From Nitratireductor arenosus (GTDB taxonomy: Bacteria; Pseudomonadota; Alphaproteobacteria; Rhizobiales; Rhizobiaceae), in assembly GCF_009742725.1 (NCBI RefSeq), contig NZ_WPHG01000002.1, forward strand, positions 930,001 through 994,000: a stretch of 64,000 nt of DNA. The letters are read 5' to 3'. The notes under the pieces were generated by a model. That model worked only from the letters and a program-made list of their open reading frames with translations, did not search any database and was not told the origin of the DNA. This document shows, in pieces, positions 1 through 64,000 of this stretch (position 1 is its first letter; each line of letters opens with the position of its first letter). The position numbers and the translations under genes were made by a program.

Positions 1-284
1 CGGCCGGCCGGCTGCGTAAAAAATCCGCGCGCCGCGCCGAAAACATCCGCCACATCCCCGGCGGGGATGCCGTGGTTCACGAGATAGAAGAAGCCGACAT
101 CGTTCAGCGCCTTGCCGATCTCGGCGGCGACGCGTTTCTTGTCGGCGTCCGTGCCGTCCCTGAACCCCTGGAAATCAACCAGCGGCACCTGTGTGAAGGG
201 GATCGACTTGGCAGGCGGCACCGCGCCGGTGGTTACGCCAGCCGGTCCGCTGTCGGAATGGGTGGATGAAATCGTTTCGGTCAT
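1..284 (-). CDS. 2-oxoglutarate/Fe(II)-dependent oxygenase, isopenicillin N synthase family (N-terminal part only)
   Basis: An open frame reads on the minus strand from an ATG at 284 to the left edge without a stop, giving about 94 residues. A strong Shine-Dalgarno sequence (AAGGAGGA) lies seven bases before the ATG. After about 25 low-complexity residues the protein has the hydrophobic IPFTQVPLVDF segment and then GFFYLVNHGIP. That is the signature of the N-terminal domain of the isopenicillin-N-synthase-like non-haem iron oxygenases. The HxD...H iron ligands and the 2-oxoglutarate arginine would lie outside the window, so activity and substrate cannot be judged. It diverges from the operon starting at 716 and may share its control region. 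Confidence 0.8.
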   Translation of the reverse strand, partial: MTETISSTHSDSGPAGVTTGAVPPAKSIPFTQVPLVDFQGFRDGTDADKKRVAAEIGKALNDVGFFYLVNHGIPAGDVADVFGAARGFFTQPAG

Positions 285-415
285 GTCGTGTTCCTCCTTG
301 GGTTCGGAATTTCGGCGGGTTCCGATGCACGTGTCGGCTCGGCCGACATACCGGCGCATCGGCGCGCGCCGTCGGCGACCGCGCCGGGCGCGATCGGGTA
401 TGGACTGGTTATGCG

Positions 416-456
416 ACTATAAAACTAACTTTATAGTTGTATCAGCATACTGTCAA
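416..456 (-). promoter_or_regulatory. Candidate promoter and operator of the divergent oxygenase gene
   Basis: On the minus strand TTGACA (456-451) is followed after 15 bases by TATAAA (435-430), a plausible though short-spaced sigma70 promoter. A perfect dyad, ACTATAAA-N6-TTTATAGT (416-437), overlaps the -10. A second small dyad, GTAT-N4-ATAC (439-450), sits between the two hexamers. The stretch is strikingly AT-rich against its surroundings. The dyads look like repressor or activator half-sites; the regulator is not encoded in the window. Confidence 0.5.
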
Positions 457-544
457 GCGTGACGGGAATTGCCGGCGAAGGCGGGTCGACCGGAATCGTC
501 GGCTTTAGACAAATTCCCCTATAAATTGCATTAAATAAATTACA

Positions 545-573
545 TTGACTTTTGGTTGTATCTAAATTCTAAT
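545..573 (+). promoter_or_regulatory. Near-consensus sigma70 promoter of the aroA-like/pst-like operon
   Basis: TTGACT (545-550), a 17-base spacer and TCTAAT (568-573) form a promoter matching the consensus at 10 of 12 positions. Within the spacer lies GTTGTATC (555-562), an exact copy of the octamer at 436-443 on the oxygenase side. One regulator may therefore bind both promoters. The predicted transcript would have a leader of about 135 bases before the start chosen at 716. Confidence 0.55.
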
Positions 574-715
574 AAACTAGTTCTGTGGCGATCGTTTGGC
601 GACTGATCCCGTCGTGCTCCGACTTCCCGCCCCTATTGGGACATTCCCGATCGTCATTCCCGCTCCGTCGATGTGCCGGCGGACGATTTTGTGCCTGTTT
701 TTGTTGGTGAATTTG

Positions 716-2041
716 ATGACAATCGCACCCCCCGCCGTTTCCGCCCGTGGTCGATCGCCAATCTTCGAGCCCAGCCTGCCGGGTTCGAAATCCCTCACCA
801 ATCGGGCGCTGGCGCTGGCGGCGGCGCGCAAAGGCAAGACGCGGGTGGTGGGGGCGCTGCATGCCGATGACACCGTGCGGTTCGCCGACTGCATCAACCG
901 GTTCGGCGGTCTGTCGGTTGCGGCCGACACATGTCGGGCCGCCTTCCATGTGGAGAATTCGTGCCCCGGCGAGCGACCGCTCGCGCCGCATGAGCCGCTC
1001 GATATCGGCGCCGCCGGGACACCGGCCCGCTTCTTGTTGTCGATGGCCGCGGACGCCGAGGGCGAGACGACCATTACCGGAACGAGGCGGCTTTGCGAGC
1101 GGCCGATGGCGAGCGGCATCGAGGCGTTGCGGGCGCTCGGTCGCCCGGTCTTGGAAACCGGCAATCCGGGATGCCTTCCCGTGCGCATCGTCGGCGGCCG
1201 ACCGACCGACACCTATTGGCGGGTCGACGGCTCGGTCTCGTCCCAATTCACCAGCTCCATGCTGCTATCGGCCGCGCGGCAGGATGCCGATCGCGGTCCC
1301 GTTCACGTCGAGGCGACCGGAAATCTGGTCTCGCGTCCCTATGTCGATATGACGGTCCAGACCATGCGCGCGGCCGGCATCGATATCGGTGCGGTCGGGC
1401 CGCAAACCTGGCGTGTGCTTCCCCAACGGCCCGACGTCGCGTCGATCGCGGTGGAACCGGATGCTTCCGCGATGTCCTATTTCCTCGGCGCGGCCGCCAT
1501 TCTCGGTGGCGCGGTCCGGATTTCGGGCGTGGGCAGTTCCTCCGCGCAGGGCGATGTCGGCTTCGTTCATGTGCTGGAAGAAATGGGATGCGCGGTGTCG
1601 GTTACGCCGACCGACATTGAACTGCGCGGGCCCGAAGGCGCCCTGCGCGGCATCGAGGTCGATCTGGAGACCATGCCGGACATGGTTCTCACGCTCGCCG
1701 TCGTGGCCGCGTTCGCGCAAGGCAGGACGAAAATCGTCAACATCGCCAATCTGCGCCTGAAGGAATGCGACAGGCTTCATGCGGCCGCCCAGGAACTTCA
1801 ACGCATCGGCATTCGCGCCCAGGAAGGTCCGGACTGGCTGGAGATCGCGCCGGACGGAACCGGCCCGCGGCCCGCCTCGGTGCACACCTATGACGATCAT
1901 CGCGTCGCCATGGCGTTCTCGCTCGCTGCCTTGACGAACAAGGAGATCACGATCGAGGACCCCGCCTGCGTGGCGAAGTCCTTTCCAGATTACTGGAGCG
2001 AATATGCGCGTCTGGCCGAATCCTATGGTCTCGCCCGTTAG
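716..2041 (+). CDS. EPSP synthase (AroA)-like enolpyruvyl transferase, operon-borne paralogue
   Basis: The 441-residue protein covers the whole EPSP synthase fold. Motifs visible are PGSKSLTNR (Lys25, Arg30), ADDTVRF, GAAGTPARF (residues 98-106), GSVSSQFTSSMLL, EPDASAMSYF, RLKECDR and YDDHRVAM. EPSP synthases move the enolpyruvyl group of phosphoenolpyruvate to shikimate-3-phosphate. Here the LGNAGTAMRP loop is changed (Asn to Ala, Ala-Met to Pro-Ala), which fits a specialised paralogue. The ATG at 716 was chosen because GGTGA precedes it and homology begins there; a frame from 596 adds 40 unrelated residues. It is the first gene of an operon with a methyltransferase, an iPGM-like mutase and an oxyanion importer, so a role outside aromatic amino acid synthesis is inferred. 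It could still be the only AroA of the cell. Confidence 0.85.
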   Translation: MTIAPPAVSARGRSPIFEPSLPGSKSLTNRALALAAARKGKTRVVGALHADDTVRFADCINRFGGLSVAADTCRAAFHVENSCPGERPLAPHEPLDIGAAGTPARFLLSMAADAEGETTITGTRRLCERPMASGIEALRALGRPVLETGNPGCLPVRIVGGRPTDTYWRVDGSVSSQFTSSMLLSAARQDADRGPVHVEATGNLVSRPYVDMTVQTMRAAGIDIGAVGPQTWRVLPQRPDVASIAVEPDASAMSYFLGAAAILGGAVRISGVGSSSAQGDVGFVHVLEEMGCAVSVTPTDIELRGPEGALRGIEVDLETMPDMVLTLAVVAAFAQGRTKIVNIANLRLKECDRLHAAAQELQRIGIRAQEGPDWLEIAPDGTGPRPASVHTYDDHRVAMAFSLAALTNKEITIEDPACVAKSFPDYWSEYARLAESYGLAR

Positions 2042-2071
2042 TTGGCTGGCAGCCGCGCCCGGGAGGAAACG

Positions 2072-2833
2072 ATGCAAACCTCATCCACGCATTACCGTGA
2101 CGAATATGACAAGACGCTGGTGGCGCAATGGGACGAGCTGCTTGGCTGGACGGATCGACGCGCCGCCGAGGGCAGTTTTCTGGCCGACCTGTTGAGCGCG
2201 TGCCAGGTCCGCTCGGTGCTGGACACGGCCACCGGAACCGGTTTTCACGCCGTGCTGTTGTCGCAGGCCGGGTTCGCCGTCACCGCAATCGACGGAGCGG
2301 CGGAGATGGTCGAACGGGCCAGGCGCAACATCGCCACCATGGCCGGCCGGGCCGTGTCCTGCGCGGTCGGCGATTGGCTCGACCACGAAAGCCTGCCGGC
2401 CGGCCCCTTCGACGCGGTCATCTGCATGGGCAACTCGATCGCGCATCTGTTTTCGCGCGCCGATCTTGATCGTGCCCTTTGCAATTTCCGGCGGCTGGTT
2501 CGCGATGGAGGCACACTCGTGCTCGACCATCGCAACTACGACGCCATTCTCGCCGGCCGGATATCGGCGCAGGACCGTACCTATTGCTGTACGGGCCTCA
2601 AGGCTTCGGTCGACCTTGCCGTGGTCGGGCGGGACGTTGTCGACATCACCTACCGGACGGCCGGGCATGCGCCCGCCACCATTCGAACGCACGCATGGAC
2701 AACCAGTGAGGTCGGCAAGGCGATCGGGACCAACGGCTTTGACGCGCACGCGCTCCACGGCCCGCGCGGGGCGGCTTTCGATCCGGACCGGTCCGAATTC
2801 GTCATCCATGTCGCCACGGCTGCGGATCGATGA
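2072..2833 (+). CDS. SAM-dependent N-methyltransferase, glycine/sarcosine methyltransferase-like
   Basis: The 253-residue class I methyltransferase starts at an ATG behind GGGAGGAA. It shows VLDTATGTGFHAV (SAM-binding motif I), AIDGAAEM (motif II acidic residue), ICMGNSIAHL and LVLDHRNYD. The last two are typical of bacterial glycine and sarcosine/dimethylglycine N-methyltransferases, which make glycine betaine. Such enzymes methylate small amino acids, so an amino-acid-like amine is the likely acceptor. The cysteine pattern is not that of the ArsM arsenite methyltransferases. Its stop overlaps the next start by four bases (ATGA), indicating translational coupling to the mutase gene. Family assignment is good; the substrate is unknown. 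Confidence 0.8.
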   Translation: MQTSSTHYRDEYDKTLVAQWDELLGWTDRRAAEGSFLADLLSACQVRSVLDTATGTGFHAVLLSQAGFAVTAIDGAAEMVERARRNIATMAGRAVSCAVGDWLDHESLPAGPFDAVICMGNSIAHLFSRADLDRALCNFRRLVRDGGTLVLDHRNYDAILAGRISAQDRTYCCTGLKASVDLAVVGRDVVDITYRTAGHAPATIRTHAWTTSEVGKAIGTNGFDAHALHGPRGAAFDPDRSEFVIHVATAADR

Positions 2834-4326
2834 CCGGGCGGGCCAAAACCGGACTGATCATCCTTGACGGCGCGGGCCTTGCCGCACCGGCGCGCGGCAA
2901 TGTCGTCGACCGCGCCTGCATGCCGGTGCTGTTCGACCTGTTCGATCGTTACGGCATGGTTCCGCTCAGGGCTTCCGGCGACGCCGTCGGGCTGTTCGAC
3001 GGTCAGGCCGGCAATTCCGAAGTCGGGCATCTCACCCTCGGCATGGGCCGCACTGTGGTCTCCTCGCTCGTCGCCATCGATCGCGCCTACCGGTCGGGCA
3101 CGTGGAAGAAAAGCGCCGTCTGGCAGACCCTGCGCGACGAGACGGCCCAAAATGGCCGGTTCCACATTCTTGGCCTTGTGTCCGACGCCGGCGTGCACGG
3201 CCATTGGCGCACTATCGTCCAGGGCGCGGAACTGGCCGGGCGCAGCGGATTTTCCACCGTGGTCGTGCACCCGGTGCTCGACGGGGTCGATGCGATGCGC
3301 GGCTCGGGGCCCGCTTTGCTTGACACCCTGCGCCAGGCGCTGGCGGCGCGGGTTCCGGCGGCGCGGATCGGGGTCGTGATCGGACGGGCCTGGTTCGCCG
3401 ACCGCACCGGAAACCGCGCCCTGGCGCGCCATCTGGTCGATGCGCTTTTAAGCGCCGACGCGCTGCCGCGCTTCGATCGCCGGCAGCTCGAAGAGTTTTG
3501 CCGGGACAAGAGCGAGCGCGATTTTCCCGCTCACAGGGCCGATGCCGACACCCGGCTGACGCCCGGCGAGGCCGTACTGGTCACCAGCCATCGCGCCGAC
3601 CGCGCCGTGCAGACGGTCGAGGCGCTCGCCGCGCGCTGCCGTCCGGCCACGCTGACCAGCATTTCAGAACAGGTGCCGGCCGCGCGCGTCTTTTTTCCGA
3701 CCCGCAGCCTTTCGGGCGGTCTGGCGCAGGCCCTGCAGGCGCGCGGCATCGCGCTGACGCGGATCGCGGAAAACTGCAAATTTCCGCACGTCACCTATTT
3801 CTTCAACGGGTTCCGGCAATCGCTGGGCGAACGGCAAATATCGATCCCCGACACGCCGGGCGGTCCCGAAACCTGCCCGCGCATGCGGGTGGACGAAACG
3901 GTGGACGCCTGCCGCCGGGTGATGACAAGCAGCCGCGAAACCGGGTTCGTCGTCAATATTCCAAATCTCGACCAGGTCGGACATTCCGGCGATGTGGGCC
4001 TGTGCCGGCTCGCGGCCGAAGCGGTCGACCACGCTCTTTCCCAGATTGTCGCCCAGGCCCGTGAAACCGGCTGGACGCTGGCGGTCACAGCCGATCACGG
4101 CAATGCTGAACGGCTTTTGGACGATCAGGGCCGTGGCTTCGGTTCGCATACCGCCAACCCGGTGCCCTTTACCATCGTTACCGCCGACGGCAGCCGGGCC
4201 GACTGGGCGCTTGGCGACGGCGGCCTCGACAACGTCGCCCCGACAATGGCCGCGCTCTTGGGCGTCGATCCGGCCGGGATCTGCGACGCGCCAGCGCTGA
4301 TTTGCAGACAACGGAGCCTGGCATGA
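2830..4326 (+). CDS. 2,3-bisphosphoglycerate-independent phosphoglycerate mutase-like enzyme (divergent)
   Basis: The 498-residue protein belongs to the alkaline phosphatase superfamily and keeps the iPGM two-metal centre: Asp13 (ILDG), the nucleophile Ser63 in GNSEVGH, His123 in SDAGVHGH, Asp381 and His385 in NLDQVGH, Asp422-His423 in TADHGNAE and His440 in HTANP. The substrate-pocket motifs differ from glycolytic iPGM: RYYAMDRD is replaced by GRAWFADRTGNR, FNFRADRARQ by VTSHRADRAVQ, and the PSPKVATYD lid by DTPGGPETC. Intact chemistry with an altered pocket suggests a mutase acting on a different PEP- or phosphoglycerate-like ester. It is coupled by four-base overlaps to the genes on both sides. 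A glycolytic function is possible but less likely from this context. Confidence 0.8.
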   Translation: MTGRAKTGLIILDGAGLAAPARGNVVDRACMPVLFDLFDRYGMVPLRASGDAVGLFDGQAGNSEVGHLTLGMGRTVVSSLVAIDRAYRSGTWKKSAVWQTLRDETAQNGRFHILGLVSDAGVHGHWRTIVQGAELAGRSGFSTVVVHPVLDGVDAMRGSGPALLDTLRQALAARVPAARIGVVIGRAWFADRTGNRALARHLVDALLSADALPRFDRRQLEEFCRDKSERDFPAHRADADTRLTPGEAVLVTSHRADRAVQTVEALAARCRPATLTSISEQVPAARVFFPTRSLSGGLAQALQARGIALTRIAENCKFPHVTYFFNGFRQSLGERQISIPDTPGGPETCPRMRVDETVDACRRVMTSSRETGFVVNIPNLDQVGHSGDVGLCRLAAEAVDHALSQIVAQARETGWTLAVTADHGNAERLLDDQGRGFGSHTANPVPFTIVTADGSRADWALGDGGLDNVAPTMAALLGVDPAGICDAPALICRQRSLA

Positions 4327-5216
4327 TCGTAACGCTGCGCATCGACCCGGACGAACGTGCCGCCGCCGCGATCGGTCTGCTGGTGCCGGAGCCGCCAAAC
4401 ACCGTTCACCAGACGCTGGTCGGGTTTTGCGCCCCCTGCCCCTTGCCCTACCAGATCGTCCGCGAAAGCCAGAGCAGCCAGCGCGCCTATCTGTTCGAGG
4501 GCGATTTCCGCGCAAACCATGAATTTTCCTTCCATTTCGCCGCCGGGACCGAGGCGGGAAAAACCGACGAATTTGCCGATTTCGACAATGCCTACACCCG
4601 GCTTGTCGGCGATCTGTCCGAATTCCTCGATCTCGATGGGCGGGCCGGCGCGGCGGACGGCGATGAGGAAATCGTCGAGGCGGTCGCGCGCCGGTTCAGC
4701 TATGGCGGGCAAAATCCCGACCTGGCGCGACCGGCGACCTTTTGCGGCATCCGGTCGGGCAACTGCGTCGACATCAACACCGCCTTGCTTGCCTGCCTGC
4801 GGGCGGCCGGGCGCCGGGCGGCCTATTTCGCCGGTTTTTATTTCGGCCAGAACCGCACCGGCTGCCGCGCCGACGGCATGCATTGCTGGATCGCCACCGG
4901 GACGGCGGCGCGCCGCAGCGACTGGGACGTCGCGCATTGCCTGAAAGCGGGGCTGGCGCGGCCGGTGCCCGGTCTGAACCCGTTGGGCGGCGTCAGGGCC
5001 GCGTTCTCGCATGGCCGCGGACTGGTTTTCGAGACCGGAACGGCCCGCCTGCCGGCGATCAGCCATTTCACCCGCCCGCGCTGGCTGCTGCCGGACGGCA
5101 GTCTGCCCGAGGCCATCACCAGCGCGCTGCTGGAGCAGCCCATGCACGCGGGCGCGGATACCGTGCGGTGGAAGCACCATCCGGGTGCGGCGAACCAGGC
5201 AACAAGGAGCGCATGA
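4323..5216 (+). CDS. Transglutaminase-like cysteine protein
   Basis: The 297-residue protein starts at the ATG of an ATGA overlap with the mutase gene. A transglutaminase core is visible: Cys148 in GNCVDINTALLACLRAAG, His187 in GMHCWI and an aspartate at 200 or 202 in SDWDV. That is the order and spacing of a Cys-His-Asp triad. The protein is also rich in cysteine outside the active site, including CAPC near the N terminus. Family members act as peptidases, peptide N-glycanases or amide-forming acyltransferases. In this operon amide formation or hydrolysis of a pathway intermediate is the best guess. No signal peptide is seen, so it is probably cytoplasmic. It does not closely resemble the transglutaminase at 52361. 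Confidence 0.65.
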   Translation: MIVTLRIDPDERAAAAIGLLVPEPPNTVHQTLVGFCAPCPLPYQIVRESQSSQRAYLFEGDFRANHEFSFHFAAGTEAGKTDEFADFDNAYTRLVGDLSEFLDLDGRAGAADGDEEIVEAVARRFSYGGQNPDLARPATFCGIRSGNCVDINTALLACLRAAGRRAAYFAGFYFGQNRTGCRADGMHCWIATGTAARRSDWDVAHCLKAGLARPVPGLNPLGGVRAAFSHGRGLVFETGTARLPAISHFTRPRWLLPDGSLPEAITSALLEQPMHAGADTVRWKHHPGAANQATRSA

Positions 5217-6040
5217 TGCCGGCCAGGACGATCGTGATCGCCATTTTGTCCGCCGCGCTGGCGCTCGCCGGTCAGGCCGTGTCGCATGCGCAGCAGGAGG
5301 TGCGCATCGTCGTCACCGGCTCAAGCACGATCGCGCCGCTGATGATGGACATCGCCCAGCGCTACGAGGCGTCGCATCCGGGCGTGCAGGTCGACGTCCA
5401 GACCGGCGGCTCCTCCAGGGGCCTGTCGGACGTGCGGCGCAAACTCGCCGATATCGGCATGGTCTCGCGGGCGCTCGGCAGGGAGGAAGGCGACGTCGCG
5501 GCGACGCGGATCGCGTGGGACGGCGTGGCGCTGATCGTCCATGCGCAAAATCCGCTCGAGCGCTTGTCCGACGACCAGGTGCGGGCGATCTACACCGGCG
5601 AGGTGACGCGCTGGGAGGCGCTCGGCCCCTGGGACGGGCCGATAACCGTCGTCAGCAAGGCCGAAGGCCGCTCGACGCTGGGAATTTTCGTCCACTATCT
5701 CGGTCTCGATATTCGTGACATCCGCGCCCATACCATTATCGGCGACAACGAGCAGGCGGTGAAGGTCGTGGCCGGCAATCCCCGGGCGGTGGGCTACATC
5801 TCGATCGGCGCGGCCGAATATCACGCAAGCGCCATGACCCCGATACGCGCGATCGCGCTTGGTTCCGTCGCACCAACCTCCGCCAATGTCGCAAACGGGT
5901 CGTACCCGGTCAGACGAGAGCTGAACCTGGTGACGTATCCGGACCCGGCGGCTCCGGTCGAAGAGTTTTTGCGGTTTGCCTCCGGAGAACAGGTGCATGA
6001 CCTCATTTCCGAGCATTATTTCTCGCCGGCGTCGAATTAG
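5216..6040 (+). CDS. PstS-like periplasmic oxyanion-binding protein
   Basis: The 274-residue protein has a signal peptide of about 26 residues ending SHA-Q. The mature chain opens with VVTGSSTIAPLM, followed by VQTGGSSRGL and KAEGRSTLGIF. These are the three anion-binding segments of phosphate-type (PstS) binding proteins. Substrate is inferred as phosphate or an analogue such as arsenate; the sequence alone cannot separate them. The ATG at 5216 sits six bases after AAGGAG; an ATG at 5213 is also possible. The next gene starts inside its end. Confidence 0.8.
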   Translation: MPARTIVIAILSAALALAGQAVSHAQQEVRIVVTGSSTIAPLMMDIAQRYEASHPGVQVDVQTGGSSRGLSDVRRKLADIGMVSRALGREEGDVAATRIAWDGVALIVHAQNPLERLSDDQVRAIYTGEVTRWEALGPWDGPITVVSKAEGRSTLGIFVHYLGLDIRDIRAHTIIGDNEQAVKVVAGNPRAVGYISIGAAEYHASAMTPIRAIALGSVAPTSANVANGSYPVRRELNLVTYPDPAAPVEEFLRFASGEQVHDLISEHYFSPASN

Positions 6041-6908
6041 GTGGCACGGGACCCCGAACGCGCTGAAAGACGCCGTCTTCGTCGTCGTCTTGTGGGCCTC
6101 GGGCGTTCTGGCGATCGGAGCGATGGCCGGCGTTTTGATCGTGCTGGCGATCGGTTCCGCGCCGGCCCTGTCGCAGGCCGGCCTGGCCGCATTCGTCCTG
6201 GGAGCCGATTGGTATCCCACCGCCGGCGAATTCGGGCTGGTGGCGATGGTTGCGGCCACGCTCGCGGTTTCGGCCGGGGCACTGCTGGTCGCCGGGCCGC
6301 TTGGAATTTTGTGCGCGGTCTACATCCGCTACTATGCCGGCGATCTCGCCGGGGCCGCCTTTCGCGTGGTGCTGATGACCCTGGCCGCCATCCCCTCGGT
6401 CGTCTACGGCCTGTGGGGCATGACGGTGCTGGTGCCGCACATTGCCGCGTGGCAGCCGCCGGGCACGTCGCTTCTGGCCGGCGTCGTCGTCCTGTCGATC
6501 ATGGTGCTTCCGACCGTGGCCGTGCTGGCCGAGGCGGGCCTGCGCCAATTGCCGTCGTCGCTCTATCTCGGCAGCCTGGCGCTCGGATGCGCACGCCACG
6601 CCGCGATCAAGCGCATCGTTCTGCCGTCCGCGAAAGGGCCGGTCGCAGCCGCCTGCATGCTCGGGCTGGCCCGGGCGCTTGGCGAAACGATGGCCGTGCT
6701 GATGGTGGTCGGAAACGCCGTCGCCATGCCCGACAGCCCGTTTGCGTCCGTGCGCACGCTGCCGGCCAACATCGCGCTCGAGATGGCCTACGCGATCGAT
6801 GTGCACCGGTCGGCCCTGTTCGTTTCGGGCCTGGTGCTGATGGCCATGGTCGGCCTGCTGCTTGCGATGCGCTGGTATTGGGGCGGGCCCGATGACCCGC
6901 AATTTTAG
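5997..6908 (+). CDS. PstC-like ABC transporter permease
   Basis: The protein is about 303 residues with six predicted membrane segments. The EAA loop region is visible as LYLGSLALGC...IKRIVLPSAKGPVAAACMLGLARALGETMAVLMVVGN, matching PstC permeases. It forms the membrane channel with the PstA-like protein for the substrate delivered by the PstS-like protein. The chosen start (ATG 5997) lies 44 bases inside the binding-protein gene and follows a GGAG; an earlier ATG at 5976 is weaker. The N terminus is arginine-rich. In the operon it overlaps both neighbours. Confidence 0.85.
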   Translation: MTSFPSIISRRRRIRWHGTPNALKDAVFVVVLWASGVLAIGAMAGVLIVLAIGSAPALSQAGLAAFVLGADWYPTAGEFGLVAMVAATLAVSAGALLVAGPLGILCAVYIRYYAGDLAGAAFRVVLMTLAAIPSVVYGLWGMTVLVPHIAAWQPPGTSLLAGVVVLSIMVLPTVAVLAEAGLRQLPSSLYLGSLALGCARHAAIKRIVLPSAKGPVAAACMLGLARALGETMAVLMVVGNAVAMPDSPFASVRTLPANIALEMAYAIDVHRSALFVSGLVLMAMVGLLLAMRWYWGGPDDPQF

Positions 6909-7725
6909 ACCTTTCGCCAACGATTTCCTGGTACGGGCCGCGGTAGCGGCGGTGGTGCTCGTCCTGGCCGCCATCGTGCTGCATGTCGTCACGCGCGGCG
7001 CCGCGCTGGTGACGTGGGAATTCCTCACCACCGCGCCACGGTCGGCCGGGCGCGCCGGAGGCATCGCGCCGGTGCTTGTCTCGACCGTGGCGGTAACGGC
7101 GGTGGCGCTGGCGGCGGCATTGCCGCTGGCGGTCGGAGCCGCCGTGTTCCTGGTCGAGGCGGTGCGCCCGGAGGCGACGGCTGCGCGCCTGACCAGGGGC
7201 TGTCTGAGTGTGCTCGCCGCGGTTCCCTCGATCGTGTTCGGCCTGGCCGGCAATATGATTTTTTGCGACTGGCTCGGTTTTGGCTTCTCCATCCTTGCCG
7301 GCGGACTGACCCTGGCCCTGATGATCCTGCCGATTGCGGCCTGTGTGGCGGAAACCACCTTGCGCATGCATGGCGAAGACCGCAGGGCGGGTTACGCGCT
7401 CGGCCTGCCGCAGCGGCGGATTGTCTGGTCGATCATGCTGCCGGCGGCGGCGCCGGGCATTTTCGCCGGGCTGGGGCTCGGCTTCGGACGCGCGGTCGCC
7501 GAAAGCGCCGCTCTGATCTTCACCAGCGGCTACGTGGTGAGGATGCCGGATTCGGTGTTTGATTCCGGGCGGACCCTGGCGGTCCACATCCTGGATTTGG
7601 CGATGAACGTTCCGGGCGGGGACGGCAACGCATTTGCCACCGCCACCGTGCTTTTGGCGTCGGTGGCGGCGGTGGTTGCGCTGTTTACGGCATTGGACGG
7701 CAAGCGAGGCAGGGATTTCATATGA
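6892..7725 (+). CDS. PstA-like ABC transporter permease
   Basis: The 277-residue membrane protein partners the PstC-like permease. The PstA-type core is seen as VPSIVFGLAGN, then ALGLPQRRIVWSIMLPAAAPGIFAGLGLGFGRAVAESAALIFTSG, containing the cytoplasmic EAA-type coupling helix that docks on the ATPase. The ATG at 6892 overlaps the upstream gene by 17 bases. The last bases overlap the ATPase start (ATATGA). Overlaps throughout suggest strict co-expression of importer and biosynthetic genes. Confidence 0.85.
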   Translation: MTRNFRPFANDFLVRAAVAAVVLVLAAIVLHVVTRGAALVTWEFLTTAPRSAGRAGGIAPVLVSTVAVTAVALAAALPLAVGAAVFLVEAVRPEATAARLTRGCLSVLAAVPSIVFGLAGNMIFCDWLGFGFSILAGGLTLALMILPIAACVAETTLRMHGEDRRAGYALGLPQRRIVWSIMLPAAAPGIFAGLGLGFGRAVAESAALIFTSGYVVRMPDSVFDSGRTLAVHILDLAMNVPGGDGNAFATATVLLASVAAVVALFTALDGKRGRDFI

Positions 7726-8543
7726 ATATTCAAACCACCGGCGCCGCGAAAGCCGTTCCGCCACCGGGGCGCGGCGAGGAAGGCCGGATCCGGGTCGAAA
7801 ACGTCAACGTCGCCTATGGCGCCATCAAAGCCTTGTCGGACGTGACCTTGTCGATCCCGCCGCGGCGCATCACCGCGCTGATCGGACCGTCGGGCTGCGG
7901 CAAGACGAGCCTGCTGACCTGCGTCAACCGGCTGATCGACCTGATCCCGGGCGCGAACGCGACAGGTCGCATCTTTTTGCGTAAAACGGATGTGCTGGCG
8001 CGGGACGCCGACCTGTTGCGGTTGCGCAAACGGGTCGGGATGGTTTTTCAGAAGCCGAACCCGTTCCCGTTCTCGATTCGCCGGAACTTCGATATCGTGC
8101 TGACCGAGTTCGGCGTGCGCCGGCGGGACGACCGGGAAAAGCGGATCGACGAATGTCTGCGCGCCGTCGGCCTGCACACGGAAATCGGTCACCGGCTCGA
8201 CATGTCCGCCTGCGCGCTTTCCGGCGGCCAGCAGCAGCGCCTGTGCATCGCCAGGGCGCTTGCAACGCGTCCCGAAATTCTGCTCCTCGACGAACCGTGC
8301 AGCGCGCTCGATCCGATGTCGACGATGACGATCGAACGATTGCTGCTCGACCTCAAGGACAGCGTCACACTGGTGATCGTCACCCACAATCTTTCGCAGG
8401 CAAGACGGATCGCCGACGAATGCGCGCTGTTTTGGACGGAGTGCGGAACCGGTTATCTGCTCGAACACGGGACGATGGCCGATTTGACGGACCGGCCCAA
8501 GAACCAGGTCACGGCCGACTACCTCCACGGACGAGTGGCCTAG
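7722..8543 (+). CDS. PstB-like ABC transporter ATPase
   Basis: The 273-residue ATPase has Walker A GPSGCGKTS, a Q-loop in GMVFQKPNPFPFSI, signature LSGGQQQRLCIARALA, Walker B ILLLDEPCSALDP and switch His in VIVTHNL. The Q-loop wording is characteristic of PstB phosphate importers. It energises uptake through the two permeases. No phoU, phoB or phoR follows, unlike normal pst operons, so this is unlikely to be the housekeeping phosphate system under PhoU signalling. It is the last gene before the dispersed repeat. Confidence 0.9.
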   Translation: MNIQTTGAAKAVPPPGRGEEGRIRVENVNVAYGAIKALSDVTLSIPPRRITALIGPSGCGKTSLLTCVNRLIDLIPGANATGRIFLRKTDVLARDADLLRLRKRVGMVFQKPNPFPFSIRRNFDIVLTEFGVRRRDDREKRIDECLRAVGLHTEIGHRLDMSACALSGGQQQRLCIARALATRPEILLLDEPCSALDPMSTMTIERLLLDLKDSVTLVIVTHNLSQARRIADECALFWTECGTGYLLEHGTMADLTDRPKNQVTADYLHGRVA

Positions 8544-8560
8544 CGCCATTCCTCTTCGAA

Positions 8561-8667
8561 TGGGGGCGGTTTGATGGACTGGATTTTTCGCTCCGGCAAG
8601 GAGCAGCCCGTAGCGCGATGTGACTATCGGGCAAGGGCTTCGACGGTGAGGTCTGGTTTATCGGGCT
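8561..8667. repeat. Dispersed intergenic repeat, copy A
   Basis: About 107 bases here match 44134-44240 in the same orientation. They share TCCGGCAAG near the middle, an identical block around GGCAAGGGCTTCGACGGTGA and the end CTGGTTTATCGGGCT. Differences include point changes and a one-base indel, so no common reading frame is kept. It lies directly after the importer operon. It may be a degenerate mobile or structural element; no terminal repeats were recognised. Confidence 0.7.
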
Positions 8668-8807
8668 TGCGCGATCTTGGTCTTTCACGTCCTGGACGGC
8701 GTCGCACCCGGCCGACGTCACGCGCTCATCCCTCTGGCCGGGCGGCGAAAGGCCCGCGCCAACTGATTGTCGGCGACTTAACTGAAGCGAAATTTTAGAC
8801 GCTTGCG

Positions 8808-8822
8808 GAACAAGGTGGGAAC
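8808..8822. promoter_or_regulatory. LexA operator (SOS box), perfect GAAC-N7-GAAC
   Basis: GAAC (8808-8811), seven bases and GAAC (8819-8822) exactly match, on the complementary strand, the alphaproteobacterial LexA box GTTC-N7-GTTC. It lies 52 bases before the lexA start, as expected for autoregulation. Confidence 0.85.
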
Positions 8823-8833
8823 ATATAGTGTTT

Positions 8834-8848
8834 GTTCTGGTTTTGTTT
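8834..8848. promoter_or_regulatory. Second, imperfect LexA box GTTC-N7-GTTT
   Basis: GTTC (8834-8837), seven bases and GTTT (8845-8848) differ from the consensus by one base and lie 11 bases after the perfect box. Together they would give cooperative repression of lexA. Confidence 0.5.
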
Positions 8849-8873
8849 ATCGATGATTCCGCTGGGGGCGACC

Positions 8874-9587
8874 ATGCTAACCCGAAAACAACATGAGCTG
8901 CTGCTTTTCATCCATCAAAGGCTGAAGGAGACCGGCATTCCGCCCTCCTTCGACGAAATGAAGGAAGCGCTCGATCTGGCCTCCAAATCCGGCATCCACC
9001 GGCTGATCACGGCGCTGGAGGAACGCGGCTTCATTCGCCGGCTGCCCAACCGGGCGCGCGCGCTCGAAGTGCTGCGCCTGCCGGAATCGATCTCGCCGGG
9101 TCTCGGTCGGCCGCGCAGCTTTTCGCCGAGCGTCATCGAAGGCAGTCTCGGCAAGCCGAAACCCAAATCGGCCCCGCCCGTGTCGGCCAATGACGATGCC
9201 GGTGGCGGCGTGTCGGTGCCGGTCATGGGGCGGATCGCCGCCGGCGTGCCGATCGATGCCATCCAGCACCAGACTCACGCGATCGCCGTACCGCCCGACA
9301 TGCTGTCGGCCGGTGACCATTACGCGCTCGAGGTTCGCGGCGATTCGATGATCGACGCCGGCATCCTCGACGGCGACACCGTCATCATCCGCAGCGCGGT
9401 GACCGCCAATCCCGGCGATATCGTCGTGGCGCTGGTCGAAGACGCCGAGGCGACCCTGAAACGTTTTCGGCGCAAGGGAGAATCGATCGCGCTCGAGGCG
9501 GCCAATCCGGCCTACGAGACCCGTATCTACGGTCCCAATCAGGTCAAGGTCCAGGGCCGGCTGGTCGGCTTGATCCGCCGCTACTGA
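8874..9587 (+). CDS. lexA: LexA SOS-response repressor / autoprotease
   Basis: The 237-residue protein has the winged-helix DNA-binding domain at residues 1-65 ([10 protein letters not shown]...[12 protein letters not shown]) and a peptidase S24 domain at the C terminus. The cleavage site Ala-Gly is in RIAAGVP, the nucleophile Ser in GDSMIDAGI and the general-base Lys in ATLKRF. RecA-stimulated self-cleavage removes repression of DNA-damage genes. The start at 8874 matches the LexA family N terminus; an in-frame start at 8832 would overlap the operator. Two SOS boxes precede it. The linker between domains is long, as in rhizobial LexA. Confidence 0.95.
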
Positions 9588-9775
9588 TCCCTCGACCATG
9601 CCGGCGCCGCCGGCGCTCCAAACCCGGAAGGTTCGCTCAAAACCGGTCGGTTCCCATGTCGGCGCTTCCGGCCAAAAGTCGCGCGCCCTGTTGTCGGGAC
9701 TTGTCGCGACCTCGCCGGCAAGCGCTGCTGGTGGAGCGGCCGGCCGTGCCGGCGCCGCAGGCCTGCCGGGCCTAG

Positions 9776-9894
9776 ACGCTCCCAGGGGCGTTATGCTTTT
9801 CGCGGAATCGCAGACCGGCTCTAACTTATTGTTTTAACGTGCTTGTGAACGGCGACCCGGCTTCCACTTCGCCTGGAAACGCTCCTAGGGGCGT
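9776..9894. repeat. Duplicated 16-base near-palindrome between lexA and comEC
   Basis: ACGCTCCCAGGGGCGT (9776-9791) and ACGCTCCTAGGGGCGT (9879-9894) differ by one base and are 103 bases apart. Each can form a six-base RNA stem with a G-U pair. The second lies just beyond the comEC stop. They sit between convergent genes and may help end transcription, though no strong T-run follows. The rest of the 310-base gap 9588-9897 holds no supported gene. Confidence 0.45.
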
Positions 9895-9897
9895 GGC

Positions 9898-12288
9898 TCA
9901 GTTCTGCTTGCCCTTGCTACCCTTGCCGCCCTTGCCCCGCTTATGGGGGGCGAGGCCGCGTGCTTCGCGCGAGAATTTGCGGTGGGCGAACCATGGCCGC
10001 TCGCCATGCGGCAGGGCGAAACGCGCCGCCGCGCGCACCGGTCCGACCCCGCCGTCATATGCTGCGTTCTTGAATCGTACATCGAGGCTGCCGCGGCGGG
10101 CGAGGTCGCGCGCTGTGACGACGAGAATGTCTTGTCCCCGGCACGGGCTGACGGCGGTGGCGTCGGCGATCACGATGACCGTCGCCAGACCGCAATACCG
10201 CGCCGCCGCGGCGTGGGTTTTGGCATGCACGACCGTCGCGCCGCTTGCATGGACCGCCCGGCAGGCCGAGGCGTCGCAGACGAACCGCGCCGCGGCGCCA
10301 GCCTCCTCCTCGAGCTCATCCTCGGATACCGTCCCGTCGGCCTGGTCGAGTGGCTTGACGTAGCCGGACGCCGCGCTCGCCTTTTGCCAAATGCCCATGG
10401 TGAAGCCGTTCGGCCGCTTGCGATTGACGGCGAGCCGGCCGTCATCGCGCATCATCGCGACCAGTCGCGCGTCCTCGGAGACGCGCAGGTCCGGCTGCTC
10501 GCGCGCGACAAAAGCCAGCGTCGCGGCCAATGCCAGCGGTAGCGCCAGCCAGCGCAGCCCGGTCGTGGCGATGGTGACGACGAGAAGCGCGGCGGTGAAC
10601 AACAGCAATGCCGCCGGCGGCATCGCCCCGACCGCGTCGATCGGACTGTGAGCGGAGACCCAGCGCGCCACCGCGATCATGATGGCGACCCCCTGCCCCA
10701 TCAGTTTGAGGGCCGGCCCTTCCAGCCCGAACGGCATCAGCACGCCGGCGGCGACGGCCGGCGGCATGATCAGCGTCGATACCACCGGCATGGCGGCGAG
10801 GTTGGCGACCAGCCCGAGCGGGGCGACGCGGTGGAAATGCCAGATCGCAAACACGGTGGTCGCGCCGCCGGCGATCAGCGATGTCGCCGCGATCCCGATC
10901 GTAAAATAACCCAGGCGGCGGCCCGCGTTGCGCAGCGCGCCATATGGCGGGACGCGCTCGGTGCGTGTGCGCGCGGATGCCCGTTCCGACCAGCCCGTAT
11001 AGGCGGCAATCAGCGCCGCGGTCGCGGCGAACGACATCTGGAAACTCGGCCCCACCACCTCGTGCGGCGCCAGCGCGGCGATAATCAGCGCGGCGATCGC
11101 CAGATTGCGCATGGTGATCGCCGCGCGGTCGAACAGCAGCGCGATCAGCATCACCGCGATCATGATGAAGGAGCGCTGGGCGGCGACCGCCGCGCCGGAA
11201 ATCGCCAGATAATAGGCGGCGGCGGCGAGCGCCAGCGCGGCAGCGTATTTCTTGACCGGATGGCGCGAGGAAAAACCCGGCGCGAGCGCGAATAGCGCGC
11301 GCAGCGCCAGCATCACCGTGCCGGCGACCAGCGCCATGTGCAGGCCGGATATCGACAGGATATGCGCCAGTCCGGCTCGGCGCAGCGCCTCGTCGACCTC
11401 CTCGGGGATGCCGGCGCGGGTGCCGGCGATCAGCGCGGCGGCGATCTCGCCCTCGGCGCCGGCGACATGGCGCCTGATCCGCCCGGCGATCGCCTGGCGC
11501 ATATTGGCCAGGCCGGCGGCAAGCCGCCCGGACATGCCGTCCGTGGCGGCGGATGGGCGTTTTTCGGGCGTGCCGAGGAAAAAGCCGGTCGCGCCGATGC
11601 CGGCCATGTAGCTTTCGAAGGCGAAATCGTAGCCGTGGGGTCTGACCGGTCCGGAGGGCGGGAAAAGCCGAACCACGCCATGAATGCGCTCGCCGGCGGC
11701 GATGCCGGGATCGACGCGCGCCGTGGCGCGCACGCGCTCGGGCGCATAGCGCAGCAGCGGCCGCCGGGTGGTCTCGACGTCGATCGTGTAGCGCGTGCGC
11801 CCGCTTGCCTGATGCTCGACCCTGATCACGCGTCCGGTCAAGACGGTCGAGACGGCGGAGCCGAGCATGGCGGTGTCGGCGCGCACGGTTTCGACTTTGC
11901 CGGCGACCGCGCCCGCCGCCGCAAACGCCATGGCGACGCAGAACCTGGCGGTGATACCCTGCCTGCCGACGAAAAGCCGCGCGATCAGCGGGCCGGCGAG
12001 CACGGCCAGCAGAAACGGCCAGCCGGGCTCGAAGGCCAGCGCGAAATAGATCGCGGCGCCGGCGCAGAAAAACACCGGCACCAGCAGAAACGGCGTGCCG
12101 CGCGCCAGTTCGATATCCATCATCGCGGCAAGGGCGCGCCTGGCGCCACCCCGCGAAAAGACGCCGCCCGACAAGGCCGGCGGGGGGGCACTACTGGTAC
12201 GGCTCGGGTGCGGACGGACCGGGACACGCGCGCCATCGGCGGCGGGCGCCGCCACCGTTTCCGGGCGTTGTGTCTCCATCGTGCTCAT
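9898..12288 (-). CDS. comEC: ComEC/Rec2 family DNA-uptake channel protein
   Basis: This 796-residue polytopic membrane protein begins with a DUF4131-type region (residues about 60-240). The Competence domain follows (about 270-560), with [39 protein letters not shown] containing the family core around [10 protein letters not shown]. In competent bacteria it carries single-stranded DNA across the inner membrane. The C-terminal part (about 600-796) corresponds to the metallo-beta-lactamase-like domain, but no HxHxDH metal motif is seen and it ends in a basic Gly-Lys tail. This truncated form is common in alphaproteobacterial homologues. It converges with lexA and diverges from gltX. Natural transformation is not proven by its presence. 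Confidence 0.85.
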
Positions 12289-12418
12289 CGGGCCGTCGCC
12301 TCACGACGCGGCCAGCGCTTGCGCGGCCGGACACCTATGCTACATGAACGCCGATCAAAATCACCCGTGCGCCGGCCGATCGGCGCTGCGGGAGGCAAAG
12401 AATTTCCTGGACATCGAC

Positions 12419-13843
12419 ATGAACAAGACCGTCGTCACGCGTTTTGCGCCCTCGCCCACCGGATATCTGCATATTGGCGGCGCGCGCACCGCCCTGTTCA
12501 ACTGGCTCTATGCCAGGCATACGGGCGGCCGGATGCTGCTGCGCATCGAGGACACCGACCGCGAACGGTCGACCGACGCTGCCACTGCGGCGATCCTCGA
12601 CGGGCTTGCCTGGCTAGGCCTCGACTGGCACGGCGAACCCGTCTCGCAGGCCGGGCGCGCGGATCGGCATCGCGAAATCGCCGAGGAGTTGGTGCGGCGC
12701 GGCGAAGCCTATTATTGCTACGCGAGCCAGGCAGAACTGGAAACGATGCGCGAGACCGCCCGCGCCGAGGGCCGGCCACCGCGCTATGACGGGCGCTGGC
12801 GCGACCGCGATCCCGCCGAAGCCCCGGCCGATGTCAGCCCGGTGATCCGGGTCAAGGCGCCGCGCGAGGGCGAAACGGTGGTTGCCGACCGGGTGCAGGG
12901 CGCGGTCCGTTTCCCGAACAAGGATCTCGACGATTTCGTCATCCTGCGCTCCGACAAGACCCCCACCTACATGCTGGCCGTGGTGGTCGACGACCACGAC
13001 ATGGGAGTGACCCACATCATCCGCGGCGACGATCATCTCACCAACGCGGCCCGTCAAACGATCATCTACCGGGCGATGGGCTGGGAGGTGCCGGTCATGG
13101 CGCATATTCCGCTGATCCACGGGCCGGACGGGGCAAAGCTGTCGAAGCGGCACGGCGCGCTCGGCGTCGAGGCCTATCGCGCCATGGGTTATCTGCCGGC
13201 AGGGCTGCGCAACTATCTGGCGCGGCTCGGCTGGAGCCATGGCGACGACGAGATCATGTCGACCGAGGACATGATCGGCTGGTTCGAGATCGAAGATATC
13301 AACAAGGGCGCCGCCCGCTTCGATTTCAAGAAACTGGAGGCGGTGAACGGGCATCATCTGCGCGGCATGGCGGATGCCGAACTGCTCGACCTGCTGGTCG
13401 CGACGCTTCCCTATCTGGAAGGCGGGGCGGCGGTGGCCGAGCGGCTCGACGCGGCGAGGAGGTCGATGCTTCTTGCCGCCCTGCCCGGTTTGAAGGAACG
13501 GGCCAAGACGCTCGCCGAACTGCTTGAAACCGCGCATTATCTTTTCGCCGAACGCCCGCTTTCGTTTGACCAAAAGGCCGCCGCCCTGCTCGAAGGACCG
13601 GCCCGCCAAACGCTGGCCGGGGCCAAGACGGCGCTCGAAGCGGTCGGCGAGGACTGGAGCGCGGCGACGACGGAAGCGGCAATCCGCCGGTTCGCCGAGG
13701 AGGTGGGGCTCAAGCTCGGCGCCGTCGCCCAGCCGCTGCGCGCCGCGCTTACCGGGCGCACGGTCTCGCCCGGTGTGTTCGACGTGCTGGCGGTGCTGGG
13801 ACGCGGGGAGAGCCTGGGCCGCATCGGCGACGCCATCGCCTGA
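12419..13843 (+). CDS. gltX: Glutamyl-tRNA synthetase
   Basis: The 474-residue class Ib synthetase has the HIGH-type motif [12 protein letters not shown] at residues 13-24 and the KMSKS-type motif KLSKRHG around residue 242. It charges tRNA-Glu (and often tRNA-Gln in alphaproteobacteria, followed by amidation). The ATG at 12419 is where homology begins; the ribosome site is weak, and an upstream in-frame ATG at 12350 is a possible alternative. Many Hyphomicrobiales carry two gltX copies; this one sits in the conserved comEC-gltX-gltA arrangement. A hairpin terminator follows at 13888. Confidence 0.93.
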
Positions 13844-13887
13844 TTCCAATTTGCACGACAGCGCCCCGCAAGGGTATTGTGGTCCGC

Positions 13888-13912
13888 AGAGCCCGGCTTC
13901 GCCGGCTCTTTT
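13888..13912 (+). terminator. Rho-independent terminator of gltX
   Basis: AGAGCC(C)GGC pairs with GCCGGCTCT around a TTC loop, with one bulged C, and is followed by TTTT. Confidence 0.75.
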
Positions 13913-14047
13913 GCACCGCAGCATTACCGTTTCGGCCAGCTTGGCACGAAACGGGAAATAGGATAGCTAGAGCGCACTTTTGACACCGCGAAATCTCCTC
14001 GCGGACTGTTCCCGTTTGGCTAGCCATTTTAGACGAAGGAGTTCTCC

Positions 14048-15337
14048 ATGACAGGTTCCACCGCAAAGCTCGAATATGGCGGCAACACTTTTGATTTGAA
14101 CGTCAGGCCAAGTTCCGTCGGCCCGAGCGTGGTGGATATCGCGTCGCTCTACAAGGACACCGGGATGTTCACCTACGACCCCGGTTTCACCTCAACGGCA
14201 AGTTGCGAATCGAAGATCACCTATATCGACGGCGACGAGGGCGTTTTGCTGCATCGCGGCTACCCGATCGAGCAGCTCGCCGAGCATGGCGACTTTCTCG
14301 AGGCCTGCTACCTGCTGCTTTACGGCGAGCTGCCGACCAAGGCACAGAAGCTCGACTTCGATTATCGCGTCACACGCCACACCATGCTGCACGAACAGAT
14401 GTCGCGGTTTTTCACCGGTTTCCGTCGCGACGCCCATCCGATGGCGGTGATGTGCGGCGTTGTCGGCGCGTTGTCGGCCTTTTATCACGATTCCACCGAC
14501 ATCTCGGATCCGCATCAGCGCATGGTCGCCTCGATGCGCATGATCGCCAAGATGCCGACCATCGCGGCCATGGCCTACAAATACCATATCGGCCAGCCCT
14601 TCATGTATCCCAAGAACGAGCTGAGCTACGCGGCGAATTTCCTGCATATGTGCTTTTCGGTGCCGTGCGAGGACTACAAGGTCAATCCCGTCCTGGCGCG
14701 TGCCATGGATCGGATTTTCATCCTGCACGCCGATCACGAACAGAACGCGTCGACCTCGACGGTGCGCCTGGCCGGTTCGTCGGGCGCCAATCCGTTCGCC
14801 TGCATCGCCGCCGGCATCGCCTGCCTGTGGGGCCCGGCCCATGGCGGGGCCAACGAGGCGGCGCTCAACATGCTGGCCGAGATCGGGACGCCCGACCGGA
14901 TCCCCGAATTCATCGACCGCGCCAAGGACAAGGACGACCCGTTCCGCCTGATGGGTTTTGGCCACCGCGTCTACAAGAACTACGATCCGCGCGCCAAGAT
15001 CATGCAGCGCACCACGCACGAGGTACTGGCCGAACTCGGCATCAAGGACGATCCGCTGCTGGAAGTCGCGATGGAACTGGAAAAGATCGCCCTGACGGAC
15101 GAATATTTCGTCGAAAAGAAGCTCTATCCGAATATCGACTTTTATTCCGGCATCACGCTGAAGGCGATGGGTTTTCCGACCACCATGTTCACCGTGTTGT
15201 TCGCGCTGGCCAGGACGGTCGGCTGGATCGCCCAGTGGAAGGAGATGATCGAGGACCCGCATCAAAAAATCGGCCGGCCGCGCCAGCTCTATACCGGGGA
15301 AAAGCCGCGCGACTATGTGGCGATCGCCAAACGGTAG
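14048..15337 (+). CDS. gltA: Citrate synthase (type II)
   Basis: The 429-residue protein condenses acetyl-CoA with oxaloacetate at the entry of the TCA cycle. Signatures include [11 protein letters not shown], the catalytic His in [26 protein letters not shown] and the catalytic Asp region [26 protein letters not shown]. Length and the N-terminal beta-rich extension fit the hexameric, NADH-sensitive Gram-negative type. GAAGGAG lies nine bases ahead of the start at 14048. It is monocistronic and ends at a strong terminator shared with lpxB. Confidence 0.96.
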
Positions 15338-15366
15338 GCCGCGGCGAAACGGATCGTGTATTCTCC

Positions 15367-15392
15367 AAACGGCGCCCTACGGCGCCGTTTTT
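15367..15392. terminator. gltA terminator overlapping the lpxB stop codon (bidirectional)
   Basis: AAACGGCGCC (15367-15376), loop CTAC and GGCGCCGTTT (15381-15390) form a perfect ten-base stem followed by TT on the plus strand, ending a five-T run. The loop is the complement of the lpxB stop codon, so the same hairpin ends both convergent genes. Confidence 0.85.
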
Positions 15393-16558
15393 CGTTGGTA
15401 TAGAAGGTTTTTGACCGCTTCGGCGGCGAGCTCGCCGGCGGGCCGGTCGGTCGCCATCGCTTTTGTGATGTCGGCGAAGCCGGCGCGCTGGGCGGCACGC
15501 TGGGGCGTGTCGGCGGCCAGGCGCTCGAGTTGCCGTGCCACGAGGCCCGGGCGCAGGAAGGCGTCGTAATATTCCGGTACGACGGGGTAGTCCGCGACCA
15601 GGTTCGGCAGCGACCCGGTCCATGTCGTCAGGAACGAATAGGCCAATTTGAAAAGCAGGTCGGCCTTGTAGCACGACACCATCGGCACGCCGACAAGGGC
15701 GAGTTCCAGCGAAACCGTGCCGGAGGCGGCAAGGGCGGCATCGGCCGCGCCGAAGGCGTCGTATTTGCCCTCCGCCGCGGTGACGATTTTCGGCGCCGTT
15801 GCCCAGTCGCGCGTCGCCGTGGCAACCGTCTCTTGCAGATGCGGCAATGTCGGTATCGTCAGATCGATCGTCAGCCCGCGCCGCGTCATAATCGCGACGG
15901 TCTCGCCAAACGGCTCCATCAGCCGCTTCAGTTCGGAGCGACGCGAGCCGGGCAGGACGAGCAGCCTGACCGCCTCGCCCGCCGCCGCCGGCTTTTTGGC
16001 GCGCTGACGATCCGCGGCGGCCTCGACGGCGGGGTCGTGGACCAGACGGTGGCCGACATAGGTGGCCGGCGGCCCGCCCAGCCGGCGCAGCACCTCGACC
16101 TCGAACGGCAGCACGCACAGCACATGGTCGACAAAGGCGGCCATCCGCTCCGCGCGCCCGGGACGCCAAGCCCAGACGCTCGGGCAGACATAATGCACGA
16201 TCGGAATATTTGGCGCGATCGACCGGAATTTCTTCGCCACGCGCAGGCTGAAATCGGGGCTGTCGATGGTGATCAGCACGTCCGGCCTTGCTTCGGCCAG
16301 CGCTCGCGCCGTGGTCGCGATGCGGCGGGCCAGTTGCGGCAGCCTGGCCACGACGGCCGTAAAGCCCATCAGCGCGATCTCGTCCGGGTCGAACAGCGTG
16401 CGCAGGCCGAGCCCGGCAAGGTGTTGCCCGCCGACACCGACGAGTTGCGGTTCCTTCCCGAGGCTGCTTGCCAGCGCCCGCACCAGATCGGCGCCGAGAA
16501 GGTCGCCGGATTCCTCGCCGGCAACCACCGCGATGCGGACTGGCGGATTGGTATTCAT
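15377..16558 (-). CDS. lpxB: Lipid-A-disaccharide synthase
   Basis: The 393-residue GT19 glycosyltransferase joins UDP-2,3-diacylglucosamine and lipid X to give the lipid A disaccharide at the inner membrane. Family sequences visible are VAGEESGDLLGADLVRAL near the N terminus, GFTAVVARLPQL, ITIDSPDFSLRVAKKF, VHYVCPSVWAWRPGRA and LPGSRRSELKRL. The ATG at 16558 lies inside the end of lpxI (four-base overlap); a longer frame reading through upstream has no homology. Its last codons form half of the terminator hairpin. Confidence 0.95.
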   Translation of the reverse strand: MNTNPPVRIAVVAGEESGDLLGADLVRALASSLGKEPQLVGVGGQHLAGLGLRTLFDPDEIALMGFTAVVARLPQLARRIATTARALAEARPDVLITIDSPDFSLRVAKKFRSIAPNIPIVHYVCPSVWAWRPGRAERMAAFVDHVLCVLPFEVEVLRRLGGPPATYVGHRLVHDPAVEAAADRQRAKKPAAAGEAVRLLVLPGSRRSELKRLMEPFGETVAIMTRRGLTIDLTIPTLPHLQETVATATRDWATAPKIVTAAEGKYDAFGAADAALAASGTVSLELALVGVPMVSCYKADLLFKLAYSFLTTWTGSLPNLVADYPVVPEYYDAFLRPGLVARQLERLAADTPQRAAQRAGFADITKAMATDRPAGELAAEAVKNLLYQRKTAP

Positions 16559-17451
16559 TGCTGGCGTCCGTCGACCCCGGTCACGAAAAGCCCGAGCCTG
16601 TCCGCGACCTCGATGACTCTCTTCTGGTCGAGAATGATGGAGTTTCCGGCCTCGACCGCGATCCCGACAAGGCCGGCCGCATGGGCGCCTTCGACGCTGT
16701 TGGGGCCGATCGTCGGCAAGTCGGCGCGCAATTCCTGGCCGGGCTTGGCGCATTTGACCAGCACGCCGCGGCTGCTCGCCGCGATGCGGCCATGCGAGCG
16801 CAACTGGCCGGTCCGGGCAAGCAACCCGTCCGTGCCTTCGATGCCTTCGAGCGCGACCACCCGTCCGCCGATGGCGATCGCGGCCTGGCCGATATCGAGG
16901 GCGCCGATCGCGCGTGCGGCGGCCAGTGCCGCGGCGATGTCGACCCGGTCCTTCGCGGTCGGGCGCGCGCGCGTCAGCGTCGCCGTCGTCGCCACCAGGT
17001 CGGGAAGGATTTCGTGTGCGCCCATCACCGTGAAGCCGCGCGCTTCCAGGAAGCCGACGATGCCGCGCAAAATGCCATCGTCGCCGCGTCCCAGACTGGC
17101 AACAACGCGTGGCAGTATCGCGATCAGGTCGAGGGTCCATTTCAGGCGCGACAGGGCCGGGCGGCGCTCGATCGCCCCGGCAAGCACGACATGGCTCGCA
17201 CCGGCCTTTTTCAGCACCTCGGCCAGTCGGCCGAATTCCTCGAGCTCGATGACTTCATGCTCGTAGCGCCAGAGCTCGGAGCCCGGCTGCACCTCGCCGC
17301 CGGCGATCACCACGAAGGGGTTTTGCCCGCGTTCGGCCAGGCCGGCGGCGAGATCGGCCGGCAACCGGCCGCCGCCAGCGATGATTGCGATGCGCCGGTC
17401 ACGCCCGTCGGTGTCGATCGTTTCAGACGTGCTCATCGTCGGTGGCCGCAT
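16555..17451 (-). CDS. lpxI: UDP-2,3-diacylglucosamine pyrophosphatase LpxI
   Basis: About 298 residues. LpxI replaces LpxH in most alphaproteobacteria and hydrolyses UDP-2,3-diacylglucosamine to lipid X. The LpxI N-terminal domain (RIAIIAGGGRLPADLA) and C-terminal catalytic domain (MGAHEILPDLVA, KCAKPGQELRADLPTIGPNSVE) are both clear; the latter includes the family's conserved aspartate. The gene overlaps lpxA at its start and lpxB at its end. The ATG at 17451 follows a GGGGGGA stretch; an ATG at 17436 is also possible. Confidence 0.92.
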   Translation of the reverse strand: MRPPTMSTSETIDTDGRDRRIAIIAGGGRLPADLAAGLAERGQNPFVVIAGGEVQPGSELWRYEHEVIELEEFGRLAEVLKKAGASHVVLAGAIERRPALSRLKWTLDLIAILPRVVASLGRGDDGILRGIVGFLEARGFTVMGAHEILPDLVATTATLTRARPTAKDRVDIAAALAAARAIGALDIGQAAIAIGGRVVALEGIEGTDGLLARTGQLRSHGRIAASSRGVLVKCAKPGQELRADLPTIGPNSVEGAHAAGLVGIAVEAGNSIILDQKRVIEVADRLGLFVTGVDGRQQ

Positions 17452-18262
17452 CGCTGTCCCCCCGCGGTGGCACGCAGAAATAGCGTTTGTCGCGGTCGGT
17501 CATGAAAGCGACGATTTGCATCACCGCCTCCACGTCGGAAAACTCGGTTTTGACGATGCCGAGGTTCTCCGTCAGCGGGCGCTGCGGATCGAAAATCTTC
17601 CGATAGGCCTCACGCATGCGCAGGATCTCGGCGCGCGGCATGCCCGACCGGCGCATGCCGACAATGTTGAAGCCGCGAAGCTTGGCCCGGTTACCCGCCA
17701 CCATGCCGTAGGGAATGACATCACCGACGATCGCCGAGCAGCCGGCCGCGAAGGCGCGGGTGCCGATCCTGACATGCTGGTGGACCGCCGTCAGCCCACC
17801 GACGATGACGTGATCGCCGATCTCGCAAAACCCGCCAAGCGTGGAGCCATGGGTCAGGGTGACGTTGTTGCCGATAATGCAGTCATGCGCGACATGGGAA
17901 TAAGACAGGAAATAGCCGTTGTCGCCGACCACGGTCGCCTGGCGTCCGCCATCGGTGCCCACATGCATGGTGACCGCCTCGCGAATGGTGCAGTTGCGCC
18001 CGATCGACAGGCTGGTGCGCCCGCCTTTGTGCTTGGTGTCCTGCGGTTGTCCGCCGAGTGCTGCGTGCGGATAGATTTTCGTGCCCGCGCCGATCGTGGT
18101 GGCGCCGGTGACGGAAATATGGCTGAGCAGCTCGACCCCTGCCCCCAGCACCACGTCCGGGCCGACATGGCAGAACGGACCGATGCGCACGTCGGGCGCA
18201 AGGTTCGCGCCCGTTTCCACGACCGCGCTCGGATGAATGAGGTGTTCGGACCGATGTTGCAT
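17423..18262 (-). CDS. lpxA: UDP-N-acetylglucosamine acyltransferase
   Basis: The 279-residue left-handed beta-helix acyltransferase catalyses the first step of lipid A synthesis, transferring 3-hydroxyacyl from acyl carrier protein. Hexapeptide repeats run through residues about 10-190 (for example IGPFCHVGPDVVLGAGV). The catalytic His lies in SHVAHDCIIGNN. The C-terminal helical part carries GFNIVGMRRSG. It lies 12 bases after fabZ and overlaps lpxI, in the classical lpxD-fabZ-lpxA order. Confidence 0.96.
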   Translation of the reverse strand: MQHRSEHLIHPSAVVETGANLAPDVRIGPFCHVGPDVVLGAGVELLSHISVTGATTIGAGTKIYPHAALGGQPQDTKHKGGRTSLSIGRNCTIREAVTMHVGTDGGRQATVVGDNGYFLSYSHVAHDCIIGNNVTLTHGSTLGGFCEIGDHVIVGGLTAVHQHVRIGTRAFAAGCSAIVGDVIPYGMVAGNRAKLRGFNIVGMRRSGMPRAEILRMREAYRKIFDPQRPLTENLGIVKTEFSDVEAVMQIVAFMTDRDKRYFCVPPRGDSDAATDDEHV

Positions 18263-18274
18263 GAAGCTGCGTAT

Positions 18275-18754
18275 TCAGCCGGTTTGTTTGGGTGTCATCA
18301 TGGCGGATATCTCCGCCTCGGCCACCTTGGTTCCCTCGACGGTCGCAACGCACGCGAATTTGAAGACCGCCCCGCGCTGCTTGAGCTTGCGCACCGCGAT
18401 GCGCAGTTGGTCGCCCGGGACCACCGGTCGCCGGAACTTCGCACCGTCGATAGTCATGAAATAGACCAGGTTGGGCGTGTGCTGACCGGAATTGCGTACG
18501 CAGATGGCGCCCGCCGTCTGTGCCATCGCCTCGACGATCAACACGCCCGGCATGACCGGCATCTCGGGGAAATGGCCTTGGAAATGCGGCTCATTGACGG
18601 TGACGTTCTTGATGCCGACGGCGGAATTGTCGCCGTCGACCTCCTCGATCCGGTCAACCAGCAAAAACGGGTAGCGATGCGGCAGGTGGCGCAGCAATGA
18701 CTGGATGTCCAGCGTGTCGAGAACTGGATTGTCCTGGGTCTCAGACATCCCCAC
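18275..18754 (-). CDS. fabZ: 3-hydroxyacyl-[acyl-carrier-protein] dehydratase
   Basis: The 159-residue hot-dog-fold dehydratase of fatty acid elongation carries the active-site segment [20 protein letters not shown], with the catalytic His and Glu. [13 protein letters not shown] marks the N-terminal strand. It competes with LpxA and LpxD for 3-hydroxyacyl-ACP, and its position between their genes links fatty acid supply to lipid A synthesis. Its start overlaps lpxD by 14 bases. Confidence 0.95.
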
Positions 18755-19799
18755 TTCCCTTTCGCGACTTGTTGCCGGCCAGCTTGCGTATCATATTCAC
18801 CTCGCGAAACCAGTCCTTGGCGGGTTGGGCGGGCAGTCCCGCCCATTTTTGCCCGGCGGGAATGTCATGCATAACGCCGCTGGCCGCCGCAATATGGACA
18901 CCGTCGCCGATCTTGACGTGGTCGGCGACGCCGACAAGCCCGCCCATCATGACGAAATCGCCGATCACCACAGAGCCCGAGATGCCGACATGGGCGGCAA
19001 TCGCGCAATGCCGGCCGATCCTGACATTGTGGCCAAGCTGAACCAGATTGTCGATCTTGGTCCCTTCGCCGATCAGGGTGTCGCTGAGCGCGCCGCGGTC
19101 GATGGTCGTGTTGGCGCCGATCTCGACGTCGTCCTGGATCACCACGCGGCCGAGCTGCGGCATCTTCACCAGGCCGCGCGCCGAGGGCATGAAGCGAAAG
19201 CCATCCTGGCCGATCCGCGCTCCGGTGTGGATGATCACCCGGTCGCCGATCAGGCTGGCGAGGATACTTGTCGAGGCGCCGACATAACCGTCGCGGCCGA
19301 TCTGGCATCCCGGTCCGATCACGGCGCCGGGCCCCACGATCGTCCCCCGTCCGATCGCCGCGCCCGCACCGATGACCGCGCCGGCCTCCACGATCGCGCC
19401 CGCCTCGATCAGCGCATCTGCCGCGATATGGGCGGCCGGCGATATCCCGGTCTCGCCCGTCACCGCTTGCGGAGAGGCGGCGGCCGGGCACAAGACGCGC
19501 GCGATCTGGGCGAAAGCCAAGGCCGGCGACGAGGTCGTCAACGCGGCGATGCCGGCCGGCACCCTTGCGGCGAGTTCGGCCGGGCAAAGCACGGCCGCGG
19601 CGATCAGTCCGCCGAGCAGCTTGGCGTGGCGGCCTTTTTCGACATAGACGAGCGTGCCGGGCCCGCCATGTTCGGCGGCGGCCAGGTTGCTTATCTCGTT
19701 GCCGGCATACGCTTCGTCGGCCAGCACCGCTCCGGCCAGCGTGGCGACCTCGCCGGCCGTATAGCAGCGCGATGGCACGTAGAACTGCGGCTCAGCCAT
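18741..19799 (-). CDS. lpxD: UDP-3-O-(3-hydroxyacyl)glucosamine N-acyltransferase
   Basis: The 352-residue protein has the N-terminal uridine-binding domain (residues 1-100) and a long hexapeptide beta-helix. The catalytic His lies in [21 protein letters not shown]. It adds the second 3-hydroxyacyl chain to the glucosamine unit. The ATG at 19799 was chosen from the family N terminus (MAEPQFY); a longer frame starts at 20003 inside bamA without homology. It lies 65 bases after bamA in the same direction. Confidence 0.95.
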
Positions 19800-19864
19800 T
19801 CCGGATCCGAACCCTCGGTCGCGCGGGCTCGGATGCGCCCGGCCCGCGATAGCGGATTTCCACC

Positions 19865-22261
19865 CTAGAAGCGGGTGGAAACACCGAAGTTGATATTCTG
19901 GACCTCGTCGGTCGGTTCCTTGACGATCGGGAACGCGTAGTCGAGGCGGATCGGACCGAAAGGCGACGACCACAGAATACTGGCGCCGACCGAAGCCCGC
20001 CACTTCATGCCCGTCGTCGACGGATCGGCGTCAAGCAGCGTGTTGCCGTAGAGCGTCGCGGCATCCACGAACAGCGCGCCCTTCAGGCCGAAGCCGTACG
20101 GCACCAGCGGCAGCGGGAACTGCGCCTCGGCGGAGGCATGGAAATAGGTCGTGCCGCCGAGATGGTCGGTCGGAGAGGTCAGCGAGGCGGGTCCGATGCC
20201 GCTTCCCTCGAAACCGCGGATGATGCGGTCGCTGTTTTGGAAGTGGTCGAACAGGCGCAGGGTCTGGCCGGTCGGAATGATGTGACCGGCGCCGGCGACC
20301 AGAACGCCGACGACATCCTGCTCGTCGAGCAAGGTGTGGTAGTAGGTGCCGCGTCCCGTCAGCTTGACGTATTGGGCGTCGCCGCCAAGGCCGGCAACCT
20401 CGACCGAGAAGGTCGAATAGATGCCCTCGCGTGGGTTCTTCATGTCGTCGATGGTGTTGTAGAGCAGCGTGCCGCTGACCGCCGACTTCACCCACGGGCT
20501 CTGGCCGACGGCGGTGACGATAGCCGGCGAGATCACACAGCCCGGATCGGGAATGCCATCAGGCGGGGCGACACCGGTTCCGTTCGTGATGCTGTCGCAG
20601 GCACCGGTAAGGCCGTATTCCTCGACCGAATAGGAATAGGCGACCTGTCCGGTGAGCGCCTCGGTGATCGGCAGGCCGAAGCGTACCGTCGCGCCGGTCA
20701 GTTCGGACGTGTAATTGTCGAACGACCGCGTCTGCCGGAAAATGTCGAAGCCGGCCGAAATCCGCCGGCCCAGGAAATAGGGCTCGGTGAACGACAGGCC
20801 GTAATCGCGCGAGCCGTTGCCGCCGCCGACCGACACTTTGATGAACTGGCCGCGGCCGAGGAAGTTCTTCTCCGAGATCGAGCCCTCGATGTTGACGCCT
20901 TCGCGCCCGCGGGCCGAATCGCCGGTGGAATAACCCGCGCCGACGGAGAACTCGCCGGTCGACTTCTCGACCACGTCGATGACCAGATAGACCTGGTCCG
21001 GCTGCGATCCCGGCACGGTGGAGATGTTGACCGCGGTGAAATAGTCGAGCCGCTCGAGGCGCCGCTTGGCGCGCTGCACCAGGACCTGGTTGAAGGCATC
21101 GCCTTCGCTGATGTCGAACTCGCGGCGGATCACATAGTCGCGCGTGCGGTCATTGCCGCGAATCTCGATGCGCTCGACATAGGTACGAGGCCCCTGGTCG
21201 ATCGAATAGACGACCGAAATGGTGCGGGTTTCGAAATCGCGGTTGCCGCGCGGCGTGACCTGGGTGAAGGCGTAGCCCATGCCCACGGCACGCTCGGTCA
21301 GTGCGATGATCGTGTCTTCCACGTCCTTGGCGGAATAGACATTGCCGCGACGGGTCTCCAGCAACGAATCGAACGCGCCGGTATCGATGCCGTCGAGCGT
21401 GGTCTCGATGGAGACGTCGCCGAACGTGTAGCGGTCGCCTTCCTCGATCGTGACGTTGACGGTGTATTCGTTGGAGGTCTCGTCGAGTTCGGCCGAGGCC
21501 GAGATCACGCGAAAATCCGCATAGCCGCGATTGTAGTAGAAGCGGCGCAGCGCCTCCTCGTCGGCCCGCAGCCGGTTTTCGTCATAAACGTCGTCGCGGA
21601 ACAGGAACGACAGGATGTTCGACTTCTTGGTCGAGATCACGTCGCGCAGGCGCCTGTCGCTATAGGCGTTATTGCCGACGAAATTCACCGCCGCGATCTT
21701 GGTGCGGCCGCCTTCGGTGATCTCGTAAACGACGTTGACGCGGTTTTCGCCCAGATCGATGGTGCGCGCGCTGACCAGCGCGTCCTCGCGGCCGATCTGC
21801 GCATAGGCCTGGCGAATGGTGTCGACATCGGCTTCCATCGCCGCGTTGGAGAACGACCCGCGCGCCCGCAACTGGACGGCCCGCGCCAGATCCGCGTCCT
21901 TGAGCTTGCGGTTGCCCTGGAAAATAACCTGGTTGACGATCGCGTATTCGTCGACTTCGACGACCAGCGTCGAGCCGCGGAAATTGATCCGCACGTCGGC
22001 GAACAGGCCGGTGCCGAACAGCCGCTTGACGGCTTCGTCGATGTCGGCCCCGGAATAATTCTGGCCCTGGCGGACGTTCAGGTAGCTGCGGATGGTTTCA
22101 TTGTCGACGCGGCGATTGCCACGGATATCCACCGAGCGAACGACGGCTGCCTCGGCCACCGCGACCGTGGCCATTTGAAACGCGAAAGAGCCGGACACAA
22201 TCATGCCGGCCGAAAGAGCGGCCGCCGATGCGGCGCTCAAAAATTTCCTAGTTGCCTTCAT
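19865..22261 (-). CDS. bamA: Outer membrane protein assembly factor BamA
   Basis: The 798-residue protein has a signal peptide (about 37 residues), five POTRA repeats (about 40-425, starting [20 protein letters not shown]) and a C-terminal beta-barrel (about 450-798) ending in Phe. It inserts beta-barrel proteins in the outer membrane. The barrel includes the loop-6 VRGF/IRG motif as [13 protein letters not shown], diagnostic of Omp85 proteins. An insert with several Cys (CDSITNGTG...GCVI) lies in an extracellular loop. Its place upstream of lpxD and downstream of rseP is conserved in alphaproteobacteria. Confidence 0.96.
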
Positions 22262-22475
22262 CGGGCTAAATTACCTTGTTCTCGTAGTCCCCACGGCGAG
22301 AAACCGGATATCTGATCGTGCCTGATACCCTATTACCCGGAAATTCCATACACGCAAGGCTTCTGGTTAATTTGCATTTACTAATCCGCCGTGCGTGGCT
22401 TTCTCGTCACGCAATTTGCCGGAAATGGTAAATGGCTAGTCAATCCAATACGCTGTCGCCCGCCGTTCTCGTTCC

Positions 22476-23621
22476 TCAACACCCGAATATGTCGTTCCAG
22501 AAAACGAATCCCATAAACACCAGTACCAGCAGCAGACCGACCCGGTAAACCGCCTCCGTCACGCGTTCGGAGACCGGGTGTCCGGTCGCCGCCTCAACGG
22601 CATAAAACACCAGATGGCCTCCGTCCAGCGGCGGGATCGGCAAAAGGTTTAGCACACCGATGCCGACGGACAGAAGCGCCACCAATTGTATCAGCCGCTC
22701 GAAGCCCTTGCTTGCCGCCTTGCCGGCCATGTCGGCGATACGCACCGGGCCGCCGAGCTGGCACCGGTCCTCACGCCCTGCCACAAACCGTTTCAGAAAT
22801 TGACCGGTGCGCGCGATGATATAGCCGGTTTCCTTCACGGCTTCGCCGACGGCTTCAAGTGGGCCGTACTCCACGGCGCGCGGTTGACCGGCCTCCGGCG
22901 AGCTGACGACCCCGATGATCCCGATCTTGATCGTGTTGCCGAGCGCGTCCGTCTGCTCGGTGCTTTCCGGCGTCGCGTGCAGCGTCACCTCCTCACCCTG
23001 GCGCAGCATGACGAAGGTCAGTTCGTCGCCGGCGCGGCCCGAGACGAGCCGCTGCACGTCGGCGAAGGTCTCGATCTTGCTGCCGTCCACTGTGACGAAA
23101 CGATCGCCCGGCAGGAAGCCGGCCGCGTCGGCCGGGCTGCCGGCGCGGATCTCCGACACGACCGGTTCGGAAACGAAGCGACCATAGGCGGCGAACATCA
23201 CGGCGAAGACCACGATCGTCAGCAGGAAATTGAACAGCGGGCCGGCGACCACGGTCGCCGCGCGCTTCCAGACCGATTGCAGGTGGAAGGCGCGCGCGCG
23301 ATCGCTTTCGCTGAGCGCTTCCATTTCGTCGGAGTCAGGCTGGCTGGTGGCGCTCATGTCGCCGACGAATTTGACGTAACCGCCGAGCGGAACGGCGGAG
23401 AGCTTCCAGCGCGTTCCATGCCGGTCGGTGAAACCGATCAGTTCGGGACCGAAGCCGATCGAAAACGCGTTGACGCCGATGCCGCACAGCCTGCCGATGA
23501 GATAGTGCCCCATCTCGTGCACGAACACGACCACCGTCAGCACGAACAGGAACGGCACGATTGTACCGATCAAAAGACCGTTCGCGCCGATAATCGAGTC
23601 CAGCATGCCGCCCATTTCCAT
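22476..23621 (-). CDS. rseP: RseP-type site-2 zinc metalloprotease
   Basis: The 381-residue intramembrane protease has the zinc motif HEMGH in the first transmembrane helix, a PDZ domain (about 150-240, GSPADAAGFLPGDRFVTVDG) and the second metal motif as LLPIPPLDGGHLVF near residue 330. In other bacteria it cleaves anti-sigma factors in the envelope stress response. It lies between cdsA and bamA, the usual position. The 214-base gap to bamA (22262-22475) is A/T-rich for this DNA and probably carries the bamA promoter. Confidence 0.94.
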   Translation of the reverse strand: MEMGGMLDSIIGANGLLIGTIVPFLFVLTVVVFVHEMGHYLIGRLCGIGVNAFSIGFGPELIGFTDRHGTRWKLSAVPLGGYVKFVGDMSATSQPDSDEMEALSESDRARAFHLQSVWKRAATVVAGPLFNFLLTIVVFAVMFAAYGRFVSEPVVSEIRAGSPADAAGFLPGDRFVTVDGSKIETFADVQRLVSGRAGDELTFVMLRQGEEVTLHATPESTEQTDALGNTIKIGIIGVVSSPEAGQPRAVEYGPLEAVGEAVKETGYIIARTGQFLKRFVAGREDRCQLGGPVRIADMAGKAASKGFERLIQLVALLSVGIGVLNLLPIPPLDGGHLVFYAVEAATGHPVSERVTEAVYRVGLLLVLVFMGFVFWNDIFGC

Positions 23622-23677
23622 CTATCTGTTGCCCCATGCACGCGTCGGTCCGCTCTTGCGAGAAGGCCGAGCCGCGC

Positions 23678-24493
23678 TCAGCCGGATCCGAATGCGGCCA
23701 GGGGATCGTTCGGTCCCGACGCGGCCACGCCGATCAGGTAAAGGCCAATCACGGCGGCGACAAGACCGTCGACGCGATCCATGACGCCACCATGGCCCGG
23801 AATGAGGTTGGAGGAATCTTTCGCGCCAAAATGACGCTTGAGCCAGGATTCGAACAAATCGCCGATTTGCGAGACAGCGCTCAAAAGCACGATCGATACG
23901 ATCAGCAGCCCGCCGATTCGCAGACCCGAGACGGTTGCCACGGCCAGTCCGGCAACAACGGCGAACAGCACGCCGCCGACTGCCCCGCTCCAGGTCTTGC
24001 CCGGCGAGATCGCCGGCGCCAGTTTCGGCCCGCCCGCGAGCCGGCCGACGAAATAGGCGAAAATGTCGGTCGCCCACACGACGGCGAACAAGAACAGCAC
24101 CGCGACCAGTCCCGCCGGCGCGTCGCCGCGAATGGCGGAGGCGGCGATCACCGGCAAGACCGCATAGGCGATGCCGCCGGCGCCCCAAAGCCCCTGCCCC
24201 GACACCAGGCCCGAAGCCAGAGCCAGCCCGATGCCGGCCGCGAGCGCAACCAGCACGGTCGATGGCGGCAGTCCGGCAAGCACCATCAGCAAAAGGACGC
24301 TCGCCACCACGCCCATCAACGCGAAATGCGTCCTGTGGCGGGTCTGGCCGCTCAACAGGCACCATTCGATGAAAATGCCGCCGCCGACGGCGACAGCGAG
24401 CACGCGAAACGCCGCCCCGCCGAAATAGGTCAGGCCAAGCGCGACGCCGGCCAAGATGACGGCGGAGACGAGCCGCAGGTGGAAATTGCTCAT
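23678..24493 (-). CDS. cdsA: Phosphatidate cytidylyltransferase
   Basis: The 271-residue polytopic enzyme makes CDP-diacylglycerol for phospholipid synthesis. The family signature is complete near the C terminus: ESWLKRHFGAKDSSNLIPG followed by HGGVMDRVDG. The ATG at 24493 (MSNFHLR) begins the conserved region; an in-frame start at 24571 would run into the uppS end. Eight or so hydrophobic helices are seen. It follows uppS by 43 bases. Confidence 0.94.
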   Translation of the reverse strand: MSNFHLRLVSAVILAGVALGLTYFGGAAFRVLAVAVGGGIFIEWCLLSGQTRHRTHFALMGVVASVLLLMVLAGLPPSTVLVALAAGIGLALASGLVSGQGLWGAGGIAYAVLPVIAASAIRGDAPAGLVAVLFLFAVVWATDIFAYFVGRLAGGPKLAPAISPGKTWSGAVGGVLFAVVAGLAVATVSGLRIGGLLIVSIVLLSAVSQIGDLFESWLKRHFGAKDSSNLIPGHGGVMDRVDGLVAAVIGLYLIGVAASGPNDPLAAFGSG

Positions 24494-24536
24494 CGCCGCG
24501 CCCGACGCGAGGCCGGCAATCGGTCCGGCCCGGCGT

Positions 24537-25256
24537 TCACGAGGCCACGTCCCTGGCGGCAACGCCGCCAAAGCGCCGATCCCGGTTTTCGAAGGTCTCG
24601 ATGGCGGCGAGCAGGTCGTCGCGGCTGAAATCGGGCCAGTGGCCCGGCAGGTAGATGAATTCGGCGTAGGCGGCTTGCCACAGCAGGAAATTCGACAGCC
24701 GCTGGTCGCCGCCGGTGCGGATGATCAAGTCGGGATCGGGGATGCCGGCCGTATCGAGAAACGCGGCGAACGTGTCCTCGGTGACCTGGTCGGCGGTGAT
24801 CTCGCCGCCCGCCGCCATGCGCGCGATCTTGGCCGCGGCGCGGGCGATCTCGTCGCGCGCGCCGTAGTTGAAGGCGATGACGAGGTTCATCGCGGTATTG
24901 TCGTGGGTCAGCGCCTCAGCCTCTTCAAGCAGCGCCTTGATGTCGGGCTTCAGGCCCTTGCGGTCGCCGATCACGCGGACCTTGACGCCGTTTTGATGCA
25001 GTTCGGCAAGGTCGCGGCGGATGAAAAGCTTGAGCAGGCCCATCAGATCGTTGATCTCGGCTGCCGGACGCGACCAGTTTTCGGAGGAAAACGCATAGAC
25101 CGTCAGCCAACCGATCCCGGCTTCGCCGGCCGCGCGCACGGTCTTGCGCAACACCTCCACGCCGGCGCGGTGGCCGGCCGTGCGCGGCATGCCGCGCGCC
25201 TTGGCCCAGCGGCCGTTGCCGTCCATGATGATCGCGATATGAGCCGGTTTGGTCAT
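24537..25256 (-). CDS. uppS: Undecaprenyl diphosphate synthase
   Basis: This 239-residue cis-prenyltransferase makes the lipid carrier for peptidoglycan and other glycans. Substrate-binding motifs are [17 protein letters not shown] near the N terminus (catalytic Asp), then [17 protein letters not shown] and the C-terminal [20 protein letters not shown]. It sits 39 bases after frr and before cdsA in the standard frr-uppS-cdsA order. Confidence 0.96.
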
Positions 25257-25295
25257 CGCCGCCTTTCAGATCAGCAAACAGCCCCGTTGGTCCGA

Positions 25296-25856
25296 TCACA
25301 CATGCATGATCTCGGCTTCCTTTTCGGCGAGCACGCTGTCGATCGAGGCGATCGTGTCGTCGGTCAGCTTTTGCACCTGGTCGGAGCGCGAGCGGACCTC
25401 ATCCTGGCCGAGATCGCCGTCCTTTTCCATCTTCTTCAACCCCTCCATGCCGTCGCGCCGGACATGGCGGGCGGCCACGCGGGCGCTCTCGGCATATTGG
25501 TGGGCGATCTTGACCAGTTCCTTGCGCCGCTCCTCGTTCAGTTCGGGAAGCGGGATGCGCAGGGTCGTGCCGTCGACGATCGGGTTGAAGCCGAGATTGG
25601 ATTCGCGGATGGCGCGGTCGACCGCGCCGACCAGCGTCTTGTCCCAGACCGAAATCTGGATCATGCGCGGTTCGGGAACGGTGACGGTGCCGACCTGGCT
25701 GATCGGCATCGGCGAGCCATAGGCCGTGACCATGATCGGATCGAGCAAATTCGCCGACGCGCGTCCGGTCCGCAAGCTCGCCAGATCGTGCTTGAAGGCG
25801 TTTACCGCGCCCTCCATCCGCCGCTGCAAATCCTTGTAATCATATGCGCTGCTCAT
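25296..25856 (-). CDS. frr: Ribosome recycling factor
   Basis: The 186-residue protein splits post-termination ribosomes together with EF-G. Conserved parts are [22 protein letters not shown] near the N terminus, [18 protein letters not shown] and the C-terminal [20 protein letters not shown] helix. The ATG at 25856 opens the family sequence; the frame from 25955 overlaps pyrH and lacks homology there. It follows pyrH by 40 bases. Confidence 0.96.
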
Positions 25857-25896
25857 TGTCTGGCTCCGTCTTCCGGTGGCGTTCGCGGACCTTGTC

Positions 25897-26619
25897 TCAA
25901 TCGTCGGAGACAATGGTGCAGCGGCCTTCTCCCTTGAGGATCGCTCCGAATCCACCCTTTTCGTGTATCGAATAGACGATTATCGGAATGTTGTTTTCGC
26001 GCGCAAGCGCAATCGCGGCGGTATCCATCACCGCCAGACCCTTTTGCAGCACCTCGCGGTGGGTGATGCGGTCGTAGCGGCGCGCGTCGGGGTTGTTTTT
26101 CGGGTCGGCCGAATAGACGCCGTCGACCTGGGTGCCCTTGAACAGCGCATCGGCGCCGATCTCGGCGGCACGCAGTGCCGCGGCCGAATCGGTGGTGAAG
26201 AAGGGATTGCCCGTTCCGCCGGCGAAGATGACCACCTTGCCCGCGTTCATATAGGCCGTCGCCTTGCGCTGGGAAAAGCTCTCGCACAGTTCGGGCATGG
26301 CGATCGCCGAAAGCACGACCGCGTCGACCCCGATCTTGACCAGCGAGGTGCGCATGGCGAGCGAATTGATGACAGTGGCGAGCATGCCCATATGGTCGCC
26401 GGTCACCCGGTCGCCGCCGGCCGAGGCCACCGCGACGCCGCGGAAAATATTGCCGCCGCCGATGACCAGCCCGACCTCGACGCCGAGCGCCCGCGCCTCG
26501 GCGATGTCGGCGGCGACCTGGTCGGCCACCGAGACGTCGATGCCGAACCCCTGCTTGCCCATCAACGCCTCGCCGGATGCTTTCAACAGGACGCGGCGAT
26601 AGGGCGGGTTGGCGGGCAT
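25897..26619 (-). CDS. pyrH: Uridylate kinase
   Basis: The 240-residue bacterial UMP kinase phosphorylates UMP to UDP. Visible family motifs are [49 protein letters not shown] and [13 protein letters not shown]. The ATG at 26619 ([10 protein letters not shown]) is taken; upstream frame to 26667 covers only a hairpin region. It follows tsf in the rpsB-tsf-pyrH-frr operon order. Confidence 0.96.
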
Positions 26620-26669
26620 CACACACTCTTTGTCGTTCGGGGAACCGTTGCGCGGCTTGCGATACACGA

Positions 26670-26697
26670 AGGGCGTCGCGATGTCACGCGACGCCCT
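26670..26697. other. Perfect hairpin between tsf and pyrH
   Basis: AGGGCGTCGCG, loop of six bases, CGCGACGCCCT make a perfect eleven-base stem in the 105-base tsf-pyrH gap. No T-run follows on either strand. It is more likely an mRNA processing or stability element, or a partial attenuator, than a full terminator. Confidence 0.6.
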
Positions 26698-26724
26698 GAT
26701 AGTGCTTGCGGTGCTAAGATAGAG

Positions 26725-27648
26725 TTATTTTTTGACCGCCGCGGCTACTTCGGCGGCGAAATCGCTTTGCTCGCGCTCGATACCCTCGCCGAGAGCGAAA
26801 CGCACGAAACCGGTCAGCTTGGCGGGTGCGCCGATCGTCGCTTCGGCTTCTTTCAGCGCCTGTTCGACGGTGAGGTCCGGATTGATGACGAAGGCCTGCT
26901 TCACCAGCACCACTTCCTCGTAGAACTTGCGCAGCCGGCCCTCGACCATCTTGTCGATGATGTTGTCGGGCTTGCCGGAGGCGCGCGCCTGGTCGGCGAA
27001 GATTTCGCGCTCCCGGGCCACCGCTGCCGGATTGAGTTCCTCCGTGGTCAGCGCCATCGGGTTGGTCGCGGCGACATGCATGGCGACCTGGCGCGCGAAG
27101 GCGCGCGCCGCCTCGGCGTCGCCGGCGGTCTCGATACCGACGAGCACGCCGAGCTTGCCGAGATTGTCGCCGACGGCATTGTGGACATAGGTCGCCACCG
27201 CGCCCTGCCCCACCGTCAGCTTGGCCGAGCGGCGCAGGCTCAAATTCTCGCCGATGGTCGCGATCGCGTCGCGCACCTGGTCGACAACCGGCTTGCCGGT
27301 GCCGGGATAGGCGACCTGGGCGACCGCGTCGGTCGATCCGTCAGTCGCAAGCGCAACCGCTGCGATGTCGCGGACCAGGTCCTGGAAAGCCTCGTTGCGG
27401 GCGACGAAATCGGTCTCGGAATTGACTTCCACAACGATGCCGGCATTGCCGTCGGCGGCGACGCCGATCAGGCCCTCGGCGGCGGTGCGGCCGGCCTTCT
27501 TGTCCGCCTTGGCGACGCCCTTCTTGCGCAGGAAGTCGACCGCGGCTTCCATGTCGCCGCCGGTTTCCGTCAGCGCGCTCTTGCAGTCCATCATGCCCGC
27601 GCCGGTCATCTCGCGGAGCTCTTTCACCTGTGCAGCCGAAATGCTCAT
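26725..27648 (-). CDS. tsf: Elongation factor Ts
   Basis: The 307-residue guanine nucleotide exchange factor of EF-Tu shows an N-terminal UBA-like domain ([19 protein letters not shown]), the EF-Tu contact segment with [10 protein letters not shown] and two core repeats. The ATG at 27648 matches the family; a longer frame to 27897 reads into rpsB without homology. It lies 139 bases after rpsB. Confidence 0.96.
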
Positions 27649-27787
27649 CTCTACCTCTCGTACCAAGCCGGGTCGGACGCCGTCCGGCAGTCCTGCGCAA
27701 CCGTTGCGCACACCCGGGAATGCCTCGTTCGCGGCCGGCACGGTTGGCACCATGCCGGTCCGCCTCGCAGATTGCTGCGACGGATTT

Positions 27788-28603
27788 TTACGCGCTCTTG
27801 CCGGCTTCGGCTTCGGGCGCAGGCGCGGCTTCGGAGGCCGGCGCGGCTTCGGGTTCCAGCGCGGGCTCGTCAGGAGCTTCCTCGGACGCGCCGACATCGA
27901 CGCCGAGCGCGCCCTGCTGACGCGCGATGCCGTCGATCGCCGCCTTGGCGATCAGATCGCAATAAAGCGAGATGGCGCGCGCGGCGTCGTCGTTGCCCGG
28001 GATCGGGTAATCGACGATGTCCGGATCGCAATTGGAATCGACGATCGCCACGACCGGAATGCCCAGCCGCTTGGCTTCCTGGATCGCGATCGCTTCCTTG
28101 TTGGTGTCGATCACGAACATCAGGTCCGGGGTCGAGCCCATGTCGCGGATGCCGCCGAGGGCCTTGTTGAGCTTTTCGCGCTCGCGCTCGAGGTTGAGTC
28201 GCTCCTTCTTGGTGAAGCCCTGGGCGTCGCCGGCCAGCAATTCGTCAAGCTTGCGCAGGCGCTGGATCGAATGGGAAATCGTCTTCCAGTTGGTCAGCAT
28301 GCCGCCCAGCCAGCGCGCATTGACGAAATATTGCGCCGAACGCTGCGCCGAATCGGCGATGATCTCGGACGCCTGACGCTTAGTGCCGACCATCAGCACG
28401 CGGCCGCCGGCGGCCACCGTGTCGGAGACTACCTTGAGCGCCTGGTGCAGCAGCGGAACGGTCTGCGACAGGTCGATGACGTGGACGTTGTTGCGGGCGC
28501 CGAAGATGTAGGACGCCATTTTCGGGTTCCAGCGGTGGGTCTGGTGGCCGAAATGAACGCCGGCTTCCAAAAGCTGACGCATGCTGAAATCGGGCAGTGC
28601 CAT
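27788..28603 (-). CDS. rpsB: 30S ribosomal protein S2
   Basis: 271 residues. The conserved S2 core spans residues 1-235: [50 protein letters not shown] and [15 protein letters not shown]-terminal Ala/Glu/Pro-rich acidic tail of about 35 residues follows, common in alphaproteobacteria. It starts the rpsB-tsf-pyrH-frr series. Confidence 0.97.
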
Positions 28604-28729
28604 AGGGTTTTCCTTTCCGGTTTGGCCTCCACGGGCGAACGACGACACCGCGTTTGCGATGACGCCACCGGCGGCGACGACCGGATTTCTCCCGGCGCGT
28701 TACCAATCCCCGTGTGTGGAATGAGCGCG

Positions 28730-28758
28730 CAAATAGGGGATTTTACCCGCTAATGCAA
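28730..28758 (-). promoter_or_regulatory. Candidate rpsB promoter
   Basis: On the minus strand TTGCAT (28758-28753), a 17-base spacer and TATTTG (28735-28730) resemble a sigma70 promoter about 130 bases ahead of the rpsB start. This leaves a leader long enough for the autoregulation known for S2 mRNA in other bacteria. Confidence 0.4.
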
Positions 28759-28804
28759 GCCTTGTGCCTGCCTGCCGTCCTGCCGGGCCTGCGCGGGCGG
28801 GTTT

Positions 28805-29131
28805 TTACGAGCCGGCAGCTCTCTTGCGTCCTGCCCGCGCCGCAAGCGACGTCTGCTCGCGCCATTTGCCGTTCGGCACCCGAACCCGCCGGAACACCGC
28901 GACGATCTCCTCGCGTCCGCAGGCGACCGCACCCAGCGCCAGCGCTCGGCTGCGCTCCAGCCCGGTAATGTCGTAATGGGGCGCCGACGTCTTCGGCGGC
29001 CCCTGGTAGGAGAGCCGGGTGATGCCGAGCCTGGCAGCGAAGCCGTGCAGTTCCTCGGGGCTGTCGGCCAGCAGATGGCACCATTTCCGGCCGGCGAAGC
29101 GCCACAGGGGACGGTCGACATAAACGGCCAT
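28805..29131 (-). CDS. DUF4031 domain protein
   Basis: The 108-residue protein begins MAVYVD and has the DUF4031 pattern GRKWCHLLADSPEELHGFAARLG followed by PHYDITGLERSRALALGAV. The function of this family is unknown; its Trp, Cys and His positions are conserved. It follows eipB by 11 bases and is probably co-transcribed with it. The C terminus is basic. Confidence 0.7.
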   Translation of the reverse strand: MAVYVDRPLWRFAGRKWCHLLADSPEELHGFAARLGITRLSYQGPPKTSAPHYDITGLERSRALALGAVACGREEIVAVFRRVRVPNGKWREQTSLAARAGRKRAAGS

Positions 29132-29142
29132 CGCGCCGGCCG

Positions 29143-29955
29143 TCAGTTCCCGCAGCCCGCCGGCTGCTCGAACACCGCCAGATCGACCAACTTTCCGGAC
29201 ATGGAAAAATCGCCATAATCCATGACGAGGTCGCGGGTGATGCCGTTGGGATGCAATTTGAAGTCGATGCGGTAGTCCGGCAGTTCCTCACCTTTCGAAA
29301 GATCGAAATAGGCGATCGACACCGGCCAATAACGCGCCGGCTCGATGGTGCCGGCGGCCGGGAACTCGCCGTCTTGCGGATCGGTGGTTTCCGACTGGCC
29401 GATGATCACCGTCGTCGTCATGATGCGGTCGGCGTCCTCGGACCCGTCATACAGGTTGGTTTCGTAGAAGGTCTCGCCCGCTTCGGCCTTGTCGATCAGC
29501 TCCTCCAGGTGGCGGGTGGGAAACTGGGTCGCCTCCAGCGTCACGGTGCCGCGCTCGGGCTTGTCGATCTCAATCACGGTGGCGCCGTCCTCAAGCCGGG
29601 CACGACCCTTGACCTCACGGTCGAGCGCGCGGTCGACATAGGCCTTGGTGACGAAATCGAAACTGTTGCCGCCCGGTCCCTCGTAGGTCGATGTCTGCTG
29701 GTCGGTCATGCGCGAGACGTCGGCGGTGTGGATCTGGGTGACGAAGCGGAAATTGACCGTATAGCCCTCGCAGGCCGATCCGTTGAACTCGTAGACCATG
29801 CGTCCGCGCGCCGCCGTGATGCCCGAACGGTCGGAGGCTTCGTCGAGCGATATGTCGTAGACGGCCCGGTGCGGAACCAGGCCCGGCTGGGCCATGGCCG
29901 GCGCCGCGACAAGCCCGCAAAAGGCGCTGGTGGCGAAAGCGCGGATGACGCGCAT
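29143..29955 (-). CDS. eipB: EipB family cell-envelope integrity protein (DUF1849)
   Basis: The 270-residue secreted protein has a signal peptide ending AMAQ (about residue 22). The mature part shows VPHRAVYDISL, the EFNGSACEGYTVNFRF segment and a C-terminal ending in GCGN. Its two cysteines fit the disulfide reported for Brucella EipB, a periplasmic beta-spiral protein needed for envelope integrity. The start at 29955 gives the signal peptide directly; a longer frame to 30174 adds unrelated residues. Confidence 0.85.
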   Translation of the reverse strand: MRVIRAFATSAFCGLVAAPAMAQPGLVPHRAVYDISLDEASDRSGITAARGRMVYEFNGSACEGYTVNFRFVTQIHTADVSRMTDQQTSTYEGPGGNSFDFVTKAYVDRALDREVKGRARLEDGATVIEIDKPERGTVTLEATQFPTRHLEELIDKAEAGETFYETNLYDGSEDADRIMTTTVIIGQSETTDPQDGEFPAAGTIEPARYWPVSIAYFDLSKGEELPDYRIDFKLHPNGITRDLVMDYGDFSMSGKLVDLAVFEQPAGCGN

Positions 29956-30145
29956 GACAGTCTCCCTGACCTCCGCCGCGGCGGATCTTGAATGACGGTC
30001 GGTGGCGTTTGCGCCGTCATATGGCTGATTCCTGGGCACAGTATTAAATATGGCTTGGCGGAAGCCAGAGCAAATTACACTGTTGGCGCACCGGTACCGT
30101 GCCGAAGACAGCGGGAAGCGCCACGATAGAGGGGGCCGCACGATC

Positions 30146-30604
30146 ATGACAGCCGAACAGCGCCTGGCCGACATGGGCTACGATCTGCCGCCTGCCGCTT
30201 CCGCGGCCGGTAACTATCTGCCCTTCGTGCGAACCGGTTCGCTCTTGATGATCTCCGGGCAATTGCCGCTCAGGGACGGCAGGCTGATCGCTACCGGGCT
30301 GCTCGGCCGCGAGTTGACGACAAATCAGGGCCAGGACGCCGCGCGTCAATGCGCCTTGAACCTGCTCGCCCAGGCCCGGGCGGGCGCCGGCGATCTGGAA
30401 AACATCGTCCGGCTGGTGAAGATCACCGCCTTCGTCGCCTCGACGCCGGACTTCACCGAACAGCATCTGGTCGCCAACGGCGCCTCCGACCTGCTGGCCG
30501 ACGTGCTGGGCGAGCGCGGCCGGCATGCGCGCGCCGCCGTCGGCACCGCGGTCCTGCCGCTCAACGCGCCGGTCGAGATCGAGGCGATGTTCGAACTTGG
30601 CTGA
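30146..30604 (+). CDS. RidA family protein (YjgF/YER057c/UK114)
   Basis: The 152-residue RidA-fold protein ends with the family segment RAAVGTAVLPLNAPVEIEAMF, including the arginine that holds the substrate carboxylate in imine deaminases. ISGQLPLRDG and VRLVKITAFVASTPDF are the other conserved parts. It may hydrolyse reactive enamine/imine intermediates. The ATG at 30146 is chosen because the frame upstream to 30050 lacks homology. It is directly followed by the GDPD gene. Confidence 0.85.
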   Translation: MTAEQRLADMGYDLPPAASAAGNYLPFVRTGSLLMISGQLPLRDGRLIATGLLGRELTTNQGQDAARQCALNLLAQARAGAGDLENIVRLVKITAFVASTPDFTEQHLVANGASDLLADVLGERGRHARAAVGTAVLPLNAPVEIEAMFELG

Positions 30605-30611
30605 GCGTGCC

Positions 30612-31337
30612 GTGCACGACCTGTCGTGGCTGACCGCGCGCCCGATCGCGCATCGCGGCCTGCACGACCTCAACCGGATGCGCTGGGAAAACACCCTGCC
30701 CGCCTTCGAGGCGGCCTGCGCCAAGGGTTATGCGATCGAATGCGACGTCAGGCTTTCAGCCGACGGGGTGGCGGTGGTCTTTCACGACGCCGAACTGGAC
30801 CGCCTCACCGGCCGGCCGGGGCTTGTCCATCACCATACGGCCGCCGAACTGGGCGCGATGCGGGTCGGGGAAACCGACGCCCGCGTGCCCTCCCTTTCCG
30901 AGACGCTCGCCTGCGTTGCCGGGCGGGTGCCGCTGGTCATCGAGCTGAAAGGGACCGAGGGCGCCGATGCGGGGCTGGTGCGCGCCGTGGGCCGCGATCT
31001 CGCTGCCTATTCCGGCCGGGCGGCGATCATGTCCTTCGACCCCTGGCTTGTGCGGCGTTTTTCGGCCGACGCGGCGGGCATTCCCGCCGGGCTGACCGCC
31101 ATGGGCACGGAGATCGAGCAACTGGAAAACCATTTTTCCATGCTGGCGCACGGCATCGATTTCGTTTCCTACGGGGTTTCCGACCTGCCGAATCCGTTCG
31201 TTGCCTTTGTCCGCGAAAGGCTCGGCATGCCGGTCATCACCTGGACGGTGCGCACGCCAGACGACATCGCCCGCACCGTCGCCTTCGCCGACCAGATGAC
31301 GTTTGAGGGCTTCGAGCCCACTCTCGCCGCCCGATGA
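30612..31337 (+). CDS. Glycerophosphodiester phosphodiesterase
   Basis: About 241 residues, GDPD family TIM barrel. Catalytic and metal motifs are IAHRGLHD and ENTLPAF, then ECDVRLSADGVAVVFHD, with LVIELKG and MSFDPW further on. It would release sn-glycerol-3-phosphate from glycerophosphodiesters or act on similar lipids. No ATG exists at the N terminus; GTG at 30612 is the likely start, with TTG at 30597 possible. It lacks a signal peptide, so it is cytoplasmic. Confidence 0.85.
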   Translation: MHDLSWLTARPIAHRGLHDLNRMRWENTLPAFEAACAKGYAIECDVRLSADGVAVVFHDAELDRLTGRPGLVHHHTAAELGAMRVGETDARVPSLSETLACVAGRVPLVIELKGTEGADAGLVRAVGRDLAAYSGRAAIMSFDPWLVRRFSADAAGIPAGLTAMGTEIEQLENHFSMLAHGIDFVSYGVSDLPNPFVAFVRERLGMPVITWTVRTPDDIARTVAFADQMTFEGFEPTLAAR

Positions 31338-31389
31338 GGAGAGAGGCCGGGTTTTGCCTTGCAAGCCGGACCGGGCACCATATCTTGGC

Positions 31390-32598
31390 ATGATGGCGAC
31401 AGACGGCGAATGCAATGGCTCCACCGAGGCGGACGAATTCGTCATTCGCGTCGTGCCCTCGTTCAGCCAGTTCACCGAAGCCGAATGGCGGATGCTCGCC
31501 GGCACCTGTCGCGACGATGAAAAAACACCCTACAACCCCTTTATTTCGCACGGATTCCTGAGTTCATTGGAAGAGGCTGGCTGCGCCGTCCGCGAAACCG
31601 GTTGGCAGCCCCAGCACCTGCGCCTCGAAGGTCCCGGCGGTGTCCTCCTCGGTGCCGTTCCATGTTTTTTGAAATCGCACAGCCAGGGCGAATACGTCTT
31701 CGATCACGGCTGGGCCGATGCGTTCGAGCGCGCCGGCGGCGCCTATTATCCCAAGCTCCAGGTCTCGGTACCGTTCACGCCGGCGACCGGCCCGCGCCTG
31801 CTCGCCCGGCGCGGCGGCGATCCGGCACCGGCGCGCGGTGCGCTCGCGGCCGGGCTGACGACGCTGGCCGAACGTCTCGGCGTGTCGTCGGCCCATGTCA
31901 CCTTCGCGCCGGAGCCGGAAGTCGATGCTCTGCAACAGGCCGGGTTCCTGCACCGGACCGACCAGCAGTTTCATTTCCGCAACCAGGATTACGGATCCTT
32001 CGACGACTTCCTGTCCTCGCTCGCCTCGCGCAAGCGCAAGGCGATCCGCAAGGAGCGTCGCGACGCGCTTGGAGAGGCAATCACCATCGAATGGCTCAGC
32101 GGTCGTGATCTGACGGAAGCGGTCTGGGACGATTTTTATCGCTTCTACATCGATACCGGCGGGCGCAAATGGGGCCGGCCCTATCTCACCCGGCGCTTCT
32201 TTTCGCTGATCGGCGAGCGCATGGGCAACGACATTTTGCTGGTCATGGCGCGGCGCGGCGGGCGCCATATCGCCGGCGCGATCAATTTCATCGGCGGCGA
32301 CACGCTGTTCGGCCGGCATTGGGGCTGTGTGGAGGACCACCCGTTCCTGCATTTCGAGGTTTGTTATTACCAGGCGATCGCGTTTGCCATCGAACGCGGG
32401 CTGAAAGTGGTGGAGGCCGGCGCGCAGGGGCCGCATAAGCTGGCGCGCGGCTACGTGCCGGTCACCACCCATTCCGCGCATTTCATCGCCCATCCGGGGC
32501 TCAGGCGCGCGGTCGCCGACTATCTCGACCACGAGCGCGCCGATGTCGCCCGTGTCGGCGCCTATTTCGAGGACCACGCCCCGTTCAGAAAACCGTGA
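31390..32598 (+). CDS. GNAT-like protein of the DUF482/peptidogalycan family
   Basis: The 402-residue protein matches the DUF482 (FemAB/GNAT-like) family: NPFISHGFLSSLEEAG near the N terminus, PCFLKSHSQGEYVFDHGWADA, KRKAIRKERR, RHWGCVEDHPFLHFEVCYYQ and the C-terminal GAQGPHKLARGYVP. The family is thought to transfer acyl or aminoacyl groups, but the substrate is unknown. The start at 31390 or 31393 (MATDGE) is likely; a longer frame from 31303 overlaps the GDPD gene. Confidence 0.8.
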   Translation: MMATDGECNGSTEADEFVIRVVPSFSQFTEAEWRMLAGTCRDDEKTPYNPFISHGFLSSLEEAGCAVRETGWQPQHLRLEGPGGVLLGAVPCFLKSHSQGEYVFDHGWADAFERAGGAYYPKLQVSVPFTPATGPRLLARRGGDPAPARGALAAGLTTLAERLGVSSAHVTFAPEPEVDALQQAGFLHRTDQQFHFRNQDYGSFDDFLSSLASRKRKAIRKERRDALGEAITIEWLSGRDLTEAVWDDFYRFYIDTGGRKWGRPYLTRRFFSLIGERMGNDILLVMARRGGRHIAGAINFIGGDTLFGRHWGCVEDHPFLHFEVCYYQAIAFAIERGLKVVEAGAQGPHKLARGYVPVTTHSAHFIAHPGLRRAVADYLDHERADVARVGAYFEDHAPFRKP

Positions 32599-32636
32599 TC
32601 GCGACGGCCGCTCAAAAATGGGGTCGCGCTGGCCGC

Positions 32637-32966
32637 TCAGTGGGCGAGCGTCTTGGAAAACAGGTTGAGCACCAGGACGCCGGCGACGATCAGCAAGATG
32701 CCGACAATTGCGGCCAGGTCGAGGGTCTGGCGAAACCACACCCAGCCGATCGCGGTGATGAACACGATGCCCACCCCGGACCAGACCGCGTAGATGATGC
32801 CGACCGGCAGCACCCGCAGCGGCAATGACAGGAAATAGAAGGCGAGCGCGTAACCGCCGATCGTGATCAGCGACGGCCACAATTTGGTGAAGCCGTCCGT
32901 CTGTTTGAGCGCCGTGGTCGCCACGACCTCGAACATGATGGCGGCGGCGAGGTAGAAATAGGTCAT
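32637..32966 (-). CDS. Small multidrug resistance (SMR) efflux protein, EmrE-like
   Basis: The 109-residue protein has four hydrophobic helices and the proton/substrate-coupling Glu of helix 1 in IMFEVVATTALK. YAVWSGVG and WFRQTLDLAAIVGILLIVAG are typical of EmrE/QacE type SMR pumps, which export cationic compounds in exchange for protons. It stands alone between the DUF482 and HIT genes, convergent with the former. Confidence 0.9.
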   Translation of the reverse strand: MTYFYLAAAIMFEVVATTALKQTDGFTKLWPSLITIGGYALAFYFLSLPLRVLPVGIIYAVWSGVGIVFITAIGWVWFRQTLDLAAIVGILLIVAGVLVLNLFSKTLAH

Positions 32967-33059
32967 CGATGGCTCCGCGGATTCGGGCCCTGCCCGGTTG
33001 ACGACTTTGAAACTAGCGCCGAAACATGGCCGCGATAGCGGTCACGGAACGAGGATGAG

Positions 33060-33494
33060 ATGAGCCAGCCCACCTACGACGCCGACAACGTGTTTGCCAA
33101 GATCCTGCGCGGCGAATTGCCCGCGCACAAGCTCTACGAGGACGAGCACACGCTTGCCTTGATGGACATCATGCCGCGCGGCGACGGCCATTGCCTGGTG
33201 ATCCCGAAAAAGCCCTCGCGCAATATTCTCGACGTCGAGGCGACCGACCTGGCGGCGGTGATGGCGACGACCCAGACGCTGGCGAAGGCCGTCACCAAGG
33301 CGTTTTCGGCCGACGGGGTGACGATCCAGCAGTTCAACGAGCAGGCCGGCGGCCAGGTCGTTTTTCATCTGCACGTGCACGTCATTCCGCGTTTCGAGGA
33401 GGTGAAGCTTCGCCCCCATACCGGCGAGATGGCCGACCAGGCTGTCCTGGCCGAGCAAGCCGAAAAGATCAGGGCAGCCCTGGCCGCGCTGTAG
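33060..33494 (+). CDS. HIT family (histidine triad) nucleotide-binding protein
   Basis: The 144-residue protein has the histidine triad HLHVHVIP around residue 102 and the upstream FAKILRGELPAHKLYEDEHTLALMDI and GHCLVIPKKP segments. HIT hydrolases cleave phosphoramidates of AMP such as aminoacyl-AMP. The start at 33060 follows GAGGATGAG. It is convergent with azlD. Confidence 0.92.
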   Translation: MSQPTYDADNVFAKILRGELPAHKLYEDEHTLALMDIMPRGDGHCLVIPKKPSRNILDVEATDLAAVMATTQTLAKAVTKAFSADGVTIQQFNEQAGGQVVFHLHVHVIPRFEEVKLRPHTGEMADQAVLAEQAEKIRAALAAL

Positions 33495-33522
33495 CGACGG
33501 TTTCGCCGAAAGTCGCAAGATA

Positions 33523-33873
33523 TCAGCCGAACAGGAAAATCCCGCCCAGAAGCGCCGCCTCGCCGGCCAGAATGCCGACGAAGACGCGCTTGCCGGCGGC
33601 GAGATAGGCCAGGAAACTGGCGATGGCGGCGGCGATGCGAAGCGCCAGCGGCGTGGCGGCGAGCGCGCCGGCCGGAAAAATGATCAGATTGGCGATGACG
33701 GCCGCCACCAGCGCGGTCGCCACCGCCCTGATGAAGACCAGGATATCGGCGTCCTCGGACAGACGGTCGCCGAGATAGACGCCGAGATAACGCCAGCAAT
33801 CCGTCGCCAGCCAGCCGGCAAGCAGGATGAACAGATAGGGCCACCACCAGGCGTCGATCGCGGCGAAGCTCAT
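33523..33873 (-). CDS. AzlD family branched-chain amino acid transport protein
   Basis: The 116-residue protein with three to four hydrophobic helices matches the small AzlD subunit (WWPYLFILLAGWLATDCWRYLGV). With AzlC it forms an exporter of branched-chain amino acids. Its start overlaps the end of azlC by four bases, so the subunits are translationally coupled. Confidence 0.8.
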   Translation of the reverse strand: MSFAAIDAWWWPYLFILLAGWLATDCWRYLGVYLGDRLSEDADILVFIRAVATALVAAVIANLIIFPAGALAATPLALRIAAAIASFLAYLAAGKRVFVGILAGEAALLGGIFLFG

Positions 33874-34619
33874 GCGCGCGCCCTGCGCCGGGCAAACCGG
33901 TGCCAGCCATAGGCCATCAGGCCGCCGAGCAGGCCCGCCGCCAAGAGGTCGACGCCCGGCGCGACGAGATGGAAGACCGGTCCCAGCGCGAGCCCGAACA
34001 CCATGGCGAGATGGCCGGCGCGCTCGCGCGCCGATCCCCACAGCGAGGTCAGAAAATAGATCGGCGTCAGCAAAAACAGCGCCGCGCCGACGATCGGTGG
34101 CAGGTTCTGCGCCAGGCTGAACACCACCGCGACGACGACCATGTTGATGACCACCAGCGTTGCGCCCAGCCCGGCGTAAAAAACCGTGCGCCGGTACCTC
34201 GGCACGGTCGGGAAACGTTCCAGCGCCACCACCCAGGAGGTGACGGCGACGAAATGCGACAGCGCGTAGAGCACCCATTTGCGTGTCGTCGGCGCGCGCA
34301 TTTCCGGCACGATCGCGACCACCATCGGCATCAGCCGCACCGAGGAGAGCGCGACTGCGAAGGCGGCGGCGAGAAGCGTGGTGTTGGACAGGATCGCGCC
34401 GACCAGAACCACTTTGGCCGGCAATGCCCACACGATGCCGACCATGAACACGGTCTCGGCCATCGTCAGGCCGGCTTCGCGCGCCAGGCCGGCAAAGCCG
34501 ACAAAGGCGCTGGCCAGGATCAGGCCCGGTATCGAAAACGACGCCGCCACGCCGCGCAGGAACCAGAGCCATGGGCCGCCGGCACGCGTTGCCACCTGGT
34601 TGTCCTCGTCATTGGTCAT
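33870..34619 (-). CDS. AzlC family branched-chain amino acid permease
   Basis: The 249-residue polytopic protein shows the AzlC pattern, including GFAGLAREAGLTMAETVFM and LSSVRLMPMVVAIVPEMR. ATG at 34619 (MTNDEDNQ) gives the normal length; a start at 34679 reads into the lower-GC patch. It is the large subunit of the exporter completed by AzlD. Confidence 0.8.
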   Translation of the reverse strand: MTNDEDNQVATRAGGPWLWFLRGVAASFSIPGLILASAFVGFAGLAREAGLTMAETVFMVGIVWALPAKVVLVGAILSNTTLLAAAFAVALSSVRLMPMVVAIVPEMRAPTTRKWVLYALSHFVAVTSWVVALERFPTVPRYRRTVFYAGLGATLVVINMVVVAVVFSLAQNLPPIVGAALFLLTPIYFLTSLWGSARERAGHLAMVFGLALGPVFHLVAPGVDLLAAGLLGGLMAYGWHRFARRRARA

Positions 34620-34788
34620 CGGTTGGCGACTAGGGCGTGTACTCATAAATGGTTGGAAGTGGATAACCGTTTTCGGCAATTCCGCTGCGGGTGATCAATC
34701 GAACGCGAATATTGGCAATGCGGACGAAGCGGTCGTTCACGGAAAACTTCACTTAGGCATTACCAATCTGCCTTGGTATCATTCTCAC

Positions 34789-35301
34789 ATGCCCTTTGAC
34801 TACGACAAGCTCTACAGCGAAACACCCAACGCCCTCGGAAAGCCCACGAAGATCATCGTCAATTTCTTTGACGAGCATGTGCCGCAGAATGCCCGCATCC
34901 TTGACGTCGGATGCGGTCAAGGCCGTGATGCATTGTTCCTTGGGCGACGCGGTCATCACGTCATTGGAGTAGACCAATCACCAAATGGTATTCGCGACCT
35001 ACAAGCCGTTGCCAAGAAAGAAAACCTGACCGTCGAGGGTGTCGTGGCGGATGTCACATCATTTACGCCGACGGGTTCATTTGATGTCGTATTGATTGAT
35101 CGCACACTCCACATGCTGACGCCAGATGAACGTCGTACGGTCCTTTCAACCCTGCTTGATCATGTCATTGAGGGAGGCTTCCTGATAATTGCAGACGAGA
35201 CGTCGAACATCCCGGGTTTCCAGGCAGCGATTTCGGCGCATCGACAGGGCTGGGTCATCGAATTCCAGAAACGCGGCTACCTTTTCGTCCGCAGAACTTG
35301 A
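34789..35301 (+). CDS. Class I SAM-dependent methyltransferase (TehB-like), lower-GC insert
   Basis: The 170-residue methyltransferase has motif I ILDVGCGQGRDALFLGRRG, motif II VIGVDQSPNGI and VVLIDRTLHMLTPDERRTVL. The overall shape is like TehB and other small-molecule methyltransferases. Base and codon use are clearly less GC-rich than in all neighbouring genes, and an IS remnant lies directly downstream, so recent transfer is likely. The ATG at 34789 matches the usual start; the upstream frame to 34279 runs over azlC in another frame. Substrate unknown. Confidence 0.75.
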   Translation: MPFDYDKLYSETPNALGKPTKIIVNFFDEHVPQNARILDVGCGQGRDALFLGRRGHHVIGVDQSPNGIRDLQAVAKKENLTVEGVVADVTSFTPTGSFDVVLIDRTLHMLTPDERRTVLSTLLDHVIEGGFLIIADETSNIPGFQAAISAHRQGWVIEFQKRGYLFVRRT

Positions 35302-35422
35302 GCGACACCCTGGGCTCCAAGCGCCGGTCGAGTCGACGGACTGCACACAAATGTCTGGCGCAAAGCAGATATTGAACTCGGGCATCCCGGCATGGTTCAA
35401 GCACCGAAAAGGAGCCTTGAAC

Positions 35423-35730
35423 ATGAGATACGCGCGCTCCGATGGCGCTCCGCCGGGTCTGGGATCGCATCCTAGCCGCTATCTCGCATCGGCACGATGC
35501 CGAGGTTCAGATGGTCGACAGTCCCGGCGAACATCCCGCCCCGCAAAAAACCGCCGCGATCCGATCTGCTTCAGCCCATACCTCTACCGCCACCGAAATT
35601 ACGTCGAGCGGCTCCTCAACCAGATCAAACACTGTCGTCGCATTGCGATGCGTTACGAGAAACACGCCGCCAACTTCCTCGCCTTCGTCAAGCTCGCGGC
35701 TATCCGGCTGTGGCTGCGCGTTATGAGTCA
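35423..35730 (+). pseudogene. IS5-family (IS427-like) transposase remnant, deleted and frameshifted
   Basis: The typical start MRYxxSD follows GGAG at 35423. After a few codons the middle of the DDE domain is missing. A piece in another frame reads RVWDRILAAISHRHDAEVQMVDS (from about 35455), then a third frame gives ANIPPRK. A final piece gives the family C terminus DPICFSPYLYRHRNYVERLLNQIK...YEKHAANFLAFVKLAAIRLWLR. At least two frameshifts and a large internal deletion make it non-functional. The sequence just upstream (GCATGGTTCAAGCACC) looks like the untranslated left end of such an element; terminal repeats were not defined. Confidence 0.8.
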
Positions 35731-35769
35731 TCGGGCTAGCACAGCGGGGCCCGTTTCACGACGCCAGTT

Positions 35770-36297
35770 TCACGCCAGCCGTTGAACCAGCTTCGCAAGC
35801 CGCCGCGCCCGCGCGGCGAGCGCCTTGCGCGGCGAAGTGAGCGCGGTTTCGTGCAGCGCACGGACGCGCTCGGCCGGCACGACGCCCTTGTCGGCGAGGT
35901 CGACCAGCGCGGAAAGCGCCGAACCGGCGGCGATATTCGAGTGCTCGTCGAGCTTTGCCACGAGAATGTCGGCCAGTTCTGCCGCCTGCGTCGCGCTCAG
36001 CGGCAGCCGCGCCAGGATCTTCGGCAGTTGTTCGCCCAGTTCCCACGCCGCGCCTTCGCGGAGAACCGCGATCAGGCGGTCAGCCATTTCATCGAAGAGA
36101 TCGATCCTGTCGAGCGCGACCTGCATGGCCGCGTGCGCTGCGTGCGCGACCACGGCCGGATCGTCGTCTTCGAGGCAGTCGATCAGCGATGAAAAAAGCC
36201 CGGGATGGTCGATGACCTCCCGGGCGACTTCCGTGGCGTTGGCGATCTCGCCACGCGCGCCTTCGGCGAGGCGCCGGCGCAGCGCGTCGGCCGCCAT
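35770..36297 (-). CDS. HEAT-like helical repeat protein downstream of clpA
   Basis: The 175-residue protein is almost wholly alpha-helical with repeated two-helix units rich in Ala and Leu (SSLIDCLEDDDPAVVAHAAHAAMQ), resembling HEAT repeats. It begins nine bases after the clpA stop and is probably in the same transcript, which suggests an accessory role in ClpA-linked proteolysis; this is inference. Its end lies 40 bases from the IS remnant, so a shortened C terminus is possible. Confidence 0.6.
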   Translation of the reverse strand: MAADALRRRLAEGARGEIANATEVAREVIDHPGLFSSLIDCLEDDDPAVVAHAAHAAMQVALDRIDLFDEMADRLIAVLREGAAWELGEQLPKILARLPLSATQAAELADILVAKLDEHSNIAAGSALSALVDLADKGVVPAERVRALHETALTSPRKALAARARRLAKLVQRLA

Positions 36298-36306
36298 TTC
36301 GGCGCG

Positions 36307-38766
36307 TCAGCCCTTGCGCGGCATTTGCGGCACGAGGCTGCGCTTGGGCGGCTCCTTGTCCTTGTCCTTGGACACGGGTTTGGCCTTCTTCGCCGCCGGC
36401 TTGGCGCGCGGTTTCTTGGCCGGCTTGCGCTTGGCGGGCACTTCCTTCTTCGGCTTGACCGGCACCGTGTCGGCGATCGCGTCGAGCTTCAGGCCCGTCT
36501 CGCCGTCTTCCTTGGTCTCCACGCTGACGCGCACCGTGCCGCCCTTCTTGAGCTTGCCGAACAGGACCTCCTCGGCGAGCGGCTTCTTGATGCTTTCCTG
36601 GATCACGCGCGCGAGCGGGCGCGCGCCCATGCGCTCGTCATAGCCCTTGTCGGCCAGCCAGGCGATCGCCTCCTGCGACAGGTCGAAGGTGACGCCGCGT
36701 TCGGAAAGCTGGGCCTCGAGCTGCATGACGAATTTCTGCACCACCTTGTGAATCACCGGCACCGGCAGCGAGCCGAACGGGATCACCGCGTCGAGCCGGT
36801 TGCGGAATTCCGGCGTGAACATGCGGTTGATGGCCTCCATGTCGTCGCTGTCGCGCTTGGACGAACCGAAGCCGATCGCCGGTTTGGCGAGGTCCGCGGC
36901 CCCGGCATTGGTGGTCATGATCAGGATCACGTTGCGGAAATCGATCTGCTTGCCGTTGTGGTCGGTCAGTTTGCCGTGATCCATCACCTGCAGCAGGATG
37001 TTGAACAGGTCGGGATGCGCCTTCTCGATCTCGTCGAGCAAAAGCACGCAATGCGGATGCTGGTCGATGCCGTCGGTCAACAAGCCGCCCTGGTCGAAGC
37101 CGACATAGCCGGGCGGCGCGCCGATCAGCCGCGAGACCGTATGCCGCTCCATATATTCCGACATGTCGAAACGCAGCAGTTCGACGCCCAGCGAGGACGC
37201 GATCTGGCGGGCGACCTCCGTCTTGCCGACGCCGGTCGGGCCCGAGAACAGATAGGCGCCGATCGGCTTTTCCGGCTCGCGCAGGCCGGCGCGCGCCAGC
37301 TTGATCGACGAGGCGAGCGCCTCGATGGCGCGGTCCTGGCCGTAGACGACGCTTTTGAGCTCGGTCTCGAGACCGGCCAGAACCTTCTCGTCGTCGGCCG
37401 AAACCGTCTTCGGCGGGATGCGCGCCATGGTGGCGATGGTCGATTCGATCTCCTTGATCGAAATCGTCTTCTTGCGCTTGGCCTCCGGCAGAAGCATCTG
37501 CGAGGCACCGGTTTCGTCGACGACGTCGATCGCCTTGTCCGGCAGTTTGCGGTCGTTGATGTAGCGCGCCGACAGCTCCACCGCCGCCTTGATGGCGTCG
37601 TTGGTGTATTTAACCTTGTGGAATTCCTCGAAATAGGGCTTCAGCCCCTTCATGATCTCGATCGCGTCGTCGACGGTGGGCTCGTTGACGTCGATCTTCT
37701 GGAACCGGCGCACCAGGGCGCGGTCCTTTTCGAAGAACTGACGGAACTCCTTGTAGGTGGTCGAGCCGATGCAGCGGATCGTGCCCGACGACAGCGCCGG
37801 CTTCAAAAGATTGGACGCATCCATCGCCCCGCCGGAGGTCGCGCCGGCGCCGATGACGGTATGGATCTCGTCGATGAACAGGATCGCGCCGGGAAAGTCC
37901 TCCAGTTCCTTGACGACCTGCTTCAGCCGCTCCTCGAAATCGCCGCGATAGCGGGTTCCGGCAAGCAGCGTGCCCATGTCGAGCGCGAATATGGTCGATT
38001 CGGCCAGCACGTTGGGCACGTCGCCCTCGACGATGCGCTTGGCCAGCCCTTCCGCGATCGCCGTCTTGCCGACGCCCGGGTCGCCGACATAGAGCGGATT
38101 GTTCTTGGAACGGCGGCACAGCACCTGGATGGTGCGGTTGATCTCGCTTTCGCGGCCGATCAGCGGGTCGATCTTGCCGGCGCGCGCCTTGTCGTTGAGG
38201 TTGACGCAATAGGCGCTCAGCGCATCCTGTTGCTGCTGCTTCTTCTTGCCGCCCTCCTCGGCCTCGCCGCCGGTTTGGCCCTGCTCTTCCTCGGCACCGC
38301 GCGGCGAGCGCGTCTCGGTGGCGCCGGGACGCTTGGCGATACCGTGCGAGATGTAGTTGACGGCGTCGTAGCGCGTCATCTGCTGTTCCTGGAGGAAATA
38401 GGCGGCGTGGCTCTCGCGCTCGGCGAAGATCGCGACAAGCACGTTGGCGCCCGACACTTCCTCGCGTCCCGAGGATTGAACGTGGATGACGGCGCGCTGG
38501 ATGACACGCTGGAACCCGGCGGTCGGCTTGGAATCTTCGCCGTACCCGGTCACCAGATTGTCGAGCTCGGTGTCGATATAGCCGAGCACGGTCTGTTTCA
38601 ATTCATCGAGATCGACATTGCAGGCGCGCATCACCGCGGCCGCGTCCGGATCGTCGATCAAGGACAACAGCAGATGTTCGAGCGTGGCATATTCGTGATG
38701 CCGCTCGTTGGCGTAGGTCAGCGCCTGGTGCAGCGCCCGTTCGAGGCCTTGCGAGAAAGCCGGCAT
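36307..38766 (-). CDS. clpA: ATP-dependent Clp protease ATP-binding subunit ClpA
   Basis: The 819-residue AAA+ unfoldase has an N-terminal Clp-N domain (1-145), first AAA domain with Walker [17 protein letters not shown] and Walker [16 protein letters not shown], and second AAA domain with [12 protein letters not shown] and [13 protein letters not shown]. No ClpB-like middle coiled coil is present. The ClpP-docking IGF-type loop is seen as [10 protein letters not shown] Lys/Pro-rich tail of about 70 residues extends the C terminus. With ClpS it feeds N-end-rule substrates to ClpP. clpS lies seven bases upstream. Confidence 0.96.
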
Positions 38767-38773
38767 TAGAACC

Positions 38774-39124
38774 TCACTTCTTTTCCATCACGCATTGTAG
38801 CGGATGCTGGTGCTGGCGGGCAAAATCCATCACCTGGGATACCTTCGTTTCCGCCACCTCGAAGGTGAATATGCCACATTCGCCGACGCCATGATTGTGA
38901 ACATGAAGCATGATCCGTGTGGCGGCTTCACGATCCTTCTGAAAAAAACGTTCCAGGACGTGCACGACAAACTCCATCGGCGTGTAGTCATCGTTGAGGA
39001 TGAGTACACGATAGAGGCTGGGCTTCTTCGTTTTGGGCTTGGTCCGCGTAATGACCGTGGTTCCCCGCCCAGGGGTGCCCGAACCGCCTTCGTCGCCTTG
39101 CATTTTTTCGGCCTGGTCTCCCAT
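38774..39124 (-). CDS. clpS: ATP-dependent Clp protease adaptor ClpS
   Basis: About 116 residues. The ClpS core is clear: [20 protein letters not shown] with the N-degron-binding Asp and Met, and [17 protein letters not shown] with the conserved His. It delivers proteins with bulky N-terminal residues to ClpAP. A glycine-rich N-terminal extension precedes the core; starts at 39145, 39124 or 39103 are all possible. It forms an operon with clpA. Confidence 0.94.
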
Positions 39125-39295
39125 GGCTGCCCTACCTGTCGTCAAGTCTCGGAAGCCCTTATCTCATTCACGGGACGGAACGACCTATGTAATCACTCGT
39201 GTTCCAATTTTAAGGCCTTCTCGGGCGCTGACAATATGAACGCCGGCGTTGGCGGCGCGAATTCCGGTCACGATTGGCCGATCATGGGTCCGAAA

Positions 39296-39330
39296 CGAAA
39301 AAAGCCCGGCCGCGATCACGCGGCCGGGAC
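39296..39330 (-). terminator. Rho-independent terminator of the phasin gene
   Basis: On the minus strand CCCGGCCGCG, loop TGAT and CGCGGCCGGG form a perfect ten-base stem, followed by CTTTTTTCG. It lies about 60 bases beyond the phasin stop. Confidence 0.85.
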
Positions 39331-39387
39331 TTGCGGAGACCTGCAAAAAGGCAGGAAACGTCTGATGAAGCGCAATGACGGAGCGCG

Positions 39388-39717
39388 TCAGACCGTTTTG
39401 GAAACGACCGATTCGAACGGCTTGTAGGCGTCCTTGACCAGGTCGGCGTAAAGATCGCTCAACTTGGTGGCTTCGGCGACGAACGCCTCATAGGCTTGCT
39501 TGGCGTAGTCGCTCTGGACCTCGATCGCCGTGTCGAGCGACTTGGCTGCTACCAGCTTTTCGACCGCCGCGGTCGCCGTCTCGAACGATTTTTTGGAGAA
39601 CTCTGTGGTCTCCACGGCGATGGCCTGGAACCCCTTCGACAGGGCGGCGGCGCTCGTCAGGCCGCTGTCCATGTATTCCTTGCCCAGCTTGTTGGTGTCT
39701 TCGAATGACTGCATCAT
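39388..39717 (-). CDS. Phasin family protein
   Basis: The 109-residue, helical, cysteine-free protein has the phasin_2 pattern: MDSGLTSAAALSKGFQAIAVETTEFSKKSFE and repeated AxxxxAxxL heptads. Phasins coat polyhydroxyalkanoate granules. The ATG at 39717 (MMQSFED) is taken because the frame upstream is made of the operator repeats. Upstream PhaR-type TGC repeats and a downstream terminator show an independent transcription unit. Confidence 0.88.
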   Translation of the reverse strand: MMQSFEDTNKLGKEYMDSGLTSAAALSKGFQAIAVETTEFSKKSFETATAAVEKLVAAKSLDTAIEVQSDYAKQAYEAFVAEATKLSDLYADLVKDAYKPFESVVSKTV

Positions 39718-39742
39718 GGTCTTTTCCCGGCGCGTTGGAGGA

Positions 39743-39806
39743 TGCTGCATGTATCTATGTGCGATGCAGCAATGTAGTTTGCACTGCAGCAAATGTCAAT
39801 GCTGCG
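39743..39806. promoter_or_regulatory. PhaR-type operator cluster upstream of the phasin gene
   Basis: The stretch holds TGCTGCAT (39743-39750) inverted to ATGCAGCA (39764-39771), then TGCACTGCAGCA (39780-39791) and AATGCTGCG. Such TGC/GCA-rich dyads are the known binding pattern of the PHA-responsive repressor PhaR ahead of phasin genes. They overlap the likely phasin promoter. Confidence 0.7.
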
Positions 39807-39973
39807 CCGGCGCACGCCAGGGGACGAAGCGGCCGCGCCACGCTTGAAAACGCGTGCACGGAGAGCGGTTGTTCGGGCGGTCGCGTTTGCCTTCGCCGCG
39901 CCGATGTCATTGCCGGCCGGTGCGTGGCTCGTTCGAATGCGAGGCGAATGCAAGGGAAATGGTGAAGAACCCG

Positions 39974-39996
39974 GTTACCATAAACGGAATGGTAAC
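39974..39996. promoter_or_regulatory. Dyad GTTACCAT-N7-ATGGTAAC ahead of the carboxypeptidase gene
   Basis: A perfect eight-base inverted repeat with a seven-base spacer lies about 95 bases before the start of the D-alanyl-D-alanine carboxypeptidase gene. It is a good candidate operator for an unknown dimeric regulator. The rest of the 374-base gap 39718-40091 contains the PhaR-type cluster and no supported gene. Confidence 0.45.
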
Positions 39997-40091
39997 GGCG
40001 TCGCCCCTACCTTGCGGGAAATGGCGTTGCGGCTCCCGTTTGGTTCGCGGCCTGCAACCCACACCGGAAGGCGTTTTTGAAGGTGGTTAGC

Positions 40092-41420
40092 GTGAGCGTA
40101 TTTGGTTCATCGGGTATCCGGTCCGCATTCCGGACGGTTTCAGCAACATTGGTCGCTCTGGCGGTGTTTGCACTGGCGCCGGCCTACGCGTCGAAATACG
40201 CGGCGATCGTCATCGACGCCAATACCGGCAAGACGCTCCACGCCGCCAATGCCGAGGCGGCGCGCTATCCCGCCTCGCTCACCAAGATGATGACGCTTTA
40301 TATGGTCTTCGAGGCGCTGGAAGCCGGCAAGGTCAGCAAGAGCACGCGGATTCCGTTTTCCAAGCACGCCGCCGCGCGCCCGCCCACCAAGCTCGGCGTG
40401 CGCGCCGGCGGTTCGATCTCGCTGGAGACGGCGATCTACGCGCTTGTCACGAAGTCGGCCAATGACGCTTCGGCCGCGCTGGCCGAATATTTCGGCGGCA
40501 CCGAATCCGGTTTCGCGCGCAAGATGACGGCCAAGGCGCGCCAACTCGGCATGAAAAAGACCACCTTCCGCAACGCCTCCGGCCTGCCGGATTCGGCGCA
40601 AAAAACCACCGCGCACGACATGGCCATTCTAGGCATCGCCCTGCGCGAGCATTTTCCGAAATATTACGGGTATTTCGCCACCCGCTCGTTCAAATTCGGC
40701 AAACGCCGGATGAGCAATCACAACAAGCTGCTCGGTCGCGTCAAAGGTGTCGACGGCATCAAGACCGGCTATACGCGCGCCTCCGGCTTCAATCTGGTCT
40801 CGTCGGTCAATACCGGCGGACGCAGCATCGTTGCCGTGGTCATGGGCGGCAAGTCGGGCCGCAGCCGCGACGCCCACATGGCCGAGTTGATCCGCAAATA
40901 TCTGCCCAAGGCCTCGACGCGCGACCGCGGTCCGCTGGTCGCTAAGCGCACAGTCAATCCGGGTTCGATCGCCGTGGCGGGCATGCTCGCTTTGCCCAAG
41001 GCCGACATTCCAACGCCAAAAGCGCGTCCGCAGGAGGTTGTGGTTGCCGCCTATGCGCCCGAACCGGCGCCCAGGCCGGCCGCGGCCATCCCCGCTGGCA
41101 CGCGCGACGCCGCGACCGAAATCCGCAATTCCGTGGCGCGGGTGGATCCGGTCAAGACCGCCTCGACCACGGTTTCGGGATGGGTGGTTCAGGTTGCCTC
41201 ATCGCCCAACCAGAACGATGCTCTGGTCGCCTTGTCACAGACGCGGGCCATGGCCGGCAGCATCCTGTCGGAGGCGTCCCCCTTCACCGTTCCGTTCGAA
41301 CATGAAGGAACCGTCTATCACCGCGCCCGCTTTGGCGGGTTCACCACCAAGACGGCCGCCTGGAATGCCTGCAAGGCGTTGAAGCGCAAAAACATCGAGT
41401 GCTACGCGGCGCAGCAATAG
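40092..41420 (+). CDS. D-alanyl-D-alanine carboxypeptidase (penicillin-binding protein 5/6 type) with SPOR domain
   Basis: About 442 residues. A signal peptide ending AYA is followed by the S11 peptidase domain with SLTK, SAN and KTGYT, the three active-site motifs of serine carboxypeptidases that trim peptidoglycan pentapeptides. A proline-rich linker leads to a C-terminal SPOR domain (about 365-442, GWVVQVASSPNQNDALVAL), which binds denuded glycan at division sites. The start is uncertain: GTG at 40092 behind GAAGGTGG is preferred, TTG at 40077 is possible. No C-terminal amphipathic anchor of the DacA kind is seen. Confidence 0.9.
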   Translation: MSVFGSSGIRSAFRTVSATLVALAVFALAPAYASKYAAIVIDANTGKTLHAANAEAARYPASLTKMMTLYMVFEALEAGKVSKSTRIPFSKHAAARPPTKLGVRAGGSISLETAIYALVTKSANDASAALAEYFGGTESGFARKMTAKARQLGMKKTTFRNASGLPDSAQKTTAHDMAILGIALREHFPKYYGYFATRSFKFGKRRMSNHNKLLGRVKGVDGIKTGYTRASGFNLVSSVNTGGRSIVAVVMGGKSGRSRDAHMAELIRKYLPKASTRDRGPLVAKRTVNPGSIAVAGMLALPKADIPTPKARPQEVVVAAYAPEPAPRPAAAIPAGTRDAATEIRNSVARVDPVKTASTTVSGWVVQVASSPNQNDALVALSQTRAMAGSILSEASPFTVPFEHEGTVYHRARFGGFTTKTAAWNACKALKRKNIECYAAQQ

Positions 41421-41487
41421 GCCTGAGCCGCATCCAACCAGATTACCGATCCCCTCTCCCGGGCAGGTTCTTTAGTCGACGGAGAAT

Positions 41488-42183
41488 TCAGTCATGACCA
41501 TTCAGCAGGACGTCGCGGGCCTCGTTGATGCGGGCGGCCAGAAAAGACGATCCGCCGAGGTCGGGGTGCACACGCTGCATCAGGCGGCGATGCGCCTCGC
41601 GGATGTCCGCCGCACCGGCCCCCGCTTCAAGACCAAGGATCTCGTAGGCCTCCTCCTTTGTCATGGGGCCCGTGCTTGGAGGAGTTCGCTCCCGCCCGTG
41701 CGTGTCACCGTCAAAGCCTTCACGCCACTGGGGAAAACGGCCGTCAAGATAGGTTTCCAGTAACTGCAGGCTCTCCGTGTCGCTCGACAGGGCGGCGCGA
41801 AGTTCCAACAGTTCGCCGCGATCCATGCCGCCGAGATTGCGTCCCTCGTGACGACCGGCCAGTACGGCGCCGTCCAGCGCCCCGGTATCGTGATCGAGTT
41901 CCATTTCCAACGCGGCGGTGCGAACGGTCGATACGCGGCCCGGAGACGGCCGCGCCCGACGGCGTCGGCGCCCCGACACGAACCACGCCGCCGCCATCGA
42001 CAGCAGCACCCCTGCCAGCCCGACGCGGCCCGCCAGCATCAGACCGAGACCGGCGAGACCGACCAGCGCGGGCCCCAGCACACTAAGCCCGGCGGCAAGC
42101 CGCGCGGGATTGGCCCGCAGGAACGCCAACGCGCCCAGAACGGCGACAAGCAGGATCGCCGTGAGGTAAAACAGCACCGTCAT
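41488..42183 (-). CDS. Membrane-anchored J-domain (DnaJ-like) protein
   Basis: The 231-residue protein has two or three hydrophobic segments in the first 70 residues, a variable middle and a C-terminal J domain (about 175-231) with the HPD motif in QRVHPDLGGSSFLAARINEARD. The layout resembles mitochondrial Pam18/TIM14 and bacterial type III J proteins, which recruit Hsp70 to the membrane. It lies 12 bases after the VWA gene, so the two are probably co-transcribed. Confidence 0.8.
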   Translation of the reverse strand: MTVLFYLTAILLVAVLGALAFLRANPARLAAGLSVLGPALVGLAGLGLMLAGRVGLAGVLLSMAAAWFVSGRRRRRARPSPGRVSTVRTAALEMELDHDTGALDGAVLAGRHEGRNLGGMDRGELLELRAALSSDTESLQLLETYLDGRFPQWREGFDGDTHGRERTPPSTGPMTKEEAYEILGLEAGAGAADIREAHRRLMQRVHPDLGGSSFLAARINEARDVLLNGHD

Positions 42184-42195
42184 GTCGTGCGTCCG

Positions 42196-42927
42196 CTACC
42201 GCCCTTTGCCCATATGCTCGATGAGAAGGCGATCGCCGGCACTGCCGCGCGCTTCCAGGGCGGCGAACCCGCCGGTCGCGTAAACCGCGATCGCGGACAG
42301 AAGCTCGGCCAGCCGGCCGGCCGCGGCGCGGTCGAAACGGAACCAGGCGCCGCGGGAAAGCCGCGCGATTTCCTTCAGGGCGATTTCCGCCGCGCCGTCA
42401 TGGCCCTCTTGAAAAACGAAGACGGGCACGCCGCGCAGGCCGAGCCGGCCGGCCTGATCGGCCAGTTCGTCGACGTTCTCCTCCATCGCGTCGCCGATGA
42501 AGACCAGCGCGTCGATCTTCCCGCGCTCGTTTTCCTTGAGGGCGTGCGACAGCACCTTGCCGATCTGGGTGCGCCCGCCGCGGCAATCGATGCGGGTCAT
42601 CAAGCGGGTCAATTCCTCGGTATCGAGCACGAATTTCGAGGCGCGGCATTCACCAAAGCCGCGAAAATAGACCAGTTGGACTCGCAATTTTCCGGATTTG
42701 CCGGCCGCCTGGAACATTTCGCCCTGCAAGCGGCAGGCGAGATCCCAGGTCGGCTGCCGGCTCATCGTCGCGTCGAGCGCCAGCACCAGCCGTCCGCGCG
42801 CCAGGCCCGACACGGTGCGCAACGCCTTGGCCTGCTTGACGAAAGCGTCCACCGCCCCGGCTTCGGAACGCGGCTCGGCCGGCCGGCCGGCCTCCTTACG
42901 CGCGAGCGGTTTGTCCTGTTTGTTCAT
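42196..42927 (-). CDS. VWA domain-containing protein
   Basis: The 243-residue protein has a von Willebrand A fold with MIDAS-type motif DATMSRQ near residue 51, and GRTQIGKVLSHAL and LVFIGDAMEEN. The DxTxS variant suggests metal binding may remain. Function unknown; the pairing with a J-domain protein gene is notable. ATG at 42927 (MNKQDKP) is selected over a longer frame to 43026 that reaches the mipZ end. Confidence 0.7.
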   Translation of the reverse strand: MNKQDKPLARKEAGRPAEPRSEAGAVDAFVKQAKALRTVSGLARGRLVLALDATMSRQPTWDLACRLQGEMFQAAGKSGKLRVQLVYFRGFGECRASKFVLDTEELTRLMTRIDCRGGRTQIGKVLSHALKENERGKIDALVFIGDAMEENVDELADQAGRLGLRGVPVFVFQEGHDGAAEIALKEIARLSRGAWFRFDRAAAGRLAELLSAIAVYATGGFAALEARGSAGDRLLIEHMGKGR

Positions 42928-43022
42928 CACCTTTGGAAAATGTGGCGTGACGGCAGAAGTTGCAAGCCCGTTGACCGGCCAAAGATGTGGGTGATCGCGA
43001 GGTTCGGCGGTGCGCCGGGGTC

Positions 43023-43961
43023 TCAATTGGCGAAGATGTCGGGCAGTTCGAGCGGGCGGCTCGACGAATCGGCCAGCTTGCGGCGCATGTCGAGCCGCTT
43101 GCGGCCCATCTCGCTGGTCGGCAGCCGCAGGGCGGCAAGCAGCAGGCGGATTTCCTGACGTGCGGCCAGATGCGACAGGGTCGGCTTGGTGCCGAGCACG
43201 TGCTCCTCGAAATCGTCGAGCGCGGTCAGTCCGATCGGAAAGAACTCGCGGAAGATGACGCGCTCGGAAATGCCGTCGGCGAGCCGGAAACCGAGCCGGG
43301 CGGCGAGGTTTTTCAGGCAGGCATCGACCTTCTGCTCATTGCGCGAGGTGAAGGAGGACATGCGGTTGCGCACCACGACCCAGTCGGGGATGGTATTGTC
43401 GGTCTGCCGGCGCTCGCGCCTGGCATCGCGGACCGAAGCCGAATATTGCGAAATCTCGAGAATGTCGTAACTCACCGGGTCGATGCGCGCCAGCACGTCG
43501 AAATCGATGAAGGAATCGTTCATCGGCGTCACCAAAGTGTCGGCGATGCGGTGCGCGAGCCGGTTGAGAAAAGTATCGGAACCGGGCGTGTCGATAATCA
43601 CGAAGTCGTGGCCGTTTTCGATGTCGGCGAGCCCTTCGGCGAATTTTCTGAATTCTTCGCCCTCGGCATCGGAGATCGTGTCGCGCCGGGCCGGTGGCAC
43701 GTGGAAATGATGCGGAATATCGAGCGGGATACGCGCCTTGTGGGCCCAGCGGCGCCGATTTTCCACATAACGGGTCAGGGAAAGCTGGCGCCCGTCGAGA
43801 TCGACGGTGGCGACCGAATAGCCGGATTTCAGCAACGCGACCGCGATGTGGACCGCCGTCGTCGACTTGCCCGAGCCGCCCTTTTCATTGCCGCATACGA
43901 CCACATGCGCGCCGTGATCACGCCGCTCGCTCGTGCGTCCCCTCAACCCCGACAAGAACAT
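43023..43961 (-). CDS. mipZ: Division plane positioning ATPase MipZ (ParA family)
   Basis: The 312-residue deviant Walker A ATPase has NEKGGSGKSTTAVHIAVALL, VDLDGRQLSLTRYVENR and FVIIDTPGSDTFLNRLAH. The DGRQxSLTRYxENR block separates MipZ from ParA and Soj. In alphaproteobacteria MipZ forms pole-to-midcell gradients with ParB and inhibits FtsZ, placing the division site. ATG at 43961 (MFLSGLRG) is used; 43979 is possible. Confidence 0.92.
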   Translation of the reverse strand: MFLSGLRGRTSERRDHGAHVVVCGNEKGGSGKSTTAVHIAVALLKSGYSVATVDLDGRQLSLTRYVENRRRWAHKARIPLDIPHHFHVPPARRDTISDAEGEEFRKFAEGLADIENGHDFVIIDTPGSDTFLNRLAHRIADTLVTPMNDSFIDFDVLARIDPVSYDILEISQYSASVRDARRERRQTDNTIPDWVVVRNRMSSFTSRNEQKVDACLKNLAARLGFRLADGISERVIFREFFPIGLTALDDFEEHVLGTKPTLSHLAARQEIRLLLAALRLPTSEMGRKRLDMRRKLADSSSRPLELPDIFAN

Positions 43962-44133
43962 CGTTGTTACTCCACCCAACGGTGAGATTGACTCTTTTTG
44001 CCCGCAGCTTCAATCATTTCCACTGGACTACAGGAAGAACCGCGAATTTTGGTAAAGCACGCCGCAGCTTTGTATAAACGGCCGACTGATCTGTCGGCGC
44101 GGTGAACGAAATCTAAAGCGGCTCATCGTTGGA

Positions 44134-44240
44134 TGGGGCGGTTTGGCGGAATGGATTCTGCGTTCCGGCAAGAAGATGCCCGCGGCGCGACATCGACGGC
44201 CGGCAAGGGCTTCGACGGTGAGGTTCTGGTTTATCGGGCT
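44134..44240. repeat. Dispersed intergenic repeat, copy B
   Basis: This copy matches 8561-8667 in the same orientation with roughly 20 differences and one indel, sharing TGGGGCGGTTTG, TCCGGCAAG, GGCAAGGGCTTCGACGGTGA and CTGGTTTATCGGGCT. It lies in the 375-base gap 43962-44336 between mipZ and the DUF1489 gene, in which I see no gene. A frame crossing it from 44133 is not kept in copy A, so coding is unlikely. Confidence 0.7.
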
Positions 44241-44336
44241 AGCCCGAAAGGCAGGGGCGGAAAAACCGTCCAGGCCGGGAGAACGGCCGTGTTATTGATG
44301 TCGCCCGTCAAACGGTTTCAGCTAGAGCCGAACCGG

Positions 44337-44774
44337 CTAAAGCAGGCCGAGTTCGGCGAGCTCGCGCCGCAATTCGGGCGGCAGGGACTGCCATCCGCCA
44401 CGATTGTCGTCGATGTCGCGCGGCGCGTCCTTGGGCTGCAGATAGCGCCAGCCCTGGAAAGCGCGCCGGGGTTGCCATTCGGTCAACACGATCTGCGGGT
44501 CGAAGACCAGCCGACAGCGCGAGACGCCGTCCTTGTCGGTGAAGGGCCTGATGTCGGCAAGCCGCTGCCGGCACTGGACATTGCCCTTGATCACCCAATA
44601 GAGCGAGCCGCCGTCGAGCAATTCGTCGCGGCGTTTGGGGATCATGCGGGTGGTGTGGAAATGTTTCGGAGTCTCGCCAGCGCCACGCATGGCGTCGAGC
44701 CTGGCCTCGACCCAGCCCTGAAGATCCTCGACGCTGTCGGCGCCGACACACAGTTTGACCAAGTGAAGAGTCAT
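44337..44774 (-). CDS. DUF1489 family protein
   Basis: The 145-residue protein matches the alphaproteobacterial DUF1489 family: LHLVKLCVGADSVEDLQGW, HTTRMIPKRRDELLDGGSLYWVIKG, RCRLVFDPQIVLTEWQPRRAFQGWRYL and the C-terminal ELAELGLL. Function is unknown; the family is widely conserved and has no known catalytic motif. It stands alone with the dispersed repeat upstream of its 3' end. Confidence 0.85.
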   Translation of the reverse strand: MTLHLVKLCVGADSVEDLQGWVEARLDAMRGAGETPKHFHTTRMIPKRRDELLDGGSLYWVIKGNVQCRQRLADIRPFTDKDGVSRCRLVFDPQIVLTEWQPRRAFQGWRYLQPKDAPRDIDDNRGGWQSLPPELRRELAELGLL

Positions 44775-44850
44775 GCCTGAAAGGGTGTAGCGTCGATCCG
44801 GCCCGGGTCAAGCGGCACGGCCGGTTCTCCACAAAGCCGCCCTGCCCGGC

Positions 44851-46251
44851 TCAGCACTCCACCACGTTGACGGCGAGCCCGCCCTGGCTGGTCTCCTTAT
44901 AGCGCTCGTTCATGTCGAGGCCGGTCTGGCGCATGGTCTCGACCGCGGCGTCGAGCGGCACGAAATGCGTCCCGTCGCCCTTCAGCGCCAACGAGGCGGC
45001 GGTGACCGCCTTGACCGCGCCGAGCGCGTTGCGTTCGATGCACGGCACCTGGACGAGCCCGCCGACGGGATCGCAGGTCATGCCGAGATGGTGCTCGAGC
45101 GCGATCTCGGCGGCGTTTTCCACCTGCTCGGGCGTGCCGCCCATCACTGCCGCGAGACCGGCCGCGGCCATCGCCGAGGCCGATCCGACCTCGCCCTGGC
45201 AGCCGACCTCGGCGCCGGAAATCGAGGCGTTGTGCTTGATGATGCCGCCGATGGCGGCCGAAGTAAGCAGAAAATCCTTGATGCCGCGCGCATCGGCGTC
45301 GACATGGAATTTCAGCCAGTAGCGCAGCACCGCCGGCACCACGCCGGCCGCGCCGTTGGTCGGCGCCGTCACCACGCGCCCGCCGGCGGCGTTTTCCTCG
45401 TTGACCGCCATCGCGAACACCGCCAGCCAGTCATTGGCAAGCAGCGGGTTGGGACGGTTTTCGCGCCAGTCCTGCTCCAGCCGGTCGTGCAATACGCGTG
45501 CGCGCCGGCGCACTTTCAGTCCGCCCGGCATGATGCCGTCCCGCGACAGGCCGCGCTCGATGCAGGCCTGCATCGCCCCCCAGACGTCCTCCAAACCGGC
45601 GTCGAGTGCCTCGCCGGTCTGGCGGGTCTGCTCGTTGGCGCGTTTCATCTCGGCGATCGACAACCCGCTCTTCTTGGCCATCTCGAGCATTTCCCGGGCC
45701 GAGCGGAAGGGATAGGGCACGTCGGGGCCGGGCGGCGGCGTGCCGCGCGCCTTCAGCCGCTGCAATCCCTCCTCCGACACGACGAACCCGCCGCCGATCG
45801 AATAATAGACGCGCCGCAGCAGGACACGGCCCTCCCCGTCATGCGCGCTAAATGCCATGCCGTTGGCGTGGCCGGGCAACGGCGTGGATTTGTCCAGCAC
45901 CAGGTCGGCGTCCGGATCGAACCGGTAGGCGGGATGGCCGGCCGGCCTGACCGTCTTTTGCGCGCGCACGGCGGCGAGGATGCCGTCCATGCCGTCCGGA
46001 TCGACCGTGGTCGGGTTCTCGCCGGCGAGGCCGAGAATCACGGCCCGGTCGGTTCCGTGGCCGACGCCGGTAAAGGCGAGCGAACCGTGCAGGCTGGCCG
46101 AAAGGCGCGCCACCGCCACGCCGCTCGGGCGCGGCCAGTCGTCACCGGCGATCTCGTCGAGAAAACGGCCGGCGGCGGTCATCGGTCCCATCGTGTGCGA
46201 GCTCGATGGACCTATGCCGACCTTGTAGAGATCGAATACGGAAAGAAACAT
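44851..46251 (-). CDS. sdaA: L-serine ammonia-lyase (iron-sulfur)
   Basis: The 466-residue single-chain enzyme contains both domains of the [4Fe-4S] serine dehydratase: the N-terminal beta part ([20 protein letters not shown]) and the alpha part with cysteines in [21 protein letters not shown] and [13 protein letters not shown], which hold the cluster. It deaminates L-serine to pyruvate. ATG at 46251 gives the family N terminus; the frame to 46344 is not homologous. Confidence 0.95.
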
Positions 46252-46435
46252 CTTCGCATTCCGGTGTTTCGCGCCATTGTCGGCGCTTTTGCGTCCGCCC
46301 GCTTCACGCAGTCCGACTGTCCCTGGTGCGTGCACGACATACACCCGACGCGCGCAAACAAAAAGGGCGCCGAATGGCGGCCTGCTTTGCGCAGTTCCGG
46401 ATACGAAAGCGCTTCACATCTTTGTTGGAACCGCT

Positions 46436-48298
46436 TCAGCCGGCCGGCTGGCGCACCGCCTCGATTGCCTCCAGCGCCTTTTGCACCCGGCTGTCGCGGT
46501 CGTAGACGTCGGCATGATAGGCGACCTTGCCGTCCTGATCGGGCCAGGCGGTGAAATAGGCGACATAGACCGGGATCTTGCGGGTGATCTTTTCCGACGA
46601 ATGGCCGGCGCCGATCTTCGCCGCGACATAGTCGAGCGGCTTGTCGAGCACCGCGGCGGCCATGCCGCGCGGGTCGGCGAGGCGCACGCAGCCATGGCTG
46701 TAGGCGCGCGTATCGCGCTCAAACAGGCTCTTCGACGGCGTGTCGTGCATGTAGATGGCGTGCTTGTTGGGGAACAGGATCTTCAACTCGCCGAGCGCAT
46801 TGCCGGAGCCGGGGCGCTGGCGCACATTGAAGGGCACCTTGCCGCCATACCGGCCCCAATTGACCGCGGAGGAGGAGATGCGCCGGCCGCGCGCGTCGGT
46901 GACCTCGTAACCGGCGCGGTCGAGATAGCCCGGATCACGGTGCAGCTTCGGCAACATCTCGTTGACGATGATCGACTGCGGCACGCCCCAATAGGGATTG
47001 TAGTCGATCTGCTCGATCTGGTCGTAGAAGAAGTTGGTCTGGTTGGATTTCTTGCCCACGACCACGCGCATCGACAGCTTGTCGCTGCCGCCTTCGACAT
47101 AGGTCGCGGTAAAGGCGGGCTGGTTGATGAAGACGCGCGGACTGCCGAGATCGGAGGGATGCCAGCGCAGCCTTTCGAGCGCGTATTCGACCTTGGCGAT
47201 GCGGGCGGCCCTGGATTCGCCGGCAAAGGCGCCGACCGTGCGCGGACCGATCACACCGTCGCCTTTCAGGCCCTTGAACTCCTGCGCGGCCTTGACCAGC
47301 GACACCAGTTGCTCGTCGTAAAGCTCGCTGTCCTTGAAACTTTCCAGCAAAGCTGCGTGTTCGGTGCGAAACGCTTCGTCGGTCTCGCGCGCGAACAGGG
47401 CGAGCATTTTTGGGAATTCGGGACTGGATTTGCCCGGACGCAGCAGCAGCTTGGGGTCGACGACGATGTCGTTTTCAGCGCTCGCGCGCAGCGCCTCCAG
47501 TTCGACGCGCAATGCCGAAAAATGCTCGTTCTGCGGATGGCGCGACTCCAGATAGGCGCGTACGTCCTGGGTATGGGCGAGACGATCGAGAACCTTTACC
47601 AATTCGAGCGGCTTTTTCGGAAAGTCATGGTAGCCCGACAGAAGGTTGGGATCGACACGGCCGGACCAGGCGTCGCGGACATAACGCAGCACCCTGGCCG
47701 ACAGCGCCATCTCGAAACGGATCAGTTCGGTGTTGCGGGCCGCCATCTGGTCCATCGAAAAGCCGGGCGCCGGCATCGTCACCGTGTAATCGGCCGGCTC
47801 GAGCGCGAAATCGGCGGCCTCGCCCAACACCCGGACGGCCTCGGCCGCGCGCCCGTTGGCACTGAAGCCCGAGACCCAGATGAAGGCCCGCTTGTCGCCG
47901 TAATAGGCCGTCAGCGCCGCGGCCACGTCCTGGTAGTCGCGCAGGTCGAAATCCTCGAGCCCGCCAAGGGCCTCGCCGAAAAGGCCGCTATCCAGCGATG
48001 GTTCGAGGCTAGCCGGGCGCGGCGCTTTGAGCAATTCGGCAAACGATACCTTCACCAGCTTGTCGGGACGGTAGGTGTAATAGGACGGCGCCGAAATCTT
48101 GACCCGCTTGACCCGGGTTTTCGGTTGTTTCGGCTTCGGCGCCTGGGTGCGCACGTCGCGCTCGCGGCGCTCCTTGATGCCGCCGCCGAACAGCATCTGA
48201 AAAATGTTCTGCGCCTCGGCCGGCGCGGGCGCCATCATCATGGCGGCGGCCAGAAGACAGGCCGGATAGGCCAGCAATCGACGGTGGTTTTCGTGCAT
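46436..48298 (-). CDS. L,D-transpeptidase of the YcbB type
   Basis: The 620-residue periplasmic enzyme has a signal peptide ending AEAQ, an L,D-transpeptidase scaffold domain, a peptidoglycan-binding-like segment (FKGLKGDGVIGPRTVGAF) and a C-terminal YkuD domain with the active-site SHGCVRLADP. It forms 3-3 cross-links in peptidoglycan. An arginine/lysine/proline-rich linker follows the signal peptide. The start at 48298 yields a clean signal sequence; the frame to 48508 does not. A second, smaller L,D-transpeptidase lies at 50396. Confidence 0.9.
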   Translation of the reverse strand: MHENHRRLLAYPACLLAAAMMMAPAPAEAQNIFQMLFGGGIKERRERDVRTQAPKPKQPKTRVKRVKISAPSYYTYRPDKLVKVSFAELLKAPRPASLEPSLDSGLFGEALGGLEDFDLRDYQDVAAALTAYYGDKRAFIWVSGFSANGRAAEAVRVLGEAADFALEPADYTVTMPAPGFSMDQMAARNTELIRFEMALSARVLRYVRDAWSGRVDPNLLSGYHDFPKKPLELVKVLDRLAHTQDVRAYLESRHPQNEHFSALRVELEALRASAENDIVVDPKLLLRPGKSSPEFPKMLALFARETDEAFRTEHAALLESFKDSELYDEQLVSLVKAAQEFKGLKGDGVIGPRTVGAFAGESRAARIAKVEYALERLRWHPSDLGSPRVFINQPAFTATYVEGGSDKLSMRVVVGKKSNQTNFFYDQIEQIDYNPYWGVPQSIIVNEMLPKLHRDPGYLDRAGYEVTDARGRRISSSAVNWGRYGGKVPFNVRQRPGSGNALGELKILFPNKHAIYMHDTPSKSLFERDTRAYSHGCVRLADPRGMAAAVLDKPLDYVAAKIGAGHSSEKITRKIPVYVAYFTAWPDQDGKVAYHADVYDRDSRVQKALEAIEAVRQPAG

Positions 48299-48581
48299 AA
48301 CCCCTGCCCGTGGTCTCGTTGTCCAGTCTGGTTGCCCGTGTGTTCCGGCGCGCCGATTCACGATATGGCCGGTTGTCGGCGAGTGGAACCGTAGCGCCGG
48401 ATTATGGCAACAGCAAATGCCGGAGCCTTTGCCCGACGGCGATAAAATTTCTGTTATGTTTTTCGCACAGACGCCCGCCATCGGCACGCGCTCCCGTCGC
48501 AGCGGCAACGCTTCGCATGGACTTTTTCTGCCGCAGCGACAATAACCCGGCCACTATCCGCTCCCAGCCGAAGCGAGGAAC

Positions 48582-50207
48582 ATGCGCATGATCGACCCGG
48601 TGCTTGCCGATCTTTTTCCCCTTTCCGCCGACCAGACGCCCTATCGCAAGCTGACCGACGATCATGTCGGCATCGACAGTTTTCGCGGCCAGGAGATGTT
48701 GATTGTCGAGACGGAGGGATTGCGGCTTTTGTCGGAAGCCGCGTTCGCCGACATCAACCATCTGTTGCGGCCCGGCCACCTGAAACAGCTCGCCGCGATC
48801 CTGGAAGACCCGGAGGCGACCGACAATGACCGCTTCGTTGCCTACGATTTGCTGAAAAACGCCAATATCGCGGCCGGCGGCATCCTGCCGATGTGCCAGG
48901 ACACCGGCACCGCGATCATCATGGGCAAGAAGGGCCGCCGGGTGTGGACGGAAGGCGGCGACGCCGAGGCGCTGGGGCGCGGCGTGCTCGACGCCTACGA
49001 AAAGAAAAACCTGCGCTATTCGCAGCTCGCGCCGGTGTCGATGTTTCAGGAAAACAACACGAAAAACAATCTGCCGGCGCAGATCGACCTCTACCAGGAG
49101 GGCGGGGACGCTTATAAATTCCTGTTCGTGGCCAAGGGCGGCGGCTCGGCCAACAAGACCTTTCTCTACCAGGGCACGCCGTCGCTGCTCACCCATGACC
49201 GGCTGATCGAATTCTTGAAGGAAAAGATTCTGACCCTCGGCACGGCCGCCTGCCCGCCCTATCACCTGGCGATCGTGATCGGCGGCACCTCGGCGGAGAT
49301 GAACCTGAAAACCGTCAAGCTCGCCTCCACGCGCTATCTCGACGGCCTTCCGACGGCGGGCGGCGAGACCGGCCACGCCTTCCGCGACCTGGAGATGGAG
49401 GCCGAGGTGCACAGGCTCACCCAGCAGATGGGGGTCGGCGCCCAGTTCGGCGGCAAATATTTCTGCCACGACGTGCGCGTCATCCGCCTGCCGCGCCATG
49501 GTGCCTCGCTGCCGATCGGGCTCGGCGTGTCGTGCTCGGCCGACCGTCAGGCGCTCGGCAAGGTGACCCGCGAGGGCATTTTCCTGGAGGAGCTGGAAAC
49601 CAATCCGGCGCGCTACATGCCCGATGTCGACGAGGACAGGCTGACCGCGCACGTGGTCAGGATCGACCTCAATCGGCCGATGAACGAAATCCTGAAGGAA
49701 TTGTCGCAACAGCCTGTCAAGACACGGCTTTCGCTCAACGGACCGATCATCGTGGCCCGCGACATCGCCCACGCCAAGATCCGCGAGCGGCTGGAAAAGG
49801 GCGAGCCGATGCCCGACTATCTGAAGAACCATCCGGTCTATTATGCCGGCCCGGCCAAGACGCCGAAGGGCTACGCGTCGGGCTCGTTCGGGCCCACGAC
49901 CGCCGGGCGGATGGACAGTTTCGTCGACCAGTTCCAGTCCTTCGGCGGGTCGATGGTGATGCTGGCCAAGGGCAACCGCTCGCGCCAGGTGCGCGAGGCC
50001 TGCGCGGCCCATGGCGGGTTTTACCTCGGCTCGATCGGCGGGCCGGCGGCGCGCCTGGCCCAGGACTGCATCAAGAAGGTCGAGGTGGTCGAATATCCCG
50101 AACTCGGCATGGAGGCCGTCTGGCGCATCGAGGTCGAGGATTTCCCGGCCTTCGTTGTCATCGACGACAAGGGCAACGACTTCTTCAAGGAGCTCAATCT
50201 CGGCTGA
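48582..50207 (+). CDS. Fumarate hydratase class I (iron-sulfur)
   Basis: The 541-residue class I fumarase is related to E. coli FumA/FumB and interconverts fumarate and malate. Cluster-ligand cysteines are seen in [11 protein letters not shown] and [14 protein letters not shown], with a third in [16 protein letters not shown]; the beta-domain segment [29 protein letters not shown] follows. Starts at 48582 or 48588 are equivalent. The 283-base gap before it (48299-48581) holds its promoter and that of the L,D-transpeptidase and no gene. Confidence 0.94.
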
Positions 50208-50395
50208 AGGCGGGCGCCGCAACGATTTACTTACCGGCCGCCGCCATAGTGACGTCGGGATGCGGGCGCATCGGCGCGCCGCGCGTCCTCTTCCGTCGTC
50301 GCTTGACCTTTCGGGCCGCCATTCCATGATGCGGCGCTAGGACCGGGCCGGCGCGACGGACGCGTAAAGTTCAGACTTTCATCAGGATGGGTGAC

Positions 50396-51016
50396 ATGGG
50401 CAAAATCGGGCTTGGGATCAAGGCGGCGCTGGCCGCGGCTTTCATGATGGCGGCGCCGGGCTCGCCGCTGGTCAACACGGCTGCGGCCGAAAGCCTGTTC
50501 GCGCGCATCATTCGCGGCGGCCAGCCGCGGGTCGAACACGGCACCAGGAATTCCGACAAATCGCCGATCCCGCGCGAGACGGTGCGTTATGACGGGCCGC
50601 ACGGCAAGGGCACGATCATCGTCAACACCTCCGAGCGGCGGCTCTACTACACGCTCGGCAATGGCCGGGCACTGAAATACGCCGTCGGCGTCGGCCGCGA
50701 GGGCTTTACATGGGCGGGCACCGACCGCGTCTCGCGCAAGGCCGAATGGCCTGGCTGGACGCCGCCGCCGCAGATGATCCGGCGCGAGGCGCGCAAGGGC
50801 CGCAAGCTGCCGGCCTATATGCCCGGCGGCCCCAACAACCCGCTCGGCGCCCGTGCGATCTATATCGGCTCGACGCTCTACCGCATCCACGGCACCAACC
50901 AGCCGTGGACGATCGGCCAGGCGATGTCGTCGGGTTGCATCCGCATGGCCAATGACGATGTCGAGCATCTCTACGACCAGGTCGGGGTCGGCGCCAAGGT
51001 CGTGGTGGTGCGCTAA
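50396..51016 (+). CDS. L,D-transpeptidase (ErfK/YbiS/YkuD family)
   Basis: The protein is about 206 residues with a signal peptide ending AAAES. The YkuD domain carries IHGTNQPWTIGQAMSSGCIRMAN with the catalytic Cys. Before it is the substrate strand IIVNTSERRLYY. Such enzymes make 3-3 cross-links or attach outer membrane proteins to peptidoglycan in Hyphomicrobiales. ATG at 50396 follows GGGTGAC; 50387 is possible. A rhodanese gene follows 25 bases later. Confidence 0.9.
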   Translation: MGKIGLGIKAALAAAFMMAAPGSPLVNTAAAESLFARIIRGGQPRVEHGTRNSDKSPIPRETVRYDGPHGKGTIIVNTSERRLYYTLGNGRALKYAVGVGREGFTWAGTDRVSRKAEWPGWTPPPQMIRREARKGRKLPAYMPGGPNNPLGARAIYIGSTLYRIHGTNQPWTIGQAMSSGCIRMANDDVEHLYDQVGVGAKVVVVR

Positions 51017-51041
51017 GCAGCGCCGGCAACGGGAGGATGTG

Positions 51042-51437
51042 ATGAAAAAAGGCTACAAGGCGCTTCTGGACGAGGCCAACGCGGTGGTCGAGGCGCTGAC
51101 GCCGGCCGAGGCGGCGCCGCTTCTGGGCCGCGACGACGTCGCCTTCATCGACATTCGCGACCCGCGCGAACTGGAACGCGCCGGGCGCATTTCAGGCGCG
51201 CATCACTGCCCGCGCGGCATGCTGGAATTCTGGATCGATCCCGACAGCCCCTACCACAAGGCGCTGTTTTCCTCCGGCAAGCATCTCGTGTTCTTCTGCG
51301 CCGGCGGCTGGCGCTCCGCGCTCGCGGCCAAGACCGCCCAGGAAATGGGGCTGGACAGGGTCAGCCATGTCGCCGGTGGTTTCACCGCGTGGAAGGAAGC
51401 CGGCCTGCCGCACGAGCCCGGCACGCCGAAGGGCTGA
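51042..51437 (+). CDS. Rhodanese-like domain protein
   Basis: The 131-residue single-domain rhodanese has the active-site loop FFCAGGWRSALAA with the sulfur-carrying Cys, and VAFIDIRDPRELERAGRISGAHHCPRGM. It may transfer sulfane sulfur; the substrate is unknown. The start at 51042 follows GGGAGG. No signal peptide is visible. Confidence 0.88.
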   Translation: MKKGYKALLDEANAVVEALTPAEAAPLLGRDDVAFIDIRDPRELERAGRISGAHHCPRGMLEFWIDPDSPYHKALFSSGKHLVFFCAGGWRSALAAKTAQEMGLDRVSHVAGGFTAWKEAGLPHEPGTPKG

Positions 51438-51596
51438 TGCCGGGCGCCTGCCGTCCATGCGCGCGAGCCTGTGGGGCGGTTGTGGATTGGAGCGGCGTGC
51501 GGGGCAAATCGTTCAATTCCGGCGGCATCGCCGCACGCTCCCGGCCAGACCACGAAATCCCGGCGGTCAAACGAAGCCAGTTAAAGATAAACGGCC

Positions 51597-52325
51597 CTAA
51601 AATGGAAAGTCGGGCAATTTGCGGAAGGCCGTTTTCAGCGCGTCCGACCAGCCTTCGGAGATCGTCCGGTAATAGGGATCGTCGGCATTGACGCGGACCT
51701 GCTTGCCGGGGGTAAAACTATCGCGCTCGTAAAACTGCATGTCGAGCGGCAATCCGACCGAAAGGTTGGATTTCACCGTGGAATCGAACGAAACCAGCAG
51801 CAGCTTGGCGGCTTCGGCGAAACTCATCCCCGGATCGAAGGCGCGCACCAGGATCGGCTTGCCGTATTTGATCTCGCCGATCTGGAAAAACGGCGTGTCG
51901 GCGCCGGCCTCGACGAAATTGCCCTCGGGATAGATCATGAACAGGCGCGGCTCGGTGCCCCGGATCTGGCCGCCGAGGATGAAGGAGGCGCCGAACGCGT
52001 CCTGGCTCTGGCCGGCGGGTACGGAGCCGGCGATGACCTCCTTCAGGAGATCGCCGACCACGCGCGCGGTCTGGTACATGGACGGCGTTTCCAACAGCGA
52101 GGGCGAGCGGTCGTGCGACGCCTTGGCGCGTTCGTCGAGCAGGCTGACGACGGCCTGGGTGGTCGCCAGATTGCCGGCGGCAAGCAGAACGATCACCCGC
52201 TCGCCCGGCTTCGTCCACGAAAACATTTTCCGAAAGGTCGAAATGCTGTCGACACCGGCATTGGTGCGCGTGTCGGACATGAAGGCCAGCCCGCGATCCA
52301 TGCTGAGCGCGACGCAATAGGTCAT
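51597..52325 (-). CDS. Anbu / proteasome-type protease
   Basis: The 242-residue Ntn-hydrolase starts MTYCVALSM, which places Thr2 as the nucleophile after removal of Met1, as in bacterial Anbu (ancestral beta subunit). SDTRTNAGVDSISTFRKMF is the family signature, with a lysine at the S33-like position. It forms a self-compartmented ring peptidase. It is the last gene of the ATP-grasp, alpha-E, transglutaminase operon, its usual company. A much longer frame to 53375 is an overlap artefact with the transglutaminase gene. Confidence 0.9.
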   Translation of the reverse strand: MTYCVALSMDRGLAFMSDTRTNAGVDSISTFRKMFSWTKPGERVIVLLAAGNLATTQAVVSLLDERAKASHDRSPSLLETPSMYQTARVVGDLLKEVIAGSVPAGQSQDAFGASFILGGQIRGTEPRLFMIYPEGNFVEAGADTPFFQIGEIKYGKPILVRAFDPGMSFAEAAKLLLVSFDSTVKSNLSVGLPLDMQFYERDSFTPGKQVRVNADDPYYRTISEGWSDALKTAFRKLPDFPF

Positions 52326-52360
52326 CGAAAGAATCCGCCTGAAAACTCGGTTCGCGCAGA

Positions 52361-53155
52361 TTACTGCTCGACAGTGACGCGAACTGCAAGCAGTTCTTCG
52401 CCGCTGCCATGCCGGATGCCGGAGACCGGGCAGGCGTCGCGATAGTCGAGGCCGGTCGCCACGCGCACGTAGCGCGCGTCTGGCGAGACGCGGTTTGCCG
52501 GGTCGAACCCCACCCAGCCCAGGCTGTCGACATGGACCTCGGCCCAGGCGTGGCTCGCCGCCTGCTGGTCGGTGCCGTCCATATGCAGATAGCCGCTCAC
52601 ATAACGGGCCGGAAAGCCGGTGCGGCGCGCCGCCGATACGAAGATATGCGCGTGGTCCTGGCATACCCCGGTGCCGCGCTTGATCGCCTCTTCGGCCGGC
52701 GTTTCGGCGTCGGTGGTCCCGGTCTGGTAGGCGACGGTGTCGGCGATCGCCGCCATCAGCGCGTGCAGGCGCTCCAGATCGGAGGCCTCGCCCATCTGCT
52801 CGACGAGGCGCGCCACGCCGGGTCCGGCCTTCGTCAGCGCCGTTTCGCGGCGAAACAGCCACAGCGGCGCAAAACCGCGATGTTCGCCGACCACGCCGGC
52901 CGCGTCGCTGGTCTCGACCTCGCCGCGCGCTTCCACGGTGATGGCATGCCGGCCGCCCTCGGCGCTGATCAGCACGGTTTCGTTGGCGAACTGGTCGCGG
53001 AAGCGCACCTCCTCGCGCGCACCGTCGATCGACAGCTCCCAGCCGTGCACGGTCTGAACCGTATCCTGCTTGGGGATCAGTCGCAGGCGCTGCAGCGCGT
53101 AGCCCACCGGCGCATCGTAGCTGTATTCGGTGTGGTGGCTGATTTTCAGGCGCAT
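52361..53155 (-). CDS. Transglutaminase-like cysteine peptidase of the Anbu operon
   Basis: The 264-residue protein has an N-terminal beta domain (MRLKISHHTEYSYDAPVG) and a transglutaminase core with Cys in GTGVCQDHAHIFV, His in SHAWAEVHV and Asp in GWVGFDPANR. It is a cytoplasmic member of the family fused or adjacent to alpha-E and ATP-grasp proteins in many bacteria. It likely cleaves or forms amide bonds of the peptide made by the ATP-grasp ligase. The start at 53155 is 17 bases after the alpha-E stop. Confidence 0.9.
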   Translation of the reverse strand: MRLKISHHTEYSYDAPVGYALQRLRLIPKQDTVQTVHGWELSIDGAREEVRFRDQFANETVLISAEGGRHAITVEARGEVETSDAAGVVGEHRGFAPLWLFRRETALTKAGPGVARLVEQMGEASDLERLHALMAAIADTVAYQTGTTDAETPAEEAIKRGTGVCQDHAHIFVSAARRTGFPARYVSGYLHMDGTDQQAASHAWAEVHVDSLGWVGFDPANRVSPDARYVRVATGLDYRDACPVSGIRHGSGEELLAVRVTVEQ

Positions 53156-53172
53156 TCGTCCAGTCCCGCTGT

Positions 53173-54114
53173 TCAGTAGAACCGGTAGTCGCGGGCGATC
53201 TCGTTGCCCAGCCGGTTGTTCTCGACGATGAAGTCGGACAGGAATTCGTGCAATCCGATGTCGAAGATGCGCTCGATCGTGTTGCCCTTGATCTTGCCGA
53301 GCGTGGTCTCGACAATGTCGTGGCAGCCGTGGCGCGGGCCGTATTCGGCCGCCAGAAAATTGAGGCTCTCGGCAATGTTGCGGTAGCAGAAGGCCAGCGA
53401 TCGCGGCATGCGGTTGTTGAGGATCAGGAAATCGGCGATATTGGTTGGCTTGTAGTCGCCCTCGTAGACCCAGCCATAGGAGCGATGGGCGGCAACCGAG
53501 CGCAGGATCGATTCCCACTGGTAATTGTCGAGCGTCGAGCCGACCCAGGACAGCGACGGCAACAGCACGTAATATTTCACATCGATGATGCGGGCGGTGT
53601 TGTCGGCGCGCTCCACGAAGGTGCCGAGCTGGGCGAAGTCAAAAATCTCGTTGCGCAGCATGGTGCCGTAAAACGCGCCGCGGATCAGCGCCGTCTCGCG
53701 CTTGATGGCGCCAAGCACCTTGGGCAACTCGCGCCCGTCGACCGGCCGGGCCAGCATGCGTTTCATCGCCATCCAGGCCTCGTTGAGGCTTTCCCAGGTC
53801 TCGCGCGTCAGCGCGGTGCGCACCATGCGGCCATTGTTGCGCGCCGTCTCGATCGAGGCCATCACGCTCGACGGATTGGTCAGATCGCGCAGCAGGAATT
53901 CCGACACGGTCTCAACGGTGGCTTCGTCGTGGCGGGTCTGGAAATCCGCCTGCAGGCCGGCGCTGACGATCACCGAGGCCCATTCCTCGGCCGGCGTGGT
54001 GGTGCGCGTCAGCGACAGGCGCAGGCCGGCATCGACGAGCCGGGCCATGTTTTCGGCCCGCTCGATATAGCGGTTCATCCAGTAGAGCCCGTTGGCGGTT
54101 CTACCGAGCAGCAT
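53173..54114 (-). CDS. Alpha-E domain protein (DUF403)
   Basis: The 313-residue all-alpha protein matches the Alpha-E family: MLLGRTANGLYWMNRYIERAENMARLVDAG, FVERADNTARIIDVKYYVLLPS and LILNNRMPRSLAFCYRNI. Its function is unknown, but it regularly accompanies the circularly permuted ATP-grasp ligase and transglutaminase. It lies 17 bases after the ATP-grasp gene. Confidence 0.9.
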   Translation of the reverse strand: MLLGRTANGLYWMNRYIERAENMARLVDAGLRLSLTRTTTPAEEWASVIVSAGLQADFQTRHDEATVETVSEFLLRDLTNPSSVMASIETARNNGRMVRTALTRETWESLNEAWMAMKRMLARPVDGRELPKVLGAIKRETALIRGAFYGTMLRNEIFDFAQLGTFVERADNTARIIDVKYYVLLPSLSWVGSTLDNYQWESILRSVAAHRSYGWVYEGDYKPTNIADFLILNNRMPRSLAFCYRNIAESLNFLAAEYGPRHGCHDIVETTLGKIKGNTIERIFDIGLHEFLSDFIVENNRLGNEIARDYRFY

Positions 54115-54131
54115 GGCAGCCCTTTCGCGCC

Positions 54132-55547
54132 TCAGTCATCGAGCACCCAGGTGTCCTTGGTGCCGCCGCCCTGAGAGGAATTGACGACCAGCGAGCCCTC
54201 CTTCAGCGCCACCCGCGTCAGCCCGCCGGGCACGATCTGGATCTTGTCGGAGACCAGCACGAACGGGCGCAGATCGACATGGCGCGGCGCGAGACCGGCC
54301 CCGCTCAGGACCGGGCAGGTCGACAGCGACAGGGTCGGCTGGGCGATATAGTTGCCCGGCCGCGCCGCAAGCTTTTCGGCGAACGCCTCGCGCTCCCTTT
54401 TCGAAGCCGCCGGCCCGACCAGCATGCCGTAACCGCCGGAGCCGTGCACCTCCTTGACGACCAGTTCGTCAAGATGCTCCAGCACATAGGCGAGGCTGTC
54501 CTTTTCCGCGCAGCGCCAGGTCGGAATGTTGCCCAAAAGCGGCTTGCGGCCGGTGTAGAACTCGATGATCTCGGGCATGTAGGAATAAATCGCCTTGTCG
54601 TCGGCGATCCCCGTGCCCGGTGCGTTGGCGATGGTGATGTTGCCGGCGCGGTAGACGTCCATGATGCCGGCCACGCCGAGCGCGGAATCGGGCCTGAAGG
54701 TCATCGGATCGAGGAAGGCGTCGTCGACGCGGCGGTAAAGCACGTCGATTTCCTTGTAACCCTCGGTGGTGCGCATGGCCACCCGACCGTCGACGACCCT
54801 GAGATCGGAGCCCTCTACCAGTTCGACCCCCATCTGGTCGGCCAGGAAGGCATGCTCGAAATAGGCCGAATTGTAGATGCCGGGCGTCAGCACCGCTACG
54901 CGCGGCGTGTCCTTGCGGCAGCCCTCGGGCCGGACCCGCGACAAGGATTGGCGCAGCAATTGCGGATAGTTTTCCACCGGCCGCACGCTGATCGACTGGA
55001 ACAGCTCGGGAAAGAGCTGCATCATCGTCTCGCGGTTTTCCAGCATGTAGGACACGCCCGACGGCGTGCGCGCATTGTCCTCCAGCACGAAGAATTCGTT
55101 CTCGCCCGTCCTGACGATATCGACGCCGATAATATGGGTGTAGACGCCGGCCGGCGGGCGCACGCCGATCATTTCGGGTTGGAAAGCCTCGTTGTTGGCG
55201 ATCAGCTCCTTCGGCACCCGGCCGGCGCGCAGGATCTCCTGGCGGTGGTAGATGTCGTCGAGGAAGGCATTCAGCGCCATCACGCGCTGCTCGATGCCCT
55301 GGGTCAGGCGGCGCCATTCGGCGCCTGAAATGATGCGCGGGACGATGTCGAACGGGATCAGCCGCTCGGCCGCCTCGGCCTCGCCGTAGACGGCGAAGGT
55401 GATGCCGGTTTTTCGAAAAACCTGTTCGGCGTCACTCGCCTTTTCCGCCAGACGCGCCGCGTCCTGCGCTTTCAGCCAGTCATTGTAGCTCGCGTAAGGC
55501 CCGCGGACCGTGGTGCCGTCGGGCCGCATTTCATCGAATGCAACCAC
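54132..55547 (-). CDS. Circularly permuted ATP-grasp peptide ligase-like protein
   Basis: About 471 residues of the CP_ATPgrasp family (DUF404/407). Conserved segments are GIEQRVMALNAFLDDIYH, FQPEMIGVRPPAG, VLEDNARTPSGVSYMLENR, IDVLYRRVDDAFLDP, NAPGTGIADDKAIYSYMP and LVVKEVHGSGGYGMLVG, the last being the lysine-glycine ATP loop. It is predicted to make peptide bonds. GTG at 55547 is preferred as the start; ATGs at 55577 and 55529 also exist. It is the first gene of the Anbu operon. Confidence 0.88.
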   Translation of the reverse strand: MVAFDEMRPDGTTVRGPYASYNDWLKAQDAARLAEKASDAEQVFRKTGITFAVYGEAEAAERLIPFDIVPRIISGAEWRRLTQGIEQRVMALNAFLDDIYHRQEILRAGRVPKELIANNEAFQPEMIGVRPPAGVYTHIIGVDIVRTGENEFFVLEDNARTPSGVSYMLENRETMMQLFPELFQSISVRPVENYPQLLRQSLSRVRPEGCRKDTPRVAVLTPGIYNSAYFEHAFLADQMGVELVEGSDLRVVDGRVAMRTTEGYKEIDVLYRRVDDAFLDPMTFRPDSALGVAGIMDVYRAGNITIANAPGTGIADDKAIYSYMPEIIEFYTGRKPLLGNIPTWRCAEKDSLAYVLEHLDELVVKEVHGSGGYGMLVGPAASKREREAFAEKLAARPGNYIAQPTLSLSTCPVLSGAGLAPRHVDLRPFVLVSDKIQIVPGGLTRVALKEGSLVVNSSQGGGTKDTWVLDD

Positions 55548-55812
55548 GCAACAATTCCCCTGTGGCATCCATAACAAAGGGTTCGCCGGACGAAATCAAG
55601 CGCAGGGAGACAAAAAAGCTTTCTCGTCATTTGAGGCACAAGCGGGCGTCGATCTTTTCCGCTAACCGAGGCGTTCTGGTCGTGCGCGCGGCACGGATTG
55701 GCCGTCGGCGAGATGAAACCGGCAGCTTCTCTTCGTCGTATATGCTTTTGATGATCAAGACGGCCGTTCGGTCCGGCAAGGCCACCGGACGGCCCAAGCC
55801 CGGAGCGGAACA

Positions 55813-56232
55813 ATGGCCCACTATCGTGCAATCGCCCTCACTTTGGCCCTTCTGGGTGCGGCACCCGTCCTTGCCGGCGAGGCTGAAATTCAGGCCGCCC
55901 AGTCGACCATCGACAAGCAGTTGCAGGCATTCCAGGCGGATGACGGCGCGGCCGCCTACAGCCACGCCGCCCCGACCATCAAAAAGCTCTACCCGACGGT
56001 CGACGCTTTCATGACGATGGTCGAACGCGGCTACATGCCCGTCCGGCAGCCGCGGAGTTATGCTTTCGGCGCCGCGAAGGAACTCAACCAGTCCACGATC
56101 TTGCAGCAGGTGCATGTGGTCGGTCCCGACGGGCGCAACTATGTCGCCGTCTACACGCTCGAACTGCAGGAAGACGGCGTGTTCCGCATTACCGGCTGCA
56201 GCCTGCGGGCCTCGAATGCGCTCAGCACCTGA
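55813..56232 (+). CDS. DUF4864 family secreted protein
   Basis: The 139-residue protein has a signal peptide ending VLAGEA (about 22 residues). The mature part shows IDKQLQAFQADDGAAAYSHAAPTIKKLY and VYTLELQEDGVFRITGCSLR, the DUF4864 pattern, an NTF2-like fold without known function. It converges with the DUF2177 gene, the stops being 12 bases apart. Confidence 0.75.
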   Translation: MAHYRAIALTLALLGAAPVLAGEAEIQAAQSTIDKQLQAFQADDGAAAYSHAAPTIKKLYPTVDAFMTMVERGYMPVRQPRSYAFGAAKELNQSTILQQVHVVGPDGRNYVAVYTLELQEDGVFRITGCSLRASNALST

Positions 56233-56244
56233 CGGCGGAGCCGG

Positions 56245-56652
56245 TCACATGAAAGCTGCCCAGTTCATGATCGCCACCGTCGCGCCGGCGACCAGGCCGC
56301 CGAGTACGGCGCCCCAGCCGGTGTCCAGCATGGCGATCGCCCGGTCGTAGCCGCGAATGAGAGCGAGGCTGGTGGCGTTGAAGGTGAGATAGCAGAAAAA
56401 ACCGAACAGCGCCCCGTCGCGGGCGCCGGCGAAGACCGTACCGCCGGCGAGATTGTCCGCCACGGCGAAATAGACCAGCCCGGCGACGTAGAGCAGGTAA
56501 AACGCCGCTGCCGGAGCGATCCGCGGCCTGTCGCGCAGGATCGCGCCGATACGCGGGCGGTAGACGCGCGGCCCCGAAATGCCGAGCCACAGCCCGTCGG
56601 CGATCAGGAACAGGACGAGCGCGACGGCATAGGCAACAAGATGGTCGGCCAA
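56245..56652 (-). CDS. DUF2177 family membrane protein (TTG start likely)
   Basis: About 135 residues with four hydrophobic helices: LVAYAVALVLFLIADGLWLGISG, then YLLYVAGLVYFAV, GALFGFFCYLTFNATSLAL and GGLVAGATVAIMNW. This is the DUF2177 family, function unknown. The frame opens at 56799, but the first 49 codons are arginine/proline-rich and overlap tgt. No ATG occurs at the conserved N terminus. TTG at 56652 behind GAGG at five bases' spacing is the best start. Confidence 0.7.
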   Translation of the reverse strand: MADHLVAYAVALVLFLIADGLWLGISGPRVYRPRIGAILRDRPRIAPAAAFYLLYVAGLVYFAVADNLAGGTVFAGARDGALFGFFCYLTFNATSLALIRGYDRAIAMLDTGWGAVLGGLVAGATVAIMNWAAFM

Positions 56653-56737
56653 GATATCCTCGAAGGACAGGGGTTTCCGCGCTGGCGGGCAATGCCGGCG
56701 GCGTCTCCTCCTCCTACGCGGGCCGACCGGAAGCGGT

Positions 56738-57868
56738 TCACACCGGCGCCAGATCGCCCCGCGCCCAGCCCTCGGCCAGCGCGGCGGCATGGTCGGCAAG
56801 CCGGCCGGCTTCGATCGCGTCGCGCAGGCCCTGCATCAGGCTCTGATAATAGGAAAGATTGTTCCAGGTCAAAAGCATGCCGCCCAGCGCCTCGCCCGCC
56901 TTGACCAGATGGTGCAGATAGGCGCGGCTGTAATCGCGCGCGGCCGGACAGTCGCTTTCGGCGTCGAGCGGTCGCGAATCCTCGGCATGGCGCGCATTGC
57001 GCAGATTGATCTTGCCGTGCCGGGTATAGGCGAGCCCGTGGCGCCCGGCACGGGTCGGCATGACGCAGTCGAACATGTCGATGCCGCGCTGCACCGACTT
57101 GACGATGTCGTCGGGCGTGCCGACTCCCATCAGATAACGCGGCTTGTGCTGCGGCAGCGCCGGGCAGACCGCGTCGAGCATCGCCAGCATCACCGGTTGC
57201 GGCTCGCCGACCGCCAGCCCGCCGACCGCATAGCCCTTCAGGTCGAGCCCGGTCAGCGCCTCGGCCGAGCGCACGCGCAGCGCCTCGTCGTCGCCGCCCT
57301 GGACGATACCGAACATCGCCCGGCCCGGCTGATCGCCGAAAGCAATTTTGCAGCGGTCCGCCCAGCGCAGCGACAGTTCCATCGAGCGCTCGATCACGTC
57401 GCGCTCGGCCGGCAGGGCCACGCATTCGTCAAGCTGCATCTGGATGTCGGAACCGAGTAGGCCCTGGATCTCGATCGAGCGCTCTGGCGACATCTCGTGC
57501 ACCACGCCGTCTATGTGCGACTTGAAGGTGACGCCCTTTTCGGAAAGCTTGCGCAATTGCGCCAGCGACATGACCTGGAACCCGCCCGAATCGGTCAGGA
57601 TCGGATGCGGCCAGCGAGCGAATTCATGCAGCCCGCCGAGCCTGGCGACGCGCTCGGCGCCCGGCCGCAGCATCAGATGATAGGTGTTGCCCAAAATGAT
57701 ATCGGCGCCGAGATCGCGCACCTGGTCCATATACATCGCCTTGACGGTGCCGGCGGTGCCGACCGGCATGAAGGCGGGGGTGCGGATCGTGCCGCGGGGC
57801 ATGGAGACTTCGCCGCGCCGCGCCGCGCCGTCGGTCGCCAGCAGGGAAAACTGAAAGCTTTGCGTCAT
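56738..57868 (-). CDS. tgt: Queuine tRNA-ribosyltransferase (tRNA-guanine transglycosylase)
   Basis: The 376-residue enzyme exchanges G34 for preQ1 in tRNAs with GUN anticodons. The TIM-barrel motifs [34 protein letters not shown] and [13 protein letters not shown] (nucleophile Asp) are present. The zinc site is unusual: the usual CxCxxC motif reads SDCPAA and the later His of the IHN motif reads WNN, so three of four ligands seem lost. ATG at 57868 (MTQSFQF) is used. It lies 55 bases after queA. Confidence 0.93.
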
Positions 57869-57923
57869 CGCGATCTTCAACCGGCTGAAAGGCAGGCGTT
57901 TTGGAATGCGCCGCGGTAGTGGA

Positions 57924-59003
57924 TCATTCTGCGCGCGCCCGGAACAACAGGCACGCATCGCCGTAGGAATAGAACCGATAGCCGCTCTCGATGGCATGCC
58001 GGTAGGCGTCGCGGATCGTCTCCACGCCCGAAAAGGCCGACACCAGCATGACCAGCGTTGAGCGCGGCAGATGGAAATTGGTCATCAACACGTCCACGGC
58101 GCGAAACCGGTATCCCGGGGTGATGAAGATATCGGTCGTGCCCGCCCATTCGCTGAAACGCCCGTCGGGACCGGCCGCGCTTTCCAGCAGCCTGAGCGTG
58201 GTCGTGCCGACCGCCACGATCCGGCCGCCGCGCGCCCGCGCCTGGTTGAGCGCCGTCGCCGTTTCGGTCGAGATCGTGCCCCACTCCTCGTGCATCACAT
58301 GGTCGTCGGTGTCGTCGGCCTTGACCGGCAGGAACGTGCCGGCGCCGACATGCAGCGTGACGCAGTGCCGGTCCGCGCCGGCCGCGTCGAGCGCCGACAA
58401 GAGCGCGGGGGTGAAATGCAGCCCCGCCGTCGGGGCGGCCACCGCCCCCTCCTGGCGGGCGAAAATCGTCTGGTAGTCGCGCCGGTCGCGGGCGTCGTCG
58501 GGCCGCCGCGCCGCGATATAGGGCGGCAGCGGGATGTGGCCGACAGCCTCCAGAGCCTCGTCCAGCACTGCGCCGGAAAGGTCGAAGGCCAGCAGCGCCT
58601 CGCCGCCCTGCCCCTTTTCGGCCACCGTGGCGTCGAGGCTGCCGGTCAGGCACACCGCGCCGTCATGGCCGAACTGGATGCGCTCGCCCGCCTCGACGCG
58701 CTTGGCCGGCTTCAAGAACGCCTTCCAGCGATCGGGTCCGACCCGCATGTGCAGCGTCGCCTCGATATGCGCTTGGGCATCGCCGCGGCGGCGGATGCCG
58801 GTGAGCCTGGCCGGGATCACCTTGGTGTCGTTGAACACGACCACGTCGCCCGGCTTCAGAAAGCCCGGCAGGTCGCCGACGCCGCGGTCGTCGAGCCCGG
58901 CGCCGGGCCGCACCACCAGCATGCGCGCGGCGTCGCGCGGCTCGGCCGGGCGCAACGCGATGCGCTCTTCAGGCAGCGCGAAATCGAACTGATCGACCTT
59001 CAT
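57924..59003 (-). CDS. queA: S-adenosylmethionine:tRNA ribosyltransferase-isomerase
   Basis: The 359-residue enzyme adds the epoxycyclopentanediol ring to preQ1-tRNA using SAM. Family segments include [59 protein letters not shown] and [17 protein letters not shown]. It lies directly upstream of tgt, giving consecutive steps of queuosine synthesis. Its start overlaps the preceding secreted-protein gene by four bases. Confidence 0.95.
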
Positions 59004-59398
59004 CCGCGTTCGGAACAGTCGACGACGAAGACGCCCTCGTCCTTGAACGAGACCACGCCTCCGGCGGCGTAACCGTCGCCCTCCGTCAGGGAAAACACAC
59101 GCAACCGGCCAATGATCGCGTTGACCGCCTCGTCGGTAAAGTCGATCAGCAGACGGTTTTGATCCTCGAACGCCTGGCCGACGGCGATCGGCGTGCCGGG
59201 CACGATTTCGGGGTTGGTCGACCAGACCTTGCCGCCGATCTCGACCGTGGCGCGCAGCACCGAGATCACCTCGAGCCGGCCGACCGAAAGGTCGACCTCA
59301 ACGCCGTCGCCCGTGCATGCGATCCCGCCGCTGGCGACGGCCGGTGTGGCCGTCGCGGCGAGACAGAACGCGAGAACGGCGGCGCGGATTTTCATCAC
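59000..59398 (-). CDS. Hypothetical secreted protein
   Basis: The 132-residue protein has a signal peptide ending AVASGG (about 23 residues) and a short mature domain with two cysteines (IACTGDG and FVVDCSERG) that may form a disulfide. I do not recognise a family. It is coupled by four-base overlaps to both ppiB upstream and queA downstream, so it is expressed with them. Confidence 0.7.
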
Positions 59399-59904
59399 GC
59401 GTCCGCCGCGACCTTCATCGACACGATCTTGTCGGGATCCTGCACCGGCTCGCCGCGCTTGATCTTGTCGACATTGTCCATGCCTTCGACGACCTGGCCC
59501 CAGACCGAATATTGCCGGTTCAGGAACGAGGCGTCGTCAAAGCAGATGAAGAACTGCGAATTGGCCGAGTTCGGATTTTGCGAGCGGGCCATCGAACAGG
59601 TGCCGCGGCCATGGCTGGCGTTGGAGAATTCGGCCTTCAGGTCCGGCTTGTCGGAACCGCCCATGCCGGCGCGCGACGGGTCGAAAGACGCGCCGCCCGA
59701 CTTGCCGTAGCGCACGTCGCCGGTCTGGGCCATGAAGCCGTCGATGACGCGGTGGAATACGACGCCGTCATAGGCGCCCTCGCGCGCCAGTTCCTTGATA
59801 CGGCCGACATGGCCGGGCGCCAGGTCGGGCAAAAGCTCGATCACCACCCGCCCTTGCGTGGTTTCCATAACGATGGTGTTTTCCGGATCCTTGATCTCGG
59901 CCAT
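59395..59904 (-). CDS. ppiB: Peptidyl-prolyl cis-trans isomerase, cyclophilin type, cytoplasmic
   Basis: The 169-residue cyclophilin lacks a signal peptide. Its active site includes VVFHRVIDGFMAQTGDV, the SQNPNSANSQFFICFDDA segment and YSVWGQVVEGMD. It catalyses proline isomerisation in protein folding. A homologue with a signal peptide lies 42 bases upstream, and the pair probably arose by duplication. Confidence 0.93.
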   Translation of the reverse strand: MAEIKDPENTIVMETTQGRVVIELLPDLAPGHVGRIKELAREGAYDGVVFHRVIDGFMAQTGDVRYGKSGGASFDPSRAGMGGSDKPDLKAEFSNASHGRGTCSMARSQNPNSANSQFFICFDDASFLNRQYSVWGQVVEGMDNVDKIKRGEPVQDPDKIVSMKVAADA

Positions 59905-59946
59905 GGGTCGTCCTTTCCTTGGTGTTGTGTTCGCGGCGCGCCGCGA

Positions 59947-60534
59947 TTATTCGCCGTCGGCGGCTATGCGCACCTTGAGCATCCGGTCGGGCTCCGCGAC
60001 CACGCCGTTTTGGGCCGGGTCGCCGCGCTTGATCGCGTCGACCTTGTCCATCCCGTCCTCGACCTCGCCGACGATCGTGTAGGCGCCGTCGAGATTGGGG
60101 GCCGGGGCGAACATGATGAAAAACTGCGAATTGGCGGAATTGGGATCGCGGGCTCGCGCCATGCCGACCGTGCCGCGCACGAAGTGCGCGTCGGAGAACT
60201 CGGCCGGCAGGTCGCTGCGCGAGGAACCGCCAGTGCCGGCGCGACGCGCGTTGAATCCGTCTTTCATGTCGCCGAACTCGACATCGCCGGTCTGGGCCAT
60301 GAAACCGTCGATGACGCGGTGGAAGGCGACGTTGTCATAGGCGCCTTCGCGCACCAGCGCCTTGATCTGCTCGACGTGTTTGGGCGCCATCTCGGGCTTG
60401 AGCGCGATGGTGACGTCGCCGTCCTTGAGCGTGATGATCATGGTGTTTTCGGGCTCGGCCGCGATGGCGGCGGAGGCGAGACCGCCGGCCAGCAGGGCTG
60501 CGGCCAGCGTGCGAGAAAAGATCGTTCGCAGCAT
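59947..60534 (-). CDS. ppiA: Peptidyl-prolyl cis-trans isomerase, cyclophilin type, periplasmic
   Basis: The 195-residue cyclophilin has a signal peptide ending AIAAE (about 26 residues). The catalytic segment is NVAFHRVIDGFMAQTGDVEFG, with ARDPNSANSQFFIMFAPA. It folds proteins in the periplasm. About half of its sequence matches the cytoplasmic copy that follows. It lies 11 bases after coaD. Confidence 0.93.
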   Translation of the reverse strand: MLRTIFSRTLAAALLAGGLASAAIAAEPENTMIITLKDGDVTIALKPEMAPKHVEQIKALVREGAYDNVAFHRVIDGFMAQTGDVEFGDMKDGFNARRAGTGGSSRSDLPAEFSDAHFVRGTVGMARARDPNSANSQFFIMFAPAPNLDGAYTIVGEVEDGMDKVDAIKRGDPAQNGVVAEPDRMLKVRIAADGE

Positions 60535-60545
60535 GCAATGTTCCT

Positions 60546-61046
60546 TTAACGGGGGAATTTTTCGTCCAGGGCCGCCTTCACCACGTCCGGTACGAACGCG
60601 CTGATGTCGCCGCCCATCGCGGCAATCTGGCGCACGAGTGTGGCGGTAATGGTGCGCACGGACGGGCTCGCCGGAATGAACACGGTCTGCAGTTCCGGCG
60701 CCATGGTCTCGTTCATGCCGGCCATCTGCATTTCATAATCGAGATCGGTGCCGTCGCGCAGGCCGCGGATCATGATCGTGGCGCCGTGGTGGCGCGCCGC
60801 GTCGACCAGAAGCCGGTCGAACGACACCACCTCGATCTGCGCGCTCTGACCGTCGAACTCGCTCGCCGCCACCTTATGGATCAGCTCCAGGCGCTCGTCG
60901 AAGGAAAACACCGGCTTTTTGCCCGGCTGGATGCCGATGGCGACGATGACGCGGTCGACGATCGACAAGGCGCCCTTGAGCACGTCGAGATGCCCGTTGG
61001 TCAGGGGGTCGAAGGAACCGGCATAGATGGCGACGTGCTGGGTCAT
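60546..61046 (-). CDS. coaD: Phosphopantetheine adenylyltransferase
   Basis: The 166-residue nucleotidyltransferase makes dephospho-CoA in coenzyme A synthesis. Its nucleotide-binding motif is [15 protein letters not shown], a TxGH variant; [19 protein letters not shown] and the C-terminal SSxT-like region [16 protein letters not shown] are also conserved. It is the first gene of the coaD-ppiA-ppiB-queA-tgt series. Confidence 0.95.
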
Positions 61047-61244
61047 GGATGCAGGCTTTTAAGTCCGTTGGTTGGCAAAGGCAATCGGCTGGGAGGAAGC
61101 GGATCAAGGCCGCCTCACCCCAACATGAACCGAATATGAACGCAACGATCAGCCGGCATTCAAACGGGCCTGTGTAAGACAAAACACAGACGGATGAAAC
61201 CAAACCCGCTTTGGTTCGTTGTTAAGAACGAAGGAGACGATGCC

Positions 61245-61385
61245 ATGCTGATCACCTTGCTTGCCGCAGCAATGACCATTGCCATGCTGATCGCCACCGC
61301 GTTCAAATTCTACGAGGAAGCCCAGCGGGCCAAGATCGAACTGCGCACCGCCGACAAGAATTCGTTCCGGCTGTCGCGCCGCTGA
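61245..61385 (+). CDS. Small single-pass membrane protein
   Basis: The 46-residue protein starts at ATG 61245, nine bases after a strong GAAGGAGA. One hydrophobic helix (ITLLAAAMTIAMLIATAF) is followed by a charged tail ending RLSRR. A strong terminator follows at 61443. No family was recognised. The ribosome site and terminator argue for a real gene rather than chance. Confidence 0.6.
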   Translation: MLITLLAAAMTIAMLIATAFKFYEEAQRAKIELRTADKNSFRLSRR

Positions 61386-61442
61386 GCGCCCGGCTCCGGC
61401 TTCGCCAAGGGCAAAACGCCGCGTTTTTCAACAATCACGCCG

Positions 61443-61471
61443 AAAGCCGCCCCTCGGGCGGCTTTCTTTTT
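61443..61471 (+). terminator. Rho-independent terminator after the small membrane protein gene
   Basis: AAAGCCGCCC, loop CTC and GGGCGGCTTT form a perfect ten-base stem followed by CTTTTT. It lies 57 bases beyond the stop at 61385 and 53 bases from the gyrA stop on the other strand. Confidence 0.88.
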
Positions 61472-61524
61472 GACCAGGCTTTACGCAGGCGGGGTTTCCG
61501 GCTCCGGCGGGCGGCGTGCCCGTC

Positions 61525-64000
<2,476 letters not shown>

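Follow-up and report, generated by a model that had tools for sequence, protein, structure and literature searches.

The intergenic region between a 2OG-Fe(II) oxygenase gene and a divergently oriented operon of Nitratireductor arenosus is, as judged from its sequence, a real control region of the ArsR type that is conserved and contains two predicted operators, one of them strong and the other weaker. It probably keeps an uncommon C-As gene set silent in the absence of an arsenic compound, and we consider it likely that a single ArsR-family protein represses the two divergent promoters located there. The analysis covered a stretch of 64,000 nucleotides (the window; G000:C8:930001-994000, where G000 is the host's own genome of 4.8 Mb) and the DNA to its left, for which L002 position p corresponds to window position p minus 12000. 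The following genes surround the control region:

Left of the window, beyond arsR: folD-like stretch, named by eye only
L002:8737-9069, minus strand: arsR-type regulator gene, start at about -2931 in window numbering, 3.3 kb left of the dyad
Left of the window, beyond the LysR gene: ArsP-type permease gene
L002:10299-11183: LysR-type regulator gene adjoining the oxygenase gene
L002:11244-12284, minus strand: whole 2OG-Fe(II) oxygenase gene, extending beyond the window's left end
1-284, minus strand: 5' part of the 2OG-Fe(II) oxygenase gene (Pfam DIOX_N and 2OG-FeII_Oxy, reading frame)
716-2041, plus strand: EPSP-synthase (AroA)-like gene, BsnM-like (Pfam PF00275 and TIGR01356 above cut-off)
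2072-2833, plus strand: methyltransferase gene (Pfam Methyltransf_25)
2830-4326, plus strand: phosphoglycerate-mutase-like gene, BsnN-like (Pfam Metalloenzyme and iPGM_N; TIGR01307 at 272 bits, cut-off of 331 not reached)
4323-5216, plus strand: transglutaminase-like gene (Pfam PF01841)
5216-8543, plus strand: PstS-, PstC-, PstA- and PstB-type importer genes (NCBIfam cut-off reached by the PstC model only)

The right-hand operon runs in this order from the EPSP-synthase-like gene to the PstSCAB-type importer and ends at 8543. On the left-hand side, the gap between the divergent arsP and lysR genes (L002:10227-10298) contains a conserved AAAAGCTTTTAT stretch without a clear ArsR operator, and no operator stands out before the arsP that neighbours arsR.

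The initial annotation had described an AT-rich island with a main dyad, a smaller dyad and a duplicated octamer as a shared divergent control region of the oxygenase and the operon, and had considered an ArsR-type repressor for the main dyad. The motif positions are correct (dyad at 416-437, GTAT-N4-ATAC as GTATCAGCATAC at 439-450, GTTGTATC at 436-443 and 555-562), and the island is apparent from a GC content of 0.32-0.49 in 100-base windows from 401 to 600, compared with mostly 0.56-0.73 around it. The notion of a shared divergent control region is supported, and its predicted elements are arranged as follows:

416-437, no strand: operator 1, a predicted ArsR site formed by the 22-bp dyad ACTATAAAACTAACTTTATAGT and covering the oxygenase promoter's -10
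428-456, minus strand: predicted sigma-70-type oxygenase promoter (TTGACA at 456-451, N17, TAAAGT at 433-428), found by a consensus scan
436-443, plus strand: GTTGTATC copy 1, in the oxygenase promoter spacer, by itself not judged functional
545-573, plus strand: predicted promoter of the AroA-like operon (TTGACT, N17, TCTAAT), read by eye
555-562, plus strand: GTTGTATC copy 2, in the operon promoter spacer, by itself not judged functional
568-589, no strand: operator 2, a predicted ArsR site formed by the weaker dyad TCTAATAAACTAGTTCTGTGGC and covering the operon promoter from -10 to about +1

Hence, each of the two inverted-repeat operators overlaps a predicted -10 element. The ArsR interpretation of the AT-rich dyad gains support from the arsR gene left of the window and from the same operator at arsP-linked relatives.

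Operator 1 has the structure ACTATAAA-N6-TTTATAGT and is the sole perfect copy in the 4.8-Mb genome. Footprinting of the control region was done with one other species, Nitratireductor alexandrii (strain Z3-1, L009), which also has the operon and in which operator 1 is identical at 22/22 positions and the wider segment 416-442 at 27/27, whereas the flanks are less alike (64/101 identical for 305-415 and 43/67 for 444-510). Some perfect dyad with 8-bp arms and a spacer of 0-12 was found in 122/3000 dinucleotide shuffles of 416-573. When matrices from operators of other genomes were applied, operator 1 took rank 1 of 75,979 positions (window plus 12 kb to the left), and its score was matched by 0/3000 shuffles of 285-443. 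The consensus scan yielded two promoter-like sites compared with 0.5 expected; the second, weaker one is located at 445-416. The TGTCAA of the oxygenase promoter is found at unchanged distance in N. alexandrii.

Operator 2 reached rank 2 of the same 75,979 positions with matrices solely from other genomes. Its score amounts to 16 bits compared with 34 bits for operator 1, its symmetry is only partial, and shuffles of 444-715 attained the score in 12/3000 cases, or 8/3000 with a larger matrix. In N. alexandrii the site reads TCTAATAAACTAGTTATGTGGC and scores higher than in the host. It extends past 573, the right end of the region flagged by the initial annotation, and was not among the motifs listed there. 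The operon promoter beneath it did not appear in the consensus scan because its second hexamer lacks the A that the scan rule demands at position 2. In N. alexandrii the two hexamers and their spacing are retained, and 545-589 is identical at 42/45 positions. The operator centres are 152 bp apart in the host (416-589) and 204 bp apart in N. alexandrii (L009:2046-2271), a difference of about five helical turns that leaves the phase about the same, which may be chance. The AT-rich stretch 511-545 upstream of the right-hand -35 is mostly kept in N. alexandrii and may represent an UP element or a site of another kind.

With up to three mismatches the dyad pattern occurs at two places in the 4.8-Mb genome. 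The second place, ACTATATAACCAGTTTTTTAGT with two mismatches, is situated just upstream of a second, distant ArsP-family gene, and a similar site precedes the N. alexandrii copy of this distant arsP (G002:C37). Among 101 related genomes, the pattern with at most two mismatches was found at 47 places in 23 genomes compared with 141 for a reversed control, hence counts of the bare pattern are uninformative by themselves. The same applies to a looser 16-base pattern, which gave 10 forward and 9 reverse places in the own genome, below the 28 and 36 of its control. The spacer ACYARN (on one strand) is present at 8 of the 47 places, and these adjoin arsR-arsP (four; G001, G048, G067, G074), arsP (two; G000, G002) or the present cluster (two; G000, G002), a post hoc rule that was noticed once the list was in view. 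Among the other 39 places without ACYARN, 0/17 examined had an arsR or arsP relative within the retrieved loci.

A matrix was built from three sites that do not adjoin any arsR, namely the window site and those at the two distant arsP genes. It was applied to the DNA upstream of the genes for 36 further ArsR homologues (loci for part of 46 listed matches plus homologues from further searches), which were regarded as arsP-linked when an arsP relative was present within 1.5 kb. A score of at least 15 was obtained for 18/22 arsP-linked arsR upstream regions and for 0/14 unlinked ones (Fisher 1.6e-6), and for 14/18 arsP-linked regions when the four loci first found via the dyad (G001, G048, G067, G074) were left out (Fisher 7e-6), P values that overstate independence because the homologues are related. 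At a threshold of 12 the proportions were 20/22 and 1/14, while a site scoring 15 is missing upstream of 4/22 arsP-linked arsR genes. The arsR genes of the host and of N. alexandrii, which were excluded from the 36, have upstream scores of 1.5 and 10.0. The 18 sites of other genomes give the consensus ACTATATAACTAGTTATATAGT. According to the matrix, the clusters of Kiloniellaceae, G500 and Streptomyces described below have no such operator that stands out, and among open-licence full texts no paper was found with both ATAACTAG and ArsR.

The repressor would most likely be the ArsR encoded at L002:8737-9069. This protein matches HTH_20 and HTH_5 above the Pfam cut-offs and the NCBIfam metalloregulator model with 46.9 bits, the cut-off of 55 not being reached. 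Matches in the own genome comprise the protein itself and then four with 41, 40, 32 and 34% identity, and it is the own-genome ArsR closest to the operator-bearing group. The arsR promoter bears a single good half-site, GACTAGTTTTATCGC, which is also found in N. alexandrii; it ranks 17-33, is equalled in 55/3000 shuffles and scores under a chance-like stretch in the gap that separates the adjacent arsP from lysR (rank 12).

The protein has the cysteines Cys74, Cys92 and Cys93 and no later one. A Cys at 97-100, near the third arsenite ligand of AfArsR, was found in 14/14 unlinked compared with 2/22 arsP-linked ArsRs (1/18 without the four dyad-found loci), and two further arsP-linked ArsRs have a Cys at 101-102. 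The best match among solved structures is 6j05, an ArsR whose cysteine pair aligns with Cys92-Cys93. SpArsR, which has the cysteine pair alone, is described in two papers as responding to MAs(III) and not to As(III) (PMC13236881, PMC11868830). Since the left-hand ArsR likewise has the pair without the third arsenite ligand, its inducer is probably an organoarsenical, and probably a trivalent one. As a separate observation, the third C-terminal Cys at 97-100 goes with a missing arsP neighbour and might serve as a genome-level marker for arsenite versus organoarsenical sensing.

In the scheme that we infer for DNA binding, repression, the identity of the binding ArsR, the inducer and the operon product, an ArsR dimer would occupy operator 1 (416-437) in the absence of the inducer and block the oxygenase promoter. 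ArsR at the weaker operator 2 (568-589) would block the promoter of the AroA-like/methyltransferase/mutase-like/transglutaminase/Pst operon, and the same ArsR would also control the second, distant arsP, which has a full site. An arsenical, probably a trivalent organoarsenical, would bind Cys92-Cys93 and take ArsR off the DNA, and the genes would then be expressed together. It might well be possible, and we propose it tentatively, that the C-As operon of the cell, the 2OG oxygenase and the ArsP exporter are gated by a repressor with a preference for trivalent organoarsenicals, which would thereby sense the organoarsenic product of the cell itself or of a neighbour.

Other explanations were weighed against repression of both promoters by an organoarsenical-sensing ArsR. 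The same operators could be relieved by inorganic arsenite, in which case the operon would be a detoxification or arsenate-handling route instead of an organoarsenical response. Cys74 is a possible third ligand and the Kiloniellaceae cluster includes arsenite oxidase subunits, but the Cys at 97-100 that marks all unlinked and few arsP-linked ArsRs is missing, and the pair-only SpArsR speaks for MAs(III); overall, arsenite appears a somewhat unlikely inducer. It is unlikely that ArsR acts on the oxygenase promoter only, via operator 1, with operator 2 being a chance likeness to an AT-rich -10 and the operon being constitutive or otherwise controlled. The halved score, the partial symmetry and the shuffles that reach the score of operator 2 would fit this explanation; however, rank 2 among all positions scanned and the preserved, even stronger site in N. 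alexandrii argue against it. Control by the LysR-type protein (L002:10299-11183), alone or together with ArsR, is suggested by the position of its gene as the nearest regulator gene and by 83% identity in N. alexandrii. However, we regard it as improbable, because LysR does not explain why the dyad also occurs at arsR-arsP operons and at distant arsP genes, and no LysR relative was detected in the six stretches L077-L082 (tblastn, E 1e-3).

A GntR-family regulator had been considered in the initial annotation for the two exact GTTGTATC copies near both promoters. A repeated 8-mer occurred in 748/5000 shuffles of 416-573 (15%) and in 4098/5000 of 285-715, hence the pair is not above chance. In N. 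alexandrii the octamers read GTTGTATT and GTTGTATG with the last base changed at both places, GTTGTAT was not found within 150 bp of six other operators checked, and 0/10 left-hand proteins scanned belong to the GntR family. GTTGTATC was therefore rejected as a regulator site, and the involvement of GntR is highly improbable. The suggested search to the left of the window returned an ArsR gene and, among the ten proteins scanned, no GntR, and conservation before the orthologous operon, assessed in N. alexandrii only, applies to the main dyad and not to the exact octamers or GTAT-N4-ATAC. The latter reads GTATTGACGCCC in N. alexandrii, where the dyad is lost, and 528/1000 shuffles contain some perfect 4-N4-4 dyad, which led to its rejection as a regulatory element. 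Two further readings made by eye were also dismissed: of a PhoB box only the CTGTCA half is present, which is the complement of the -35, and a LysR T-N11-A motif is at odds with the dyad's even symmetry.

Returning to ArsR control of both promoters, the right-hand genes have relatives in arsenic-related surroundings. The AroA-like protein shares 46% identity with a homologue from Streptomyces whose gene has arsenic genes in its neighbourhood, and a Streptomyces plasmid carries relatives of the EPSP-synthase-like/mutase-like gene pair with arsR, arsC, ACR3 and Pst genes nearby. A Kiloniellaceae contig combines pair relatives with an ArsR, the two subunits of arsenite oxidase and an oxygenase of 69% identity, while G500 has pair relatives together with phosphonopyruvate decarboxylase, Pst genes and an ArsR; the pair is also present in L010, L011 and L017. 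Bisenarsan formation in S. lividans requires bsnM (EPSP synthase), bsnN (phosphoglycerate mutase) and bsnJ (phosphonopyruvate decarboxylase), and BsnM and BsnN are proposed to turn arsenate into arsonopyruvate (PMC12159101, in which Cruz-Morales 2016 is cited as an earlier paper). No phosphonopyruvate decarboxylase (BsnJ) was found among the eight operon proteins scanned, hence the product probably differs from bisenarsan. Alphaproteobacterial bisenarsan-like pairs are present in the window (716-8543), in L010/L043/L044 (Kiloniellaceae) and in L017 (G500). The top NCBIfam model for the methyltransferase (2072-2833) is glycine/sarcosine N-methyltransferase, with 164 bits and the cut-off of 350 not reached, which may hint at an N-methylated product.

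For the AroA-like protein, matches with E up to 1e-80 were obtained in 1/397 order genomes (the own one) and 2/385 class genomes (the own one and G500), samples from which N. alexandrii or the Kiloniellaceae genome may be missing. A search of the phylum gave 27 others among 398 genomes with 38-42% identity, which are taken for housekeeping AroA, and the operon's AroA was not found in G001 and G003 at E 1e-60. Open-licence full texts, judged by title, included none on an organoarsenic EPSP-synthase operon in Alphaproteobacteria and none on arsenic regulation in Nitratireductor.

Few arsenic natural products exist, and the control region, on sequence evidence alone, ties the bisenarsan-like pair of an alphaproteobacterium to a sensor of arsenic. 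This link backs an arsenic assignment for the operon, the family matches of which suggest the shikimate pathway, glycolysis and phosphate uptake. If the tentative sensing of an own or neighbouring product is true, the region would represent a switch through which an arsenic natural product is sensed outside the actinomycetes, with the whole pathway being turned on in answer. Moreover, the two-cysteine, ArsP-linked ArsR group gains a testable operator, which is of use for building organoarsenical biosensors and in the search for more arsenic pathways.

Compared with known systems, the region resembles AfArsR/SpArsR-type repression in the inverted repeat over core promoter elements and in a winged-helix ArsR that has two adjacent cysteines in its C-terminal part. 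The left-hand ArsR agrees with the SpArsR type in its cysteines, with the pair equivalent to Cys95-Cys96 of AfArsR and without an equivalent of Cys102. The region differs from these systems by its ACTATATAACTAGTTATATAGT-like operator and by the predicted control of an oxygenase and a C-As-type operon and not just of resistance genes. The arsR-arsP operons of Hyphomicrobiales-level relatives share the operator, a related ArsR (43-57%) and the ArsP partner; however, their site precedes arsR, whereas the best host site precedes the oxygenase and a half-site is found at the arsR promoter. With the bisenarsan (bsn) cluster of Streptomyces lividans (PMC12159101) the host operon shares the EPSP-synthase-like and phosphoglycerate-mutase-like gene pair, but neither a phosphonopyruvate decarboxylase nor a polyketide synthase is seen among the host operon genes, and the host has genes for a methyltransferase, for a 2OG oxygenase and for a Pst-type importer.

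Follow-up and report, generated by a model that had tools for sequence, protein, structure and literature searches.

The eight genes at 716–8543 of the window (the whole stretch of 64,000 nucleotides of the Nitratireductor arenosus genome analysed here) probably form, at an estimated probability of about 0.8, a proteobacterial counterpart of the bsnMN pathway, which would convert arsenate to an organoarsenical. The direct basis for the arsenic reading is gene content, kinship and context, from which we infer the reactions in N. arenosus.

The bsn (bisenarsan) cluster lies in Streptomyces lividans 1326 and S. coelicolor A3(2) (SCO6812–SCO6837, bsnM being SCO6819; PMC12159101, PMC8062868). Knock-out of bsnM (EPSP synthase) or bsnN (phosphoglycerate mutase) abolishes bisenarsan, and 2-hydroxyethylarsonate restores it; bsnMN have been described as widespread in actinobacteria (PMC12159101). 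A Streptomyces precedent of this kind, an AroA paralogue beside a mutase, had been named in the first-pass annotation of the window, and it is right in substance, as both genes are required for bisenarsan (PMC12159101).

Organization of the operon

The gene set proposed in the first-pass annotation is present in full, with all eight genes on the plus strand and their families matched by profile:

716..2041, plus strand: BsnM-like EPSP synthase (AroA paralogue), proposed arsenate enolpyruvyl transferase (profile, genome search, tree, residues)
2072..2833, plus strand: SAM methyltransferase of the glycine/sarcosine N-methyltransferase type, with motifs GNSxxHL and DHRNYD
2830..4326, plus strand: BsnN-like iPGM-family enzyme, proposed arsenoenolpyruvate mutase forming the As-C bond (profile, tree, residues)
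4323..5216, plus strand: transglutaminase-like protein, with C148, H187 and D202 invariant
5213..6040, plus strand: PstS-type phosphate/arsenate binding protein
5997..6908, plus strand: PstC permease
6892..7725, plus strand: PstA permease
7722..8543, plus strand: PstB ATPase

The first joint, between the AroA-like and methyltransferase genes, is a gap of 30 bases, and the subsequent joints are overlaps of 4, 4, 4, 44, 17 and 4 bases, in keeping with the earlier description of joints mostly overlapping by 4–44 bases. The operon is rare in alphaproteobacteria. A second species of the genus keeps its gene order, with protein identities of 80–94%, and the arrangement is therefore not due to chance. 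The genome holds a second pst set outside the operon.

Base composition was looked at for horizontal transfer; the GC content is 67.0% in the operon and 64.9% in the window, a difference that gives no indication either way. At the place that the operon occupies in N. arenosus, the same-genus genome G001 has moeA-moaC-trpC-trpD adjoining lexA. A clean insertion at this site was considered and rejected, because the difference between the two genomes spans about 28 kb, which indicates a rearranged or lineage-specific segment.

The AroA-like and iPGM-like proteins

The AroA-like protein belongs to the EPSP_synthase/aroA family and scores 378 bits against TIGR01356 (cut-off 287); because it passes this cut-off, BsnM-like proteins and AroA are indistinguishable by profile alone. 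The genome search found a separate canonical aroA elsewhere, so that the window gene is an additional copy. In the tree, the protein groups with the AroAs of the AroA/iPGM pairs in bisenarsan-type Streptomyces clusters (bsnM), apart from 39 other AroA (100/99). In this tree, as in that of the mutases, the bsn-type clusters are represented by related Streptomyces-type loci. The S3P/PEP residues of EPSP synthase are all kept in the window protein and in 44/44 relatives, which fits EPSP as the donor. A proline in the GxAGTP loop is found in 45/45 BsnM-like proteins versus 0/39 other AroA.

The iPGM-like protein contains the Metalloenzyme and iPGM_N families, and its score against the glycolytic iPGM model TIGR01307, 272 bits, lies under the cut-off of 331. 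It groups with the mutases of bsn-type clusters (bsnN), apart from 40 other iPGM (99/98). The serine nucleophile and the metal ligands are kept in this protein and in all its relatives. The substrate-pocket positions R153, E335 and M404, which are invariant in the 40 housekeeping iPGMs, are V, C and Q, respectively; the residue comparison thus agrees with what had been read from the sequence at first, namely intact two-metal and serine residues and altered substrate residues. A plasmid search with the mutase as query returned mostly glycolytic iPGM at 28–34% identity, the useful match being a Streptomyces plasmid locus (L016). Identity alone fails to separate BsnN-like from glycolytic enzymes, and therefore only trees and context were used.

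These results bear on the possibility that the two genes are housekeeping back-ups, that is, an extra EPSP synthase, perhaps tolerant to glyphosate, and an extra glycolytic mutase in a phosphate-uptake operon. In favour of this explanation, the AroA-like protein scores above the cut-off of the aroA equivalog model, and none of its catalytic residues is lost. However, the genome already has its canonical aroA and a phosphoglycerate mutase of GpmA type, the iPGM-like protein scores too low for the glycolytic model and no longer has the pocket residues, and AroA and iPGM remain paired across phyla. A housekeeping origin was rejected for either gene on the genome search, trees and residues, and the explanation as a whole is considered highly improbable. 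The first-pass annotation had named as refuting outcomes the grouping of these proteins with shikimate AroA, with no second copy in the genome, and with glycolytic iPGM; both proteins fall instead into separate clades, and a second aroA exists.

The methyltransferase and the transglutaminase-like protein

The methyltransferase scores 164 bits against NF051855 (glycine/sarcosine N-methyltransferase), below the cut-off of 350, and keeps the two motifs listed above, which suggests the same working principle in a different enzyme. The transglutaminase-like protein belongs to the Transglut_core family and has no match among PDB sequences. The fold search returned only remote transglutaminase-like cysteine peptidases, from which no substrate can be read.

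Related loci across bacteria

In a scan of a genome collection, 45 loci with an AroA at least 44% identical were compared with 38 loci of more distant AroA as controls. An iPGM gene is present at 44 of the 45 loci, ArsR at 34, Pst at 31, a decarboxylase at 21, ArsP at 12 and AioA at 5, versus 0/38 controls in every case. Five proteobacterial relatives lie near the arsenite oxidase genes aioBA. At the Kiloniellaceae locus L056, the identical order of AroA, methyltransferase, iPGM and transglutaminase-like genes is followed by ArsR-AioB-AioA, and its AioA scores 1195 bits against the arsenite oxidase model (cut-off 359). Twelve Streptomyces-type loci in the BsnM/BsnN-like clades have PKS, KAS III and phosphonopyruvate decarboxylase, as in the published bsn gene content (PMC12159101). 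Other tailoring versions among the relatives are decarboxylase/PhnW, lactate-dehydrogenase-like and amino-acid-ligase. The family spans several phyla, beside arsenic-sensing and arsenite-oxidising genes.

Arsenic is favoured over phosphorus, because ArsR, ArsP_1 permeases and arsenite oxidase surround the related loci. Were the product a phosphonate instead of an arsonate, phosphate would be imported, the AroA-like protein would make PEP from EPSP, and the iPGM-like protein would be a PEP mutase of a new kind. Pst is indeed a phosphate family, and some relatives combine phosphonopyruvate decarboxylase with 2-aminoethylphosphonate transaminase. At four such loci (L057, L058, L059 and L066, with decarboxylase and PhnW) no ArsR was detected with the queries used, which makes an involvement of arsenic less certain there. 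Nevertheless, a phosphonate product appears unlikely, considering that the arsenic genes recur at related loci and at 0/38 controls, that the characterised members form an As-C bond (PMC12159101), and that an enolpyruvyl transferase would be superfluous, since cells already have PEP.

In N. arenosus, no arsenite oxidase was found near the operon or elsewhere in the genome, and no isocitrate-lyase-superfamily PEP mutase was seen near the operon. By eye and by profile, BsnJ and the polyketide synthase BsnPKS/BsnFB are absent from about 14 kb to the right and 25 kb to the left. The phosphonopyruvate decarboxylase BsnJ was not found above the model cut-off anywhere in the genome, and the pathway past arsonopyruvate must therefore differ.

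The upstream region

The following features precede the operon in the window:

1..359, minus strand: start of a divergent 2OG-Fe(II) oxygenase gene (DIOX_N and 2OG-FeII_Oxy, 371 aa, extending left beyond the window)
416..437, no strand: perfect dyad with 8-bp arms, ACTATAAA-N6-TTTATAGT, candidate operator (conservation, single match)

The first-pass annotation had seen no ArsR gene. This holds inside the window, which stops short of the region concerned. A gene for an ArsR with a C-terminal Cys-Cys lies 2.9–3.3 kb left of the window's first base and, together with an ArsP_1 permease gene (the pair at about 1.8–3.3 kb), places arsenic-related genes near the operon. Two species have both genes upstream of the operon, the ArsR again with its C-terminal CC. 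A LysR gene and the oxygenase gene stand between the pair and the operon.

It is possible but unproven that the oxygenase is an operon-associated member. A copy 69% identical is near the same operon at the Kiloniellaceae locus; at E ≤ 1e-60 the gene is absent from G001, and that in genome G003 is only 40% identical. The dyad overlaps a promoter-like site of the oxygenase gene (456–428, minus strand). It is fully kept in genome G002, where the flanking stretch is less conserved, and it has one match in the window versus 0.01 expected, with no second copy in the 16 kb upstream.

Proposed pathway

PstSCAB would bring in arsenate, and possibly phosphate too. The AroA-like protein would then transfer the enolpyruvyl moiety of EPSP to arsenate, yielding arsenoenolpyruvate and shikimate 3-phosphate, i.e., the EPSP synthase reaction in reverse with arsenate replacing phosphate. 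Using its serine and two metals, the iPGM-like protein would shift the arsono group from O to C, giving arsonopyruvate and its As-C bond. The GNMT-type methyltransferase and the transglutaminase-fold enzyme may modify a derivative, for which a speculative candidate is an N-methylated arsonoalanine whose formation would involve a general aminotransferase. The upstream ArsR would sense arsenite, and the ArsP-type permease would export the product or arsenite.

The organoarsenical reading of the first-pass annotation is supported by kinship, residues and locus context, and no refutation test that was run went against it. More tentatively, at rather less than even odds, arsonopyruvate may proceed through the methyltransferase and the transglutaminase-fold enzyme to a new amino-acid-like arsenical, such as the compound named above, by a second, non-actinobacterial organoarsenical branch without decarboxylation or polyketide joining.

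With the chemistry unchanged, the purpose may be arsenate detoxification rather than synthesis of an antibiotic or signal. ArsR, the ArsP-type permease and arsenite oxidase all count as resistance functions, and bisenarsan is far less toxic than arsenate (PMC12159101). On the other hand, ArsC/Acr3 would be a cheaper defence, and the presence of a dedicated high-affinity importer beside the enzymes hints at active acquisition of the oxyanion by the cell. Detoxification is a serious possibility, somewhat less probable than its opposite.

To our knowledge, a genetic demonstration that an As-C bond can form without SAM chemistry exists only for Streptomyces. If the operon does the same, this chemistry reaches the Alpha-, Beta- and Gammaproteobacteria, Planctomycetota and Chloroflexota; it would be tied to arsenite oxidation in some of them and would provide a source for complex environmental organoarsenicals. 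If the non-decarboxylating branch also exists, arsonopyruvate would, given the other tailoring versions, be a general hub, as phosphonopyruvate is for phosphonates. The bacterial fate of arsonopyruvate is directly testable with this compact gene set, its presence or absence at the genus level and its several tailoring modules.

Comparison with known systems

The operon shares with the bsn cluster the EPSP-synthase paralogue, the iPGM-family enzyme and ArsR regulation, and related Streptomyces loci mostly also have Pst-type transporters. In contrast to bsn, it lacks polyketide synthase, KAS III and phosphonopyruvate decarboxylase, adds the GNMT-type methyltransferase and the transglutaminase-like protein, unites these and the importer in one operon with the AroA/iPGM pair, and has a mutase that differs at the R153, E335 and M404 positions.

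The arsQML (arsinothricin) genes of Burkholderia gladioli are likewise bacterial genes for an organoarsenical located within an arsenic operon, but they form the As-C bond from arsenite by radical SAM/ArsM chemistry and include no EPSP synthase or iPGM (PMC8552651). The fold, metals and serine nucleophile of the mutase are those of glycolytic iPGM (GpmI; 2ify, 1ejj), and the fold and S3P/PEP residues of the AroA-like protein are those of shikimate AroA; the separate clades, the altered mutase pocket and the proline in the AroA GxAGTP loop set the pair apart from both.

The proposed pathway resembles the 2-aminoethylphosphonate route of PEP mutase, phosphonopyruvate decarboxylase and PhnW in that an enolpyruvyl-oxyanion would become an oxyanion-pyruvate and then be tailored, and some relatives share the decarboxylase and PhnW with that route. 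It differs in requiring an enolpyruvyl transferase and in its mutase, which belongs to the alkaline-phosphatase/iPGM superfamily rather than the isocitrate-lyase superfamily.

Operon organization and genomic setting

The eight-gene operon described in the first-pass annotation is present, and its coordinates and overlaps were recovered, with a 30-base gap between genes 1 and 2 and overlaps at every later joint. The operon comprises:

716-2041, + strand, AroA-like protein (EPSP synthase paralogue)
2072-2833, + strand, methyltransferase
2830-4326, + strand, iPGM-like protein (mutase)
4323-5216, + strand, transglutaminase-like protein
5213-6040, + strand, PstS
5997-6908, + strand, PstC
6892-7725, + strand, PstA
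7722-8543, + strand, PstB

Upstream, in coordinates of the contig, lie:

929244-930359, 2OG-Fe(II) oxygenase, divergent, mostly outside the window
928299-929183, LysR regulator, outside the window
927207-928226, ArsP_1 permease, outside the window
926740-927069, ArsR regulator, outside the window

The operon is followed 3' by lexA, comEC and gltX-like housekeeping genes. The block from ArsR to lexA is intact in G002, another species of the genus, with proteins 80-94% identical. A dyad, ACTATAAA-N6-TTTATAGT, at 416-437 is identical in G002; it overlaps a site resembling a promoter for the divergent oxygenase gene. An interspersed repeat of ~95 bases lies between lexA and comEC (about 9789-9884); it has more than 35 copies in G002 and several in G003, and none was reported in G001, also of the genus.

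The genes are rare. Of 398 genomes sampled from the order, this is the sole one with the AroA-like gene (E ≤ 1e-90), and the mutase is absent from two of the three other species of the genus. In G001, moeA-moaC-trpC-trpD stands beside lexA, where the operon sits here; ~28 kb around the operon (contig about 910.8-938.8 kb) has no counterpart beside lexA in that genome.

Kinship and active sites of the AroA/iPGM pair

A scan of genome contigs with four BsnM-like AroA proteins as queries gave 80 loci, to which L016, L053 and the window locus were added; AroA reached at least 44% identity in 45 loci and was below 44% in 38 (controls). An iPGM gene is present in 44 of the 45 and in 0/38 controls, the lone exception being a 3.9-kb contig. 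The iPGM-like gene of one Rhodospirillales MAG (L061, = L054; 6955-8402) is split over two frames, reflecting either a genuine frameshift or faulty assembly.

The phylogeny proposed in the first-pass annotation as a check places both proteins outside ordinary AroA and iPGM. In the ML trees, a branch with support 99/98 sets the window mutase and 41 cluster iPGMs apart from 40 others, which come from Alphaproteobacteria, E. coli, Priestia, Bacteroides and Acetoanaerobium; for the AroA-like proteins, the split from 39 other AroA has support 100/99. Each clade has two branches, actinobacterial versus the rest (Alpha-, Beta- and Gammaproteobacteria, Planctomycetota); one Chloroflexota MAG joins the actinobacterial branch in the mutase tree. 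Clade members are equated with BsnM and BsnN, the EPSP synthase and phosphoglycerate mutase of the Streptomyces bisenarsan (bsn) cluster, on the bsn gene content of twelve Streptomyces-type loci, which combine genes for a polyketide synthase, KAS III and a phosphonopyruvate decarboxylase, as published for bsn (PMC12159101). Three ArsR genes, a permease, Pst genes and trxAB accompany an aroA-gpmI pair on a linear Streptomyces plasmid (L016; NZ_CP109189.1, strain NBC_01708); there the pair is labelled as belonging to the shikimate pathway and glycolysis.

The two proteins are distinct from the genome's housekeeping enzymes. The EPSP-synthase family comprises three genes here, canonical aroA (436 bits), murA and the operon gene, whose product is 29% identical to the genome's AroA, 50% to a Rhodospirillales MAG protein and 45% to a Streptomyces plasmid protein. 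The operon's mutase gene is the only one with iPGM_N; the genome's glycolytic mutase is GpmA-type and 2,3-BPG-dependent (342.7 bits, above the cut-off of 316). A second, canonical pstC is on another contig.

The serine nucleophile and all metal ligands of the mutase are retained in every member. R153 (B. stearothermophilus iPGM numbering) is Arg in 40/40 other iPGMs and in all actinobacterial members; it is V, T or I in 11 of 12 non-actinobacterial relatives, and V in the window protein. E335 is replaced by C and M404 by Q (V in actinobacteria), and two residues (near-)invariant in glycolytic enzymes are missing at ~196-198. In the AroA-like proteins, the residues that contact S3P and PEP in E. 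coli AroA are retained nearly everywhere, and the GxAGTP loop has a Pro in 45/45 as against 0/39 other AroA. Such a whole S3P site is consistent with EPSP as the enolpyruvyl donor, as published work has proposed (PMC12159101).

Arsenic context

Arsenic genes accompany the pair: ArsR at 34/45 loci, ArsP_1 permease at 12/45, an ArsO-like flavoprotein at 13/45 and arsenite oxidase AioA and AioB at 5/45; a decarboxylase is present at 21/45, each against 0/38 in the somewhat shorter controls (16 vs 20 kb); Fisher values on these counts are too small, as related loci are treated as independent. A Kiloniellaceae locus (L056) has the uninterrupted order AroA-methyltransferase-iPGM-transglutaminase-ArsR-AioB-AioA, its AioA scoring 1195 bits against the arsenite oxidase model. 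Genes for aioBA, ArsR, Pst, AroA, iPGM and the transglutaminase-like protein also occur together in Azospirillum soli (L060) and Ramlibacter (L067). The ArsR proteins of this genome, L053, L056, L060, L061 and L067 all terminate in a Cys-Cys pair that resembles the arsenite-binding site of certain ArsR proteins. With phosphate, an enolpyruvyl transferase would be idle, because PEP is already at hand; we infer that arsenate, unlike phosphate, calls for one.

Putative tailoring genes

The genes after the core differ among loci. The Streptomyces loci have a decarboxylase and a polyketide synthase. Five others (L057, L058, L059, L061, L066) have phosphonopyruvate decarboxylase and PhnW (2-aminoethylphosphonate transaminase), which suggests a variant of the pathway leading to 2-aminoethylarsonate (or the phosphonate); a 600-aa protein with no Pfam match is encoded at four of the five. 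L067 has an Ldh_2 dehydrogenase, and L070 an aminotransferase and an L-amino-acid ligase. ATP-grasp genes of the latter type lie near the pair at L070, L068, L072, L073, L075-L077, L095 and L103, hinting at arseno-peptides.

The methyltransferase is found in the window, G002 and L056, and the transglutaminase-like protein in six proteobacterial loci. The former is closest to glycine/sarcosine N-methyltransferase (5gwx, E 6e-37) and retains DHRNYD, and in G002 also GNSxxHL. In GNMT these motifs hold the substrate carboxylate; therefore the substrate is likely to be amino-acid-like. In the transglutaminase-like protein Cys, His and Asp are invariant, and its model, of modest confidence (pLDDT 73), resembles the transglutaminase-like cysteine peptidase 3isr. 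No decarboxylase scores above the model cut-off in this genome, so arsonopyruvate must take another fate.

Comparison with known systems

Kinship and context lend good support to a core pathway leading from arsenate to arsonopyruvate, with a probability of about 0.8. In a search of the open literature, outside which two key papers lay, an As-C pathway of this type was undescribed beyond actinomycetes. Streptomyces provides the genetic precedent for the core step; relative to it, the As-C chemistry read here is the same, but the phylum and the tailoring genes differ.
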